A stretch of DNA of 64,000 bases from Pelodictyon luteolum (lineage in GTDB: Bacteria; Bacteroidota; Chlorobiia; Chlorobiales; Chlorobiaceae): assembly GCA_020721225.1 (NCBI GenBank), contig DYNE01000003.1, positions 26,395 through 90,394 of the forward strand, in the 5' to 3' direction. Below are positions 1-64,000 of the stretch, piece by piece. The notes beneath the pieces were generated by a model, which was not told where the DNA came from, ran no database searches, and saw nothing but the letters and a program-made list of their open reading frames with translations. The translations under genes and the position numbers were made by a program. Every line of letters begins with the position of its first letter. Positions within the stretch are counted from its first letter, which is position 1.

Positions 1-83
1 GTACCGGCAGTAAACAGTTTTCTGCTTCGAAACAGGGGCTTATATTATATAAAAGAGGCCTCGGAACTCATTGTTGTAGATAT

Positions 84-1097
84 ATGAAGCCTCAGCTTTC
101 CCAAAAACAGCCGCATGACCCTGATGGAAGCCGCTACCCGGAAATCGAACGATTTCTCGATTATCTGAAGAGCCAGAAAAACGTCTCTTCTCATACCGTC
201 ACGGCCTACCGCAATGATCTCGACCAGTTCAGCAGCTTTATCGCCTCTCATCTCGGTATCGAGGATATGCGGAATTTTTTACCCGAACAGCTTGCCGTTG
301 TCGATGTGCGTCTCTATATGGGTTATCTGCTCAAAAACGGATTGCAGCCCAAGTCGATTGCCCGTAAACTTGCCACGCTGAAAAGTTTTTACCGGTATCT
401 GCAGCATATCGGTATCATCAGAACCTCCGTTCTCGCCTATGTGACCACGCCGAAATATCCGAGAACCGTGCCCGGTTTTCTTACAGAGCAGCAGACGGAG
501 AAGCTTTTCGGGGAAGTTCTTTCCGGCCCTTCAGCTGCCGCGTCCCATTCCGGTACGCAGGATCTCCAGGAGCAGTTCGAGCTTGAACGCGACCGCGCTC
601 TTTTTGAGGTATTGTACAGTTGCGGACTTCGGATATCAGAGCTGACGGGGCTTGAAATGCATAATCTCAGTCTTGATAGCGGTCATGTGAAAATAACGGG
701 AAAAGGGAACAAGCAGCGGATCGTCCCGCTTGGCTCCTGTGCCGTTGAGGCATTGAAAAAATATTTTGAAGTCCGGCGAAACTTCTTTAGAATATTCTTG
801 AAGGGCGATGCCGGGGCCTTCACGCATGTGTTTGTAACGAAAAAAGGCAAAAAGATTTATCCCATGCTTGTCCAGAGGATCACCAGAAAGTATCTGACAC
901 CGGTAACGGAGCAGAAAGAGAGAAATCCACATATCCTTCGACACAGTTTTGCCACCCATATGCTCAACAGCGGGGCCGATCTGAAAAGCGTCAGTGAAAT
1001 GCTCGGCCACAGCAGCCTGACAACAACGGAGATCTATACCCACGTTACCTTCAGCAGGCTCAGTGAGGTTTACCGGAAAGCCCATCCTAAAGCTTGA
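84..1097 (+). CDS. xerC/xerD: Tyrosine recombinase, XerC/XerD family
   Basis: N-terminal SAM-like domain ([23 protein letters not shown]) and C-terminal catalytic motifs ([50 protein letters not shown]). Confidence 0.95.
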
Positions 1098-1172
1098 TTA
1101 ATTGTTGACCTCGCCTGTTCAAGGGATGTCTTGTTCCTTCATTATGTTCACCTTTTATCTTTGGAGGTTTCT

Positions 1173-1496
1173 ATGACCAAGTCTGTCGATACTGAAACCA
1201 TGAGCGTACAGGTTACCCTGCGTCACTCCAGTAATCACACCAGTATAGAAGAGTATGCCCGCACTGCGGTGCAGTCTCTGGCAAGAGTGTTTCCGGGTAT
1301 CATATCGTGTCATATTATTCTTGATCATCAGAAAAACGACGTCGAAAAGAACAAACTTGCCGAAATAACCGTGCACGTTCCACAGAATGTGCTGGTGGCA
1401 AGGGATGCTGCAGCTGCATATGAGCCGGCAGTGGACGGTTGCGTTGATTCTCTTGCCCGTCAGCTGCAGAGACACAAGGAAAAAATGACTCAATAA
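1173..1496 (+). CDS. hpf: Ribosome hibernation promoting factor / sigma-54 modulation (HPF/RaiA) family protein
   Basis: About 107 aa from ATG 1173; small HPF-like beta-alpha protein; follows xer in the same direction. Confidence 0.7.
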   Translation: MTKSVDTETMSVQVTLRHSSNHTSIEEYARTAVQSLARVFPGIISCHIILDHQKNDVEKNKLAEITVHVPQNVLVARDAAAAYEPAVDGCVDSLARQLQRHKEKMTQ

Positions 1497-1503
1497 TCCT
1501 GCT

Positions 1504-1538
1504 TGCGCCGCCTGTACAAAGTTACTGCAGGCGGCGCA
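1504..1538 (+). terminator. Hairpin downstream of hpf-like gene
   Basis: Perfect 11-bp stem tgcgccgcctg / caggcggcgca; no long T-run. Confidence 0.5.
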
Positions 1539-1568
1539 GGATAGTTCGTCACCACTTACGTTTTCGCC

Positions 1569-2561
1569 ATGAATTTTGATCAGAAGGGGATGAAAAAGCG
1601 ATCGATTACGGTCGCCTATTTTTTTGAAAATATCGGACGGAATCACGATATCAAGTTGCGGAGGCTGAACAGGGTCGATGAACAGAAACGGCGAATTTCC
1701 GAGCGTGAGCTTCATCGTCCGGGCCTTGCGCTTGCAGGGTTCACCAACCTCTTTACCTACAAACGGGTGCAGATTCTCGGCAATACCGAGACGCGTTTTC
1801 TCAACAATCATGATGAGGCCGAGCGTAGAAAAGCGTTTGAAAATCTCGTGCGTTTCAAGGTTCCCTGCATTATCCTGACCAGCACCAACAAGCTCCAGCC
1901 AGAGTTGCTCGAAATGGCAACCGAAGCCGGAGTTCCCGTGTATGCAACCCGCCACTCCTCGACCAAGGCGATGTATCTGATCACCGATTTTCTTGACGAT
2001 CAGTTTTCGCTGCACCAGCAGTATCACGGTTCCATGGTGGATGTCTGCGGCGTAGGGGTTCTGCTGACCGGAAAAAGCGGACTTGGAAAGTCGGAAATAG
2101 CGCTCGATCTGATCGAGCGGGGTCATGGACTTGTTGCCGATGATGTCGTGATTATCCGGCGTAAAGGCGAGTCTCTGGTGCTCAATGCGAGACGAAACGA
2201 TATTATCGATCATTTTATGGAAATCAGAGGTCTGGGCGTTGTTGATGTGAAGGCTAATTTCGGCATCAGGGCAATTCGCGACATCAAGGATGTGCAGGTG
2301 GTTGTCGAACTGCTTGAATGGAATCGCGAGACGGATTATGAACGTCTTGGTCTCGATATGAAATCCATCAAGATTCTCGGCGTCGAAGTTCCGCTTGTTC
2401 AGTTGCCTATTTTCCCTGGAAAAAATATTGCGGTCATCATCGAGGTTGTTGCACTGAACTTCCTTCTGAAACACTATTCGAACTATGTTGCCGCAGAAGC
2501 CTTGACTGAACGGATCAGAACCTCTATCGATAAAGGAAATGAACAGGATGATGAAAGCTGA
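1569..2561 (+). CDS. hprK: HPr kinase/phosphorylase
   Basis: Walker A GVLLTGKSGLGKSEIALDLIERGHGLVADD and HprK signature EIRGLGVVDV. Confidence 0.95.
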   Translation: MNFDQKGMKKRSITVAYFFENIGRNHDIKLRRLNRVDEQKRRISERELHRPGLALAGFTNLFTYKRVQILGNTETRFLNNHDEAERRKAFENLVRFKVPCIILTSTNKLQPELLEMATEAGVPVYATRHSSTKAMYLITDFLDDQFSLHQQYHGSMVDVCGVGVLLTGKSGLGKSEIALDLIERGHGLVADDVVIIRRKGESLVLNARRNDIIDHFMEIRGLGVVDVKANFGIRAIRDIKDVQVVVELLEWNRETDYERLGLDMKSIKILGVEVPLVQLPIFPGKNIAVIIEVVALNFLLKHYSNYVAAEALTERIRTSIDKGNEQDDES

Positions 2562-4329
2562 TGGTGTTATGAGGTCGTACAGGGGCACCGCCCTGTATTG
2601 CTGTTTTCTGGCCCTTTCGCTGCTGCTGAGTTCCTGCACCAGCGGTTCCGGCAACAGGGAGCGGGGCAGTGCGGCAAAAGATACGACACTGGTTATCGCC
2701 ATGCTTGGCGATGCCGATTTTCTCAATCCGGTTATAGGGGCCAGTGTCACTTCGAGCAACATATCGGGGCTGATCTATCCCTCTCTGCTCCAGAGCGAAT
2801 TCGACACGACAACCGGGCTTCTGAATTTTCTGGCCCTTGAAAAACAGCTCCGCCCTTCAATCGGAGGGAAAAAACCGGAAGCTGCGCTGGCAAAAACCTG
2901 GAAGATGTCCGCTGATCACAAGTCCATAACGTATATCCTGCGTGCCGACGCCTTCTGGGATGATGGAAAACCGATTGTTTCGGGGGATTTCAGTTTTACC
3001 TACCGTCTCTATGGCAATCCTCTCATTGCAAGCCCCCGTCAGCAGTACCTGGCTGAGTTGATCGGTGCCGATAAAGGCAGTGTCGATTTCGACAGGGCAA
3101 TCGAAACCCCTGACGATACAACGCTGATTTTCAGATTTTTTAAGCCGGTTCCGGAACATCTCGCACTTTTTCATACGTCGCTTACCCCGATTCCCGCACA
3201 TCTCTGGAAAGGTATAAAGCCTGAGGATTTAAGGAGTTCGCCGCTGAATCAGAAGCCCGTCGGGGCCGGACCGTACAGGCTGCAGTCATGGGGCAAGCAG
3301 CAGGAGCTTGTGCTTGCTTCGAACAGGAGATCAAATCTGCCGAAACCCGGCAACATCGCGCTGATCAATTGGCGGATTGTGCCGGATTATACGGTAAGAC
3401 TTGCTCAACTGCAGACCAATGCCGTTGATATCGTGGAAAATATCAAGCCTGAGGATTTCCCCTCGCTGGTAAAAGCAAATCCTGAAATTGAAATCAAGAG
3501 CGTCGGGCTCAGGGTCTATGATTACGTCGGTTGGTCGAATATCGATCAGGCGGTTTACCATAAAACCGGTAAAACGGTGCCGCATCCGCTTTTCGGTTCT
3601 CCGGAAGTGAGACGGGCACTTACCATGGCGGTTGATCGCGAAGCGATTATCGACGGTTATCTCAAAGAGTATGGCACGCTTTGCAATACCGATATTTCGC
3701 CATCGCTTAAATGGGCTTATAACCGCTCGATCACTCCTCACTCCTATGATCCTGCGGCGGCCGTATCGCTGCTCGGAAAACAGGGTTGGAAACCCGGACC
3801 GGACGGCATTCTTCAGAAAAACGGCCGAAAGTTCAGCTTTGTGCTTTACACCAATTCCGGCAACGCACGCAGAAACTATGCAAGCGTGATCATTCAGCAG
3901 AACCTCAAGGCTATAGGTATCGATTGCAGGCTCGATGTGCAGGAATCGAACGTCTTTTTCGAGAACCTGCAGAATCGCAAACTCGACGCATGGATGGCCG
4001 GCTGGTCTATCGGTCTGGAGATAGATCCTCTCGATGTCTGGGGTTCGGATCTCAAGAAGAGTACCTTCAATTTCGTCGGTTACCGGAATCCGAGAATCGA
4101 TGAGATCTGTGAGCTGGCTAAAGGGAAGATGGTTCAGACCGATGCGCGTCCCTACTGGCTGGAGTATCAGGATATCATCCATCGCGACCAGCCGGTTACT
4201 TTTCTCTACTGGATCCGTGAGACTCAGGGATTCAGTAAAAGAATCGGCGGCGAACAGCTTAATATATCCGGTACTTTTTACAATATTGACGACTGGACGC
4301 TCACTCCATCGGCAACACATGCACCGTAG
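2539..4329 (+). CDS. Peptide ABC transporter substrate-binding lipoprotein (SBP family 5)
   Basis: Lipobox LLLSSC; SBP_bac_5 pattern (DDGKPIVSGDFSFTYR, EVRRALTMAVDREAIIDGYL). Confidence 0.9.
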   Translation: MNRMMKADGVMRSYRGTALYCCFLALSLLLSSCTSGSGNRERGSAAKDTTLVIAMLGDADFLNPVIGASVTSSNISGLIYPSLLQSEFDTTTGLLNFLALEKQLRPSIGGKKPEAALAKTWKMSADHKSITYILRADAFWDDGKPIVSGDFSFTYRLYGNPLIASPRQQYLAELIGADKGSVDFDRAIETPDDTTLIFRFFKPVPEHLALFHTSLTPIPAHLWKGIKPEDLRSSPLNQKPVGAGPYRLQSWGKQQELVLASNRRSNLPKPGNIALINWRIVPDYTVRLAQLQTNAVDIVENIKPEDFPSLVKANPEIEIKSVGLRVYDYVGWSNIDQAVYHKTGKTVPHPLFGSPEVRRALTMAVDREAIIDGYLKEYGTLCNTDISPSLKWAYNRSITPHSYDPAAAVSLLGKQGWKPGPDGILQKNGRKFSFVLYTNSGNARRNYASVIIQQNLKAIGIDCRLDVQESNVFFENLQNRKLDAWMAGWSIGLEIDPLDVWGSDLKKSTFNFVGYRNPRIDEICELAKGKMVQTDARPYWLEYQDIIHRDQPVTFLYWIRETQGFSKRIGGEQLNISGTFYNIDDWTLTPSATHAP

Positions 4330-4335
4330 TATCCT

Positions 4336-5301
4336 ATGCTGACCTATATTCTGAAACGACTGCTGCTTTCCGTGCCCCTGATATTCGGGGTACTTACCCT
4401 GACGTTTTTTATTATCAGGCTCGCTCCCGGTGATCCGGCCGCATTTTTCATTCAGCCGGGTGTCAGTCCCAATGTCGCCGAACAGATCAGGGCACAGTAC
4501 GGCCTCAACGACCCTCTTCCGGTGCAGTATGTCAAATGGCTCGGAAACGTGCTGCAGGGGGATTTCGGGAGAAGCTTCAGCCGTGCTCAGCAGCCTGTTT
4601 TCGAGGTTATTTCCGAAGCTCTGCCGATAACCGTGACCATTGCAGCTCTGACGCTGGTGGCGAATTTTACCTTCGGCATCATTATCGGGATTATTTCAGC
4701 TGTCCGGCAGAATAGTTTTCTTGACAGGTTTCTGACGGTTACGGCCTTGTTTTTCTACTCCATGCCGGAGTTCTGGTTTGCTCTCATGATGATTATTCTT
4801 TTTGCTCTCAAGCTGCAGTGGTTTCCAGCCTCCGGCCTCAATGAAATCGGGGCGGAAAGTTTCGGGCCGTTCGGTTTTTTTCTTGACCGTATATGGCATC
4901 TCGTTCTGCCGGTTACGGTGCTGAGCATCAACGGATCCGCCGGTATTGCGCGCTATGTAAGAGGCAGCATGCTGGAGGTGATCCGTCAGGACTATATACG
5001 AACTGCGAGGGCAAAGGGGCTTCCTGAGAAAGTCGTTATTTTTCACCATGCCCTTCGAAATGCATTGCTTCCGGTGATTACCCTTATCGGAAGTTCGCTT
5101 CCATTTATTTTCAGCGGGGCGCTTTTTATTGAAGTTATCTTTGCATTTCCGGGAATGGGTCGGGTTACCGTCGAAGCGATTTTTGCAAGGGATTATCCGC
5201 TCATTATTGCCAATACCTTTATTTCAGGCACATTGATTGTGTTGGGCAATCTGCTTGCCGATGTCCTTTATGCCGTTGCCGATCCGAGAATAAGGCTCTG
5301 A
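4336..5301 (+). CDS. Oligo/dipeptide ABC transporter permease, DppB/OppB type
   Basis: MLTYILKRLLLSVPLIFGVLTLTFFIIRLAPGDPA N-terminus; EAA loop RTARAKGLPEKVVIFHHALRNALLPVIT. Confidence 0.93.
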   Translation: MLTYILKRLLLSVPLIFGVLTLTFFIIRLAPGDPAAFFIQPGVSPNVAEQIRAQYGLNDPLPVQYVKWLGNVLQGDFGRSFSRAQQPVFEVISEALPITVTIAALTLVANFTFGIIIGIISAVRQNSFLDRFLTVTALFFYSMPEFWFALMMIILFALKLQWFPASGLNEIGAESFGPFGFFLDRIWHLVLPVTVLSINGSAGIARYVRGSMLEVIRQDYIRTARAKGLPEKVVIFHHALRNALLPVITLIGSSLPFIFSGALFIEVIFAFPGMGRVTVEAIFARDYPLIIANTFISGTLIVLGNLLADVLYAVADPRIRL

Positions 5302-5337
5302 TATCTGATTGAACCATGTAATGAAAGATCTCCATAC

Positions 5338-6384
5338 GTGAGAATCGAACTGTTGAATACTCCGGCTGATGCTCTTGAAACCCGGTTTGAAGAGCAGATC
5401 CGTCCGATAAGAATGCTTGATTTTGCCGGTCAGCAGCGTCTGACGGATAATCTCAGAGTTTTTATATCGGCAGCGAAAATGAGAGGGGATGCGCTCGATC
5501 ACGTGCTGCTTTCAGGACCGCCAGGTTTGGGGAAAACCACCCTGGCTCATATCATTGCCGCCGAGATGGGCAGCAGTATCAAGGCAACTTCAGGCCCTCT
5601 TCTCGATAAGGCGGGAAATCTTGCCGGTCTTCTGACCGGACTGCAGAAAGGCGATGTTCTGTTTATCGACGAGATTCATCGCATGCCTCCGGCAGTTGAA
5701 GAGTATCTCTATTCGGCGATGGAGGATTTCCGTATCGATATCATGCTGGACAGCGGGCCGTCTGCCCGAGCGGTACAGCTGCGGATCGAGCCCTTTACCC
5801 TGGTTGGGGCGACAACCCGATCAGGACTGTTAACCTCTCCGCTCAGGGCGCGTTTCGGCATCAACAGCCGTTTCGATTACTATTCAGCCGACCTGCTTGA
5901 AAAAATCATTATCAGAGCATCGGGAATACTCGGCATCGGGGTTGATCAGGATGCGGCAGCTGAAATCGCCGGACGTTCCAGGGGAACTCCCCGAATTGCC
6001 AACAGGCTTCTGAGACGCGCGCGTGACTTCGCCCAGGTTGCCGATGCTCCGCTCATCACCCGTTCGATAGCCATGACAACGCTTGACTGTCTGGAGATCG
6101 ATGAAGAGGGGCTTGACGATATGGACAAGAAGATCATGGATACCATAGTCAACAAGTTCAGCGGCGGACCTGTCGGGGCAGCTTCTCTTGCTGTTTCCGT
6201 AGGGGAGGAGCAGGACACTATCGAGGAGGTTTATGAACCCTATCTCATACAGGCGGGTTATATCGCCAGAACACCGAGAGGGCGTGTTGCAACGCGTCGG
6301 GCTCTTCTCCGTTTTTCTGTTCAGGAAAGCAGAGGCGATGGCCCCCTTTTCGAATTGCCGCTCGAGGATGATCAACGGCTGTAA
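5338..6384 (+). CDS. ruvB: Holliday junction branch migration helicase RuvB
   Basis: LRPIRMLDFAGQ..., HVLLSGPPGLGKTTLAHIIAAEMG, VLFIDEIHRM, C-terminal winged helix GPVGAASLAVSVGEEQDTIEEVYEPYLIQAGYIARTPRGRVAT. Confidence 0.97.
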   Translation: MRIELLNTPADALETRFEEQIRPIRMLDFAGQQRLTDNLRVFISAAKMRGDALDHVLLSGPPGLGKTTLAHIIAAEMGSSIKATSGPLLDKAGNLAGLLTGLQKGDVLFIDEIHRMPPAVEEYLYSAMEDFRIDIMLDSGPSARAVQLRIEPFTLVGATTRSGLLTSPLRARFGINSRFDYYSADLLEKIIIRASGILGIGVDQDAAAEIAGRSRGTPRIANRLLRRARDFAQVADAPLITRSIAMTTLDCLEIDEEGLDDMDKKIMDTIVNKFSGGPVGAASLAVSVGEEQDTIEEVYEPYLIQAGYIARTPRGRVATRRALLRFSVQESRGDGPLFELPLEDDQRL

Positions 6385-6394
6385 CGGCCATGTC

Positions 6395-8107
6395 ATGCGT
6401 TTCCGGTTTCTTCGGTACATGTTTTTTCTTCTTCCGGTTATCGTTTTTTCGTTTCTTTCTTCGTGTACTCCCCGATTCGCTGCCTCACACGAGGTTTCCG
6501 TATCCGCAACCGTCCAGGAGAGTTCGGCTGAGAAAGCAAAAAATCGTTTTATAGCTGCGCTGCTGCTTGCCGAGAAAGGTGATTTCTGGGGAGCGATTGA
6601 CGGATATCGCAGCGTTCAGCTCCACGGCTCTTTTGCGGAGGCCGCACGTGATCATGCCATATCCGGCTCCTTTCTTGAACTTGGGGTGATCGATTCTGCA
6701 CGGGTCTATGCCGAAAAAGCCGCAGCAGGCGAACCTGAAAACCGGTATTATCTCAGGATGCTTGCCGCTGTCGCTCATCTGATGAAAGATTCCCCGAGGG
6801 CTGTCGATATTTACCGGCAGCTTGTTCAGCTTGAGCCGCAAAACACCGATTATCTTACGTTGCTCGCTCTTGAGCACATAGCCGCCGGAGATCCGGAACA
6901 GGCTCTCGGTATTTTTCAGCGTCTCCTTGCGCTCGATCCATCCAATAACAGTACCCGCTCTCAGGTTCTTCTGCTTGAAATCAAGCTGAAACATTATCAG
7001 AATGCGATTGAAACGCTATCGGCATTGGTTGAGGAGGGCGAAGAGAAAGAGCGCCTGAAGCTTACCCTTGGAGAGCTCTATGTGGAAAGCGGCCAGAACG
7101 ATCTCGCATCGAAAACCTTTCGGGAGATTATCGCTGCCAATCCTCATTTCGTACCTGCCTGGCTCGCTCTGCTCGAGCTTTCGGTCAAGTCCGGCGATAG
7201 CGGGACATTTCAGCTTGATCTCGATGCATTCTTTGATACTTCAAAACTCAAATTCGATCAGAAAATTACTCTTGCCGAGCTGTTTTATGTCAGATCTGCA
7301 AGGGATAGCGTCTATGCGGATCCATTCAGGGGAATGATCACCGCAATCGATAAACGCCATCCGGGGGAGCCGAAAGTTATGCTTCTCAAAGGGAGATTGT
7401 ATCTGAGGGAAAAACGTTCGTTCGAGGCGGTTGCCGAGTTTCGGGCAGTGCTCAAAAAAGAGCCTTCGAATGTCGAAGCATGGGAGGAGCTTGTTTCCGC
7501 CTATCTTATGCAGAAAGAGTATGCGAAAGCTGCGTATGAGGTCGAGCAGGTAAAGAAACTTCCTTCGGTATCGCGGATGAGAGTTCTTGTACTTGACGGA
7601 TATACGGCTTTTCAGTCGGGAAATACACGAAAAGCCGCATTGTTGCTCGAAAAAGCCATTAAACTGGGAGGCGAGCAAAAGGAGCGCTGGCTCTACCTCC
7701 AGGCGGCTTCTACGCTTGCGATGTGTTATGACAAGCTCGGGAATGCAGAAAGGAGCATGACCATGTATCGCGATATTCTGCTGCTCGATCCCGCTAACGT
7801 GCTTGCGCTGAACAACTATGCCTATCTTCTTGCCCTTCGTGGGCGCGATCTTGATACGGCAAAGAAAATGGCTCTGCAGGCGGTGGGTAGTGAACCGGAT
7901 AATCCCGTCTATCTGGACACGCTGGGATGGGTGCTTTATAAACTGGGAGAGTTTACCGATGCTCTCGGTTACCTTGAAAAAGCGGTACTCCTCGCTCCTG
8001 GTGAAGTGGAAATCGCCGAACATCTTCTTGATGTATATGAGAGACTTGGATTGGAGGAGAAAGCTGTTCCCCAGCGGGAAAAAGTGAAGCGATTGAGAGG
8101 CAAATAA
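6395..8107 (+). CDS. TPR-repeat lipoprotein
   Basis: Start chosen at ATG 6395 (MRFRFLRYMFFLLPVIVFSFLSSC lipobox); many TPR units. Confidence 0.85.
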   Translation: MRFRFLRYMFFLLPVIVFSFLSSCTPRFAASHEVSVSATVQESSAEKAKNRFIAALLLAEKGDFWGAIDGYRSVQLHGSFAEAARDHAISGSFLELGVIDSARVYAEKAAAGEPENRYYLRMLAAVAHLMKDSPRAVDIYRQLVQLEPQNTDYLTLLALEHIAAGDPEQALGIFQRLLALDPSNNSTRSQVLLLEIKLKHYQNAIETLSALVEEGEEKERLKLTLGELYVESGQNDLASKTFREIIAANPHFVPAWLALLELSVKSGDSGTFQLDLDAFFDTSKLKFDQKITLAELFYVRSARDSVYADPFRGMITAIDKRHPGEPKVMLLKGRLYLREKRSFEAVAEFRAVLKKEPSNVEAWEELVSAYLMQKEYAKAAYEVEQVKKLPSVSRMRVLVLDGYTAFQSGNTRKAALLLEKAIKLGGEQKERWLYLQAASTLAMCYDKLGNAERSMTMYRDILLLDPANVLALNNYAYLLALRGRDLDTAKKMALQAVGSEPDNPVYLDTLGWVLYKLGEFTDALGYLEKAVLLAPGEVEIAEHLLDVYERLGLEEKAVPQREKVKRLRGK

Positions 8108-8146
8108 AAAAAAGAAAAGGCGGGAATTTCCCGCCTTTTCTTTTTT
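8108..8146. terminator. Bidirectional Rho-independent terminator
   Basis: aaaaaagaaaaggcgggaatttcccgccttttctttttt, a near-perfect palindrome between convergent genes. Confidence 0.92.
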
Positions 8147-8171
8147 GTCTCCCCTGCGTGCCGGTTTCCCG

Positions 8172-11732
<3,561 letters not shown>

Positions 11733-12022
11733 ATTGGCAGTTGTTACTGGATTTATTTAATAAATGAAAAACAGCGATCGAAGAAAAAAAATGGCACCAA
11801 ACACAGGAATGTAAACTTTTGTGGACTGGAAAAAGTTACATCCGAAGTCGAAAAAGTGCTAAATGAGAGTGATCTAAAAGATATAAAAAAAATCGAATTC
11901 AAGTCAATTTAATTACATTCGAAGTGATCGGCGAAGCAGGGTATTTTTTCAGCGGAGCGTCGCTTCCCGACAGGTTCAGGGGAGCGACGTTCCGGCCACT
12001 CCATTACAAGTTATTTTGAACA

Positions 12023-12769
12023 ATGTACACAGAACAGTCTGAAAATGTTGTTTATGGCCGCAATGCGGTTCTCGAGCTCCTTCAGAACAAACCTGACACT
12101 ATCGAGAAGATCTATTTTCAGTTCAATACGTCGCATCCGAAGCTTAAGGAGATTCTGATAACCGCAAGGAGACAGAAGGTTGTTACCGGCAAAGCCCGGC
12201 TTGAAAAACTGAACCAGATTGCCGGTACGGCAAAGCACCAGGGAATATGCGCTCTCATCAGCACCGTAACGTTCTATACAATCGACGAGATTCTTGATCA
12301 TCCCCGCAATTCCGCACCGTTACTTGTCATACTTCAGGGTCTTGAAGATCCGCACAATATCGGCGCTATTATCCGAACGGCCGAAGCTGCCGCTGCCGAT
12401 GCCGTCATACTGATCGAGGGCCGGGGCGCTCCGGTCAATGCTGCGGTTCACAAGGCTTCTGCAGGAGCCCTCTCCCATATGCGGATATGCAAGGTGAAAA
12501 GTCTTGTGCGCATCATGGAATATCTTCATGAACGAGGGTTTCATGTTTATGCCGCGGATATGGATGCCGAACTCAACTACACCGATGCCGATCTGAAAGG
12601 GCCGACGGCACTGGTGCTGGGTGCAGAGGGAAGCGGACTTTCTCCTGAAGCCATGAAGTTCTGCGGCAGCTCGGTACGCATTCCCATAGCCGGATGCATC
12701 GAGTCTCTCAACGTCAGCGTAACGGCCGGCATTCTTCTCTATGAAGCCATGCGGCAGCGCCTTTCGTGA
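12023..12769 (+). CDS. rlmB: 23S rRNA (guanosine-2'-O-)-methyltransferase RlmB-like (SpoU/TrmH family)
   Basis: VVYGRNAVLELL start; SpoU motifs LQGLEDPHNIGAIIRTAEAAAADAVI, LVLGAEGSGL, IPIAGCIESLNVSVTAGILLYEAMRQ. Confidence 0.93.
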   Translation: MYTEQSENVVYGRNAVLELLQNKPDTIEKIYFQFNTSHPKLKEILITARRQKVVTGKARLEKLNQIAGTAKHQGICALISTVTFYTIDEILDHPRNSAPLLVILQGLEDPHNIGAIIRTAEAAAADAVILIEGRGAPVNAAVHKASAGALSHMRICKVKSLVRIMEYLHERGFHVYAADMDAELNYTDADLKGPTALVLGAEGSGLSPEAMKFCGSSVRIPIAGCIESLNVSVTAGILLYEAMRQRLS

Positions 12770-12892
12770 AGCGCTGTTCAATTTTGCGGCAAGTAATATG
12801 ACGCTCTGTTTCAGCTCTGTGAAAAATATATTACCTTGCTTTTCAGCATTACTGCATTTCTCAAGCCAACTTTAAACCAGGTTATTTTTCTC

Positions 12893-13276
12893 ATGAGTAT
12901 TCCTGACGATCTTCGTTACACCAAAGACCATGAATGGATCAAGCTGCTGGAAGACGGCAGCGCTGCGCTTGTCGGTATTACTGATTTTGCCCAGTCCGAG
13001 CTTGGTGATATTGTTTTTGTCGAGCTGAAACCTGCCGGAACGAAACTGAAAGCACATGAAGTTTTCGGAACGGTAGAAGCAGTAAAGACCGTTGCCGATC
13101 TTTTTGCACCAGTTGCCGGCGAGATTACGGAAGTAAACGGTTCTCTCGATGCTGCCGAAGTAGTCAACCAGGAGCCGTACGGAGAGGGATGGCTGGTAAA
13201 AATCCGTATCGATGATCCTGCCTCACTTGACGAACTTCTCGATGCAGCTGCTTACCGCGAACTTATCGGCGAGTAA
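12893..13276 (+). CDS. gcvH: Glycine cleavage system H protein
   Basis: Start at ATG 12893 (MSIPDDLRYTKDHEWIKL); lipoyl-lysine region FGTVEAVKTVADLFAPVAGE. Confidence 0.96.
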   Translation: MSIPDDLRYTKDHEWIKLLEDGSAALVGITDFAQSELGDIVFVELKPAGTKLKAHEVFGTVEAVKTVADLFAPVAGEITEVNGSLDAAEVVNQEPYGEGWLVKIRIDDPASLDELLDAAAYRELIGE

Positions 13277-13309
13277 TATCATCAACCATATCTGTTTCTA
13301 TCTGAACCA

Positions 13310-14641
13310 ATGCCATTCATCGTCAATACCGACCAGGACCGGGAGGAGATGCTCCGGAGTATCGGGGCAGCATCGTTTGATGACCTGATAGCGGATATTC
13401 CTCCGGAAATTCGCCTTGACAGGAGTCTCGAACTTTTTCCGGCTCTCAGCGAGCAGGAAGTTATGAAGCTGCTTGAAGGCCTTTCTTCGGCCAACAGCAG
13501 CAGCGCGGGTTTTGTGAGTTTTCTTGGGGGAGGCGCTTACGATCATTTCATTCCTTCAGCCATAAAAAGCATTGTTTCGCGCAGTGAATTCTATACGGCC
13601 TATACCCCTTATCAGGCAGAGGTGTCGCAGGGTACGCTGCAGGCGATCTATGAGTACCAGAGCATGATGTGCCGTCTCTATGACATGGATGTAGCCAATG
13701 CATCGATGTATGACGGCGCGACTGCTCTTGCCGAAGCGGTGCTCATGGCCATGACGGTAACCGGCCGCGAGCAGGTTGTGCTTGCCGGCAAGCTGAATCC
13801 ATATACCGGCAGTGTCCTGAAAACCTATCTGGAGGCTTCGGGTCATGGCGTGATTCACCAGAACCGGCTTGAGAACGGCATCGGATCTGTTGACGGTCTG
13901 AAAGGGCTCATGAGTGACAGGATTGCCGCCGTTGTGGTGCAGCAGCCGAATTTTTACGGATCGCTTGAAGAGGTAGAGGCGATCGGCGCCGCAGCCCGTG
14001 AAAACGGTGCGCTTTTCATAGTTTCTGCAGATCCGGTTTCTCTTGGTATTCTGGCTGCTCCCGGAAGCTACGGCGCCGATATAGCCGTCGGTGAAGGTCA
14101 GCCCCTCGGCAACCATCAGAACTTCGGCGGCCCTTATCTCGGCATCTTTACCGTCCGGCAGCCTTATGTCCGCAAGATACCGGGACGTCTTGTAGGAATG
14201 ACGAAAGATCGTGACGGCAACGACGGGTTCATTCTCACGCTCCAGACTCGTGAACAGCATATCCGAAGGGAAAAAGCCACATCCAATATCTGTACCAATC
14301 AGGCGCTCTGCGCTCTTCAGGCGGCAGTCTATCTTTCGCTGCTCGGAAAAGAGGGCATTCGCGAAGTCGCCGAACAGTGTACTCTCAAAGCGCACTACCT
14401 CGCCGGCAGAATTACCGAACTGCCAGGTTACTCGTTGAAGTACAGTGCTCCGTTTTTCAGTGAATTTGTTCTCGAAACGCCGCTGCCTGCCGCAGAAATC
14501 ATCAGTGCCATGCTGGAGAAAGGAATTTTTGCCGGGTACGATCTTTCCGCTTCAGGAGAGAACGGCCTTCTTGTCGCCGTTACGGAAAAGCGTACAAGAG
14601 CGGAACTCGACAGTTTCGTTCAGGCTCTCGCATCACTGTAG
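13310..14641 (+). CDS. gcvPA: Glycine dehydrogenase (decarboxylating) subunit 1
   Basis: [85 protein letters not shown]. Confidence 0.96.
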
Positions 14642-14663
14642 AGATTTCTGCAACAGAAGTAAA

Positions 14664-14694
14664 AAAGGCTGTCCTTTCAAGGGGGACAGCCTTT
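14664..14694 (+). terminator. Terminator of gcvH-gcvPA
   Basis: Stem aaaggctgtcc / ggacagccttt, perfect 11 bp. Confidence 0.8.
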
Positions 14695-14731
14695 CCTGTT
14701 TCGATATTTCGGTGCCATTAACCAGTGAAAA

Positions 14732-14871
14732 AGGAGTATCGCTTCGCGGGAGTATCGGTCTGGTACGACCGGGCGTATCATTTGCTCCGCTAATGGGAGT
14801 ATCGTGCGCCGCGCGGCATCAGATTATTTTCTTTCTCCACCTTCCATCTTCTGACGCTAAGCGATACTCCT
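14732..14871. repeat. Inverted-repeat-bounded intergenic element with internal GGAGTATCG repeats
   Basis: Perfect 13-bp terminal inverted repeats aggagtatcgctt (14732-14744) and aagcgatactcct (14859-14871); internal direct copies gggagtatcg at about 14748 and 14795. Confidence 0.6.
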
Positions 14872-14972
14872 GATCTCCGCCATACAACTGCTCACTACCC
14901 ACAATTCTCATCTTTCCATTCCCTCATCGCTTGGTACCGGACTATAAGTGAATTATTGAAATAGAATTGGAA

Positions 14973-15863
14973 TTACAAAAGCCCGAGGTTCTGCAGCTCC
15001 TCTTTCAGGATGAGCCTGTTTTCTTCCGCAAGAGGAACGAGCGGAAGACGATAGACCTCTTCGATCATACCCATCAGGGCCAGCGCGTATTTAACCGGTA
15101 CCGGATTGCTTTCAATAAAGTTAAGCCTGAAGAGACGACGATATCGGGTGTTGATTGCGCGGGCTTCGTCAAGACGTCCTGCCCGGGCAGCTTCGACCAA
15201 CTGCTTGACTGCCGAGGGCACCTGGTTCGCCGCTACGGAAATAACGCCGTCTCCTCCCATCGCCATGAATGGAAGAATAAGCATGTCTTCGCCGGTCAGT
15301 ACGGAAAAGTGCTCCGGTCTCTCTTCGAGAAGATCCGTAATCTGGGCCATGTTATCCGAAGCCTCCTTGACTGCCGCGATGTTGCCGAAATTCCGGGCAA
15401 GCCTGAGAATCGTCGATGCCGCTACATTGCTGCCCGTTCTGCCGGGAACGTTGTAGATGATAATCGGAACGGAGACCGCTTCGGCAATACGGGCGTAGTG
15501 CTGGTAGATGCCTTCCTGGGACGGTTTGTTATAGTATGGAGCTACCGAGAGTATGGCCGAAGCTCCGGCTTTTTCTGCATTTTTTGCCAGTTCGACCGCA
15601 TGGTCCGTGGCGTTGGTTCCGGCTCCCGCCGCAACCATGATCTTTTCGCCGGCCTCCTCTTTTACCGTACGGATGATGAGTGACTGCTCCTCCATGGAAA
15701 GCGTCGGCGATTCTCCGGTTGTTCCGCAGGGTATGATAATATCGGTTCCTGCTGCTATGTGAAACCGTACCAGTTGTCGTAATGCAACGGTATCGACAGA
15801 GCAGTCCTGCCTGAACGGTGTAACGAGAGCGACGGCGGAGCCTGAAATGAATCGTGTGGACAT
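14973..15863 (-). CDS. dapA: 4-hydroxy-tetrahydrodipicolinate synthase
   Basis: [47 protein letters not shown]. Confidence 0.96.
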
Positions 15864-16071
15864 ACTTATAAAAGCTTGTTGATGACCGCCTTAAGTAATT
15901 GATTGCGTGTTTTACGGCATTGTTTCCTCGATTTCCGGCAGGGAGACATTCAGGTTATTCCGCTTCGCAGCCTTGCTTTCCGGCATGCCGGAACCCGCAA
16001 CGATTAAAAAGGCGCCTTTAATGGCGATAATCGCTTATGGTACGAATAATAAGGCAAACTTTCCGGATTTT

Positions 16072-17778
16072 CTAAATTGATTTTGCGCTCTCTATCAGTT
16101 CCCCGGCAAGTCTGAGGGATGATTCGGATATGTTTCTGCCGCTGATGAGTTCGGCAACGGCCCGGATGTGTCCCGGTTCATCAAGATGCAGGATACCGGC
16201 AGAGGTTCTTCCGTTTTCGATCGTTTTACTGATCGAAAGGTGCAGATCTGCCATGGCGGCAATCTGCGGGAGATGGGTGATCGCGATGATCTGATGCAGA
16301 CGCGAAAGCCTTTTGAGGCTGGATGCTACGGCAAGGGCCGTTGTGCCGCTGATCCCGGTATCGATTTCATCAAATACAAGAATAGGGAGTGCCGCAGATT
16401 CTGCAAGCGCGCTTTTCAGGGCGAGCATTACCCTTGAAATTTCTCCTCCGGAGGCAGACCTGGCCAATGGCTTCAGCTCTTCTCCGGTGTTGGCTGAAAA
16501 CAGGAACTCGATCTTTTCATGTCCGTTCGCGAGAGCTTTGTAGTGGATTCCATCGAGCGTTATGTCGCCTTCCGGATCCTTGTCGGGCGTAAATGCCGTT
16601 TTGAACCGTGCGCTGGAAATGCCGAGCATCGAGAGTTCCCGCTGCAGCGTTTCATCGAGTCGCTGTGCCGCGTTTTTCCGTTTTTTAGACAGGGATGCCG
16701 CCGCGGCTGAGAGTTTTTCCCGGAGCGACCCGATTTCCGTGTCGATACGAGTATTTTCTTCGGCAATCGACTCTTCAATGCCAAGGGCGGTGGCCAGTTC
16801 ATCTCGCCAGGAAATCAGTTCAGGCAGGGTTCTCTCGTATTTTTTGCGTATACGCTGCAGCAGATGCTGACGGGTTCTCATGGTATCGAGCCGGTCGCTG
16901 TTGAATTCGACAGCCGCGGTGTAACGGTTTACAAAACGGTAGAGATCGTCAACCATGTTTTCTGCCAGGAGTACCTCTTCAAGACGGCTTTCGAACCGTT
17001 TGTCGATGGCGGAAAGTTTTTCCAGCATATGCCTGGCGGAAGAGAGCGCTGCATATGCCGAATGATCCTGTTCGTAGAGGAGATTTCCGAGTTCCGAACC
17101 AAGCCCGTAGAGCGTTTCCGCATTTTCGAGCAGGATTATTTCGCTCTCCAGTTCCTCCTCTTCACCGTTTTTCAGGTCAAGGGCATTCAGTTCGTTGAAC
17201 TGGAACTCCATCATCTCTTTTTTTTCTCTTGCCTCCACGGCCTTAAGGGCAAGCGCGCTTTTTCGACGGTAGAGTGAAGAGAGGCGGGAAAACGTATCAC
17301 GGTAAGCGGAGCTTTCCGACGCACATCCGGAAAACGCATCGAGCATGCCTTCATGAGCAGCCGCATTGAGCAGGAGTTGATGGTCGTGCTGACCGTGCAG
17401 GTCTATGAGCAGTTCTCCGACCTGTTTCAGCACTCCCGCCGTGCAGGGTGTGTCGTTGATAAAACAGCGTGACTGCCCCGAAACGGAAATTTCCCTGCGC
17501 AGAAAAGTGTCGTTCGTGCGCTCTATTCCCGCCTCTTCGAGCAGGGAGTCGAGCCGATCCGGAAGCGGGCCGCAGAGCATCGCTTCGATAATAGCCTTGT
17601 TTTCGCCTGAACGGACAAGGTCGCTGCTGGAGCGTTCTCCAAGCACAAGGCTGAGTGCTCCGATAAGCATCGATTTGCCGGCTCCGGTTTCGCCGGTAAT
17701 GATGCAGAGGCCTCTGGAGAACTCTACGGTAAGTTCTCGTATCAGGGCAAAGTTTCTGATGTAAAGGCTGCTGAGCAT
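16072..17778 (-). CDS. recN: DNA repair protein RecN
   Basis: MLSSLYIRNFALIRELTVEFSRGLCIITGETGAGKSMLIGALSLVLGERSS; SGGEISRVMLALKSAL; LVFDEIDTGISG. Confidence 0.96.
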   Translation of the reverse strand: MLSSLYIRNFALIRELTVEFSRGLCIITGETGAGKSMLIGALSLVLGERSSSDLVRSGENKAIIEAMLCGPLPDRLDSLLEEAGIERTNDTFLRREISVSGQSRCFINDTPCTAGVLKQVGELLIDLHGQHDHQLLLNAAAHEGMLDAFSGCASESSAYRDTFSRLSSLYRRKSALALKAVEAREKKEMMEFQFNELNALDLKNGEEEELESEIILLENAETLYGLGSELGNLLYEQDHSAYAALSSARHMLEKLSAIDKRFESRLEEVLLAENMVDDLYRFVNRYTAAVEFNSDRLDTMRTRQHLLQRIRKKYERTLPELISWRDELATALGIEESIAEENTRIDTEIGSLREKLSAAAASLSKKRKNAAQRLDETLQRELSMLGISSARFKTAFTPDKDPEGDITLDGIHYKALANGHEKIEFLFSANTGEELKPLARSASGGEISRVMLALKSALAESAALPILVFDEIDTGISGTTALAVASSLKRLSRLHQIIAITHLPQIAAMADLHLSISKTIENGRTSAGILHLDEPGHIRAVAELISGRNISESSLRLAGELIESAKSI

Positions 17779-17844
17779 GAGCCGGGTTCCTGTTTGGAGA
17801 AAACTGCAGGAAAGATAAGGCTAAAACAGGAGGAATAAAAACTG

Positions 17845-17876
17845 CTGAAAAAGCCCTTTTGAGTGGGCTTTTTCAG
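17845..17876 (-). terminator. Terminator downstream of tatA-like gene
   Basis: Perfect 12-bp stem ctgaaaaagccc / gggctttttcag. Confidence 0.8.
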
Positions 17877-17889
17877 GAATATGCAGATT

Positions 17890-18102
17890 TCAGGATTTCG
17901 AGCCGGTTGAATTTTCCGGTGTTTTCCTGGGTGGTTCATCAACAACCTTGTTGAACTCATCCTCGATTTCAGTCTGAGCTTTTTTGAACTCTTTCATACC
18001 CTTGCCAAGGCCTCGGGCAAGTTCGGGCAGTTTCTTCGCGCCGAACAGAAGCAGTATGATCAGAAGAATAAGAATAAGTTCCTGACCGCCTAATCCGAAC
18101 AT
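17890..18102 (-). CDS. tatA: Sec-independent translocase TatA/E
   Basis: [42 protein letters not shown]. Confidence 0.94.
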
Positions 18103-18212
18103 AAGGTCTCTCCAGGGATTAAAACATTAAAAAGTATATTCCTCGCTACTTATATAATCAATACCGAAATCGAAACCAAACTTTTTCAGGAACAAAGCGG
18201 CTTGCTCTCCGC

Positions 18213-18851
18213 TCAGAATCTGGCAATCACGGTTTCACCTGCTTTTGTATGCTGACCGGCTTCGATGGTTACCTCGACATGCGCGGGAACGATCACATCG
18301 ACACGGGAGCCGAACCTGATCATGCCGAACCGCTTTCCCCGTTCCACCTGCTCTCCCTGCTGCAGGGAACAGACGATACGCCTTGCCAGAAATCCCGATA
18401 CCTGGCTGAAATGCAGTTTAAGCTCCTTGTTTTCAATGCCGATTTCCATTTTTTCATTACTCTCCAGACTGCGATGATCGAAAGCCATCATGAAGGTGCC
18501 CTGGTGATAGGAGAGAAGCGTAACCGTTCCATCTACGGGGATGCGGTTGACGTGTACGTTAAATGGAGACATGAAAATACTTACCAGTGTTGACGACGGA
18601 CCGGTAAAATGGTTGTTTAGCACTTTGACCAGCAGCACCTTGCCGTCAGCTGGCGCCAGAACCGTTCTTTTCTCGTCCGGCGGGGTCCGCATAGGATCAC
18701 GAAAAAAATACAGCGCAAACAAGAGCAGGGATACCGAGAAGATCAAGGCTTCGGGAAGCAGCGGCTTTGCGAACAGGTGTGCAGCTCCGGATAACAGTAT
18801 TGCGATACATGCGGTTTTCAGGATCGTCGGGTAACCGTAAGGTGTGAGCAT
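18213..18851 (-). CDS. psd: Phosphatidylserine decarboxylase, short form
   Basis: VLAPADGKVLLV; ISIFMSPFNVHVNRIPVDG; C-terminal GSRVDVIVP. Confidence 0.93.
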   Translation of the reverse strand: MLTPYGYPTILKTACIAILLSGAAHLFAKPLLPEALIFSVSLLLFALYFFRDPMRTPPDEKRTVLAPADGKVLLVKVLNNHFTGPSSTLVSIFMSPFNVHVNRIPVDGTVTLLSYHQGTFMMAFDHRSLESNEKMEIGIENKELKLHFSQVSGFLARRIVCSLQQGEQVERGKRFGMIRFGSRVDVIVPAHVEVTIEAGQHTKAGETVIARF

Positions 18852-18948
18852 GTCAGGATTTGTAAAGGAGTAAACCCGGTTATGGTAATACGGATGAAAA
18901 AATACATTTTACTGGTTCTGTACGCAACCATGAAAAACTGAAAAGAGC

Positions 18949-19926
18949 GTGAAGCGTCTCGAAAAAACATTTCTGCAGCAGCTGCGGAACCGTCGGCTTG
19001 TCGCAGAGGGAGAGCATCTGCTTGTTGCTGTATCGGGAGGTCCGGACTCTATGGCCCTTCTCTATCTGCTTTGCGCAGTCGCATCGGTTGTGCGGTGCCG
19101 AATCAGTGTCGCGCATTGCAATTTTCAGCTTCGCGGGGAGGAAAGCGACTCCGATGAACGGTTTGTCATGGAACAGTGCCGGCTTCTTGGAGTGGAGTGT
19201 TTCTGCAGGCAGTTCGATACCGCAGCGGTTTCTGCGAGCTGGAAGAAATCGGTTGAAGAGACTGCCAGACTGCAGCGTTACAGCTGGTTTGAAGCGCTTA
19301 TCGAGGAGCGGGAGATGACGAAAATCGCAACCGGTCACCATGTCAGCGACAATGCAGAAACCATATTGTTCAATCTTTTCCGCGGTACATCGCTGCTTGG
19401 CCTTAAAGGTATCAGGGCTATGCATGGCAGGGTAATCAGGCCTCTCCTGCTTCTGCACAAGTCCGATATTCTCGGCTATCTGCGGGAAAAAGAGATTCCG
19501 TTTCGAACCGATGCCTCCAACGAGAGCATCGATTACGACAGAAACTTTATCCGCAATCGGGTCATTCCGCTTATCGAGGAGCGTTTCGAGCATAAACTTA
19601 CGGTCTCCCTGCAACGTCTTTCGGAACAGGCCGGTGAGCTGGAGGCCTTTCTCGAAGGGTATTTCGAGCGTCTTGCAGAAGAGCGTCCGGCTCTTTTTCC
19701 TGCAGAAGGCCGACTGGATGTCGCAGAGCTCAGAAAACTTTCTCTTTTTGAACAGAAAGAGATTTTCAAACGCGCGCTTCAGGAATCCGGAGCATCGCCG
19801 GATGCGGCTATGCTGCAGCGTCTGGTTTCACTGCTTGACGCGCAGCCAGGTAAAAAAGTCGTCGTGAACGGCAAGCTTGTTGTGGAATGGAAAGGGTGCC
19901 ACCTTTTGTTTCAGGTATCTCCATGA
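18949..19926 (+). CDS. tilS: tRNA(Ile)-lysidine synthase
   Basis: PP-loop LVAVSGGPDSMALLYLL; HCNFQLRGEESDSDERFV; GHHVSDNAETILFNLFRGTSLLGLKGI. Confidence 0.95.
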   Translation: MKRLEKTFLQQLRNRRLVAEGEHLLVAVSGGPDSMALLYLLCAVASVVRCRISVAHCNFQLRGEESDSDERFVMEQCRLLGVECFCRQFDTAAVSASWKKSVEETARLQRYSWFEALIEEREMTKIATGHHVSDNAETILFNLFRGTSLLGLKGIRAMHGRVIRPLLLLHKSDILGYLREKEIPFRTDASNESIDYDRNFIRNRVIPLIEERFEHKLTVSLQRLSEQAGELEAFLEGYFERLAEERPALFPAEGRLDVAELRKLSLFEQKEIFKRALQESGASPDAAMLQRLVSLLDAQPGKKVVVNGKLVVEWKGCHLLFQVSP

Positions 19927-19935
19927 ACTCCAAGG

Positions 19936-20970
19936 TTATGGAGCCTTTTCAGATTTTCTGAAGAGGCTTTCGGGGAGGTCGGCATGGATAATCACCGACT
20001 CGAGGTTCTGCTGAATCCTGACTTTATCGAGCAGCTCTCTTGCCTCTTTGCTTGTTCTTGATTCGGAAAGAGATGAGAGTTTTGCCGCCCCCCAGAGAAA
20101 TGTCGAGGCAAAGAAGGCCGTCCGTCGCGTTTTGTACACCCATTCGGTTTCCGCCCTGATGCCATCCTTGAATGAAGCTGAAAGCGCAAGATGGCGGATC
20201 CTGTTAAGGTTTCCCAGGCCGTTCATGTCGCGGTTAGCAGAAGTGAGGCTTTTCAGAGCGCCGTTAGTCCATTCTGCCGAAGGAAGGGCAAACCAGAGAT
20301 GCGATTTATAGACAGCCTTGTCAATCAATGCCGCGGAGAGTGAGTCCCTCTCGAAAAAATTGCCCGCAGGCTGAAAAAAATCTTCAAGCATTTTCCGGCT
20401 GCCGGCTACGGCAATCCTGTTCGTTCCAAAGGGAGCTACCCAGATATTCCGGTCGAGCGCATAACAGGTATGGCCTCCTGCCGATGCGGTTTCCAGGCTT
20501 TTCGCTTTCAGAAAGGATTCCGGAAATTTTTCTGAAAATCGTCCGGACGCTATGCCTAAAAAATCATTCTTTTTAAAGCCGGTCTGGCGGAAACTCATGA
20601 TCAGGGTGTCGAGATCATCCGGGATGACGAAACCCCGGCTGTTCATGAGACTGTCAAGTTTTCCGCCCATACTGATGAGCGGCAGCTTTTTCAATGAATC
20701 AGGCATGACCTCGTTCCAGAAGGAGCTGTTCCGGATGTCTTTCATTCCTACATAGATTACTGCGTCCGATTTTCCCGGAATGCGGCTTATGAGATCTTTT
20801 GTCTCTCGGTTCAGCGGCTCTGGTGCGAGGCGGGGTTTCGGCCAGTTTATCCAGGCGACGACCGCAAGAAAACAGAGCATGCTGATGACACTGATCGAAA
20901 TAAGCAATCCGGGCCCTTTTTTCAGGGAACGCTTGAGTGTCGGTTGCTCAGGTACGGAAGTACTCTGCAT
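19936..20970 (-). CDS. Hypothetical membrane-anchored protein (DUF3352-like)
   Basis: 344 aa, single N-terminal TM (LLISISVISMLCFLAVVAWI); no catalytic motif recognised. Confidence 0.65.
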   Translation of the reverse strand: MQSTSVPEQPTLKRSLKKGPGLLISISVISMLCFLAVVAWINWPKPRLAPEPLNRETKDLISRIPGKSDAVIYVGMKDIRNSSFWNEVMPDSLKKLPLISMGGKLDSLMNSRGFVIPDDLDTLIMSFRQTGFKKNDFLGIASGRFSEKFPESFLKAKSLETASAGGHTCYALDRNIWVAPFGTNRIAVAGSRKMLEDFFQPAGNFFERDSLSAALIDKAVYKSHLWFALPSAEWTNGALKSLTSANRDMNGLGNLNRIRHLALSASFKDGIRAETEWVYKTRRTAFFASTFLWGAAKLSSLSESRTSKEARELLDKVRIQQNLESVIIHADLPESLFRKSEKAP

Positions 20971-20981
20971 GGGTCAACGGA

Positions 20982-21422
20982 TCAGGTGTTGTTTTTGATG
21001 GCCTGGCGGGCCAGTTCGTCGCAGCGGTTGTTGAAAGGATTGTCGCTGTGCCCTTTGACCTTGTGAAAGGTAACCTGGTGCAATGTAACCAACTTCAGGA
21101 TTTTTTTCCAGAGGTCTATATTCTCGACGCTTTTTTTTGCTGAAGTCGTCCAGTTGTTCGTTGTCCAGCGCTTCAGCCAGCCCTGATTCAGTGCATTGAC
21201 CAGATAAGCGGAATCGCTGTACAGGTCAACGACACAGGATTCCTTCAGGGCATCGAGTCCTTCGATAGCTGCGGTAAGCTCCATACGGTTGTTGGTGGTT
21301 GCCGGTTCATAGCCGGAAAGCTCACGGTTAACCGAGCCGTACATCATGAGGGCTCCCCAGCCGCCTCTGCCGGGATTTCCGCTGCAGGCTCCGTCGGTAT
21401 AGATGGTAACTCTTTTTTTCAT
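20982..21422 (-). CDS. rnhA: Ribonuclease HI
   Basis: VTIYTDGACSGNPGRGGWGALM; TNNRMELTAAIEGL; LYSDSAYLVNAL; VKGHSDNPFNNRCDELARQA. Confidence 0.97.
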   Translation of the reverse strand: MKKRVTIYTDGACSGNPGRGGWGALMMYGSVNRELSGYEPATTNNRMELTAAIEGLDALKESCVVDLYSDSAYLVNALNQGWLKRWTTNNWTTSAKKSVENIDLWKKILKLVTLHQVTFHKVKGHSDNPFNNRCDELARQAIKNNT

Positions 21423-21429
21423 AGACAGA

Positions 21430-21461
21430 AAAGGCTCAATTCGGTAAAAAATTGAGCCTTT
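21430..21461 (-). terminator. Terminator downstream of rpmB
   Basis: Stem aaaggctcaatt / aattgagccttt. Confidence 0.75.
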
Positions 21462-21493
21462 GCAGAACCAGTTATAATATTCCTGAAAACAGC

Positions 21494-21712
21494 TTATTTC
21501 AAGAGCGCGGCAAGTTTGGCGGTGCCTGTTTTGGAAATGATTTTCATGGCTTTGGCTGACAGTTTAACTTTCACCCAGCATTTTTCCTCTTCAATCCAGA
21601 TTCTTTTTGTATGGAGGTTCGGCTCAAAACGGGTACGGGTGTGGTTATTGGCATGAGAAACATTATTGCCATACTTCGGTCTTTTTCCAGTCAGGACACA
21701 AACTTTGGACAT
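21494..21712 (-). CDS. rpmB: 50S ribosomal protein L28
   Basis: [34 protein letters not shown]. Confidence 0.96.
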
Positions 21713-21805
21713 GATGCAATTCTATTGGTGTTAAAAAAATGAACCGGAATATAACAATAGTTTCGGAAACCTGAAATTCATTGTTTCCTCAGAGGATCGG
21801 TTCCC

Positions 21806-22798
21806 TCACGGGCGTATGCCTGCCGCACATACCATCATGGAAAGTACATAGAGCAGTGTGCCGAATGCGTTGTACCAGACGGCTTTTTCTCTCGGATTCG
21901 CAATAAGGATTTTCTGCATGGGCAACTGGGCGATCAGCAGCAGCAGGGCTAATGCGGTTGTCGTCCAGGACTCTTTCATTACAAGGATTGAGATGGCGGC
22001 AATCTGGGCGAGGTCCATGATCACCGATGCAAGCACGGCAGCTTTTTTCTCCCCGAGCTGCACAGGTATGGAGGCGACTTTACGGATGTTGTCGCCGACG
22101 ACCGACTTGAAATCGTTGAGCGTCATGATGCCGTGAGCTCCAAGCGAAAATATGATCGCAAGGGCGATGGTTTCCGACGATGGTACCCCCTGGGTGATGG
22201 CAAAACTGCCCGTCAACCAGGCCACGCCTTCATAGGCGAGTCCCACGATCAGGTTTCCGAACCAACCGTTTCGTTTGGCTCTGATCGGCGGACCGGAGTA
22301 GGCATGCGACATCAGCACCCCGACAAATGCAATGGCGACGACATAGGGGTGAATCGAAAGAGCTACCAGAAAGCCGGTTATGATGAGTCCGAACGTGATA
22401 AGCCAGCTGGCTGATTTCGATATTTTGCCTGAAGGAATAGGGCGGTCGGGCTCGTTGATGGCATCGACCTCGCGGTCGAAATAGTCGTTCATGGTCTGCG
22501 ACATCGCGCACATGAGCGGTCCTGCCAGAATGACGCCGCGGAGCAGGATCGACCAGTTTGATGCAAGAGGCTCGCCGGTTGAGACTACACCACAGGCAAA
22601 TGCCCACATGGGAGGAAACCATGTGACGGGTTTCATGAGCGGAAGAATGGCCGACGGCTCGATTCTGAACCCTGGTTTATTGACATTTTCCAGAGCCTGC
22701 TGAATAGCTTTCTGCCGGGAAGCGCTCACTCCCGACATGCGCAGTTTATCACTGATGCTTGGCTGGATATCCGGATGCAGGGTGTCGTTTCCGTTCAT
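21806..22798 (-). CDS. bchG/chlG: (Bacterio)chlorophyll synthase, UbiA-type prenyltransferase
   Basis: MSQTMNDYFDREVDAINEPDRPIPSGKIS prenyltransferase motif; PVTWFPPMWAFACGVVSTG. Start placed at the internal MNGNDTL. Confidence 0.88.
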   Translation of the reverse strand: MNGNDTLHPDIQPSISDKLRMSGVSASRQKAIQQALENVNKPGFRIEPSAILPLMKPVTWFPPMWAFACGVVSTGEPLASNWSILLRGVILAGPLMCAMSQTMNDYFDREVDAINEPDRPIPSGKISKSASWLITFGLIITGFLVALSIHPYVVAIAFVGVLMSHAYSGPPIRAKRNGWFGNLIVGLAYEGVAWLTGSFAITQGVPSSETIALAIIFSLGAHGIMTLNDFKSVVGDNIRKVASIPVQLGEKKAAVLASVIMDLAQIAAISILVMKESWTTTALALLLLIAQLPMQKILIANPREKAVWYNAFGTLLYVLSMMVCAAGIRP

Positions 22799-22876
22799 GA
22801 TAGCTATTAAAAACTCACTTCGTCTTCCGCAGAGAAAGCAACAATAATACAAGTTTTTTGGAAAAAATGTAAGCGC

Positions 22877-23932
22877 TTAGTTCACAGCTCCCCTGTAACG
22901 GGCAGAAAGTTCTGCGTTAAAGTCAAGAATCTCCCTGAATTTTCTGTCGGTATCGCCGCTTTCAAGAGATTCTCTCGATATGGTGAGGCCGTCATCGATG
23001 CACCTTGCATGTCCGGATACGTAACAGGCCATTGCCGAGGTATAGAGAGCTGCATCGATTTGCGCCGGTGAGGCGCTGCCATCAAGAATGCTTCTGATGA
23101 TAGCGGCATTCTGCTTTCGCTCGCCTCCCTGAATGGCCGAAAGCGGATGCCTGTCAAGACCGAAATCCTCAGGATAAACCGTATGCCGACAGACATATCC
23201 GTTCTGGATTTCAACAATATAGGTCGGCCCGTTAAGACTCGGTTCATCGAGGGAGATGCCTTCTTCAGTCATCGCATGCACAATCATGGCGTGGCGTGTA
23301 CCGGTCTGCAGGAGTACTTCGGTATAGAGTTCCATAAGTTCACTGCTGTAAACGCCGACAAGCTGCCTTTTTGATCGCGCAGGGTTGATAAGAGGGCCGA
23401 GCATGTTGAATATGGTTCTTATGCCGAGTTCCTTGCGTATATGGGCAACCCGTTTCATCGACGGGTGGAAGAGCGGGGCGAAGAGGAATGAAAACCCTGT
23501 CCGGGCATAGAGTTCCACGGTGGCTTCCACAGGCAGATCGATACGGAACCCAAGCTCTTCGAGCACGTCGGCGCTGCCGCAGCTGCTCGTAACCGAACGG
23601 TTTCCGTGTTTGGCAATGGGTACGCCTGTGCTGTTGGCGATGATCGAGCCAATAGTGGAAATGTTATAGGTGCCGGCATGATCGCCGCCGGTACCGCAGG
23701 TATCGACGGCATCCGGAGAGAGATCGATGGTGTTGGCCCTGGCGATAAGACTGTAATACGCTCCGGCAACTTCTGTGGAGGTTACCCCTTTGCGTTCCAG
23801 CAGTGCGAGCAGAGCGGCAATAACGGTATCGGGAAAAACCCCGTTCATGATGGCGTTCATGCACTGGGTCATCTCCTCCTGCGAAAAATGGTCTCCGGAG
23901 AGCAGCTTGTGAAAAAAATCCTTGTGGGCCAT
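22877..23932 (-). CDS. trpD: Anthranilate phosphoribosyltransferase
   Basis: [74 protein letters not shown]. Confidence 0.96.
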
Positions 23933-24039
23933 GAAAAAAATGGTTGGCGGAGAGAATGAATTATCAATAAATGTAAATTATAACAAGAATATAGCTTATT
24001 GCAAGCGATCAGGATGTCGCACAGGTATTTTTCACGCAG

Positions 24040-25146
24040 TTGAACAGCAGTATGGATCATCACTATCTTGACGGGTATCGTCAGGCAGGGCTTTCGGGAG
24101 TTCGCAGAAAAATGACGGCTCTGAATCTTGACGGTTTGATCGTATCCGATCTTTCGGTTATCCGTTGGCTTACCGGTTTCAGTGGTTCCAATGCCCGGCT
24201 GCTCGTCAGTCCGGACAGATGCACTCTTTTTACGGATTTTCGTTACCGGGAACAGGCCGCCGCAGAGGTCAGAGTGGCCGAGACGGTGATTGCTTCCGAC
24301 GGCTTTGCGGCCGAGGTCGTCGCGGGCGGTTATCCGTTGGGAGCCGCTACCGGCATTCAGTCGGACAGTATGACGTGGGACGAAGCCCGACGGTTGTGCG
24401 CCAGACTGGAACCAATGACGGCTCCAGTGCCGGTCGCATCCTTTTTTGACGATCTCAGAATGGTGAAAAACAATATCGAGCTGATGCATATGCGGCAGGC
24501 GGCAAGCATCAGCGAACAGGTGCTCGAACTTATTCTGCCCATGATCAGAGCAGAGGCGACGGAACTGGATATCGCGGCGGAGATCTCTTATCAGCACAAA
24601 AAGCTCGGTGCGGAGAAAGACTCGTTCGATCCCATTGTCGCGTCAGGTTCACGAGCCGCAATGCCTCACGCCAAGCCGGCAGCTGCGCATTTCAGGAACG
24701 GAGAGCTGATTGTGATCGATATGGGTTGCGTCTGTGAAGGCTATGCATCCGATCAGACACGTACCGTAGCGCTTGGCAGGGTTTCTTCGGAAGTCAGGGC
24801 GATCTACCGTATTGTCGAAGAGGCACAGCAACTTGCCGTCGACGGCGCCCGCTGCGGGATGAGGGCGTCGGAACTGGACGGCATTGCGCGGGCATATATC
24901 GACCGGTATGGATATGGCGAGGCGTTCGGACACAGTCTCGGGCATGGGGTCGGAATTGACGTTCACGAAGAGCCTCGCATCAGTTCAAAAAACTGCCGGA
25001 ATCTCGAAGAAAACATGGTTTTTACCATCGAGCCGGGCATCTATCTTCCGGGCAGGCTCGGTGTTCGTATTGAAGATACGGTAGTGCTTCGGAGCGACGG
25101 AGCGCATCCATTCCAGCGTTTCACGAAAAAACTGATCGAACTGTAA
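24040..25146 (+). CDS. Xaa-Pro aminopeptidase/dipeptidase (M24 family)
   Basis: IDMGCVCEGYASDQTRTVALG; FGHSLGHGVGIDVHEEPRI; NMVFTIEPGIYLPGRLGVRIEDTVVL. Confidence 0.93.
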   Translation: MNSSMDHHYLDGYRQAGLSGVRRKMTALNLDGLIVSDLSVIRWLTGFSGSNARLLVSPDRCTLFTDFRYREQAAAEVRVAETVIASDGFAAEVVAGGYPLGAATGIQSDSMTWDEARRLCARLEPMTAPVPVASFFDDLRMVKNNIELMHMRQAASISEQVLELILPMIRAEATELDIAAEISYQHKKLGAEKDSFDPIVASGSRAAMPHAKPAAAHFRNGELIVIDMGCVCEGYASDQTRTVALGRVSSEVRAIYRIVEEAQQLAVDGARCGMRASELDGIARAYIDRYGYGEAFGHSLGHGVGIDVHEEPRISSKNCRNLEENMVFTIEPGIYLPGRLGVRIEDTVVLRSDGAHPFQRFTKKLIEL

Positions 25147-25198
25147 GCGGAGAGCCTCCGCATCAGGCCGTTTTTATAATCGTCAAGGTTTCGTTGCC

Positions 25199-25531
25199 AT
25201 GAACGAAGAGTACTGTATGGTCGTTACGACAATTCCCGGAATGGAAGAGGCTGAAAACCTTGCGGAAAGCATTCTCGAAAACCGGCTTGCCGCCTGTGTC
25301 CAGATGACCGGTATCCGGAGTTTCTTTCTCTGGGAAGGGGAGTTGCAGCGCGAGGCGGAAGTGCTGCTTCTGATCAAAACAACCGTATCCCGTTATTCCG
25401 ATCTCGAATCGTACATCAGCGAGTACCATCCCTACGACGTTCCTGAAATCATCCGAATCCCCGTTACGGCAGGTCTTTCAGGCTATCTCGACTGGCTCCG
25501 GACAACAACGGCTTCAGTTCGAAGGGAGTAG
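25199..25531 (+). CDS. cutA: Divalent-cation tolerance protein CutA
   Basis: ENRLAACVQMTGIRSFFLWEGELQREAEVLLLIKTT; HPYDVPEIIRIPV. Confidence 0.94.
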   Translation: MNEEYCMVVTTIPGMEEAENLAESILENRLAACVQMTGIRSFFLWEGELQREAEVLLLIKTTVSRYSDLESYISEYHPYDVPEIIRIPVTAGLSGYLDWLRTTTASVRRE

Positions 25532-25575
25532 CTCCGTAAGGGTTCCGTATTTTCCTGCCTTCTTCCGCGCAGTAT

Positions 25576-26484
25576 TTATTTTTTTTCACTGGTGTCCGGT
25601 ATTTCCTGCGGGGCGCTTTTTTCGTGCCGGGTTCTGCCCATAATGCCCGGCAGGGCCGAGATTGCCGATATGCCGAAAAAGATCAGCGAGAGCGCCACGC
25701 CGATGCCGGTATCGAGAGAGAGATAACCGAGCAGGTAGTAGAAAGTGATCTCCCTCGCCCCAGCTCCTCCTACCGTTATCGGCAGAACGGTGGCTATGCT
25801 CGATATGAGAAAGATAGCCAGATAGTCGATGGCGTGATGGGCGGGCGATATTGCAATGAGAATGAAGAATGCTGCGATGACCTGGGTGACCTGGATCAGC
25901 ATCGATTCCCATGCCGTAACTGCGAAGCTCTTCAGAAACTGCTTGTAGAAGAGCCGGTTGAGCAGGAACGACGCCGGGTAGAGGAGAGCCATCGCGACCC
26001 ATGCGTAGGGCACCAGTTCTGGTAGCTTCAGGGCGAAGCTGCTGGGAATAAGAAGGATGAGCGAGAGTACGGCAAGCGCGATGATGCCGCAGAGGCGGTC
26101 CCAGAAAACGGCATGAAAAACGTTGAGCATTTTTATGCCGTGGTTTTTCTGAAGGATGTAGATCTTATAACCGTCGCCGCCGATTCCTCCGGGAAGGAAA
26201 AGGTTGTAGAACATCCCGAGGTAGTAGAGCTTCAGGTTGTACAGGGAGGAGAGATCGATGCCGATATCCCTGAAGAAACGGTTGAGGCGCAGGGCGTTGA
26301 TGATTTTCGAGATATTGAAAAACACGAATGCCAGCAGGAGATACCAGGGGTTCGCACCCCGGATGATTTCCAGCAGTTTGGCCGTATCGATTTTCGTCAG
26401 AACAAGGTAGAGGGCCAGGACGGTAACCAGAAGCTGAACAAGGGTTTTGAGAAGCTTCGATATGTTTTGCTTACGGTTTGTCAA
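25576..26484 (-). CDS. Lysylphosphatidylglycerol synthase TM region / UPF0104 family membrane protein
   Basis: RFFRDIGIDLS..., LPGGIGGDGYKIYIL, GGAGAREITFYYLLGYL. The ATG ORF overlaps the upstream gene by 86 nt; a TTG at 26484 would give ordinary stop-start coupling. Confidence 0.8.
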   Translation of the reverse strand: MTNRKQNISKLLKTLVQLLVTVLALYLVLTKIDTAKLLEIIRGANPWYLLLAFVFFNISKIINALRLNRFFRDIGIDLSSLYNLKLYYLGMFYNLFLPGGIGGDGYKIYILQKNHGIKMLNVFHAVFWDRLCGIIALAVLSLILLIPSSFALKLPELVPYAWVAMALLYPASFLLNRLFYKQFLKSFAVTAWESMLIQVTQVIAAFFILIAISPAHHAIDYLAIFLISSIATVLPITVGGAGAREITFYYLLGYLSLDTGIGVALSLIFFGISAISALPGIMGRTRHEKSAPQEIPDTSEKK

Positions 26485-27403
26485 CGATTTTTCTGATGAT
26501 GTAGGGTTTCTTGTTCTGCGACTCGTAATAGGTGCGCATGATGAACTCGGCGACAAACCCGCTGGTGATGAGCTGTATGCCGATAAAGGTCAGAATGATG
26601 CCGAGCGAGAGCAGGGGACGTCCGCCGATCTCATGGCCCAGAATTTTCAGGGCGAGCAGGTAAAGATTGACGGCAATTCCCAGAAAAAAGGAGATGAACC
26701 CGAGGGTTCCGAACAGGTGCATGGGTTTCTGCCCGTATTTCTGGAAAAAGACCATGAAGAGCAGGTCGCTGAGCACTTTGGAGGTTCTGCCGATGCCGTA
26801 TTTCGAACGGCCGAACTTTCTTGGGTGGTGTCGTACATCCATTTCGGCCATTCTGGCGCCATAGAGCTGCACGAGTACCGGGATGAAGCGGTGCAGTTCT
26901 CCGTAAAGGCCGAGATTTTTGGCGACATCCTTCTTGAACACTTTCAGGGTGCAGCCGTAATCGCGAATATGTACGTCGGTGAGGGTTCTTATCATGGCGT
27001 TGGCGATGGCGCTCGGAATCTTGCGCAGCATCATGCCGTCTTTTCTTGAAGCGCGGCGTCCGGCAACCACGTCGAGATCCTGCTCTTCGAGGTAGCGCAT
27101 CATCATGGGAATATCGGCGGGGTCGTTCTGCAGATCGCCGTCCATGGTGGCTATCAGTTCACCCTCTGCATATTCGATGCCGGCGGCCATGGCGGTTGTC
27201 TGTCCGTAGTTTTTGTTCAGCACGATCAGCCGGGCGTTAGGTGGAGCGCAGGCTTCGACTGCGGCTACGGTTCCGTCGGTAGAGCCGTCGTCGACGAGAA
27301 TGATTTCGTGATCGATGGAGCGGAGCGAAACGTCGAGCGCCTGGAAAAGCGGTCTGATATTCTCCGTTTCGTTCATGACCGGTATAACCACCGAGAGCTT
27401 CAT
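26471..27403 (-). CDS. Family 2 glycosyltransferase (polyprenyl-phosphate sugar transferase, DPM1/ArnC-like)
   Basis: MKLSVVIPVMNETENIRPLF; ILVDDGSTDGT; ATMDGDLQNDPADIP; two C-terminal TM helices. Confidence 0.93.
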   Translation of the reverse strand: MKLSVVIPVMNETENIRPLFQALDVSLRSIDHEIILVDDGSTDGTVAAVEACAPPNARLIVLNKNYGQTTAMAAGIEYAEGELIATMDGDLQNDPADIPMMMRYLEEQDLDVVAGRRASRKDGMMLRKIPSAIANAMIRTLTDVHIRDYGCTLKVFKKDVAKNLGLYGELHRFIPVLVQLYGARMAEMDVRHHPRKFGRSKYGIGRTSKVLSDLLFMVFFQKYGQKPMHLFGTLGFISFFLGIAVNLYLLALKILGHEIGGRPLLSLGIILTFIGIQLITSGFVAEFIMRTYYESQNKKPYIIRKIVDKP

Positions 27404-28962
27404 TGGCGAGGCCTCATTTCGTTGTTTTTTACCAGCACAATACCGTGCTTGCTGTAGAGCAGCTCGGGATTTTCGAGCCGTTCAAGGTATTTGACGGTCG
27501 TCAGTACGATTTCTCCCTTTTTCGGCGCCCGTTTTTCAGCGAAAGAGTGGGAATATAGCAAAAAAGAGGGGTAGTAAACTTTCCACATCACAACTTTGTA
27601 CCCTTCCCTTTTCGAGAGCAGGGCGGCCTCCTTCACCGGCTCCTGAAGCAGCCGCGCGGTGAGGGGCATGAAGTGGAAGTTGATGCAGAGGCAGAACACG
27701 AGGCCGCCGGCGACAAGCCGGTTTTGGGGGGAGAGGGCCGGGACGAACTGAATCGCCGCAATCAGGAGAGCCGCGCCGGCAAGCAGAAGCGAGTGGCCTG
27801 TGCCGGTGAGCCGGAGGGTACTATCGAGCAGGGCAAGGATAAAGAGGTCGTCGATCCGGGCGGCGGCAACCGGAATGAGGCGCGGCAGCGCGGCGAAAAG
27901 CAGGAGAAAAAATACCGGCCAGAGCACCAGGATGCGCGATTTTTTCACTTCGGCAAAGAGCCTGGCCATAAGGATGAAGAGCGGCGTATAGCCGTAGATC
28001 ATGTAGTGCGGCAGCTTGGTGCCGGAGAGCGAAAAAAAGACGAAGACAAAGGTGAACCAGATGAAGAGATAACGGTTCAGCGGTTCACTGAGCAGTTTTT
28101 TCAGGTTGAAGAGCGTGGTGAAGAGCATGCCGGTAAAGGGCATCAGTCCGATCAGGAGCACGGGGAAGTAGTAGAAAAGCGATCCGGAGTGACCTTCAAG
28201 GGAGGAGTTGAACCGGTTGACGTTGTGCTTGAAAAGAAATCCTTCGACGAATGCCATTCCCTGGTCGAGGTATTCAAGGGTGTACCACGGCATGACGATA
28301 GCCAGAAACAGCAGGATCGCCCGGAGGTTCAGCACGGTTCGGAACCAGTTTTTAAGTTGTCCCTGCTGCATGAAAAAGAGAAAGGAGACGACACCGGGGA
28401 TCAGGATGGCTACCGGTCCTTTGGTCAGCACTCCCATCCCGGCGGCGGCAAACGCCAGATAACGCGATGCCGGCGAGCCGGTTTTGAAGTGGGTGTACAC
28501 GGCGAACATGGTGACGGCAAGGCAGCAGTTCAGCAGTCCGTCGGCGATTGCGGCTTTTGCGATAATGGTTACCTGGAGTGAGAGCACCATGAAGAGCGTG
28601 GCAAGAAAGGCCGTTTCCCGACCGAGTTCCGTGCGGGTGAACCGGTACAGCGAGGCGGCCCAGATTGCAGATGCAGCAGCCGAGGGGAAGCGGAAAGCGA
28701 ACTCGTTGAGCCCGAACGTTTTCACGCTGATCACCTGGAACCAGTAGATCAGCACCGGTTTGTCGAAGCGCGGATGACCGTTCAGGTAGGTGGTCAGGTA
28801 GTTGCCGCTTGCGATCATTTCGCGAGTGGCTTCGCTGAACGCGCCTTCATCGACGTCGAAAAGCGGAGCGGAGCCGAGTCCGGCAAAAAAACTTATGCCG
28901 ACAAGCATCGTCAGGAGCAGCGCCTGTCTCTGCTCACCGGATTGTTGAAGGGATGAGTGCAT
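27400..28962 (-). CDS. ArnT-like glycosyltransferase family 39 protein
   Basis: PLFDVDEGAFSEATREMIASGNYLTTYLNGHPRFDKPVLIYWFQ; multi-TM. Confidence 0.9.
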   Translation of the reverse strand: MHSSLQQSGEQRQALLLTMLVGISFFAGLGSAPLFDVDEGAFSEATREMIASGNYLTTYLNGHPRFDKPVLIYWFQVISVKTFGLNEFAFRFPSAAASAIWAASLYRFTRTELGRETAFLATLFMVLSLQVTIIAKAAIADGLLNCCLAVTMFAVYTHFKTGSPASRYLAFAAAGMGVLTKGPVAILIPGVVSFLFFMQQGQLKNWFRTVLNLRAILLFLAIVMPWYTLEYLDQGMAFVEGFLFKHNVNRFNSSLEGHSGSLFYYFPVLLIGLMPFTGMLFTTLFNLKKLLSEPLNRYLFIWFTFVFVFFSLSGTKLPHYMIYGYTPLFILMARLFAEVKKSRILVLWPVFFLLLFAALPRLIPVAAARIDDLFILALLDSTLRLTGTGHSLLLAGAALLIAAIQFVPALSPQNRLVAGGLVFCLCINFHFMPLTARLLQEPVKEAALLSKREGYKVVMWKVYYPSFLLYSHSFAEKRAPKKGEIVLTTVKYLERLENPELLYSKHGIVLVKNNEMRPRQ

Positions 28963-29560
28963 GCGATGGAGTCTTGAAGTACCGATGATAGAGAAACGCC
29001 GTTGAAGCTGCCCCGAGCAGCGATCCGGCGAGCACGTCGCTCAGGTAGTGCTGGGTTGTTGCGATACGGCTGAAGGCGATCAGCGCCGCCCACAGAAAGA
29101 AAACGATCCTGTATCGAGGGAAAAGCAGGCAGAGTGTCGAAGCTACGCTGAACGCCGTAGCAGAATGGCCTGACGGGAACGAGATCCATGCGTGTTCGAG
29201 ACGGAAGAAGTCGAAGCCGTAGATCGCCTCACTGAAATAGAGTTTCGGTCGGGCTCTGCCAAGCAGAAATTTAATGAGGTCGGCCGAGAGACCCGAGAGC
29301 GCTACGGAACAAAAAAGCAGCAAGCCCGACGATGCCGTTGCAGGTTTCGTTTTATACAGCAGCAGATAGCAGAGGAGACCTGCGGCAAGGTACCATTGAG
29401 ACTCTCCCATTCGTGTAATGAGTTTGAAGGAGCGGTAGAATCCGGTCTCTTTAAGGTTCGCGAACCAGAGCGCTGTCGGAATATCCAGAAAAAAGTAGCT
29501 CAGGAGTCCAAAGAGCAGGATTGTCGTTGATGCAATGATCCAGTAGTGGCGTGCCGTCAT
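28934..29560 (-). CDS. PAP2-family phosphatase
   Basis: KFLLGRARPKLYF; SFPSGHSATAFSVAS; SRIATTQHYLSDVLAGSLLG. Confidence 0.93.
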   Translation of the reverse strand: MTARHYWIIASTTILLFGLLSYFFLDIPTALWFANLKETGFYRSFKLITRMGESQWYLAAGLLCYLLLYKTKPATASSGLLLFCSVALSGLSADLIKFLLGRARPKLYFSEAIYGFDFFRLEHAWISFPSGHSATAFSVASTLCLLFPRYRIVFFLWAALIAFSRIATTQHYLSDVLAGSLLGAASTAFLYHRYFKTPSHALIPSTIR

Positions 29561-29724
29561 GATCGTGTATTACGCAGGCTGAATGCGACCAGGCGTGTTG
29601 AAAACGAGTTGAAATTTTTCGGGATGAACAACTGTTCATGAAAATACATTAAATTTTATCTGACTCATAACCATCCGCTGCTTTGTCCGGTCGAGTCGTT
29701 TTTTTTCAATCAGCAACATTTTTC

Positions 29725-30588
29725 ATGACCATTTCAGAACCCGGAGCCATTCTGCTCCTCTCCTGTCCCGACCGGGCGGGACTTGTTTCACGCATTTCCC
29801 ATTTCATTTATGAGCGTGGCGGCAATATTCTTGATCTTGACGAGCATGTTGATACCATCGAAAAAATGTTTTTTATAAGGGTATCATGGAGCACCTCACA
29901 CTTTTCCATTCCTCCGACCGAGCTTGAAGATGCGTTCAGTCCGCTTGCCAAGGAGTTCGGCGCATCCTGGAAAATCCGGCTCGGCGGTCGTAAGATGCGA
30001 GTTGCGCTGTTCGTGTCGCGCTACGACCACTGCCTGCAGGAACTGCTCTGGCGGCACAGTATAGGTGAGTTCCATATCGATATTCCGCTGATCGTTTCAA
30101 ACCATCCCGATATCGAGCCGCTCGCCCTGCGTTACGGTATTCCTTTCCACGTGTTTCCTGTAACGGCCGCTTCGAAGCAGGAAATAGAGCAGCAGGAACT
30201 GGAGCTGCTCAAAGACCACGATATCGATACCGTGGTGCTCGCCCGGTACATGCAGGTGCTTTCGCCGCAATTCGTCGAGAGCTATCCGTCAAGGATCATC
30301 AACATCCACCACTCCTTTCTGCCCGCTTTCGTGGGCAGCAGCCCATACCGCCAGGCCTATGAGCGCGGGGTGAAGATTATCGGGGCAACCAGCCATTATG
30401 TTACCGAAGATCTCGACCAGGGGCCCATTATCGAGCAGGATATCGTCAGAATGAGCCACAAGGATACCCTTGACGATCTCATCCGCAAGGGTCGTGACCT
30501 CGAGCGCCTCGTCCTCGCCCGAGCGGTACGCCTGCACAGCGAGCACCGGATACTGGTGAATGGCAAGAAAACGGTGGTATTCGATTGA
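29725..30588 (+). CDS. purU: Formyltetrahydrofolate deformylase
   Basis: ACT N-terminus ILLLSCPDRAGLVSRISHFIYERGGNILDLDEHVD; SRIINIHHSFLPAFVGSSPYRQAYERGVKIIGATSHYVTEDLDQGPIIEQD. Confidence 0.96.
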   Translation: MTISEPGAILLLSCPDRAGLVSRISHFIYERGGNILDLDEHVDTIEKMFFIRVSWSTSHFSIPPTELEDAFSPLAKEFGASWKIRLGGRKMRVALFVSRYDHCLQELLWRHSIGEFHIDIPLIVSNHPDIEPLALRYGIPFHVFPVTAASKQEIEQQELELLKDHDIDTVVLARYMQVLSPQFVESYPSRIINIHHSFLPAFVGSSPYRQAYERGVKIIGATSHYVTEDLDQGPIIEQDIVRMSHKDTLDDLIRKGRDLERLVLARAVRLHSEHRILVNGKKTVVFD

Positions 30589-30735
30589 AGACGTGTTACG
30601 GGTGAAAAAGGCTGCTCAGCGTGTTAGCAAGAATACGATGTTGGCTTTAGGCAATGAGTTCTTGTCCAAAATAAAAAAGGTTGAAACTAAACTCTGGTTG
30701 TATAAAATATGTATTAATCCCTAATCCCTGATTCA

Positions 30736-31254
30736 ATGATCAATAAACTTTTTTTCCTTGTTGTGCTGCTGCTTTCCGGTTGCACAGGTGTGCCGGAAGG
30801 GCTTGCAGTAGTCGATGATTTCAAACTCGATCGCTACCTTGGCAGCTGGTATGAGATTGTCCGGATCGAGAATTCGTTCGAAAAGAATCTCGGGCAGGTT
30901 TCAGCTGAATATTCCCTTCGGGAGGACGGGAGCGTGAAGGTGATGAACAAGGGGTTTGACGCAAAAAAAGGGGAGTGGAAGTCCATCGAAGGCAAGGCGG
31001 CTTTTGCAGGCGAACCATCGAAAGGCGCTCTCAAAGTGTCGTTTTTCGGCCCGTTCTATGCCGGCTACAACGTCGTAGCCCTCGACAGGGAGAACTACTC
31101 CTGGGCTATTGTCTGCGGACACAAGAAATCCCTGTTCTGGATTCTCGCCCGAAAGCCTGAAATGGAACCGGTGCTGTTGCAGAAGCTTGTCGCCAAAGCC
31201 GATTCTCTCGGATTCGAGACGGCGAAGCTCAGGTATTTCGAGAAGCCGATGTAG
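30736..31254 (+). CDS. blc: Lipocalin (Blc-like) lipoprotein
   Basis: LLLSGC lipobox; LDRYLGSWYEIVRIENSFEKNL; FFGPFYAGYNVVALDREN. Confidence 0.93.
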   Translation: MINKLFFLVVLLLSGCTGVPEGLAVVDDFKLDRYLGSWYEIVRIENSFEKNLGQVSAEYSLREDGSVKVMNKGFDAKKGEWKSIEGKAAFAGEPSKGALKVSFFGPFYAGYNVVALDRENYSWAIVCGHKKSLFWILARKPEMEPVLLQKLVAKADSLGFETAKLRYFEKPM

Positions 31255-31580
31255 GCTTTTTTTTGTTGCGGTAACGGTTCCGAAAGAACAGTACATGATC
31301 TGTATCAAGCCAGAGGATTGCCGGTTCGGGTTTTTCCATGTGACAATCTTTTTCTGGCTCCCGAGTTTTTTTACACATTACGGGATAGATTTGCATACAC
31401 GCAGGGCCATAATGGCCGGAATTGTATTTGTCGGCACTCAGGAAATTCCCTGCTGAAAGGTGTGCTTCCACAGGATGCCTGTTTTTCTCGACAGGGAGTT
31501 TCGACGTTGTCATAAAGGGTATTTTGTTGACAGATGTCTCGTTGTTCTATGAAATCTTATTTCCAGCAAAACCACCAATC

Positions 31581-32834
31581 ATGAAGGTAATTCAGGGATC
31601 GCTCAAACAGCCGGGATCTGTTGTATCGGAAGGAAGGCGTTTATACGATGCCGGCAAGTTTGGCGAGTCGGCATCATTTTTTATCGAACGTATCCAGCAA
31701 AGCAAAGCTGCAGGTAGATTGCCATCTGCAGCGGATCTAAACTATGCCGGCAGCGCATATCTTGCCATGGGTGATTTTCATTCCGCAATTTCCTTTTTCA
31801 GGAAAGGTTATGAGCTTTATCCCGATAAAGTGTCTTTTTCCACGAACCTTGCTCTTGCTTCGCTGAGAACGGGAAAATACAGGGAAGCTGCCGGATTTTT
31901 TAACGGATTGACCCGCAACCCTGATGGTTCCGAAAACAGTAACGCCTACGATGGCCTTGCCGAGTGCCTATACCGCCTCGGGGACTTCGAGGGAGCTAAA
32001 TCAGCCGGGGTCAGGAGCCTCACCATAAAGGACCGTACCTCCTGTTCCGCAGACAATCCGTTTTTTCAACTGCATAAGGCAGACAGCTGGACGATTCTGA
32101 AACGGCCAGTTCCTGATTTCCACAACCGTAAGTCATTCCGGAATATCATAGCCTACAGCCTCTGGGGCAACAAGACCCGGTATGTCGATGGTGCGGTTTT
32201 CAATGCCCGGGTTGCCCGTGTGGTTTATCCTGCCTGGACCTGTCGTTTTTACTGTGACGGATCCGTTCCAGAAACGGTGCTTGAAGAGTTGCGTCGGAAC
32301 GGAGCGCAGATTGTGATGATGCCAACAATGCAACAAGCCTACCACGGATTGTTCTGGCGGTTTTTGGTTGTCAACGATCCGGCTGTTGATCGTTTTCTCA
32401 TCAGGGACGCCGATTCGCCGCTGACCTGCCAGGAGCGGATGGCGGTGGATGAGTGGATTGAATCGGGAAAACTCTTTCATCTCATGAGGGATTGTTACTC
32501 GCATTCCGAACTTATTCTTGCCGGGATGTGGGGCGGAGTTGGCGGCGTTCTGCCCGATCTGCAGCCAATAGTAGATATGTTTTACAACAAGACTCAAAAA
32601 GAACGCACGATAGACCAGCAATTTTTACGCTGGTGTATCTGGCCTCTCATCCGTGAAGAGCACCTCGCTCACGATGAGTATTTTCGTTTCGGCAATGCAG
32701 TACCGTTTCCCCGTCTTGGAAGAAATCCGTCTGATATGCCGGTTGCACTGACATGGATGGATCCGGCTGCCTGTGCGATATCCATAAGCGGCGAAAAACG
32801 TCAGAGGTTGCGGGTTGTCAGCTCAATCGTTTGA
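31581..32834 (+). CDS. TPR-domain protein fused to putative GT-A-like glycosyltransferase domain
   Basis: N-terminal TPR units (ADLNYAGSAYLAMGDFHSAISFFRKGYELYPDK); C-terminal domain with RFLIRDADSPL (DxD-like). Start ATG 31581. Confidence 0.65.
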   Translation: MKVIQGSLKQPGSVVSEGRRLYDAGKFGESASFFIERIQQSKAAGRLPSAADLNYAGSAYLAMGDFHSAISFFRKGYELYPDKVSFSTNLALASLRTGKYREAAGFFNGLTRNPDGSENSNAYDGLAECLYRLGDFEGAKSAGVRSLTIKDRTSCSADNPFFQLHKADSWTILKRPVPDFHNRKSFRNIIAYSLWGNKTRYVDGAVFNARVARVVYPAWTCRFYCDGSVPETVLEELRRNGAQIVMMPTMQQAYHGLFWRFLVVNDPAVDRFLIRDADSPLTCQERMAVDEWIESGKLFHLMRDCYSHSELILAGMWGGVGGVLPDLQPIVDMFYNKTQKERTIDQQFLRWCIWPLIREEHLAHDEYFRFGNAVPFPRLGRNPSDMPVALTWMDPAACAISISGEKRQRLRVVSSIV

Positions 32835-33121
32835 TTCGTTTGAACATCTTTTTTACTATAAGTGACCGACTCGGTTCGGCAAACATGTTCATTTCGAGGT
32901 CAATACCATGCAGGGCAATGCTATAATGATTATTGCGCGCCCGAATTGCTGCCTTGTGCCGACAGGTCGGGATCAAAATACTCATTCCGAAAGTTTTCGG
33001 GACTCCGGTTTTGAAGTTTATCCCGATCTATCGGGGCTCTGTCCGCCCTTGTTTTTTGAGTGCTCATCACACATTGTAGAGGAGTCCTGAAGTTCATGAT
33101 TTCAACGAGAGACGTATCAGT

Positions 33122-33694
33122 ATGAAAAAATCCGTTGGAGCTAAAACGCTCCTGTTTCCGACACCGGTGCTGATGGTTGGCACCTACGACCGGGCCGGCA
33201 AACCAAACCTGATGAACGCCGCCTGGGGCGGCATCTGCTGTTCGAAACCGCCCTGCGTCGCCGTTTCGCTGCGTAAGGCCACCTACTCCCATAGCAGCAT
33301 CGTCGAGCGGAAAGCCTTTACGGCAGGCATCGCCTGCGAAGAGCGAATGGCCGAGGCCGATTACGTGGGGATCGCATCCGGGCGCGATGCCGACAAGTTT
33401 GCCGTTGCCGGGCTGACCCCCGTCAGAAGCGAGCTGGTCGATGCTCCATACGCGGCGGAATTCCCGGTTGTGCTGGAGTGCAGGCTCCTGCACGTTATCG
33501 AAATCGGCCTGCATACGCAGTTCATCGGCGAAATCATGGATGTCAAGGCCGATGCCACTGTGTTCGACGATGACGGTCTTCTGGACATCATGAAAATCCG
33601 GCCGCTCATCTACGATACCGCCCGAAGAGGGTATCACGGTGTAGGCCCGCGTCTCGGCGATGCGTTTTCCGTTGGCAAGGCGCTGCAGTCGTGA
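33122..33694 (+). CDS. Flavin reductase-like / flavoredoxin family protein
   Basis: MKKSVGAKTLLFPTPVLMVGTYDRAGKPNLMNAAWGGICCSKPPCVAVSLRKATYSHSSI; RPLIYDTARRGYHGVGPRLGDAFSVGKAL. Confidence 0.92.
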   Translation: MKKSVGAKTLLFPTPVLMVGTYDRAGKPNLMNAAWGGICCSKPPCVAVSLRKATYSHSSIVERKAFTAGIACEERMAEADYVGIASGRDADKFAVAGLTPVRSELVDAPYAAEFPVVLECRLLHVIEIGLHTQFIGEIMDVKADATVFDDDGLLDIMKIRPLIYDTARRGYHGVGPRLGDAFSVGKALQS

Positions 33695-33980
33695 TGGTCT
33701 GTTGCGTGTTTGTTCTCGACGATCACCCGTAAATTCGCGTAACGGGGTGGCTCGATTCACAAAAAATTACAGGAGCAGGGATCTCTGCCGTGCCTGACTG
33801 GTTCGAAAATCCGGTTTGACCCGGTTGGATAGAGCGGGAATGCAGGGTATATCGACAGCAGAATTTGCAGGGAGACTTCGTTCAGGGCCGTAACTGAATG
33901 AAATGAATACCGTCCCTGATGTTCCATGCGGGATAAGGGTGTCGGGAACACACACATCGATTTTCAATGCGTATTTTGCC

Positions 33981-34075
33981 GGTCTGCATTTTCCCCCGGC
34001 CTACCTCATCTGCTATACCGCCCGGAGAGCGTAACACGGTGTGGGAGAGCGTCCGGCACAAGCGTTCTGTGCCGG
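33981..34075 (+). pseudogene. Degenerate duplicate of the 3' end of the flavin-reductase-like gene
   Basis: cggcctacctcatctgctataccgcccggagagcgtaacacggtgtgggagagcgtcc aligns to cggccgctcatctacgataccgcccgaagagggtatcacggtgtaggcccgcgtctc at 33599-33656; reads LICYTARRA*HGVGERPAQAFCAGKGL against LIYDTARRGYHGVGPRLGDAFSVGKAL. Confidence 0.7.
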
Positions 34076-34171
34076 AAAAGGGTTGCATTCCTGCCTGTAT
34101 TCCGTTTCAACAGAAACTCTTTTCGGTATATTGCTACCTGATTTTACACACTCGGAACCGGAGAAAATACC

Positions 34172-34354
34172 ATGGCAATGACCGTTGCAATTAAAAACGA
34201 CAAGCTCTTTATCGAAATCGATCTTGAGAAACCGACCCCTTCAGCATCGGGCAAAACGCTCGTTGTTGCCAGCACTCACGGGAACATGGTTACGACGGTT
34301 GAAATTGACGGGAAACCGGTAACAATCGGCCTGAACGCCTACATCAAACCATAA
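34172..34354 (+). CDS. Small conserved-looking hypothetical protein (60 aa)
   Basis: MAMTVAIKNDKLFIEIDLEKPTPSASGKTLVVASTHGNMVTTVEIDGKPVTIGLNAYIKP; gagaaa-rich upstream, compact beta-type composition. Confidence 0.65.
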   Translation: MAMTVAIKNDKLFIEIDLEKPTPSASGKTLVVASTHGNMVTTVEIDGKPVTIGLNAYIKP

Positions 34355-34525
34355 GCTCTGTCAAAGGGATCGGATCGATCTAAAAGCGATTCAGATCAAT
34401 TCGGACATCAGCTGAGAATACTTGAGTTTACGGAAAGCGGAACACATGAGCAGTGTTGATTGGGACGCAGGTTGGCAGTGCAATAGCTGAATAAATCTCG
34501 ATCCGATTGCAAAAGAGAATTCCCT

Positions 34526-36247
34526 TTACACCGGTTCCTCTGCATGCTGCAGCTCCCACATTCTCCGGTATAGTCCGTTCCCCTGTATGAGCTTCTCATG
34601 GCTGCCCTGTTCCACAATTTTTCCCTTATCGAGCACGACGATGGCGTCGTACTGATCCATCGCCTTGAGACGGTGGGTGATGGTGATCATGGTTTTGCCT
34701 GCACCAAGGGCGGCGAGGGTTTCGGTCACCTCTTTTTCGGTGACGCCGTCGAGGTTCGCGGTGGCTTCGTCGAGAATCATGACCGGAGCGTTCTGCAGCA
34801 CCATTCGAGCGATGGCTATGCGCTGCCGTTCGCCTCCGCTGAGTTTCATGCCGTGCTGGCCGGTCCATTCGTCGAGCTTCGAGGAGAATCGGGCGAGTCC
34901 TGAAGCGGCGAGGGCTTTTTTCAGTTCGTCGTCCGTTGCTTCAGGTCGGGCAAGCAGCAGGTTTTCGCGAATGGTCTGGGCGAAGAGATAGGTGCGCTGC
35001 GAGACGATGGCGATGTTGCGTCGCAGTTCTTCGGGGTCGAACCGGCCGATGTCGGCGCCTCCTATGGTGAGGCAGCCTTCGGGAGTGTTCCAGAAGCGCA
35101 TCAGGAGGGCGGTGATGGTCGATTTGCCTGCGCCGCTCGGGCCGACGATGGCGATGTGATCTCCCGGGAGAGTCTCAAAGGAGAGGCTGTCGAGGGTTTT
35201 TACCGGGCTTCCCGGATAGGAGAAGCTGAGGTTTTCTGCCCTTATGGCCGGATCTTTCGGGAAGGGCAGGGGAGCTGCCGGGGCGATGGTTTCGGGTTTG
35301 GCGTCGAGGATTTCGAACAGCCGTTCCCCTGCGTGCGTGTCGGCTTCGAGGTGCTTCAGTGAAGCAGGTAGCGGAAGAAAGGGTTCGAACGAAGCCATGA
35401 CGGCGAGCGTGACGATCGTGAGGGATATGCCGTTCATATCAGGCGTGGAGAGTTTAGGAATGAGCGTCCAGAGGATGGCTACGACCGCGGCGTTCATGAG
35501 CAGGCCGGTAAGCGATTCGTGCAGTCCGTCTATCAGTGCGTTTTTCCGCTGCAGACGCAGTTTGTCTGCTTCGGCTGTGCGCATCGCTTCGAGGTGCTCC
35601 GGAAGTTTTCCGTAGATCTGCAGTTCCCCGATGCCCTGAAAGAGGTCGAGGGAGAGCAGCTGCTGGACGGTTTTCTGTTTCATGATGCCTACGGAGACGC
35701 CGCGGCTGAGGCGCATGGCGAGCAGCGGCACGCCGATACCGGCAAGCAGGTGGAAGAAGAGAATCAGCAGCGATGCCTCGATGGAGTAGCTGCCGAGAAG
35801 GAACCACATCAGCGCCGATATAAACAGGGCGGTCAGCGGGGGGACGAGAACCCGGGTATAGATGTTTTCGAGGCTCTGGATGTCGTCGACCACTCTCTGC
35901 AGCAGGTCTCCGCTTCGGAAGTGCATGAGGCGTGCGGGTGCGAGCGGTTCGATTGCGTCATAGAACCAGAGGCGAAGTTTTGTGAGGATTCTGAATGTGG
36001 CGTCGTGCGACAGCAGGCGTTCGGCGTAGCGCAGCGCTCCGCGAGCCAGGCCGAAAAACCGGACGCCTACGATGCCAAGCTGGAGGGCGCTCATCGGCGG
36101 CTGCAGGGCAGCTTTGGCGATGATGTATCCGGAGGTCATGAGCAGCCCTATGCCGCTTCCGGTCGTGGCGAACCCGATGAGCGCGGCAAGCGCCATCCAC
36201 CAGAAGTATGGTTTGACGAGAGCTGTCAGGCGAAGAAACGTTTTCAT
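34526..36247 (-). CDS. cydC: Thiol reductant ABC exporter subunit CydC
   Basis: ABC TM-ATPase fusion; IAIVGPSGAGKSTITALLMRFW, LSGGERQRIAIARMVLQNAPVMILDEATANLD; adjacent to a CydD-like gene with 4-nt overlap. Confidence 0.9.
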   Translation of the reverse strand: MKTFLRLTALVKPYFWWMALAALIGFATTGSGIGLLMTSGYIIAKAALQPPMSALQLGIVGVRFFGLARGALRYAERLLSHDATFRILTKLRLWFYDAIEPLAPARLMHFRSGDLLQRVVDDIQSLENIYTRVLVPPLTALFISALMWFLLGSYSIEASLLILFFHLLAGIGVPLLAMRLSRGVSVGIMKQKTVQQLLSLDLFQGIGELQIYGKLPEHLEAMRTAEADKLRLQRKNALIDGLHESLTGLLMNAAVVAILWTLIPKLSTPDMNGISLTIVTLAVMASFEPFLPLPASLKHLEADTHAGERLFEILDAKPETIAPAAPLPFPKDPAIRAENLSFSYPGSPVKTLDSLSFETLPGDHIAIVGPSGAGKSTITALLMRFWNTPEGCLTIGGADIGRFDPEELRRNIAIVSQRTYLFAQTIRENLLLARPEATDDELKKALAASGLARFSSKLDEWTGQHGMKLSGGERQRIAIARMVLQNAPVMILDEATANLDGVTEKEVTETLAALGAGKTMITITHRLKAMDQYDAIVVLDKGKIVEQGSHEKLIQGNGLYRRMWELQHAEEPV

Positions 36248-37986
36248 GCCGCCTTCTCCTGTTGCAGCTTCAGGGCGTCGCTGTAGAAGCCGCCGGCGGC
36301 GAGCAGTTCGACGTGCGTTCCGCAGCGGACGAGTTTTCCCGCGTTGAGCACGATGATCTGATCGGCCGAGCGTATGGTTTCGAGCCGGTGCGCGATGATG
36401 ATGGTGGTGCGTCCTTTCATGAGCGCGGCCATGGATGCGCGCAGTGCCGCTTCGAGTTCGGGGTCGGTGTGCGAGGTCGGTTCGTCGAGCACCAGAAGGG
36501 GGGCGTTTTTGATGAATGCCCGTGCCAGCGCGACCCGCTGCGCTTCCCCGCCGCTCAGTCGCGCGCCCTGTTCGCCTATCATGGTGTCGAGCCCTTCGGG
36601 GAGTGATGCGACAAATTCAGAGAGCCCGGTCTGTTTCAGCGCGTCGTTAAGCTTCTCTCTGGATGCGTACGGACTCGCAAGAAGGATATTCTCCTTCAGA
36701 GTGGTATTGAAGAGGGTCGGGTGCTGAGGAACCCAGGCGATTCCCTCGTGCCAGCTTGCCAGCGGGATGTCGTGTATCGGGAGACCGTCGATGGTTATGG
36801 AGCCTTCGCCGGGTTCCTGAAAACGAAGCAGCAGGTTGACGAGGGTGCTTTTTCCCGCTCCGCTCGGGCCGATTATGGCCGTGGTTTTTCCTGTCGGGAT
36901 GTCTGCGGTGATGCGTTCGAGCGCCGGATGCGCCGATCCGGGATAGGTGCAGGATACTCCGGTAAAGGTAACTGTGCCTTTACCGGCAGCGGTTCCGTTT
37001 ATGGAGCATTTCTCTCGAACTGAATGAGGAGCGGGAGCCTGATCGAGGATGGCGAAAATTTCTTTCGAGGCGCTGACTCCTTCCATGCCGGCATGGAATT
37101 TTGTACCGAGCTGGCGGAGAGGGAGGAAAAAGTCGGGGGTGAGTACCAGCACGAAGAGGGCGTGCTGAAAGGCGAGCTGGCCGCCCATCAGTCGAAGGCC
37201 GATGCTGACGGCTATGATGGCTGTGCCGAGGGTTCCTACCAGCTCGAGCGTGAGGGATGAGAGGAAGGCGATTTTAAGTACTCGCATGGTGGCCTGGCGA
37301 AAGGTTTCACCAGCTTCCTCGATGGTGTCGCGCTGTGATTTGCTCTGCGCGAAGAGTTTCAGGGTCGGCAGCCCCTGCAGCACGTCGAGGAAGTGGCCGC
37401 TCATCCTGCTCATGGTTTTCCACTGCTTTTCCGTCATGGCGCTTGCCGATTTGCCGATCAGAATCATGAAGAGCGGTATGAGCGGCGCCGAGATGAGCAG
37501 AATGAGGCCCGAAAGCCAGTCGCCGGGAAATACGGCTGCGAGTATCAGCAGCGGCGTGAACAGGGCAAAAAAGATCTGCGGGATATAGCTGCCGAAGTAG
37601 GCATCGAGAGCCTCTACCCCTTTGAGCAGCGTTGTGCTGAGCCGTCCGCTCTGCACCGAGCGGGCATAGACCGGACCGAGAGCGGCTACTGTGCCGGTCA
37701 GGCGGGTGAACAGCTTGTTGCGTATGGCAACCGTTCCCCGATTGGCCTCGCCGTGAGATGCCCAGTTGAAGAACATGCGAAAGGCGCTGAAGAGAGAGAA
37801 AAAACCTATGAAGGGCAGCAGTTCGCCGAGGCCTTTTTTCTGCATGAAAGCACCGTCGATGATTACGCTGAGCCAGAAGGCCTGTGCAATGAGCATTACC
37901 GAGGCGATCGAGCCTGCAACGATCGAGACGATAAACGGCACCCGTTCTTCTTTGAGGAGCTGGAAAAGGCGCCTGTCAATGTTCAT
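36244..37986 (-). CDS. cydD: Thiol reductant ABC exporter subunit CydD
   Basis: TAIIGPSGAGKSTLVNLLLRF, LSGGEAQRVALARAFIKNAPLLVLDEPTSHTD; CydD-like TM region. Confidence 0.9.
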   Translation of the reverse strand: MNIDRRLFQLLKEERVPFIVSIVAGSIASVMLIAQAFWLSVIIDGAFMQKKGLGELLPFIGFFSLFSAFRMFFNWASHGEANRGTVAIRNKLFTRLTGTVAALGPVYARSVQSGRLSTTLLKGVEALDAYFGSYIPQIFFALFTPLLILAAVFPGDWLSGLILLISAPLIPLFMILIGKSASAMTEKQWKTMSRMSGHFLDVLQGLPTLKLFAQSKSQRDTIEEAGETFRQATMRVLKIAFLSSLTLELVGTLGTAIIAVSIGLRLMGGQLAFQHALFVLVLTPDFFLPLRQLGTKFHAGMEGVSASKEIFAILDQAPAPHSVREKCSINGTAAGKGTVTFTGVSCTYPGSAHPALERITADIPTGKTTAIIGPSGAGKSTLVNLLLRFQEPGEGSITIDGLPIHDIPLASWHEGIAWVPQHPTLFNTTLKENILLASPYASREKLNDALKQTGLSEFVASLPEGLDTMIGEQGARLSGGEAQRVALARAFIKNAPLLVLDEPTSHTDPELEAALRASMAALMKGRTTIIIAHRLETIRSADQIIVLNAGKLVRCGTHVELLAAGGFYSDALKLQQEKAA

Positions 37987-38096
37987 GGTTCATGCTGACT
38001 GTTTCAGGTGAAAAATCGCTCTCAGTGTAAAAAATAAAATGGTTGTTTGCAACGGGATGGCTGAGTAAGAAATGGAGAGGGCGACTAATGAGTTCC

Positions 38097-38200
38097 CGGG
38101 GAGGGGAAGGGGGAAGGTGTTAGGTGTTGGGTGTTAGGTGGGAAGGTGGATAGTGGGGAGGTGGGTAGTGGATTGTGGGTAGCTGGGGATCGGGTTGCGG
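38097..38200. repeat. G-rich low-complexity intergenic tract
   Basis: ggtgttaggtgttgggtgttaggtgggaaggtggatagtggggaggtgggtagtggattgtgggtagctgggg: strong strand asymmetry and imperfect GGTGTTA/GGTGGGTAGT repeats. Confidence 0.7.
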
Positions 38201-38282
38201 TTGAAAAAGGCTGGTTAGCTGATTAGCAGGAAAAGAAGTTGGCTGTCAAGCCCTTGCGATGTGGGAAGAGAGGAAAAAATAT

Positions 38283-39044
38283 CTAATTCTTTTTTCCGCA
38301 TATCGGGCAGTTGGGGTCGGGGTTTACCGGGATGCTTCGGAATGTCATGGTCAGGAGGTCGAGGGAGAGGAGGGTGTTGTGGAGCCCTTTGCCGATGGAG
38401 AGGATGTTTTTAAGGGCTTCGGCGGCCTGGATGGAGCCGATGATGCCGGGGAGGGGGCTGAGAGGGCCTGCCGGGATGGTCTGATGCGGATCGGCTTCAG
38501 CGGCGGGCTCCGTTTCGTGAAAGATGCAGTTGTAGCATGCGGTTTTGCCGGGTTGCACGGTTATGGTATGGCCGTAATAGCTTGTGATTCCGGCATGTGA
38601 GTAAGGTTTTCCCGCTCTTTGGCAGGTTTTGGCGATGAGGAATTTTGCTTTGAAACTGTCGGTGGCGTCTATCACGAAGTCGTATCGTGCGATGAGCGCT
38701 TTGGCATTTTTCTCGTCAAGATGGAAGGGATGGAGTGCGAGGCGGGTGTCGGGGTTGAGAGCATGGATTCTTTCGGCCGCCGATGATACTTTCGGGGTTC
38801 CTGCCGATGCCGTGGTGTGCAGTATCTGGCGTTGCAGGTTGCTGAGATCGACCCTGTCGCCGTCGGCGAGGCCGAGGGTTCCGATACCTGCGGCTGCCAG
38901 GTAGAACGCCGCAGGGGAGCCGAGTCCTCCGGCTCCCGCTACCAGAACTTTTGCATGCAGCAGCTTTTCCTGCCCCTTTTCACCGATTTCATCCATTGAC
39001 AGGTGGCGGGCAAAGCGTTTGCGCTGTTCGTCGTTCAGAGCCAT
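38283..39044 (-). CDS. thiF: HesA/MoeB/ThiF family adenylyltransferase
   Basis: VLVAGAGGLGSPAAFYLAAAGIGTLGLADGD; CxxC pairs (CYNC, CPIC); located in a thiSGH cluster. Confidence 0.92.
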   Translation of the reverse strand: MALNDEQRKRFARHLSMDEIGEKGQEKLLHAKVLVAGAGGLGSPAAFYLAAAGIGTLGLADGDRVDLSNLQRQILHTTASAGTPKVSSAAERIHALNPDTRLALHPFHLDEKNAKALIARYDFVIDATDSFKAKFLIAKTCQRAGKPYSHAGITSYYGHTITVQPGKTACYNCIFHETEPAAEADPHQTIPAGPLSPLPGIIGSIQAAEALKNILSIGKGLHNTLLSLDLLTMTFRSIPVNPDPNCPICGKKN

Positions 39045-39064
39045 TTTTCAGGGTGTTATGCCGT

Positions 39065-40132
39065 TTATTTTTCCGCTTCCATATGTGAAGGGCCATTATA
39101 GGCGTGTTCCCAGTTCTTGAAAACCGGTTCGATGTTTTTGTCGCGCAGAGCGTTGCAGAAGGCTTCTACCGTACGGTCGTCGAAGACATCGAACTGTCCC
39201 CGGTCGCTGGATTCCGCATCGTGGTACCCGCCAACCGTCGTACGGCTTGCGATACTCATTCGGGTGACGCCGATGCCGGCCATACCGTCCCGGAAAGCCG
39301 GGCTTTCGCGGGTGGAGAGCACAAGCTCCACATCGGGAAGGGCTATGCGGAAAGCAAAGATCATGCGGGCCAGCAGGTGATCGCTTACCGGGAAGGGGGG
39401 TTCGTAGCTGCCGGTCTGCGGCCGTATGCGCGGAAACGAGACCGATAGTCCCGCTCGCCAGTAGGTTTTTCCGAGATAGCGAAGATGACGGTAGAGCATG
39501 AGCGCGTCCTCCTGCGGGTCGGCAAGTCCGAGCAGGACGCCGAGTCCTACGGTTTTTATGCCTCCTTCAAGGGCTCTCGATGGCGTTTCAAGCCGTTCCC
39601 TGAAATCTTTTTTAGGACCCCAGCGGTGGAGTTCGGCGTAGCGCAGGGGATCGTAGGTCTCCTGATAAATTGTTATCCCGGTACAGCCAGCTTCAGCCAG
39701 TTCACGGTATTCGGATACGCTCATGGGAAAGGCCTCAACCGTTACGCGCTGCATGTCGGCTGCGGCAGTGGCGACGGAGGTTCTGAGATAGTCGAAATTC
39801 GCGGCTTTGGTACGTTCTCCGGTCAGGAGCAGAACATCGCTGATGCCGAGGCGTTTCATGGCTCCGAGTTCTTTTCGGATTTCTTCCTGTTCGAGGCGGC
39901 GTCGAGGGGTTTTCCTGTCGGAGGCGAAGCCGCAGTAGGCACAGCCGCTCGAGCAGTGGTTCGAAAGGTAGAGCGGCGCGTAGAGGGACATGGTGCGTCC
40001 GAATCTGCGGAGGGTTATGGCTTTCGACTCTCCCGCAAGCTGTTCGAGGGTGTATGGCGAATCCGGCGAGAGCATCGCTCTGAAGCGGGTTTCATCATGT
40101 CCGGCGCTCAGCCATTCAGGTAACGGGTTCAT
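39065..40132 (-). CDS. thiH: 2-iminoacetate synthase (tyrosine lyase) ThiH, radical SAM
   Basis: [55 protein letters not shown]. Confidence 0.95.
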
Positions 40133-40908
40133 GCTTCGGTTCCGAGAAAAGAGGTGAGCGGGCTTGTTGCAACGGCTATGCCGCTTTTTTCCATAATTCC
40201 GGCAGCGAAGGCTTTACGGCCGGCGGCAACGGCTTCGGCAAACGCTTCGGCCATGACCGGAGGATTGCCGGCAACGGCAACGGCGCTGTTGACGAGCACT
40301 GCGTCGCACCCCATTTCCATGGCCAGTGCGGCTTCCGAAGGAGAGCGGAGCCCGGCATCGACGATGACCGGAATCGTACTTTCGCGGATGATGATTTTAA
40401 GCATTTCCGCAGTCGCGAGACCCTGTCCGCTGCCGATTGCCGAACCGAGCGGCATGACCGATACGCAGCCGGCCTCTTCAAGCCGTTTGGCCAGCACCGG
40501 GTCGGCCGGGATGTAGGGCATGACCAGAAATCCCTCTTTTGCGAGAATTTTCGACGCTTCGTAGGTTTCGATCGGATCCGGCATGAGATGCTGCGGATTG
40601 GGATGGATTTCGACCTTGATGAACGGACTCCCGGAAAGCTCACGGGCAATTCTCGCGGCCTGTACGGCTTCCGCCGCCGTCGAAGCTCCCGAAGTGTTGG
40701 GCATGAGCGTGATGCCCGGGATCGAGGTGAGCGGCGTGAAAAGATCGTCGCCTGGCTGCTCGCGGTTGAAGCGGCGTAGCGCGACTGTGACAAGCTGTGT
40801 CCCTGAAGCTTTCACCGCTTCAAGCATTACGCTTGAGCTGCTGAATTTGCCTGTTCCGAGAATCAGGCGGGATGAGAATGTATAACTACCAATATGCAGA
40901 GAGTCCAT
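40129..40908 (-). CDS. thiG: Thiazole synthase
   Basis: [74 protein letters not shown]. Confidence 0.97.
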
Positions 40909-40925
40909 AAGTATTGTTCAGACGG

Positions 40926-41138
40926 TTAGCCTCCTCCGGCGAATATCAGAATTTCGACCCGGTCTCCCTTTTTAAGACGGAATGAAGCACGATTATCGGG
41001 ACGGACGATTTGATCATTGACTACGGTTGCCACACTCTCCTGCTCTGAGCCGATAGACGCCAGCAGGTTGCTGACGGATGACCCGGCAGGCAGCGTAAAC
41101 GATTCTCCGTTTACCTGTATAGTAATCATTTGCGACAT
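40926..41138 (-). CDS. thiS: Sulfur carrier protein ThiS
   Basis: MSQMITIQVNGESFTLPAGSSVSNLLASIG...GDRVEILIFAGGG; C-terminal Gly-Gly. Confidence 0.94.
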   Translation of the reverse strand: MSQMITIQVNGESFTLPAGSSVSNLLASIGSEQESVATVVNDQIVRPDNRASFRLKKGDRVEILIFAGGG

Positions 41139-41245
41139 TTCAATGTATCTGCAGTTTTTTTCAGGTCGAATATAACGATGAAAGGACAATTGCCCTATTC
41201 TCCCGGGAGAGCGTTCTCTATTGATCGCCCTGGAGCAGTTTTTTT

Positions 41246-42421
41246 TCAGGTTCCCTCGGGAGCGTGAGTGTCTGATTGCTTCAGAGCTGAAAGCGCCGTC
41301 AGCAGATCGGCTTCGAGATCTCCGGCATGTTCCAGTCCGACCGACATGCGCACAAGATTGTCGCTGCAGCCGCGTTTAGTGCGTTCTTCGACCGAGAGCG
41401 CTCCAAGCGTCATTTTAGCCGGCGAGGCCACGAGCGACTCGACTCCGCCGAGACTGTCGGCAAGAGCGAAGAGTTTGAGCTTCGCGAGCAGCAATTCTAC
41501 GGCTGGAAGGCCTCCTTTCAGTGCAATGGTCAGCATACCGCTGAATCCGCTCATCTGGCGTTTTGCCAGTTCATGCTGCGGATGCGAGGGCAGGCCCGGA
41601 TACCAGACGCGCTCGACTGCCGGATGTCCTTCAAGCAGTTGCGCCAGATGCAGGGCGTTGGCTTCGTGTTCTTTCATGCGGATTTTAAGCGTTTTGATGC
41701 CTCGCATGACGAGCCAGCAGTCCCACGGGCCGGGTATGGCTCCGGCTGCGGCCTGGTAGTTTTTGATGGCGGTGTGCAGCGCAGGGTCGTTGATGACAAC
41801 GGCTCCGCCGATTACGTCGCTGTGGCCCCCGAGATATTTGGTGGTGCTGTGTACCGCAATGTCGGCACCGAGTTCGAGGGGTCGCTGAAAGTACGGACTT
41901 GCAAAGGTGTTGTCAACGGCAACTAGGATGCCGCGTTCCCGGGCAATCGAGGCTATTTCGCGGATGTCCGAGAGCCTGAGCAGCGGGTTGCTGGGGCTTT
42001 CCAGCCAGATGAGTCTTGTTTCAGGGACGATACAGGCGGCGTAACTCTCAACATCTTCATTGTCGGCGTAGGATATGTCGATGCCCCAGGGACGCAGGAG
42101 CTGTTCGAAAATCCGGTAGGTACCTCCGTAAATATCGAGAGCGGAGACGATATGGTCGCCGGGCCTGAGCACCTGCAGGGCAGCCATGGTAGCTGCGGCG
42201 CCTGAAGCGAAAGCGAGGCCGAATCGCCCGTTTTCAAGCAGGGCAAGGGTCGATTCGAGAGCCTGCCGTGTCGGGTTTCCGATTCTCGAATAAAAGAATT
42301 CCCGACGGTGTGAGAGGTCTTCGCGCTCGAACGTCGAGGTCTGAAAAATCGGAACCGTTACCGACCCGGTCTGCGGGTCGGGGGTTTGTCCGTCATGAAT
42401 TGCGAGGGTTTCGAACTGCAT
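41246..42421 (-). CDS. metB: Cystathionine gamma-synthase / Cys-Met metabolism PLP enzyme
   Basis: QFETLAIHDGQTPDPQTGSVTVPIFQTSTF; GADIAVHSTTKYLGGHSDVIGGAVV. Confidence 0.88.
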   Translation of the reverse strand: MQFETLAIHDGQTPDPQTGSVTVPIFQTSTFEREDLSHRREFFYSRIGNPTRQALESTLALLENGRFGLAFASGAAATMAALQVLRPGDHIVSALDIYGGTYRIFEQLLRPWGIDISYADNEDVESYAACIVPETRLIWLESPSNPLLRLSDIREIASIARERGILVAVDNTFASPYFQRPLELGADIAVHSTTKYLGGHSDVIGGAVVINDPALHTAIKNYQAAAGAIPGPWDCWLVMRGIKTLKIRMKEHEANALHLAQLLEGHPAVERVWYPGLPSHPQHELAKRQMSGFSGMLTIALKGGLPAVELLLAKLKLFALADSLGGVESLVASPAKMTLGALSVEERTKRGCSDNLVRMSVGLEHAGDLEADLLTALSALKQSDTHAPEGT

Positions 42422-42478
42422 GGTGCCGTTTGTTATGTTGCCTTGACTCCTTCTACAAGGTAATACAGGCTGTTTTAT

Positions 42479-43768
42479 TTACAAGGGCCGAAGCGAGTTA
42501 TCGAGTGCCTCGATCAGGTCGTCGGGATGTTCGAGCCCTATGGAGAGGCGTATTAGTTCCGGAGAGAGTCCGCCCTGCCGCTGCTGTTCTTCCGACAACT
42601 GGCTGTGTGAGGTGCTTGCCGGATGCAGGATGAGGCTTTTTGCGTCACCGACGTTGGCAAGGTGCGAGAAGAGGCTGATAGAGTCGATAAGCCGGACTGC
42701 GGCATCGTATCCTCCTTTTACGCCGAACACCACCATGCCTCCGAACCCTTTTTTCAGGTCTTTCGATGCGCTCGCATGGGATGGGTCGTTTTTCAGGCCT
42801 GGATAACGAACCCATGCCACTTTGGGATGGCGTTCGAGAAATTCCGCCACGGTAAGAGCGTTTTCGCAATGCCGCGCCATGCGAACCGGCAAGGTTTCCA
42901 GACCCTGGAGGAATATCCATGAGTTGTCGGGCGAAATACACGATCCGAGGTTTCTCAGCGGCACCGTGCGCACCCGGAGGGCGAAGGCTATCGCGGCGAG
43001 CGGTTCAGGAAGGTCAAGCGCCCAACGGAGGCCGTGGTAGTTGGCGTCCGGTTCGGTAAAGAGCTGATGGCGACCTTTTTTCCAGTCGAAACGTCCGGCA
43101 TCGGTAATGCTTCCGCCTACCGCGGCTCCGTGCCCCCCTATCCATTTTGTCAGGGAGTTGACCACGATGTCGGCTCCAAGCTCTATGGTTTTCAACAGGT
43201 ATGGGGTCGTGAACGTTGCGTCGACGATCAGGGGGAGTCCGTTACGGTGGGCGACATCGGCGACGGCTTTAACCCCGGTGTAATCCAGAGCGGGGTTGCC
43301 GATGGTTTCGATGAAGATCGCTCTTGTTTTTTCCGTTATCGCCCGTTCGAAGTTTTCCGGTTTATCCGGATCGACGAAGGTGACATCGATGCCGAGTTTA
43401 GGCAGAATGGCGTCGAACTGGGTATAGGTGCCCCCGTAGAGATTGTTGGCGGCAATGATGTCATCCCCGGCTTCCGCCAGCGTGATGACGGCATTGAAGA
43501 TTGCCGCCGTGCCCGATGCGAGCGCAACGGATGCGGCTCCCCCTTCAAGTTCCGTTATCCGCTGTTCCAGGATATCGGTGGTCGGGTTCATCAGGCGGGT
43601 ATAGATGTTGCCGAGTTCCTTCAAGGCAAACAGGTTCGCCGCATGTTCCGTGTTTTTGAAGATGTAGGAACTGGTGCGGTACACCGGTACGCCGCGGGAC
43701 TGTGTCTGATCGACAGGCTGCCCTGCATGAAGGGCAAGCGTTTCGAAACGGTAGTTGTTTGAGTTCAT
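42479..43768 (-). CDS. metY: O-acetylhomoserine sulfhydrylase
   Basis: YRFETLALHAGQPVDQTQSRGVPVYRTSSYIFKNTEHAANLFALKELGNIYTRLMNPTTDILEQRI; VVNSLTKWIGGHGAAVGGSI. Confidence 0.94.
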   Translation of the reverse strand: MNSNNYRFETLALHAGQPVDQTQSRGVPVYRTSSYIFKNTEHAANLFALKELGNIYTRLMNPTTDILEQRITELEGGAASVALASGTAAIFNAVITLAEAGDDIIAANNLYGGTYTQFDAILPKLGIDVTFVDPDKPENFERAITEKTRAIFIETIGNPALDYTGVKAVADVAHRNGLPLIVDATFTTPYLLKTIELGADIVVNSLTKWIGGHGAAVGGSITDAGRFDWKKGRHQLFTEPDANYHGLRWALDLPEPLAAIAFALRVRTVPLRNLGSCISPDNSWIFLQGLETLPVRMARHCENALTVAEFLERHPKVAWVRYPGLKNDPSHASASKDLKKGFGGMVVFGVKGGYDAAVRLIDSISLFSHLANVGDAKSLILHPASTSHSQLSEEQQRQGGLSPELIRLSIGLEHPDDLIEALDNSLRPL

Positions 43769-43849
43769 CGGTATTGTTTCGTTTTGTTGCTGGTTTCCGT
43801 TCAGTATATCGCGCAGCCGGGGAAGGTGAGTTCCTTTCGCGGCAAGCGG

Positions 43850-44296
43850 TTATTTTCCAAAAAGTCTGTAACGCTGCAGGTTGAACTGGTAGTAGAGGAA
43901 GCAGCCGAAACAGAACCCTCCGAGCGCTACTGCTGCGGCAGCTCCTGTGATGCCGGCAAGAATCCATCCGGCAGCGGGAGATCCCAGAATGAACGCGAGC
44001 TGCGAGGCCCCGAGCAGGATAGCCGCGATGGCATTGTTGAAGCGCATCAGTTGCGGGCTCTCGGCCGCAGCGCCTTCAATCTGCCGGGAGAGCAGCCGTG
44101 AGCCGATCAGAAAGATCGGGCTTGCATTTTTTCCGAACATGACCGCCGGCACAATGATGACGAACAGCAGGGTTATCAGCAGCGGCTGCTGAAGAACGAT
44201 TGCCGCAATCACTCCGGTGAGCAGGACAATGCGGTTAAGTCTGACTATGGGTTCCGGAACAGATCCGGATTTTTCTTCATATGATTTTACTGGCAT
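43850..44296 (-). CDS. DUF4395-like integral membrane protein
   Basis: About 148 aa from the internal ATG (MPVKSYEEKSG); hydrophobic helices and C-terminal GGFCFGCFLYYQFNLQRY CxxC motif. Confidence 0.7.
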   Translation of the reverse strand: MPVKSYEEKSGSVPEPIVRLNRIVLLTGVIAAIVLQQPLLITLLFVIIVPAVMFGKNASPIFLIGSRLLSRQIEGAAAESPQLMRFNNAIAAILLGASQLAFILGSPAAGWILAGITGAAAAVALGGFCFGCFLYYQFNLQRYRLFGK

Positions 44297-44330
44297 GGCT
44301 ATGACTGCGGTTTGTTTTTTTTGAAATAAA

Positions 44331-44363
44331 AAAAGCCGGTTCTGGTACTGTGAACCGGCTTTT
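44331..44363 (-). terminator. Rho-independent terminator upstream of the DUF4395-like gene
   Basis: Stem aaaagccggtt / aaccggctttt; on the minus strand followed by ttttttt. Confidence 0.8.
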
Positions 44364-44394
44364 ACAACTATACGTCGATCATGCAAGAGGCTGA

Positions 44395-44493
44395 TTACAA
44401 GCTCTCCCGTGACGTTTTAGTGCCGGCAAGTGCTGTTTTTCCCCAACAGCAGGCCAGGCGCATTATCAGGTTGGTTTCTTTTTTCGTTTTCAT
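44395..44493 (-). CDS. Candidate small ORF (32 aa) in a small transcription unit
   Basis: ATG at 44493 to TAA at 44395: MKTKKETNLIMRLACCWGKTALAGTKTSRESL; terminator directly downstream; no clear Shine-Dalgarno. Confidence 0.35.
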   Translation of the reverse strand: MKTKKETNLIMRLACCWGKTALAGTKTSRESL

Positions 44494-44683
44494 ATTCGCG
44501 TACTTATTGTTAATAAGTGTTAACAATCGTTAATATCGATGGTTTTTTTCAAATTTCCAAAAAAAATGGTTTCCGGAAATTCTGGTATCCGGAGATATGT
44601 TGTGCTGTCTTGCGATATTTTATTTTATTGCAGTCGGCGGCATCTGAATCGCCGTATCGGCATTTACATTTAACCGGATATTT

Positions 44684-45118
44684 ATGGGATATATAGAAGC
44701 GGTGTGCATCAGCAGCGAAAAAGGGGTTGTTAAGAGGACAGTGCCGGAAATCGTTCTTCGAGAGGGTTGGGGAATCGAGGGTGACGCGCATGCCGGCGAT
44801 TGGCACCGTCAGGTTTCCATGCTGTCCGGGGAGAGCATCGACCGGATGCGCGAAAAGATGCCGGAACTCGATCACGGGATCTTCGCCGAGAATATCGTGA
44901 CGAGGGGGATAGATCTTGTATCGCTCAAGCCGGGCGAGCGTTTGATGGTCGATGGAGGGGCAGTGCTTGAAGTGACCCAGATCGGCAAGGAGTGCCATAA
45001 TGACGGCTGCGCGATTCAGAGGGCAACGGGTGATTGCATCATGCCGCGTGAAGGGGTTTTCTGCAGGGTATTGCAGGGCGGCAGAATACATGCCGGTATG
45101 CAGGTTGTAACGCTATAG
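44684..45118 (+). CDS. MOSC domain protein
   Basis: GYIEAVCISSEKGVVKRTVPEIVLREGWGIEGDAHAGDWHRQVSMLS; FAENIVTRGIDL; GKECHNDGCAI. Confidence 0.93.
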   Translation: MGYIEAVCISSEKGVVKRTVPEIVLREGWGIEGDAHAGDWHRQVSMLSGESIDRMREKMPELDHGIFAENIVTRGIDLVSLKPGERLMVDGGAVLEVTQIGKECHNDGCAIQRATGDCIMPREGVFCRVLQGGRIHAGMQVVTL

Positions 45119-45123
45119 GCCGT

Positions 45124-46122
45124 TTATCCTCCGATTTCCGACATGCTGGTTCGAAGGTTTTCTCCCTCGCCCTGATTTCTTCCGTCTTCAGGTTTCTGGT
45201 GGACAGCCGTTCTGAACAGGTCGCTGATTTCTTCGATTTCCGCATTTCGCTGGAGCAGCGGCAGCAGTTCGATTCCCTGTTTGTCGTAAAGGCAGCTGAT
45301 GACCGTACCTTCCGATGTGATACGTATGCGGTTGCACTGACTGCAGAAATTTCTTGTGTAAGCCGGTATGATTGCTGTCGAACCTTCATAACCGGAAAGG
45401 CTGAAACTGAAATATTCGGTTGATGTTCCCCGGTGTTGCAGCAGCTCGGGATAAATCTCGCGGAGCAGTGCCTGGATTTTATCGAGACCGAGAAATCTGC
45501 CGGTTTTCCATATCTGGTGGTCGTCGAACGGCTGCAGTTCCATGAAGCGGACCGTTACGGCATGCTCCCTGGTGAACTCCATGAACTCTGCGATCTCATC
45601 ACTGTTGATGCCCCGCATCATCACGACGTTGAGTTTGACCGGTATGGCTTTCGATGCAAGCAGGATATCGAGATTTGCCTTCACCTGTTCAAATACGTCC
45701 CGGCGGGTTATGGCCCGATAACGCTCCCGGTCGAGGGTATCGATACTGAGGTTAAGGGCATCAAGTCCCGCTTTGCGCAGTCCGTCAAGGTGTTTGTGGA
45801 GCAACACTCCGTTGGTGGTGAGTGATACGGTCTCTATGCCGACGGTATCTTTCGCTGTTCTGACAAGCTCGGCAATATCGTTGCGCAGCAGCGGTTCTCC
45901 TCCGGTAAAACGTATTTTCCTGATACCAAGTCCGGCAAGAATTCTGATCAGAAGCGCAATGTCTGCAGTTTTAAGGGTGTCGCGATGGCTGGCCGACGAG
46001 TGGCACTCGTGCTCTTCGCTCATGCAGTAGGTACAGCGGAGATTGCATCGGGAGGTTACGGCTATGCGGGCGTAGCTGATGGTTCGTTGGAACCGGTCGA
46101 TGAGTGGGTTCTTACTGCTCAA
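45124..46122 (-). CDS. moaA: GTP 3',8-cyclase MoaA
   Basis: ISYARIAVTSRCNLRCTYCM; RFTGGEPLLRND; FCSQCNRIRITSEGTVISCLY. Confidence 0.97.
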   Translation of the reverse strand: MSSKNPLIDRFQRTISYARIAVTSRCNLRCTYCMSEEHECHSSASHRDTLKTADIALLIRILAGLGIRKIRFTGGEPLLRNDIAELVRTAKDTVGIETVSLTTNGVLLHKHLDGLRKAGLDALNLSIDTLDRERYRAITRRDVFEQVKANLDILLASKAIPVKLNVVMMRGINSDEIAEFMEFTREHAVTVRFMELQPFDDHQIWKTGRFLGLDKIQALLREIYPELLQHRGTSTEYFSFSLSGYEGSTAIIPAYTRNFCSQCNRIRITSEGTVISCLYDKQGIELLPLLQRNAEIEEISDLFRTAVHQKPEDGRNQGEGENLRTSMSEIGG

Positions 46123-46212
46123 GGATGCGTATTGAAAGTATAGAGATATCTACCGTTTATCAGAAATGGGCTTTCCTTTAAGATAGGGTATCTCCCCGAT
46201 GAAGCAAACGGT

Positions 46213-47025
46213 TCAGTTCACTCCGAGAATCACGCTCGATGCCTTGAAGACCGCACAGGCGTGCTCACCTTCTCTGAGCCCGAGTTTTTCGGAACTGCCG
46301 TGGGTGATGATTGCCGAAATGACGTTTCCGCCGCCGATTTCAACGTCAACTTCCGTGCTGACCGGTCCTTCGATAACTTTGCCGACAGTGCCGCACATGA
46401 TGTTGCGCGCGCTTATTCGGGCATCGTGCAGATCTCTGCCGATGATAATGGAGTTCGACTTGATGATGGCATAAGCGTTCATGCCCTCCTTCAGACCGAG
46501 ATTGTCGACGGCGCCGATGGTGATGACCGAGGTGACAAGCGGTCCGTTCGGAAGTGCCAGCACTACTTCGGCATTGACCGCTCCGCGTGTGATTTTTTCA
46601 ACGATTCCGGAAAATATGTTTCGTGCGCTGATTCTCATGGATATCCTTCTGAGGAACTGGTAAAGGTTTTTTGTTTCTCCCAGGCGCTCCTCAAGGTTTT
46701 CGAGGAACTTCCGGTGCTCTTCCTGCACAACCCGGAACTGTTCGATGACTTTTTTTCCCTCTTTCGTCAGCAGGGTGCCCCCTCCTCCTTTGCCTCCGGT
46801 CATGCGGTCGACCAGTGGTTTTTCCGAAAGGTTGTTCATCATGTTGACCAGGTGCCATGCGGTCTTGTAGCTTATACCGACGGCTTTGGCAGCACTGTTG
46901 ATCGAACCGAGTTCATCTATTTTTTCAAGCAGGGCTATTCTGTCGCCGCCGAGAAAACGGTTCTGCGCTTTCTGAAACCATATGGAGCCTTCAAGCTCTA
47001 TCGATTGTTTCGGGCATTTTGCCAT
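46213..47025 (-). CDS. modE: ModE molybdate-responsive transcriptional regulator
   Basis: LLEKIDELGSINSAAKAVGISYKTAWHLVNMMNN HTH; two Mop domains (SARNIFSGIVEKITRGAVNAEV, SARNIMCGTVGKVIEGPVSTEV). Confidence 0.95.
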   Translation of the reverse strand: MAKCPKQSIELEGSIWFQKAQNRFLGGDRIALLEKIDELGSINSAAKAVGISYKTAWHLVNMMNNLSEKPLVDRMTGGKGGGGTLLTKEGKKVIEQFRVVQEEHRKFLENLEERLGETKNLYQFLRRISMRISARNIFSGIVEKITRGAVNAEVVLALPNGPLVTSVITIGAVDNLGLKEGMNAYAIIKSNSIIIGRDLHDARISARNIMCGTVGKVIEGPVSTEVDVEIGGGNVISAIITHGSSEKLGLREGEHACAVFKASSVILGVN

Positions 47026-47078
47026 GCGTTTTTTTTCTATGGTTGCAGCGTTCAGCTCTATAAAAGAAAATACGAGTT

Positions 47079-47786
47079 TCAGGCGATAGTATTGCTTTCA
47101 TTGGCAGTTTGAGTGATTTTTTTCAGGATCGCGAACATACCAAGCGAGATGAAGGCGAGGATAACGGACAGGAGTGCGGCTTTTTCAAAGTTTCCCTCGA
47201 ACACCGCATTGTAGATAGCCAGCGACATGGTTTCCGTTTTTTCGCTGATGTTGCCCCCGAGAATGAGCGTGATGCCGACTTCGCCGAACGAGCGTCCGAG
47301 AGAGAGAATGAGACCGGTGAGCAGGGCATACCGGATGTGGGGGAGTACAACCAGGATGTAGGTTTGTGCCCTGCTTTTTCCAAGCGTCCATGATGCTTCG
47401 ATAAGTGAGCGATCCATGGTTTCAATTGCACTCTGTACCGATTTTATCACGAGAGGCAGCCCGGCGATGAACGATGCTATATAAACCCCTGTCGTGCTGA
47501 AGATTATTTCGATACCTGCGCTTTGCAGCGGATGGCCGATAATGCCGTTTCGTCCGAGCAGCAGCAGAAGAAGAAATCCGGTAGCGATCGGGGGAAAGAT
47601 AAGCGGGAGGGTGACGGCCGTGTCCGCAAGGGAGCGGAGGATGGTTTTTCTGCCGGTCAGAAAGTAACCCGCAAGCACTCCTGCAGCAAGATGCAGGGCG
47701 AGGGTTACGGCAGCCGTGTTCAGACTGAGCGTGACGGCGCTCCGGCTGTCGAAACTCCGGATCATTTCGTTTATGTCGAGGGTCAT
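47079..47786 (-). CDS. modB: Molybdate ABC transporter permease ModB
   Basis: LPLIFPPIATGFLLLLLLGRNG; SWTLGKSRAQTYILVVLPHIRYALLTGLILSLGRSFGEVGITLILGGNI. Confidence 0.94.
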   Translation of the reverse strand: MTLDINEMIRSFDSRSAVTLSLNTAAVTLALHLAAGVLAGYFLTGRKTILRSLADTAVTLPLIFPPIATGFLLLLLLGRNGIIGHPLQSAGIEIIFSTTGVYIASFIAGLPLVIKSVQSAIETMDRSLIEASWTLGKSRAQTYILVVLPHIRYALLTGLILSLGRSFGEVGITLILGGNISEKTETMSLAIYNAVFEGNFEKAALLSVILAFISLGMFAILKKITQTANESNTIA

Positions 47787-48511
47787 ATGCCGTAGTGCTT
47801 AAGAACTGCAAGAGACTCTCTCTGTTTCAGAAACCGGAGAAAATCCGTGACCTCTTTTTTCTTTTCGAATCCATTGACGACTGCGGCCTGAATGTCGATC
47901 GGAGAGTAATGGTCACGGGGCACCGGAAGCATCCCTCCGTTTTTTTCCCTTATTCCGATAGCATCGGTAATATTGATAAAGCCCGCATCGATCTCTCCCG
48001 AGACGAGGTAGGCCGAAACCTGCGGTACGGTCGAGAGGGTGATGAGCTTTTGTTCTGTCTTTTTGGATAATCCGGATTTTTTCAGATACTCCGCAGCCGC
48101 ATGTCCATAGATGGCTTTTTCAGGATCGGGTATGCCGAGGCGCCGGACCTCTTTTTTTCGTATATCTTCCAGCCGTTTCAGTTCAAGCCCTTTCCGCCAG
48201 GCAAGCACAAGCGTCCCTTTTCCGACGGGGTGAAAGCTGCTGAAACTGAGCGTCGAGCGGTTCAGAAAACTTTTTTCGCCGAAAACAACCGAGACCTTTC
48301 CGCTGGTTTCGGTCTGGGAGAAGATCTGCTGCATGTTGCCGAATACGGCATCGATATGATGGCCGGTTTTTTTTTCGTAAAGGGCGGCGATTTCCATAAG
48401 CGGGCGTTTGTAGCCTGCGCCTGCAGCGACAGTAAGGGTTTCTGCCTGCAGCAGGCCCGGTATCGCCGCAAGAAGGAACAGGAGAAAGATGATCGTTTTT
48501 TTCTGGTTCAT
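47783..48511 (-). CDS. modA: Molybdate ABC transporter substrate-binding protein ModA
   Basis: ETLTVAAGAGYKRPLMEIAALYEKKTGHHIDAVFGNMQQIFSQ; VSAYLVSGEIDAGFINITDA. Confidence 0.92.
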   Translation of the reverse strand: MNQKKTIIFLLFLLAAIPGLLQAETLTVAAGAGYKRPLMEIAALYEKKTGHHIDAVFGNMQQIFSQTETSGKVSVVFGEKSFLNRSTLSFSSFHPVGKGTLVLAWRKGLELKRLEDIRKKEVRRLGIPDPEKAIYGHAAAEYLKKSGLSKKTEQKLITLSTVPQVSAYLVSGEIDAGFINITDAIGIREKNGGMLPVPRDHYSPIDIQAAVVNGFEKKKEVTDFLRFLKQRESLAVLKHYGI

Positions 48512-48607
48512 CGGAGTAATGAAAAGGTTCGTTGAAAATATTCCCGGCGATCGGCAAAACGCCGGGAATGGTGTAACGGAGAAAGAACAGGCAGTGCAGA
48601 ATCGTTG

Positions 48608-50836
48608 TCAGTAGTGCAGCGCTACGGTTGCCATTACGGTAAACGGAGCGCCCGGCAGGTACGATGTTTTCAGGGTTTTGTAATCGGATGTACTGATCAT
48701 GCTCACATAGTGCTCGTCGAAGATGTTCAAAAGCGACAGCGAGCAGTCAACCTGTTTGAAGCCCGGCATGGCCCTGCTCCAGGTGAGGTCGAGATCGAAG
48801 AGCGTGGTGCCGTCGATTTTCTCTTTGTGCAGCACATCGCCGTAGCGGGTGGACGAGTAGCGCATGACCGGAGAAATGGTGAAGTCGCCGATTTTCCAGC
48901 TTGCCATTGCCTTTGCAAGGAATTCAGGAGCATCGGGCACCTGCGCTCCCTTGACATCGATGAGGCTTCCTCCTTCCGAGTAGATGTCCTGGGTGAACGA
49001 GAACCGGTTCCAGGAGAACGATCCGTAGCATTTGAGGCCTTCGAGCGGCTTGTACTCGGCTTCGAGCTCGATGCCGAAGCCTTCGGCATCGGCATTGTTT
49101 ATAGGGTAACAGGCGTCGATATCGGCATCGTAGAGTACCGCCTGCTTGTTTTCATGTCGGGAATAGTAAACGGTCGGTTCGATGCTCCAGTTGTTTCCGG
49201 TGAAGCGCATGCCGATTTCCATATTTTTCGAGATCTCCATCCGGCGCTTGTCCCAGAGATCCTGGAAGGTTACGCCTTTGTCATGAAACTGCCTGCGCTG
49301 CGAGATATAATAGGGGTAGATATCGACGTGCGTGACGTAGTTCTCTCCGTAGGACGCATGTATCGACGCGTTGTCGCCGAGGAAGCGCGTCAGGGTCAGG
49401 TTGGGAAAAAGCCTGTTGAACGATTTGGTGTCGAGTGCGCTGGCCTCGGCATCGATCGCAGGATCGAGGGCAAGGGCGCCGTCGTAACTGACATCCCCTA
49501 TACCGGCGGTCATGTAGGTGATAATGGATGGCAGGGTGTAGCTGACATATTTCAGCCCGGCTTCGAGCTGGTAGTCGCCGGCGTGCCATACTGCATCGAT
49601 GAACGGCGTCTGCAGTTCGTGGCTTGAGCTGTTCGAGAGAATGCTCCATCCGGCGAATTTCAGGTCGCCGGATGCGGTTACCGTGTAGTTTTTCCACGAG
49701 GTCGGGGGACCGGGCCTTTTCTGGGTATGATAGATGTACCCAAGGTCGAGATCGACGTCGCCGACTCTGGTTTTGTATTCCCCGAGAACTCCTTTGAGGT
49801 CGTGGTCAATGTCCCATCTGCGTATTCTTTGGCCATTGGGGGTGCTGATGGTCTCCAGGTAGTAGCCTTTGTCGCTCCAGTAGTAGGGTTTGACGTTGAT
49901 TTTCGAGCGTTCGCCGGTTTTTATTTCGAGATTGGCCATAAACATCCAGTCTTCGAACTCGTTGCGGTTCCATCCGTAGTAGTCGTAACTGCCGGGTTCG
50001 GTTCCGTAATCGGTTTCGTACGCATGGTCGAGGTCGCCGATCTCGGTATAGGTGAAGGGTTTGTAGGTATGGATGTCGCCTTTGCTCCAGGTCAGGAAGG
50101 TTTCGAGTTTTACGTTGTCGCTGAATTCGCTGGTGATGCCGGCCATCAGGTTTTTCCGTTCGGAATTGCCTTCTCCCTTCCATTTGTCCGCGGAACTCTC
50201 CGAAAAGGAGAGAAACCCTTTTGTGCTTCCTGCAAGCGTTCCGGTGTCTGCGCGCAGGTAGGTGCGGCTGAAGTCGTTGCTTCCGATACTTTGTTTGAGC
50301 CGCACTCCGAACCGGTCTTCGGGCCGGCGGATTTTCATATCGATTTTGCCGCCGACATCGGCAAGGCCCAGCCCTGCATATGCCGGCATGACGCCGGTGT
50401 AGATGTCGATGTCGCTTATGTTTTCGAGGTCGTAGATCGTCGCTCCGCCTCCGGGTCTTCCCGTGACCGGAAGGCTTTCAACGTTGGCTGTGGTAGCCGG
50501 GACGCCTCCAGCCGTGGCTTCGACGCCTCTGAATCGAAAGGATTCATGGTAGTTGACGATATCGGCAAGTCCGTATGGATCGACGCTCTGCTGGCTGAGG
50601 GAGGGCATGAGGTTGATCGCCTTGTAAACAGACATCTGCGACGGGTTCAGTACTTGTGATTCCTTTCCGGTAACCCGTTGCAGGATGTCGCCTTTTTTCC
50701 CCGATACGGTTATCTCTTCCGTGGTATAGTTTTTCCATGCGGTATCAGGTATTTTTTCTTCCGCATTTGCCGTTCCGGCTGCGAGCAGCACGAGCAGTGT
50801 CGTCAGTCTGACGGCTTTTTTGCATCTCTTTTCCAT
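48608..50836 (-). CDS. TonB-dependent outer membrane receptor
   Basis: Plug domain (EEITVSGKKGDILQRV..., DLENISDIDIYTGVMPAYAGLGLADVGGKIDMKIRRP) and beta-barrel ending in aromatic ...VMATVALHY. Confidence 0.92.
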   Translation of the reverse strand: MEKRCKKAVRLTTLLVLLAAGTANAEEKIPDTAWKNYTTEEITVSGKKGDILQRVTGKESQVLNPSQMSVYKAINLMPSLSQQSVDPYGLADIVNYHESFRFRGVEATAGGVPATTANVESLPVTGRPGGGATIYDLENISDIDIYTGVMPAYAGLGLADVGGKIDMKIRRPEDRFGVRLKQSIGSNDFSRTYLRADTGTLAGSTKGFLSFSESSADKWKGEGNSERKNLMAGITSEFSDNVKLETFLTWSKGDIHTYKPFTYTEIGDLDHAYETDYGTEPGSYDYYGWNRNEFEDWMFMANLEIKTGERSKINVKPYYWSDKGYYLETISTPNGQRIRRWDIDHDLKGVLGEYKTRVGDVDLDLGYIYHTQKRPGPPTSWKNYTVTASGDLKFAGWSILSNSSSHELQTPFIDAVWHAGDYQLEAGLKYVSYTLPSIITYMTAGIGDVSYDGALALDPAIDAEASALDTKSFNRLFPNLTLTRFLGDNASIHASYGENYVTHVDIYPYYISQRRQFHDKGVTFQDLWDKRRMEISKNMEIGMRFTGNNWSIEPTVYYSRHENKQAVLYDADIDACYPINNADAEGFGIELEAEYKPLEGLKCYGSFSWNRFSFTQDIYSEGGSLIDVKGAQVPDAPEFLAKAMASWKIGDFTISPVMRYSSTRYGDVLHKEKIDGTTLFDLDLTWSRAMPGFKQVDCSLSLLNIFDEHYVSMISTSDYKTLKTSYLPGAPFTVMATVALHY

Positions 50837-50844
50837 AAGCGAGT

Positions 50845-50867
50845 GTTATGTATGTTTATATATAACG
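50845..50867. promoter_or_regulatory. Candidate ModE operator
   Basis: gttatgta-tgttta-tatataacg: interrupted palindrome resembling the E. coli ModE site (CGTTATAT...ATATAACG), directly upstream of the TonB receptor ATG. Confidence 0.55.
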
Positions 50868-50915
50868 ATGGCCGTTGTAATACCTGTTTTTCTGTCTCTC
50901 GGGCAGATCAGCCTG

Positions 50916-50931
50916 AACGAATATATTCGTT
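50916..50931. promoter_or_regulatory. Perfect 16-bp palindrome in the TonB receptor upstream region
   Basis: aacgaatatattcgtt. Confidence 0.4.
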
Positions 50932-50965
50932 GTGTAATAAAAGGTATAACGGTAAATAAAAAAAA

Positions 50966-51000
50966 CGGAACGCTTTCTCCTCGAAGGATAGAGCGTTCCG
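50966..51000 (-). terminator. Terminator of the nif operon
   Basis: Stem cggaacgct / agcgttccg followed on the minus strand by a run of T. Confidence 0.8.
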
Positions 51001-51013
51001 GCAAACATGCCGA

Positions 51014-51322
51014 TCAGTTGATCAGGTACTCATCACAGGCTTCGCCCTCTTCAAGAGCGTCGAGAATTTCATCGATTTTGTCTTCACTGTCGATTTCGCC
51101 ATACCAGAAGTTTTCCGGATAGACCACTACGACGGGTCCTTTTTCGCAGAGGTTCAGGCATGCGGTTGCCGAAACAGCAACGTCGGACATGCCGCGGTCG
51201 GAGAGTTCGCTTTCGAGATAGGGAATGAGCCCGAGCGACTCTTTTTTGTGGCAGATTCCCTGAGGTGCGCCTTGTGCACGAAAGCTCGCGCAGACGAAGA
51301 TGTGATGCTTTGGTTTGTCCAT
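51014..51322 (-). CDS. Thioredoxin-like [2Fe-2S] ferredoxin
   Basis: MDKPKHHIFVCASFRAQGAPQGICHKKESL...CLNLCEKGPVVVVYPENFWYGEI. The longer ORF runs into the nifB end and is unlikely. Confidence 0.9.
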   Translation of the reverse strand: MDKPKHHIFVCASFRAQGAPQGICHKKESLGLIPYLESELSDRGMSDVAVSATACLNLCEKGPVVVVYPENFWYGEIDSEDKIDEILDALEEGEACDEYLIN

Positions 51323-51411
51323 TATGGTTGTCTTGGTTGTTGATTGTTTTTCCTGTTTCAGATCAGTCGGATCGGCCGGATCTGACTGACCCGACCGATC
51401 GTTTCTTATTA

Positions 51412-52686
51412 TTACCCGCAGCCTCCTCCCGTTCCGGTGCAACTGGTCTTGCATGCATGGATCTGGCTCCCTCTCATCAGGTGTTTCACATCCTGCCCGG
51501 TGAAAACGCAGTGAACGGCATCTTCGATCATGCCCTCCATGACCAGTACCTCGATTCCCTGTTTGTTCAGCACTTTCGTTGGGGAGTCCCCGGCGCCGTT
51601 GACCAGCAGAGCCCTGCAGTCGGCAAGGATGCGTGCAAGCGCTTCCCATCGCTGTTCTCCTCCTCCGGGCAGGGGTGCGGGACGGGAGTCGACAAGCGAG
51701 CAGATGCCGCTGTTGCCGTCCATGCCGTAGATCAGAAAACGATCGGCTTCACCAAGATGCTGATTGATCAACGCTCCTTCGATGCTGCTGACCGCAATGT
51801 AAGGGCGGTGTTCCGAAGGGTTTTTTGGCAGGCTTGCCGCTTCGGCAAGCTTCAGCATCATCTCTTCACTGTTGATTTCTCCGATAATCCCTGCGGCATC
51901 GGCGCGACAGCGTGCGCAGTGCTTCATCTGTGGAAGGAATTCCGATGTGGCTTTCTGGATTTCCGCCACAACGACCGGTGAGGGTTCTTCGATATTTTCG
52001 AACAGGGTTTCCGTGGTCTGATAATAGGGCAGACAGTTCAGGATGTCCGCACCGAGTTCCGAAACCTTACGGGCGACTTCGATGACATGTCCATCATTGA
52101 TGCCGGGAATGATGATGGAGTTCACTTTTGCCGTCACGCCGACCTCCTTGAGGCGCTTCAGAGCTTCAAGCTGATTGCCGATAAGAAGTTTTGCCGCTTC
52201 GATATCGCGGTACATTTTTTTCTTATGACGCACCCACGCATAGATTTCCGAGCCGACCTCGGGATCGATGGCATTGATGGTGATGGTGACATGACTGACC
52301 TGCAATTCGGCAAGTTCGTCGATCCAGGGCATCAGGTCGAGACCGTTGGTCGCAACGCAGAGCAGCATTTCCGGGTAGTGCTCCCTTACCAGGCGCAGCG
52401 TCTCCATGGTTTCGTCAGGGTTTGCGAACGGATCGCCCGGTCCGGCAATACCGACCACGGCAATGTTCGGAGAGATCTCCATGGCCTGCTGCAGGTAGTA
52501 AAGCGCCTGCCGGGGGGAGAGTACCTTGCTTGTGACTCCAGGACGGTTCTCGTTCATACAGTCGAACTTATGGCTGCAGTAGTTGCACTGTATATTGCAT
52601 TTCGGCGCAACCGGGAGGTGAATCCGCCCGAACGTGTGACGGGACGAATCGTTGAAGCAGGGGTGATTTTTAATGTTCAGTGTCAT
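51412..52686 (-). CDS. nifB: Nitrogenase cofactor biosynthesis protein NifB with C-terminal NifX-like domain
   Basis: RIHLPVAPKCNIQCNYCSHKFDCMNENRPGVTSKVLSP; GIAGPGDPFANPDET; C-terminal IAVSSIEGALINQHLGEADRFLIYG. Confidence 0.97.
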   Translation of the reverse strand: MTLNIKNHPCFNDSSRHTFGRIHLPVAPKCNIQCNYCSHKFDCMNENRPGVTSKVLSPRQALYYLQQAMEISPNIAVVGIAGPGDPFANPDETMETLRLVREHYPEMLLCVATNGLDLMPWIDELAELQVSHVTITINAIDPEVGSEIYAWVRHKKKMYRDIEAAKLLIGNQLEALKRLKEVGVTAKVNSIIIPGINDGHVIEVARKVSELGADILNCLPYYQTTETLFENIEEPSPVVVAEIQKATSEFLPQMKHCARCRADAAGIIGEINSEEMMLKLAEAASLPKNPSEHRPYIAVSSIEGALINQHLGEADRFLIYGMDGNSGICSLVDSRPAPLPGGGEQRWEALARILADCRALLVNGAGDSPTKVLNKQGIEVLVMEGMIEDAVHCVFTGQDVKHLMRGSQIHACKTSCTGTGGGCG

Positions 52687-52699
52687 GGATTCCTCCCTT

Positions 52700-54055
52700 T
52701 TACATGTACGTATAACCGATTGATGAAGCATTCTGCCGCTCTTCGATAACCATATTGACGATCCTGTCGAACAGCTCCTGGGTGCCCCGGTATCCGAGGT
52801 GGTGCAGCCGCTGTCCTCCGAAACGGTCGTGAATGGGAAAACCGATTCTCAGAAGCGGAATGTTGTTTTTTCTCGACATGGTGTAGCCTTTGCTGTTGCC
52901 GATCAGAAAATCCGGTTTGAGCACCTTGGCCTCATCTTCGATATCGACGAAGTCCACGCCGTCGCGGATTTTGATCTCCCCTTCATCGAGGTCCGGTACA
53001 AGTTCCCGGATTTTTTTCTTCAGCAGGCCGCTTTTACCCCCGGATGCGCAAAGTACAGGGGTTATGCCGATCTCCAGCAGAAACGCGGTCATGGCAATGA
53101 CCAGATCCTCTTCGCCGTACACGATCGCCCTTTTTTCGAAAATGTACTTGTGTCCATCGGCATAGGCGTCGATGAGACGCCGGCGTTCGTCTTCGTATTT
53201 TTCGGGTACCGGTTGTCCGCTCAGCTCTTCGACCAGCGCAAAAAACCGGTCGCTTGCCTTGACGCCGATCGGAAGTCCCATATGATGACGGGTGACTCCG
53301 AATGCCGATTCAAGATATCCCGCCGCGGATTTCGGGGCTTCAAGCGTTGCTCCGAATTCTATGCTTGCCGATGCGGAACCTGCTGAGGCTATGGTGCTTG
53401 CCGGTGTGCCTCCGGGCGGGATCCGGTGGTATTCGCCCCAGGGGCCGCCGTCAAGTGTTTTCGAATAGTCAGGCAGCAGCATATTGGGAAGCCGGAAGGC
53501 TTCGAGGATCTCCTTGATGTAACGGATATCAGCAGGAGAAATCATATTCGGAAATATGTTCACCGTATGCTGTCGTTCGGCGCCTTTAACCGCAAGAGTC
53601 GCAACGGTGGCACGCACGGCTGCGTGAAACCCGTCGATGTGACTGCCCTGATAACTTGGCGTCGAGGCATGTATCATGACCGGCATGGGGGAGCCGTTCC
53701 TGAATGCCTTTTTATATTCGCGCAGAATCATGGGCACGTCATCACCGATGGTTTCACTCAGACAGGTGGTTGCCAGACCGATAACTTCCGGTTTGTACTG
53801 CTGGGTTACGTTTTTCAGCCCGAGCTGCAGATTATGACTGCCACCGAACACGGCGGTTTCTTCGTTGAAGTTCGAAGAGGCAATGTCGATCGGTTCCTTG
53901 TAGTGGCTGATCAGGTATCTTCTGATATAGGTTGCGCATCCCTGTGACCCGTGCAGGAACGGTACGCATTTTTCTATGCCCCTGAATGCCAGGCATGCAC
54001 CCAAAGGGTTGCAAAGCTTGCAGGCGTTCTGGGTTGCGGTTTTCGCATGTTTCAT
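52700..54055 (-). CDS. nifN: Nitrogenase iron-molybdenum cofactor biosynthesis protein NifN
   Basis: CKLCNPLGACLAFRGIEKCVPFLHGSQGCATYIRRYLISHYKEPIDIASSNFNE. Start at the internal MKHAKT. Confidence 0.95.
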   Translation of the reverse strand: MKHAKTATQNACKLCNPLGACLAFRGIEKCVPFLHGSQGCATYIRRYLISHYKEPIDIASSNFNEETAVFGGSHNLQLGLKNVTQQYKPEVIGLATTCLSETIGDDVPMILREYKKAFRNGSPMPVMIHASTPSYQGSHIDGFHAAVRATVATLAVKGAERQHTVNIFPNMISPADIRYIKEILEAFRLPNMLLPDYSKTLDGGPWGEYHRIPPGGTPASTIASAGSASASIEFGATLEAPKSAAGYLESAFGVTRHHMGLPIGVKASDRFFALVEELSGQPVPEKYEDERRRLIDAYADGHKYIFEKRAIVYGEEDLVIAMTAFLLEIGITPVLCASGGKSGLLKKKIRELVPDLDEGEIKIRDGVDFVDIEDEAKVLKPDFLIGNSKGYTMSRKNNIPLLRIGFPIHDRFGGQRLHHLGYRGTQELFDRIVNMVIEERQNASSIGYTYM

Positions 54056-55419
54056 ATTTTGCCTCCTTTTCTCGGAGCGAACTGCCATACCGGACTCATG
54101 ACCGACTGATAGACCTCCTTTGCGAAGTTGTACATGCCGATAAATCCTGCCAGAGGAATTTTTCTCTCGTGGTTGTGGTCGCAGAAGCCGATACCGAGTT
54201 TGTAGGCGATCGGCCGCTCCTTCACCCCTCCGATAAGCAGGTCGGCCTCTTTTTCAAGCACGAATTTCGAGAGTTCGACGGGATTCGAGTCGTCAACGAT
54301 GATGGTTCCTTCGTCGCACATCTCCCTGAGGCGTTCGTAATCATCCTTGTTGCCTGTCTGCGAACCGGCGAGGACAACCGACATGCCGATCGAACGCAGG
54401 GCCTTGATGAGCGAAAATGTTTTGAATGCCCCGCCGACATATATGGCCGCTTTTTTGCCGGCCAGGACTTTTTTGAATTTTTGCAGTTCGGGGTAGAGTT
54501 TCGCTACCTCTTTGCTGACAATCTCTTTTGCCGCATCCATGATGTCGGGCCGGTCGCTGAAGTGTTTGGCGACATCGTAGAGCGATTTGGACATGTCCTC
54601 GATACCGAAGTAGGAGACGCGCATATAGGGAATGCCGTATTTTTCTTCCATATCTTTGGCCAATGTGGTCATGGATCCGGAACACTGAACGACGTTGAGC
54701 GTAGCGCCGTGAGCACGGCGTACGGCGTCCACACGCCCGTCACCGGTCATGGTGGAAACCACCTCGATGCCCATTTTTTCATAGTATTCCCTGATGATCC
54801 AGGCTTCGCCGGCAAGGTTGAACTCGCCGAGAATATTGATGCTGTAAGGGCTGATCCCTTCGATAGAGCCGGTGCCTACCAGCTTCATGAGAGAGGTGCA
54901 GGCGGCTTTGTACCCGTCTTTCTTGGTTCCCTTGAACCCTTCGGAATGTACCGGCAGAACTGGAATGCCGGTCTCTTTCGACACCTTTTTGCACACGGCG
55001 TCGATATCGTCACCGATAAGGCCGATAATGCAGGTCGAGTAGATAAATGCAGCTTTAGGCTTATATTTGTCGATCAGTTCGATAAGCGAAAGATAGAGTT
55101 TCTTTTCACCGCCGTAGATCACATCCATCTCTCCGAGGTCGGTAGAGAAACTCAACCGGTGCAGTTCCGGGCCTGAAGAGACCGCTCCGCGTATATCCCA
55201 GGTATAGGCAGCGCATCCTATAGGGCCGTGAACGAGATGAAGGGCATCGGCTACAGGGTAGAGCACCACACGGGAACCGCAGAACACGCAGGCTCGCTGA
55301 CTGACCGATCCGGACAGGCTTGTTTTTTCACATGAGATATCGAGCTGTTCCGCCTTGCCGCTTTTTTTTTCGAAGACCTGGCCCTGTCTTCCTTCAAGTA
55401 TCCCGATTTCTTCCTTCAT
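54052..55419 (-). CDS. nifE: Nitrogenase iron-molybdenum cofactor biosynthesis protein NifE
   Basis: CVFCGSRVVLYPVADALHLVHGPIGCAAYTWDIRGAVSSGPELHRLSFSTDLGEMDVIYGGEKKL. Start at MKEEIGIL. Confidence 0.95.
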   Translation of the reverse strand: MKEEIGILEGRQGQVFEKKSGKAEQLDISCEKTSLSGSVSQRACVFCGSRVVLYPVADALHLVHGPIGCAAYTWDIRGAVSSGPELHRLSFSTDLGEMDVIYGGEKKLYLSLIELIDKYKPKAAFIYSTCIIGLIGDDIDAVCKKVSKETGIPVLPVHSEGFKGTKKDGYKAACTSLMKLVGTGSIEGISPYSINILGEFNLAGEAWIIREYYEKMGIEVVSTMTGDGRVDAVRRAHGATLNVVQCSGSMTTLAKDMEEKYGIPYMRVSYFGIEDMSKSLYDVAKHFSDRPDIMDAAKEIVSKEVAKLYPELQKFKKVLAGKKAAIYVGGAFKTFSLIKALRSIGMSVVLAGSQTGNKDDYERLREMCDEGTIIVDDSNPVELSKFVLEKEADLLIGGVKERPIAYKLGIGFCDHNHERKIPLAGFIGMYNFAKEVYQSVMSPVWQFAPRKGGKI

Positions 55420-55464
55420 GATACCAACCCCTTTTTCAATAAGTAATTCCAATTCCGGGGACCC

Positions 55465-55483
55465 CTCCCGGCAAAGCCGGGAG
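55465..55483 (-). promoter_or_regulatory. Intercistronic hairpin between nifK and nifE
   Basis: ctcccggc-aaa-gccgggag perfect 8-bp stem in the nifK-nifE gap, no U-run. Confidence 0.55.
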
Positions 55484-55520
55484 TTTTGCATTGGTCCTTT
55501 ATGTCCTTTCAGTTCCTTTC

Positions 55521-56900
55521 TTACATGACAAGCTCGAACTTTTCCTCCAGAGCTTCACGATCCTGGCGGTCCATGAAGGCGTTGAGAATTTTTTCGAGCA
55601 GTCTCAGCGAGCCGCTGTAGCCGATGTTCGGGAAGTAACTGTGCCCGATGCGGTCGAGAATCGGGAATCCGAACCGTAAAAACGGAACGTTTTCGTCGCG
55701 GGCAATGTATTTGCCGTAGGTGTTGCCGATAAGCAGATCAACCGGCTCATTTTTCATCCACTGATGAAGCAGGAACATATCCGCGTTCAGGCCGTTTTTG
55801 AAGTTCGCTTCAGGAATTCTCCGGAGAATCTCTTTCATGCGTTTTTCAAAGCGCTGACCGGGAGTACCGCTGACGATGTGAATCGGCTTCATGTTCAGAT
55901 CGAGCAGGAACTCCGTAAGCGGTATGATCTGATCGGGATCGCCGAACAGCGCGACTTTCTTGCCATAGAAGTACTGCTCCATGTCTGTCATTACGTCAAT
56001 AAGGCGTCCTCTTTCAGCAGTGATCTCATCGGGAACTTCAACGCCTGCAGCTTTGCTGAGCGACATGATGAAGCGGTCGGTTGCAGAGAGGCCGATCGGC
56101 ATATCCACGGTTTCAAACGGCACCTTGCATTTCTTGTCGAGTGCGATAGCCGCCGGTTCGGCGCTGATGCAGCCGAGAGCCAGAGAGCTGGAGCTGTCGC
56201 CGATGCTTTTCAGTTCCTCGACCGTCGTGCCACCTTTAGGATAAAACACGTGTTTACCGGTCTGCGGAGCGTCGAGCACATCCGACGTGTCAGGGAAGAG
56301 CACGATCTTCACTCCGAGCTCTTTGGAGAGCTTCTTGATTTCGCGCATGTCGGAGGGTTCCATCCATCCGGCGATAATGTTGATCTGCTCTTTCTTTTCT
56401 CCGGTTGACTGGGCGAACTGCTCGGCAATGCCTGTTACCATGTTGGCATAGCCGGTTACGTGCGAGCCGACGAAGCTCGGCGTGCTTGCGTAGATCACAT
56501 ATTTGCCTTCCGGAATTTTTCCGTCATCTTTGGCTTTTTTCGTTATCTGCTGCAAGTCGTCTCCGATGGTTTCCGACAGGCAGGTCGAGTGCACGGCAAT
56601 GATATCGGGTTCGTAAACCGAAAATATCGTTTCGATTGCCGCGAGCAGGTTGGCCTGGCCGCCGAACACGGAGGCTCCTTCGGTGAAAGAACTGGTTGCC
56701 GCCATAACGGGCTCCTTATAGTGGCGGGTCAGGGTGCTGCGGTGATACGAGCAGCATCCCTGTGAGCCATGGCTGTGAGGCAGACAGCCGTGAATGCCGA
56801 GCGCCGCATACATGGCTCCTATCGGCTGGCAGGTTTTAGCCGGATTGATCGTCAGCCCTTCACGCGCTATAACCTCTTTTGGTGTATGTCTTAATAGCAT
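55521..56900 (-). CDS. nifK: Nitrogenase MoFe protein beta subunit
   Basis: INPAKTCQPIGAMYAALGIHGCLPHSHGSQGCCSYHRSTLTRHYKEPVMAATSSFTEGASVFGG. Confidence 0.97.
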   Translation of the reverse strand: MLLRHTPKEVIAREGLTINPAKTCQPIGAMYAALGIHGCLPHSHGSQGCCSYHRSTLTRHYKEPVMAATSSFTEGASVFGGQANLLAAIETIFSVYEPDIIAVHSTCLSETIGDDLQQITKKAKDDGKIPEGKYVIYASTPSFVGSHVTGYANMVTGIAEQFAQSTGEKKEQINIIAGWMEPSDMREIKKLSKELGVKIVLFPDTSDVLDAPQTGKHVFYPKGGTTVEELKSIGDSSSSLALGCISAEPAAIALDKKCKVPFETVDMPIGLSATDRFIMSLSKAAGVEVPDEITAERGRLIDVMTDMEQYFYGKKVALFGDPDQIIPLTEFLLDLNMKPIHIVSGTPGQRFEKRMKEILRRIPEANFKNGLNADMFLLHQWMKNEPVDLLIGNTYGKYIARDENVPFLRFGFPILDRIGHSYFPNIGYSGSLRLLEKILNAFMDRQDREALEEKFELVM

Positions 56901-56925
56901 AATTCAATAGTCTCCTTTTTCCTGA

Positions 56926-58566
56926 TTACTGTGTGACGTAGCTGGCTTCGAGTTCCGCGCCTTTTCCGTTTCCTGCTGTTTCCCAGGGGGCCTTGATCAG
57001 CTTCCAGACCGGATTGTTGACCATACGGTCGATATCCCTGTAGAAGTTTGTCGCGCCGACGAAGCCGGTATAAGGTCCGCCGTAATCATAGCTATGCAGC
57101 TGCTTGAGAGGCACACCCATTTTCTGTACCACATATTTCTCCTTGATGCCGGCGCAGAAGATATCGGGCTTGTAGATTTCGATCAGCTTTTCCGATTCGT
57201 AATGGCTGACGTCATCGACGACGAGCGATTTTTTCATCATCTGCTTCATCATGCCCTCATAGCCGTTGATTTCCAGCCCCTTTTCCTTGAGCGCTTCAAG
57301 CTCGGCTTCGGTTTTTCTCGGCTGGTAGAGTTCCGGATCGGCTACGATTTTCAGCTCTTCGATGTTCTTGCTGTCGGCATCGACCTTGATGCTCGGCAGC
57401 ACATGGCGGCCTTCATAGTCGTCGCGGTGAGCGAATTCATAACCGGCGGCAACCGTTGTCATGCCAAGCTCGGTAAAGAGATCCTGGTAGTGATGGGCTC
57501 GCGATCCGCCGACAAAGAGCATGGCGGTCTTCCCTTCAGTTCTCGGACGTATATCGTCGATCACGGCTTTCACTTTCGGCATCTCTTCGGCAATTACCTC
57601 TTCGACTTTGGCTTTCAACTCTTCGTCTCCAAAATATTCCGCGATCTTGCGCAGCGATTTTGCGGTCGATTCAGCGCCGACGAAGTTCACCTTCATCCAT
57701 GGGATGCCATATTTGGTCTCCATCATCTCGCCCATGTAGTTGATCGAACGGTGACACATGATCACGTTGAGATCGGCTGTATGGGCGTTTTCAAGCTGGC
57801 CGACGGTCGAGTTGCCGCTGAAGGAGGCAACCAGGGTTATTCCCGCTTTTTCGAAGATGCGCTCGATTTCAAATGCGTCGCCGCCGATGTTATACTCACC
57901 GAGCAGGTTCAGCTTGAACTTGCCTTCCTTGATGGTGTTGTTGCGTCCTACCATATGCTTGAATACGCCGTTGTTTGCGATATGGTGGCCTGCTGACTGA
58001 CTGACGCCGCGGTAGCCTTCGCAGCTGAAGCCGAACACGTTGCAGTCGCCGAACTTCTCGCGCATCTCTTTTGATGCGGCATGCACATCATCGCCTATCA
58101 GACCTACCGGACAGGTTGAGAAGATCGCGATGGATTTCGGATGAAAAAGATCGTACGCCTCCTGAATTGCCTGTTTCAACTTCTTTTCGCCGCCGAACAC
58201 CACATTCTCTTCCTGCATATCGGTCGAGAAACAGTAGGTGATATAGTTTTCGTGTTCCGGAGTTTCCGGTCTTGTCTGGTTACGGCGGGTCAGCCACGCA
58301 TAGAAACTGCAGCCGATCGGTCCGTGAACGATGTTGACGATGTCGCGTGTCGGGCCGAGCACAACACCTTTACAGCCTGCATAGGAGCAGCCGCGCTGCG
58401 TAATGATACCGGGGACGGTACGGACGTTTGCCTGTACTTCCGGTATGGTTTCCGGGTCGTTGATGATAATCGACTTCGTGCGTTTCTTGGCAACCTTCGC
58501 CGGATATCTTTGTGTCAGCTCCTCCCTGACTTTGGAAGGATCTGGGAAATGTATGTTCGCCTCCAT
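56926..58566 (-). CDS. nifD: Nitrogenase MoFe protein alpha subunit
   Basis: RGCSYAGCKGVVLGPTRDIVNIVHGPIGCSFYAWLTRRNQT; LHSYDYGGPYTGFVGATNFYRDID. Confidence 0.97.
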   Translation of the reverse strand: MEANIHFPDPSKVREELTQRYPAKVAKKRTKSIIINDPETIPEVQANVRTVPGIITQRGCSYAGCKGVVLGPTRDIVNIVHGPIGCSFYAWLTRRNQTRPETPEHENYITYCFSTDMQEENVVFGGEKKLKQAIQEAYDLFHPKSIAIFSTCPVGLIGDDVHAASKEMREKFGDCNVFGFSCEGYRGVSQSAGHHIANNGVFKHMVGRNNTIKEGKFKLNLLGEYNIGGDAFEIERIFEKAGITLVASFSGNSTVGQLENAHTADLNVIMCHRSINYMGEMMETKYGIPWMKVNFVGAESTAKSLRKIAEYFGDEELKAKVEEVIAEEMPKVKAVIDDIRPRTEGKTAMLFVGGSRAHHYQDLFTELGMTTVAAGYEFAHRDDYEGRHVLPSIKVDADSKNIEELKIVADPELYQPRKTEAELEALKEKGLEINGYEGMMKQMMKKSLVVDDVSHYESEKLIEIYKPDIFCAGIKEKYVVQKMGVPLKQLHSYDYGGPYTGFVGATNFYRDIDRMVNNPVWKLIKAPWETAGNGKGAELEASYVTQ

Positions 58567-58603
58567 GTAACTGTCTCCGTTTACACCTTTAAAATATTCT
58601 GTG

Positions 58604-58981
58604 TTAGTTCAGCGCTTCATTGCCTTCTTCACCTGTTCTCACCCTGATGGTTTCAACAATCGGCGTGACAAAAATCTTGCCGTCTCCGGGATTTCCGGTC
58701 TGGTTCGTTTTGATGATGGTATCGATTGCCGTTTTGCATAATTCTTCAGGGACGACAACGGTAAGAATTCTTTTGGCAACCAGTCGGGGTGCATTGCCGA
58801 GCTGGGCGATAGCTTCGGGATGGCCTGTTTCGGCTCCCTTGAGAATGTCAAAGTGAACCTGGCCTTTGCCGCGACCCATAACCCTTCCGGTAGCCGTGAA
58901 TGCCGGGATGCCTGCATCGACGAGCGCCTTCTTGGTTTCGTTCACCTTGTTGATCCGGATAACTGCTATTATTTCTCTCAT
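58604..58981 (-). CDS. nifI2: PII-family nitrogenase regulator NifI2
   Basis: MREIIAVIRINKVNETKKALVDAGIPAFTATGRVMGRGKGQVHFDIL...GDGKIFVTPIVETIRVRTGEEG. Confidence 0.92.
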   Translation of the reverse strand: MREIIAVIRINKVNETKKALVDAGIPAFTATGRVMGRGKGQVHFDILKGAETGHPEAIAQLGNAPRLVAKRILTVVVPEELCKTAIDTIIKTNQTGNPGDGKIFVTPIVETIRVRTGEEGNEALN

Positions 58982-59334
58982 CAGGCCTCCTTCTCTGCAA
59001 GCATTACTTCGGTTTCCTGTTCACCCGAGCTTATGGTATAGACTTCCTCGACAGCCGAAATGAAAATCTTGCCGTCGCCGAATTTGCCTTCAGTTCCGGA
59101 TTTTGCGTGATCCATGATGGCTCTTACCACGAAATCCTTGTCGGCATCCGGAACCACGACGAAGAGCATCTCTTTGGGGAGTTCATCGTACACGACATCG
59201 CCGACGCGAAGGCCGCGCTGTTTTCCCCGTCCTACAACCGATATTTTTGTAACGGCCGGGTAGCCTGCGTCGAGCAGCCCCTGCATGACTTCATGGACTT
59301 TTTCCGGCCTGACGATTGTTCTGATCATTAACAT
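58981..59334 (-). CDS. nifI1: PII-family nitrogenase regulator NifI1
   Basis: MLMIRTIVRPEKVHEVMQGLLDAGYPAVTKISVVGRGKQRGLRVGDVVYDELPKEMLFVVV. Confidence 0.92.
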   Translation of the reverse strand: MLMIRTIVRPEKVHEVMQGLLDAGYPAVTKISVVGRGKQRGLRVGDVVYDELPKEMLFVVVPDADKDFVVRAIMDHAKSGTEGKFGDGKIFISAVEEVYTISSGEQETEVMLAEKEA

Positions 59335-59352
59335 GTGCGAGTTCTCCGTTTA

Positions 59353-60189
<837 letters not shown>

Positions 60190-60264
60190 TTAGGTTATCA
60201 TTGTCTTTTCTATAAATAATTCAGGATATTTTTTCTCGAAGCCTGATTATTTATGATAGTTATA

Positions 60265-60280
60265 TGCAAAAGACATGCCA
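60265..60280 (-). promoter_or_regulatory. Sigma-54 (-24/-12) promoter upstream of nifH
   Basis: Minus strand TGGCATGTCTTTTGCA, GG and GC at canonical spacing, 88 nt upstream of the nifH ATG. Confidence 0.75.
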
Positions 60281-60473
60281 GAGGGCACTTTTCAGGCGAG
60301 TTTGTTTTTTCTTTTATGGCAGGAATGGGTTAAATTATTTTTATATATATTTTTACCTGTCTTGACCGCTCTTCTTTTTTTCTGCAGTTCAGCATAATTT
60401 TTTAGTCTGGAAGGATTTTTACAGCAAAAAATATCTACAGTTTTGTGGAATAATTCAGGAAGCTACATTTCGG

Positions 60474-60790
60474 TATAATTTTCGTCTGTCTGCACGGGCA
60501 CTGCTCCTTACAGGGGTTTTCTCCGCTGACGCGAGCATGCGACGGGGGGCAGAAACCGCTTGCAGGGAGGTCGCAGGGGAGCGTTTTTTCGGTGCTGATC
60601 TTTTGATGGCGAGGGATGAAAGCTATTTGCACCAATGGCAGGAGCGGATGTGGAGGATTCGCCGGCCGGGAAGAAGGGACATTGTCGTCCTGAGCGTTCG
60701 GGAGTGCCTGAAAAAAATACTTTTATGTAGTTTTTATGCATCAGAAAAACGCCCCGTCCAGTTCAGGGCTTTATTTCTGTTTTTGTAATG
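60474..60790 (+). ncRNA. Candidate ncRNA / orphan transcription unit between nifH and an aldo-keto reductase
   Basis: TATAAT at 60474-60479, GC-rich segment with self-complementary tgcgac...gtcgca, weak GC hairpin and T-rich end (gccccgtccagttcagggctttatttctgttttt). Confidence 0.25.
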
Positions 60791-61179
60791 GGCAATGCCG
60801 GATGGCGGAATGTTTTTATCCGGATGGTTCGACGCGCAGAAGGCGACCGTTGTCACTATCCGTCAGCTCCCTCCCGGACATCACGGATTCGTTCCTTTAT
60901 AGCCCGTAAAAGCTTCTGCTGCCGGTTATTTTTCTGCCGTCAAGCACCATGCGCCGGAAGCGAAGCTGAACAGGGGAGCCTGCAAACAGATTACCTTTCC
61001 ATTCGGGAAAACGGTTTCCGGTATAAACCTGAAGAGTTCCGTTTATGCTTCGGAGTCGAGCCGTTATCGGATGTCAGGAGAAATCGGGCATGTTTGTCTT
61101 GTCTTTCTTATTATATATAAGGAAAGGAAGGAGTGGATTTTTTCGGATAACAGATGCAACACAGGCAAATCATAACATC

Positions 61180-62139
61180 ATGCAGACACGGCAACTCGGC
61201 AATACGGACATGCATCTGACGCCTCTGGGTTTCGGAAGCTGGGCAATCGGGGGTGGCGGCTGGGCTTACGGTTGGGGGTTCCAGGATGACGCCGATGCCA
61301 TAAACGCAATTCAGCGAGCCGTCGAACTCGGCATCAACTGGATCGATACCGCGGCGGTATACGGGCTTGGTCATTCGGAAGAACTGGTCGCCAGGGCTCT
61401 CGAGGGGATGGGGAACAAACCTTACGTGTTCACCAAATGCTCGCTGGTGTGGGATGAACACCGCCGGATGAGCAGCAGTCTCAAGGCTGATTCTATCCGG
61501 CGCGAATGCGAGCAGAGCCTGAAGCGTTTAAAGGTTGACGCGATCGATCTTTACCAGATACACTGGCCAAATCCGGAGCCCGATCTTGAGGAGGGGTGGC
61601 AGACGATGGCCGCTCTCAGGGAAGAAGGGCTTGTCCGGCATATAGGTGTCTCGAATTTCAATGTCGAACAGATGCTCCGTGTCATGCAGATCGCGCCTGT
61701 CGCATCGCTCCAGCCGCCCTATTCTATGCTTCGCCCCGCAGTGGAAACCGAAATTCTTCCTTTCTGCATGGAACGGGAAATCGGTGTGATTGTCTACTCT
61801 CCCATGCTTTCCGGCATGCTGACCGGGGCCATGACGCGTGAACGGGTTAAAAATTTTTCGCAGGATGACTGGCGACGTGAAAACAAGGAGTTTCAGGAGC
61901 CCCGGCTGTCAGCAAATCTCGAACTGGTCGAACTGCTTCGCCGTATCGGTTCTCCTTACGGACGTTCGCCCGGCGAGGTTGCCATTGCATGGACCCTTCG
62001 CCATTTGGCCGTTACCGGGGCTATTGTCGGAGGACGCAGCGCCGCTCAGGTTGAGGGTATTATCGGGGCAGGGGAGTTAAGACTCGGCGCAGAGGAGGCT
62101 GATCTTATCAAACGCCATATCGCCGGTATGGTGCAGTAA
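61180..62139 (+). CDS. Aldo/keto reductase
   Basis: MQTRQLGNTDMHLTPLGFGSWAIGGG; GINWIDTAAVYGLGHSEELVARAL; LYQIHWPNPEPDLEEGW; GVSNFNVEQM. Start at ATG 61180. Confidence 0.95.
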   Translation: MQTRQLGNTDMHLTPLGFGSWAIGGGGWAYGWGFQDDADAINAIQRAVELGINWIDTAAVYGLGHSEELVARALEGMGNKPYVFTKCSLVWDEHRRMSSSLKADSIRRECEQSLKRLKVDAIDLYQIHWPNPEPDLEEGWQTMAALREEGLVRHIGVSNFNVEQMLRVMQIAPVASLQPPYSMLRPAVETEILPFCMEREIGVIVYSPMLSGMLTGAMTRERVKNFSQDDWRRENKEFQEPRLSANLELVELLRRIGSPYGRSPGEVAIAWTLRHLAVTGAIVGGRSAAQVEGIIGAGELRLGAEEADLIKRHIAGMVQ

Positions 62140-62177
62140 ACCCGGAAGGCCGTGGCTCCGAAAAAGGATGAATCGTT

Positions 62178-63830
62178 TCAGCGGCGATACCGGGGAATCC
62201 ACTTTTCAAGCACAGTCTGGAGCTCCCGTATCATTACTGGTTTTACGATGAAGTCATTCATTCCGGCCTGAAGACACTCATCCTTGTCTTTTTTTATCGC
62301 ATTGGCGGTCATGGCAATGACAGGAATATCGGGATCTGCAATTCCTGTTTCCTTGTTTCGTATCGCTTTAACCGCTTCGAGCCCGCCCATAACCGGCATC
62401 TGGAGATCCATGAATACCAGGGTATAGCTGTTTTTTTTCAGAGCATCGATCGCCTCCAGTCCGTTCGTTACGGTGTCGGTCGATACATTCAGTTTTGAGA
62501 GCATGGCTATCGCCACCTGCTGATTGATGATGTTATCCTCAACCAACAGTATTTTTATTCCGGAATTCCGGTCGTTTCTTTCTGTTGGCAGAGGTTTTTC
62601 CTCGTTCGTTTCAGGTCGTTTGGTTATATCCGCCGGGCGATTCTCTGCAATGGCCGACGTTTTTGCCTTTTCATCAAACTTGTCGAACTGAAGTGTGAAC
62701 CAGAACTCGGAACCTTTGTTTTCCGTACTGTCGAGATTGAGCGTACCTCCCATGTACTCCACAAGTTTCGCGGTAATTGCCAGGCCGAGACCCGCTCCGC
62801 CTTCCTTGCGGGTAGCGGAGGAATCGATTTGGGTGAACCGTTGAAAAACCAGCTCTTTTTGTGCTTCCGGAATACCTATGCCGGTATCCCGGACTGATAT
62901 ACGGAGGACGAGCTTCCCGGGAGTATCGGATATTGGTTCGATATTGAGGGCAACCTTGCCGTTGTAGGTGAATTTTATGGCATTCTGAAGCAGATTGATC
63001 AGCACCTGCCGGAGATAAGCAGGATAACCCAGCATTGCTTCGGGGATCTCATTCGAAATGTTGATGGTTAGTTGCAGCCCTTTTTTTATGGCGTTTTCGT
63101 TCAGGAGGGAAAAAACATCGTGACAGATCGTTCCGATGTCAAGAACCGACATTTCCTTGTCGAGCTGTCCCGATTCGATTTTGCTGAAATCGAGAATGTG
63201 GTTAATCAGTTGGTAAAGTTTTTTTGCGGATACAAATATCGTTTCGCAATAGTTCCGTTGCTGAGGCGTGTCAAGCGACGCGTCAAGCAGCAATTCGCTC
63301 ATGCCGATGATGCCGTTCAACGGCGTTCTTATTTCATGGGAGATGTTTGCCAGAAACTCGCTTTTTGCCTGGCTTGCCATTTCCGCTTCTATTTTCGCTT
63401 TTTTGAGGTTTTCTATAAGAATCTGCTGAATCTGTTCTTTTTTCTCGACGTTCTTTTTCTCTTCGGACAGCTTGATGTTCAGGGTGCGTGCATGTTCCAG
63501 CGCCTCCTCGATTTTCTGTTTTTGCTCTTTCTCGGTTTTCTGAAGTTCCTTGAGATCATTGTTCAGCATGGATATTATGATGTAGAGATCGTGCAGCGGA
63601 TTCCCCGGCGCAATGATGTTTTCTTTTTCGTTGATGATATAGTGTTCGTCGAACAGAATTTGTCCGCATAGGGCGGCAAAACGATCGACTTCACTCTGCG
63701 TTATGGTGATCTCCCGATCCATTTTGGCGGCGAAGGGGCTCTTCGCGGCATTTATCAGGTTGAATGCGTCCTGAAGGGTCGGAACGAATATGAACTGCTG
63801 CTGTACATAAGACGCAAACAGGCGAAGCAT
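62178..63830 (-). CDS. Hybrid sensor histidine kinase / response regulator (5' end uncertain)
   Basis: [26 protein letters not shown]-box; HATPase [43 protein letters not shown]; receiver [18 protein letters not shown]...[16 protein letters not shown]. Confidence 0.9.
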
Positions 63831-64000
63831 GGTTTTCAGCAGAAGTGAAGCGCCGCAGATATAGGTGATCAGGGGACGGCAGTTATATGCAGAGTTCAGA
63901 CGGTTCAGTTCCTTCGCATAGAGAAGTCTGGTACTGATCGGCGCTTTAATCCGAAGTTCCCCATAATAAAAAACAGTAACTCATTACAGTACAATCAAAA

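Follow-up and report, generated by a model that had tools for sequence, protein, structure and literature searches.

ModE boxes of green sulfur bacteria have reportedly been described already, the title of a 2003 study by Studholme and Pau naming the same regulator, the same kind of box and the same bacterial group as are considered here; the survey of boxes at orthologs of a TonB-dependent receptor was made in the present analysis. In Escherichia coli, ModE combines a helix-turn-helix domain with two Mop repeats and acts at molybdenum uptake genes through a 28-bp operator, for which the consensus ATCGnTATATA-N6-TATATAnCGAT has been printed (PMC545781). The boxes reported here share these half-sites and the N6 spacer, but differ from the E. 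coli regulon in that they stand in tandem, the first gene under their control would be an outer-membrane TonB receptor, and the operon lacks modC. In the diazotroph Azotobacter vinelandii, TonB-dependent outer-membrane receptors are likewise tied to metal status, although through VnfA1 and without a modAB-modE operon, whereas the receptor described here lies behind ModE boxes (PMC9542535). A literature search covering few subscription journals returned no direct precedent for a ModE-controlled TonB receptor, and no earlier description of this receptor family with its divergent ModA1 partner transporter was found in the literature searched.

Within the 64,000-nucleotide stretch of Pelodictyon luteolum DNA that was analysed (hereafter the window), the original prediction had placed an interrupted palindrome, gttatgta-N6-tatataacg, 9-31 nt upstream of the ATG of a TonB receptor and read it as a ModE-like operator. 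Sequence and position proved exactly as described, with gttatgta-tgttta-tatataacg occupying 50845-50867 and its two edges at distances of 9 and 31 nt from the receptor start codon, whose A is position 50836 on the minus strand. A search of the window for the exact 8+9 palindrome gave no match, and the 28-bp consensus was used in its place. On this measure the proximal ModE box (28 bp, 50842-50869, AGTGTTATGTATGTTTATATATAACGAT), which ends 5 bp from the ATG, is the best-scoring place of the window, matching 17 of the 20 specified positions with a perfect right half, 7 of 10 positions in the left half and an exact N6 spacer, whilst all other places score 14 or below and 100 Markov shuffles of the window all stayed below 17. 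Our analysis also uncovered a distal box absent from the original prediction (50926-50953, TTCGTTGTGTAATAAAAGGTATAACGGT; like the proximal box, without an assigned strand), which matches 14 of 20 positions and lies 84 bp further upstream. The 13 ModE boxes used to derive a weight matrix came from other genomes, and none adjoins this receptor family; because the E. coli consensus served to choose these training boxes, the matrix owes nothing to the window but does depend on the consensus. Scanned over the 64 kb, it ranked the proximal box first (26.2 bits) and the distal box second (20.5 bits), against 5.0 bits for the third-ranked place, which lies outside the box region, and a maximum of 20.52 over 200 shuffled windows; neither score was reached in 5000 local shuffles. 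The two sites are almost certainly ModE operators. At 50916-50931 a perfect 16-bp palindrome, AACGAATATATTCGTT, runs into the edge of the distal box.

Orthologs of the receptor were detected in 7 of the 41 nearest genomes, in 33 of 395 genomes sampled phylum-wide and at 24 loci among contigs titled Chlorobi, Chlorobiales or green sulfur genera; several of these titled-contig loci belong to genomes that the genome search also matched, so that the two sets overlap, and the loci are mutually related. Conservation of the palindrome upstream of orthologous receptors, which the original prediction had proposed as a check, was borne out, as a ModE box was found at all 24 ortholog loci with a readable 5' region, mostly in tandem (20 with N6 and 4 with N5 spacers). 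An N6 box lies within 700 bp in 20 of the 24 loci, 18 of which carry a second box, and in the four N5 loci (L089, L091, L095 and L104) the boxes occupy the same place. Background in the rest of the loci amounted to 12 matches above 14 bits per 284,791 positions, several of them beside other receptor or modA genes. In each of the N5 loci both tandem boxes have the shorter spacer, a coordinated spacing change, whilst another box of the genome that holds L089 retains N6 (G008, C39:11173). The phylum-wide receptor carriers belong to one family except for G026, of the same order, and G217, whose distant relative of the receptor (26% identity; L137:5016-8543) stands beside a periplasmic binding protein with HI1472 (MolA) among its solved matches and may represent another molybdenum-linked receptor.

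The receptor operon borders directly on the nitrogenase genes. The neighbouring nif genes are of the nifHDKEN-B type and end in nifB (51412-52731, minus strand; PF04055 and PF02579), a small 2Fe-2S ferredoxin-like gene (51014-51304, minus strand; NF041612 at 84.8 bits, below the cut-off of 150) and an intrinsic terminator (50958-50999, minus strand), in which a stem at 50967-50999 is followed by a T-tract and a 63-nt stretch folds at -23.6 kcal/mol. An equivalent hairpin and T-tract occur in two close relatives (L015 and L016), and the ferredoxin-like gene adjoins the ModE box in most orthologous loci. Since the terminator closes the nif operon, a separate promoter for the receptor operon is probable in the interval from the terminator to the receptor ATG, which contains both ModE boxes; a simple promoter scan passed no sigma-70-like promoter. 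As originally described, the receptor, modA, modB, modE and moaA genes all run on the minus strand. They are separated by intergenic gaps of 97, -4, 53 and 90 bp and would form a transcription unit of their own, closing with the molybdopterin synthesis gene moaA (45124-46122, minus strand; PF04055 and PF06463).

The regulator itself is encoded within this putative operon (46213-47025, minus strand) and comprises a DNA-binding domain and two Mop repeats, with TIGR00637 and TIGR00638 above cut-off. It aligns over its full length to E. coli ModE (1b9m) and keeps the GISYK-AW helix, the TGGKGGGG wing and the SARN motif, and would therefore be expected to recognise a box of the E. coli type. In related genomes, boxes of the same kind stand ahead of modABC, modE, modD, other TonB receptors and a locus of alternative-nitrogenase/MolB-like type. 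The genome from which the window is taken has them on contig C62, where they lie in front of modD-modABC and on either side of a cobA-like gene with a BtuB-like receptor. In many relatives, the position after nifB and the ferredoxin-like gene carries a ModE box followed by differing molybdenum genes, namely the present receptor, another TonB receptor (G008, G002), modA (G012, G015) or modE (G022). The occurrence of ModE boxes at such varied molybdenum genes supports ModE control. Reading the palindrome as a ModE operator therefore stands on the match to the consensus, the presence of a second box in tandem, the 24 ortholog loci, a same-operon ModE with its DNA-binding helix and wing, and the boxes at other molybdenum genes; control of the receptor operon by ModE is, from this evidence, very likely.

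Some box-bearing places were recorded in more detail. On contig C62 (L059:8589-11649), the boxes beside modD-modABC lie near the BtuB-like TonB receptor (29.7 bits) and the cobA-like tetrapyrrole methyltransferase (33.3 bits). In G005 (L144:1098-6460), tandem ModE boxes lie between a MolB-like permease, which among solved structures matches HI1471 MolB best (251.6 bits versus 183 for FhuB), and a divergent nifH-like/nifD-like pair that we read as of the alternative-nitrogenase type; the permease is followed by an ATPase and then a further TonB receptor. A 17/20 box on contig C40 of the same genome (C40:3240-3267; L004:1501-1528), also present at L072 and conserved with G004, is probably not molybdenum-related; it adjoins hipA-like and other toxin-antitoxin-type genes and is probably a chance match or the site of another regulator.

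Downstream of the receptor gene, the partner transporter resembles ModABC in that ModA1 (47783-48511, minus strand) passes TIGR01256 modA (100.5 bits against a cut-off of 62.5) and ModB1 (47079-47786, minus strand), whose gene overlaps modA1 by 4 bp, has TIGR02141 modB as its best NCBIfam family (175.9 bits, just below the cut-off of 182.6). It departs from ModABC in that ModA1 is only 26% identical to the canonical ModA of the same genome, lacks the N-lobe ligand loops of that protein, has no adjacent modC and comes with a linked TonB receptor. Known ModA proteins hold Ser, Thr and Asn ligands in their N-lobe loops. In all 11 ModA1 members these loops are replaced by AAGAGYKRP (with single substitutions) and FG[NH]MQQ (MHQ in one), whilst the Tyr and Val regions of the C-lobe are retained; judged against the canonical positions, ModA1 does not have the molybdate ligand residues of both lobes. 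The altered N-lobe loops suggest a ligand changed from that of canonical ModA, and ModA1 may not bind molybdate itself. ModA1 was poorly modelled by AlphaFold (mean pLDDT 63.6, with much of the C-lobe below 50), and no pocket claims are drawn from the model. The original label of modA calls for a qualification, since the protein is a divergent ModA, its ligand loops are altered and modC is missing from its operon.

No modC was found in the operon in the window. Canonical modABC lies on contig C62 of the same genome, followed by a stand-alone ModC-like ATPase. Each of the six ModA1-bearing genomes has such an ATPase, as does one genome that lacks ModA1 (Fisher 1.6e-6, uncorrected for kinship), and the ATPase gene is divergently adjacent to receptor-modA1-modB1 in six loci. 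In G001, G013 and G026 it stands beside another modAB pair, so the ATPase may be shared. Some orthologous loci (for example L090, L094 and L097) keep the receptor without ModA1 and ModB1, which makes that ABC pair dispensable for the receptor. The same genome also encodes a stand-alone two-Mop molbindin (L060:134-595, contig C105), homologs of which adjoin the ModC-like ATPase in G001 and G004.

The receptor, TBDT1 (742 aa; 48608-50836, minus strand), matches the TonB-dependent receptor family PF00593 (7.9e-25). Its Pfam plug domain gave no match and the plug is poorly modelled, with an EEITVSG near the N terminus resembling a TonB box by eye. The structural model, reliable for the barrel only (mostly 70-90 pLDDT), matches solved TonB-dependent transporters and, by Foldseek, has its barrel architecture in common with the siderophore and metallophore receptors FecA, FoxA, Fiu, OprC and PqqU. 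It differs from these in sharing at most 15% identity with them and in lying under ModE boxes beside molybdenum and nif genes; as the fold class is broad and many matches fall at or below 15% identity, the fold gives no substrate. The original prediction named iron and cobalamin as alternative signals for the receptor, and these found no backing: an Rfam scan of 44500-53000 returned no match, which argues against a cobalamin riboswitch, and the best match in a Fur-box search (11/19) equalled the shuffle mean, leaving nothing above chance.

Import of a molybdenum species by the receptor is likely, with molybdate, thiomolybdate or a molybdenum chelate as candidate cargo. The strongest rival accepts a true ModE operator but gives the receptor a different cargo needed at low molybdenum, such as vanadium or a chelate supplying nitrogenase with iron. 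The sequence relatives of the barrel are siderophore receptors, in G005 a nifH-like gene stands close to the receptor locus and a second ModE-boxed locus is of the alternative-nitrogenase type, and TonB receptors of A. vinelandii respond to molybdenum and vanadium status via VnfA1 (PMC9542535). We nonetheless regard a cargo other than molybdenum as unlikely, given operon partners that are modA, modB, modE and moaA, a nitrogenase next door of the nifHDKEN-B type and the lack of a Fur box above chance.

Taking molybdenum as the cargo, we infer the following scheme of repression and TonB-coupled uptake. With molybdate plentiful, molybdenum-loaded ModE dimers would bind the proximal box and the box 84 bp upstream; the proximal box sits at the likely promoter and the translation start, a position from which bound ModE would block either, shutting off the whole receptor-modA1-modB1-modE-moaA operon, modE itself included. 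When molybdenum is scarce, the receptor would be made and a molybdenum species would pass across the outer membrane in a TonB-driven step. ModA1 would then bind this species in the periplasm, and ModB1, working with a ModC-like ATPase encoded elsewhere (the stand-alone one or the ModC of the genome), would pass it on to the cytoplasm, where it would serve FeMo-co and Moco. As a whole, this model of repression at high molybdenum and import of a molybdenum species is, in our estimation, probable. Activation by ModE, with the operon rising with molybdenum, would turn the regulatory half of the scheme around. The moa operon of E. coli is activated by ModE, moaA is part of the operon described here, and the distal box, 84 bp upstream, could serve activation. 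A proximal box 5 bp from the ATG fits a steric block instead, and molybdenum-uptake operons such as modEABC of A. vinelandii are ModE-repressed (PMC9542535), which makes activation quite improbable. That the palindrome is a functionless, chance AT-rich inverted repeat is barely credible, for although this intergenic region has 40% GC and 1 of 5000 shuffles of it reached the consensus score of 17, the box recurs, mostly paired, at every readable ortholog locus and ranks first in the window on a matrix built from other loci.

Green sulfur bacteria fix nitrogen and inhabit sulfidic waters. Against this background, the conservation of the boxes at all 24 loci suggests that molybdenum in some form is actively taken up through the outer membrane in such waters. 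More tentatively, and with the balance tipping somewhat against it, the receptor, ModA1, ModB1 and the separate ATPase may constitute a dedicated route, running from the outer membrane into the cytoplasm, for molybdenum in a form other than free molybdate, for example thiomolybdate or a molybdenum chelate. An outer-membrane receptor behind ModE boxes, paired with a ModA whose ligand loops are not of the molybdate type, provides a concrete and testable candidate in these organisms, and the ModE regulon is likely to extend to several families of outer-membrane receptors. If it exists, the dedicated route would let bacteria of sulfidic waters reach molybdenum that the ordinary ModABC transporter misses.
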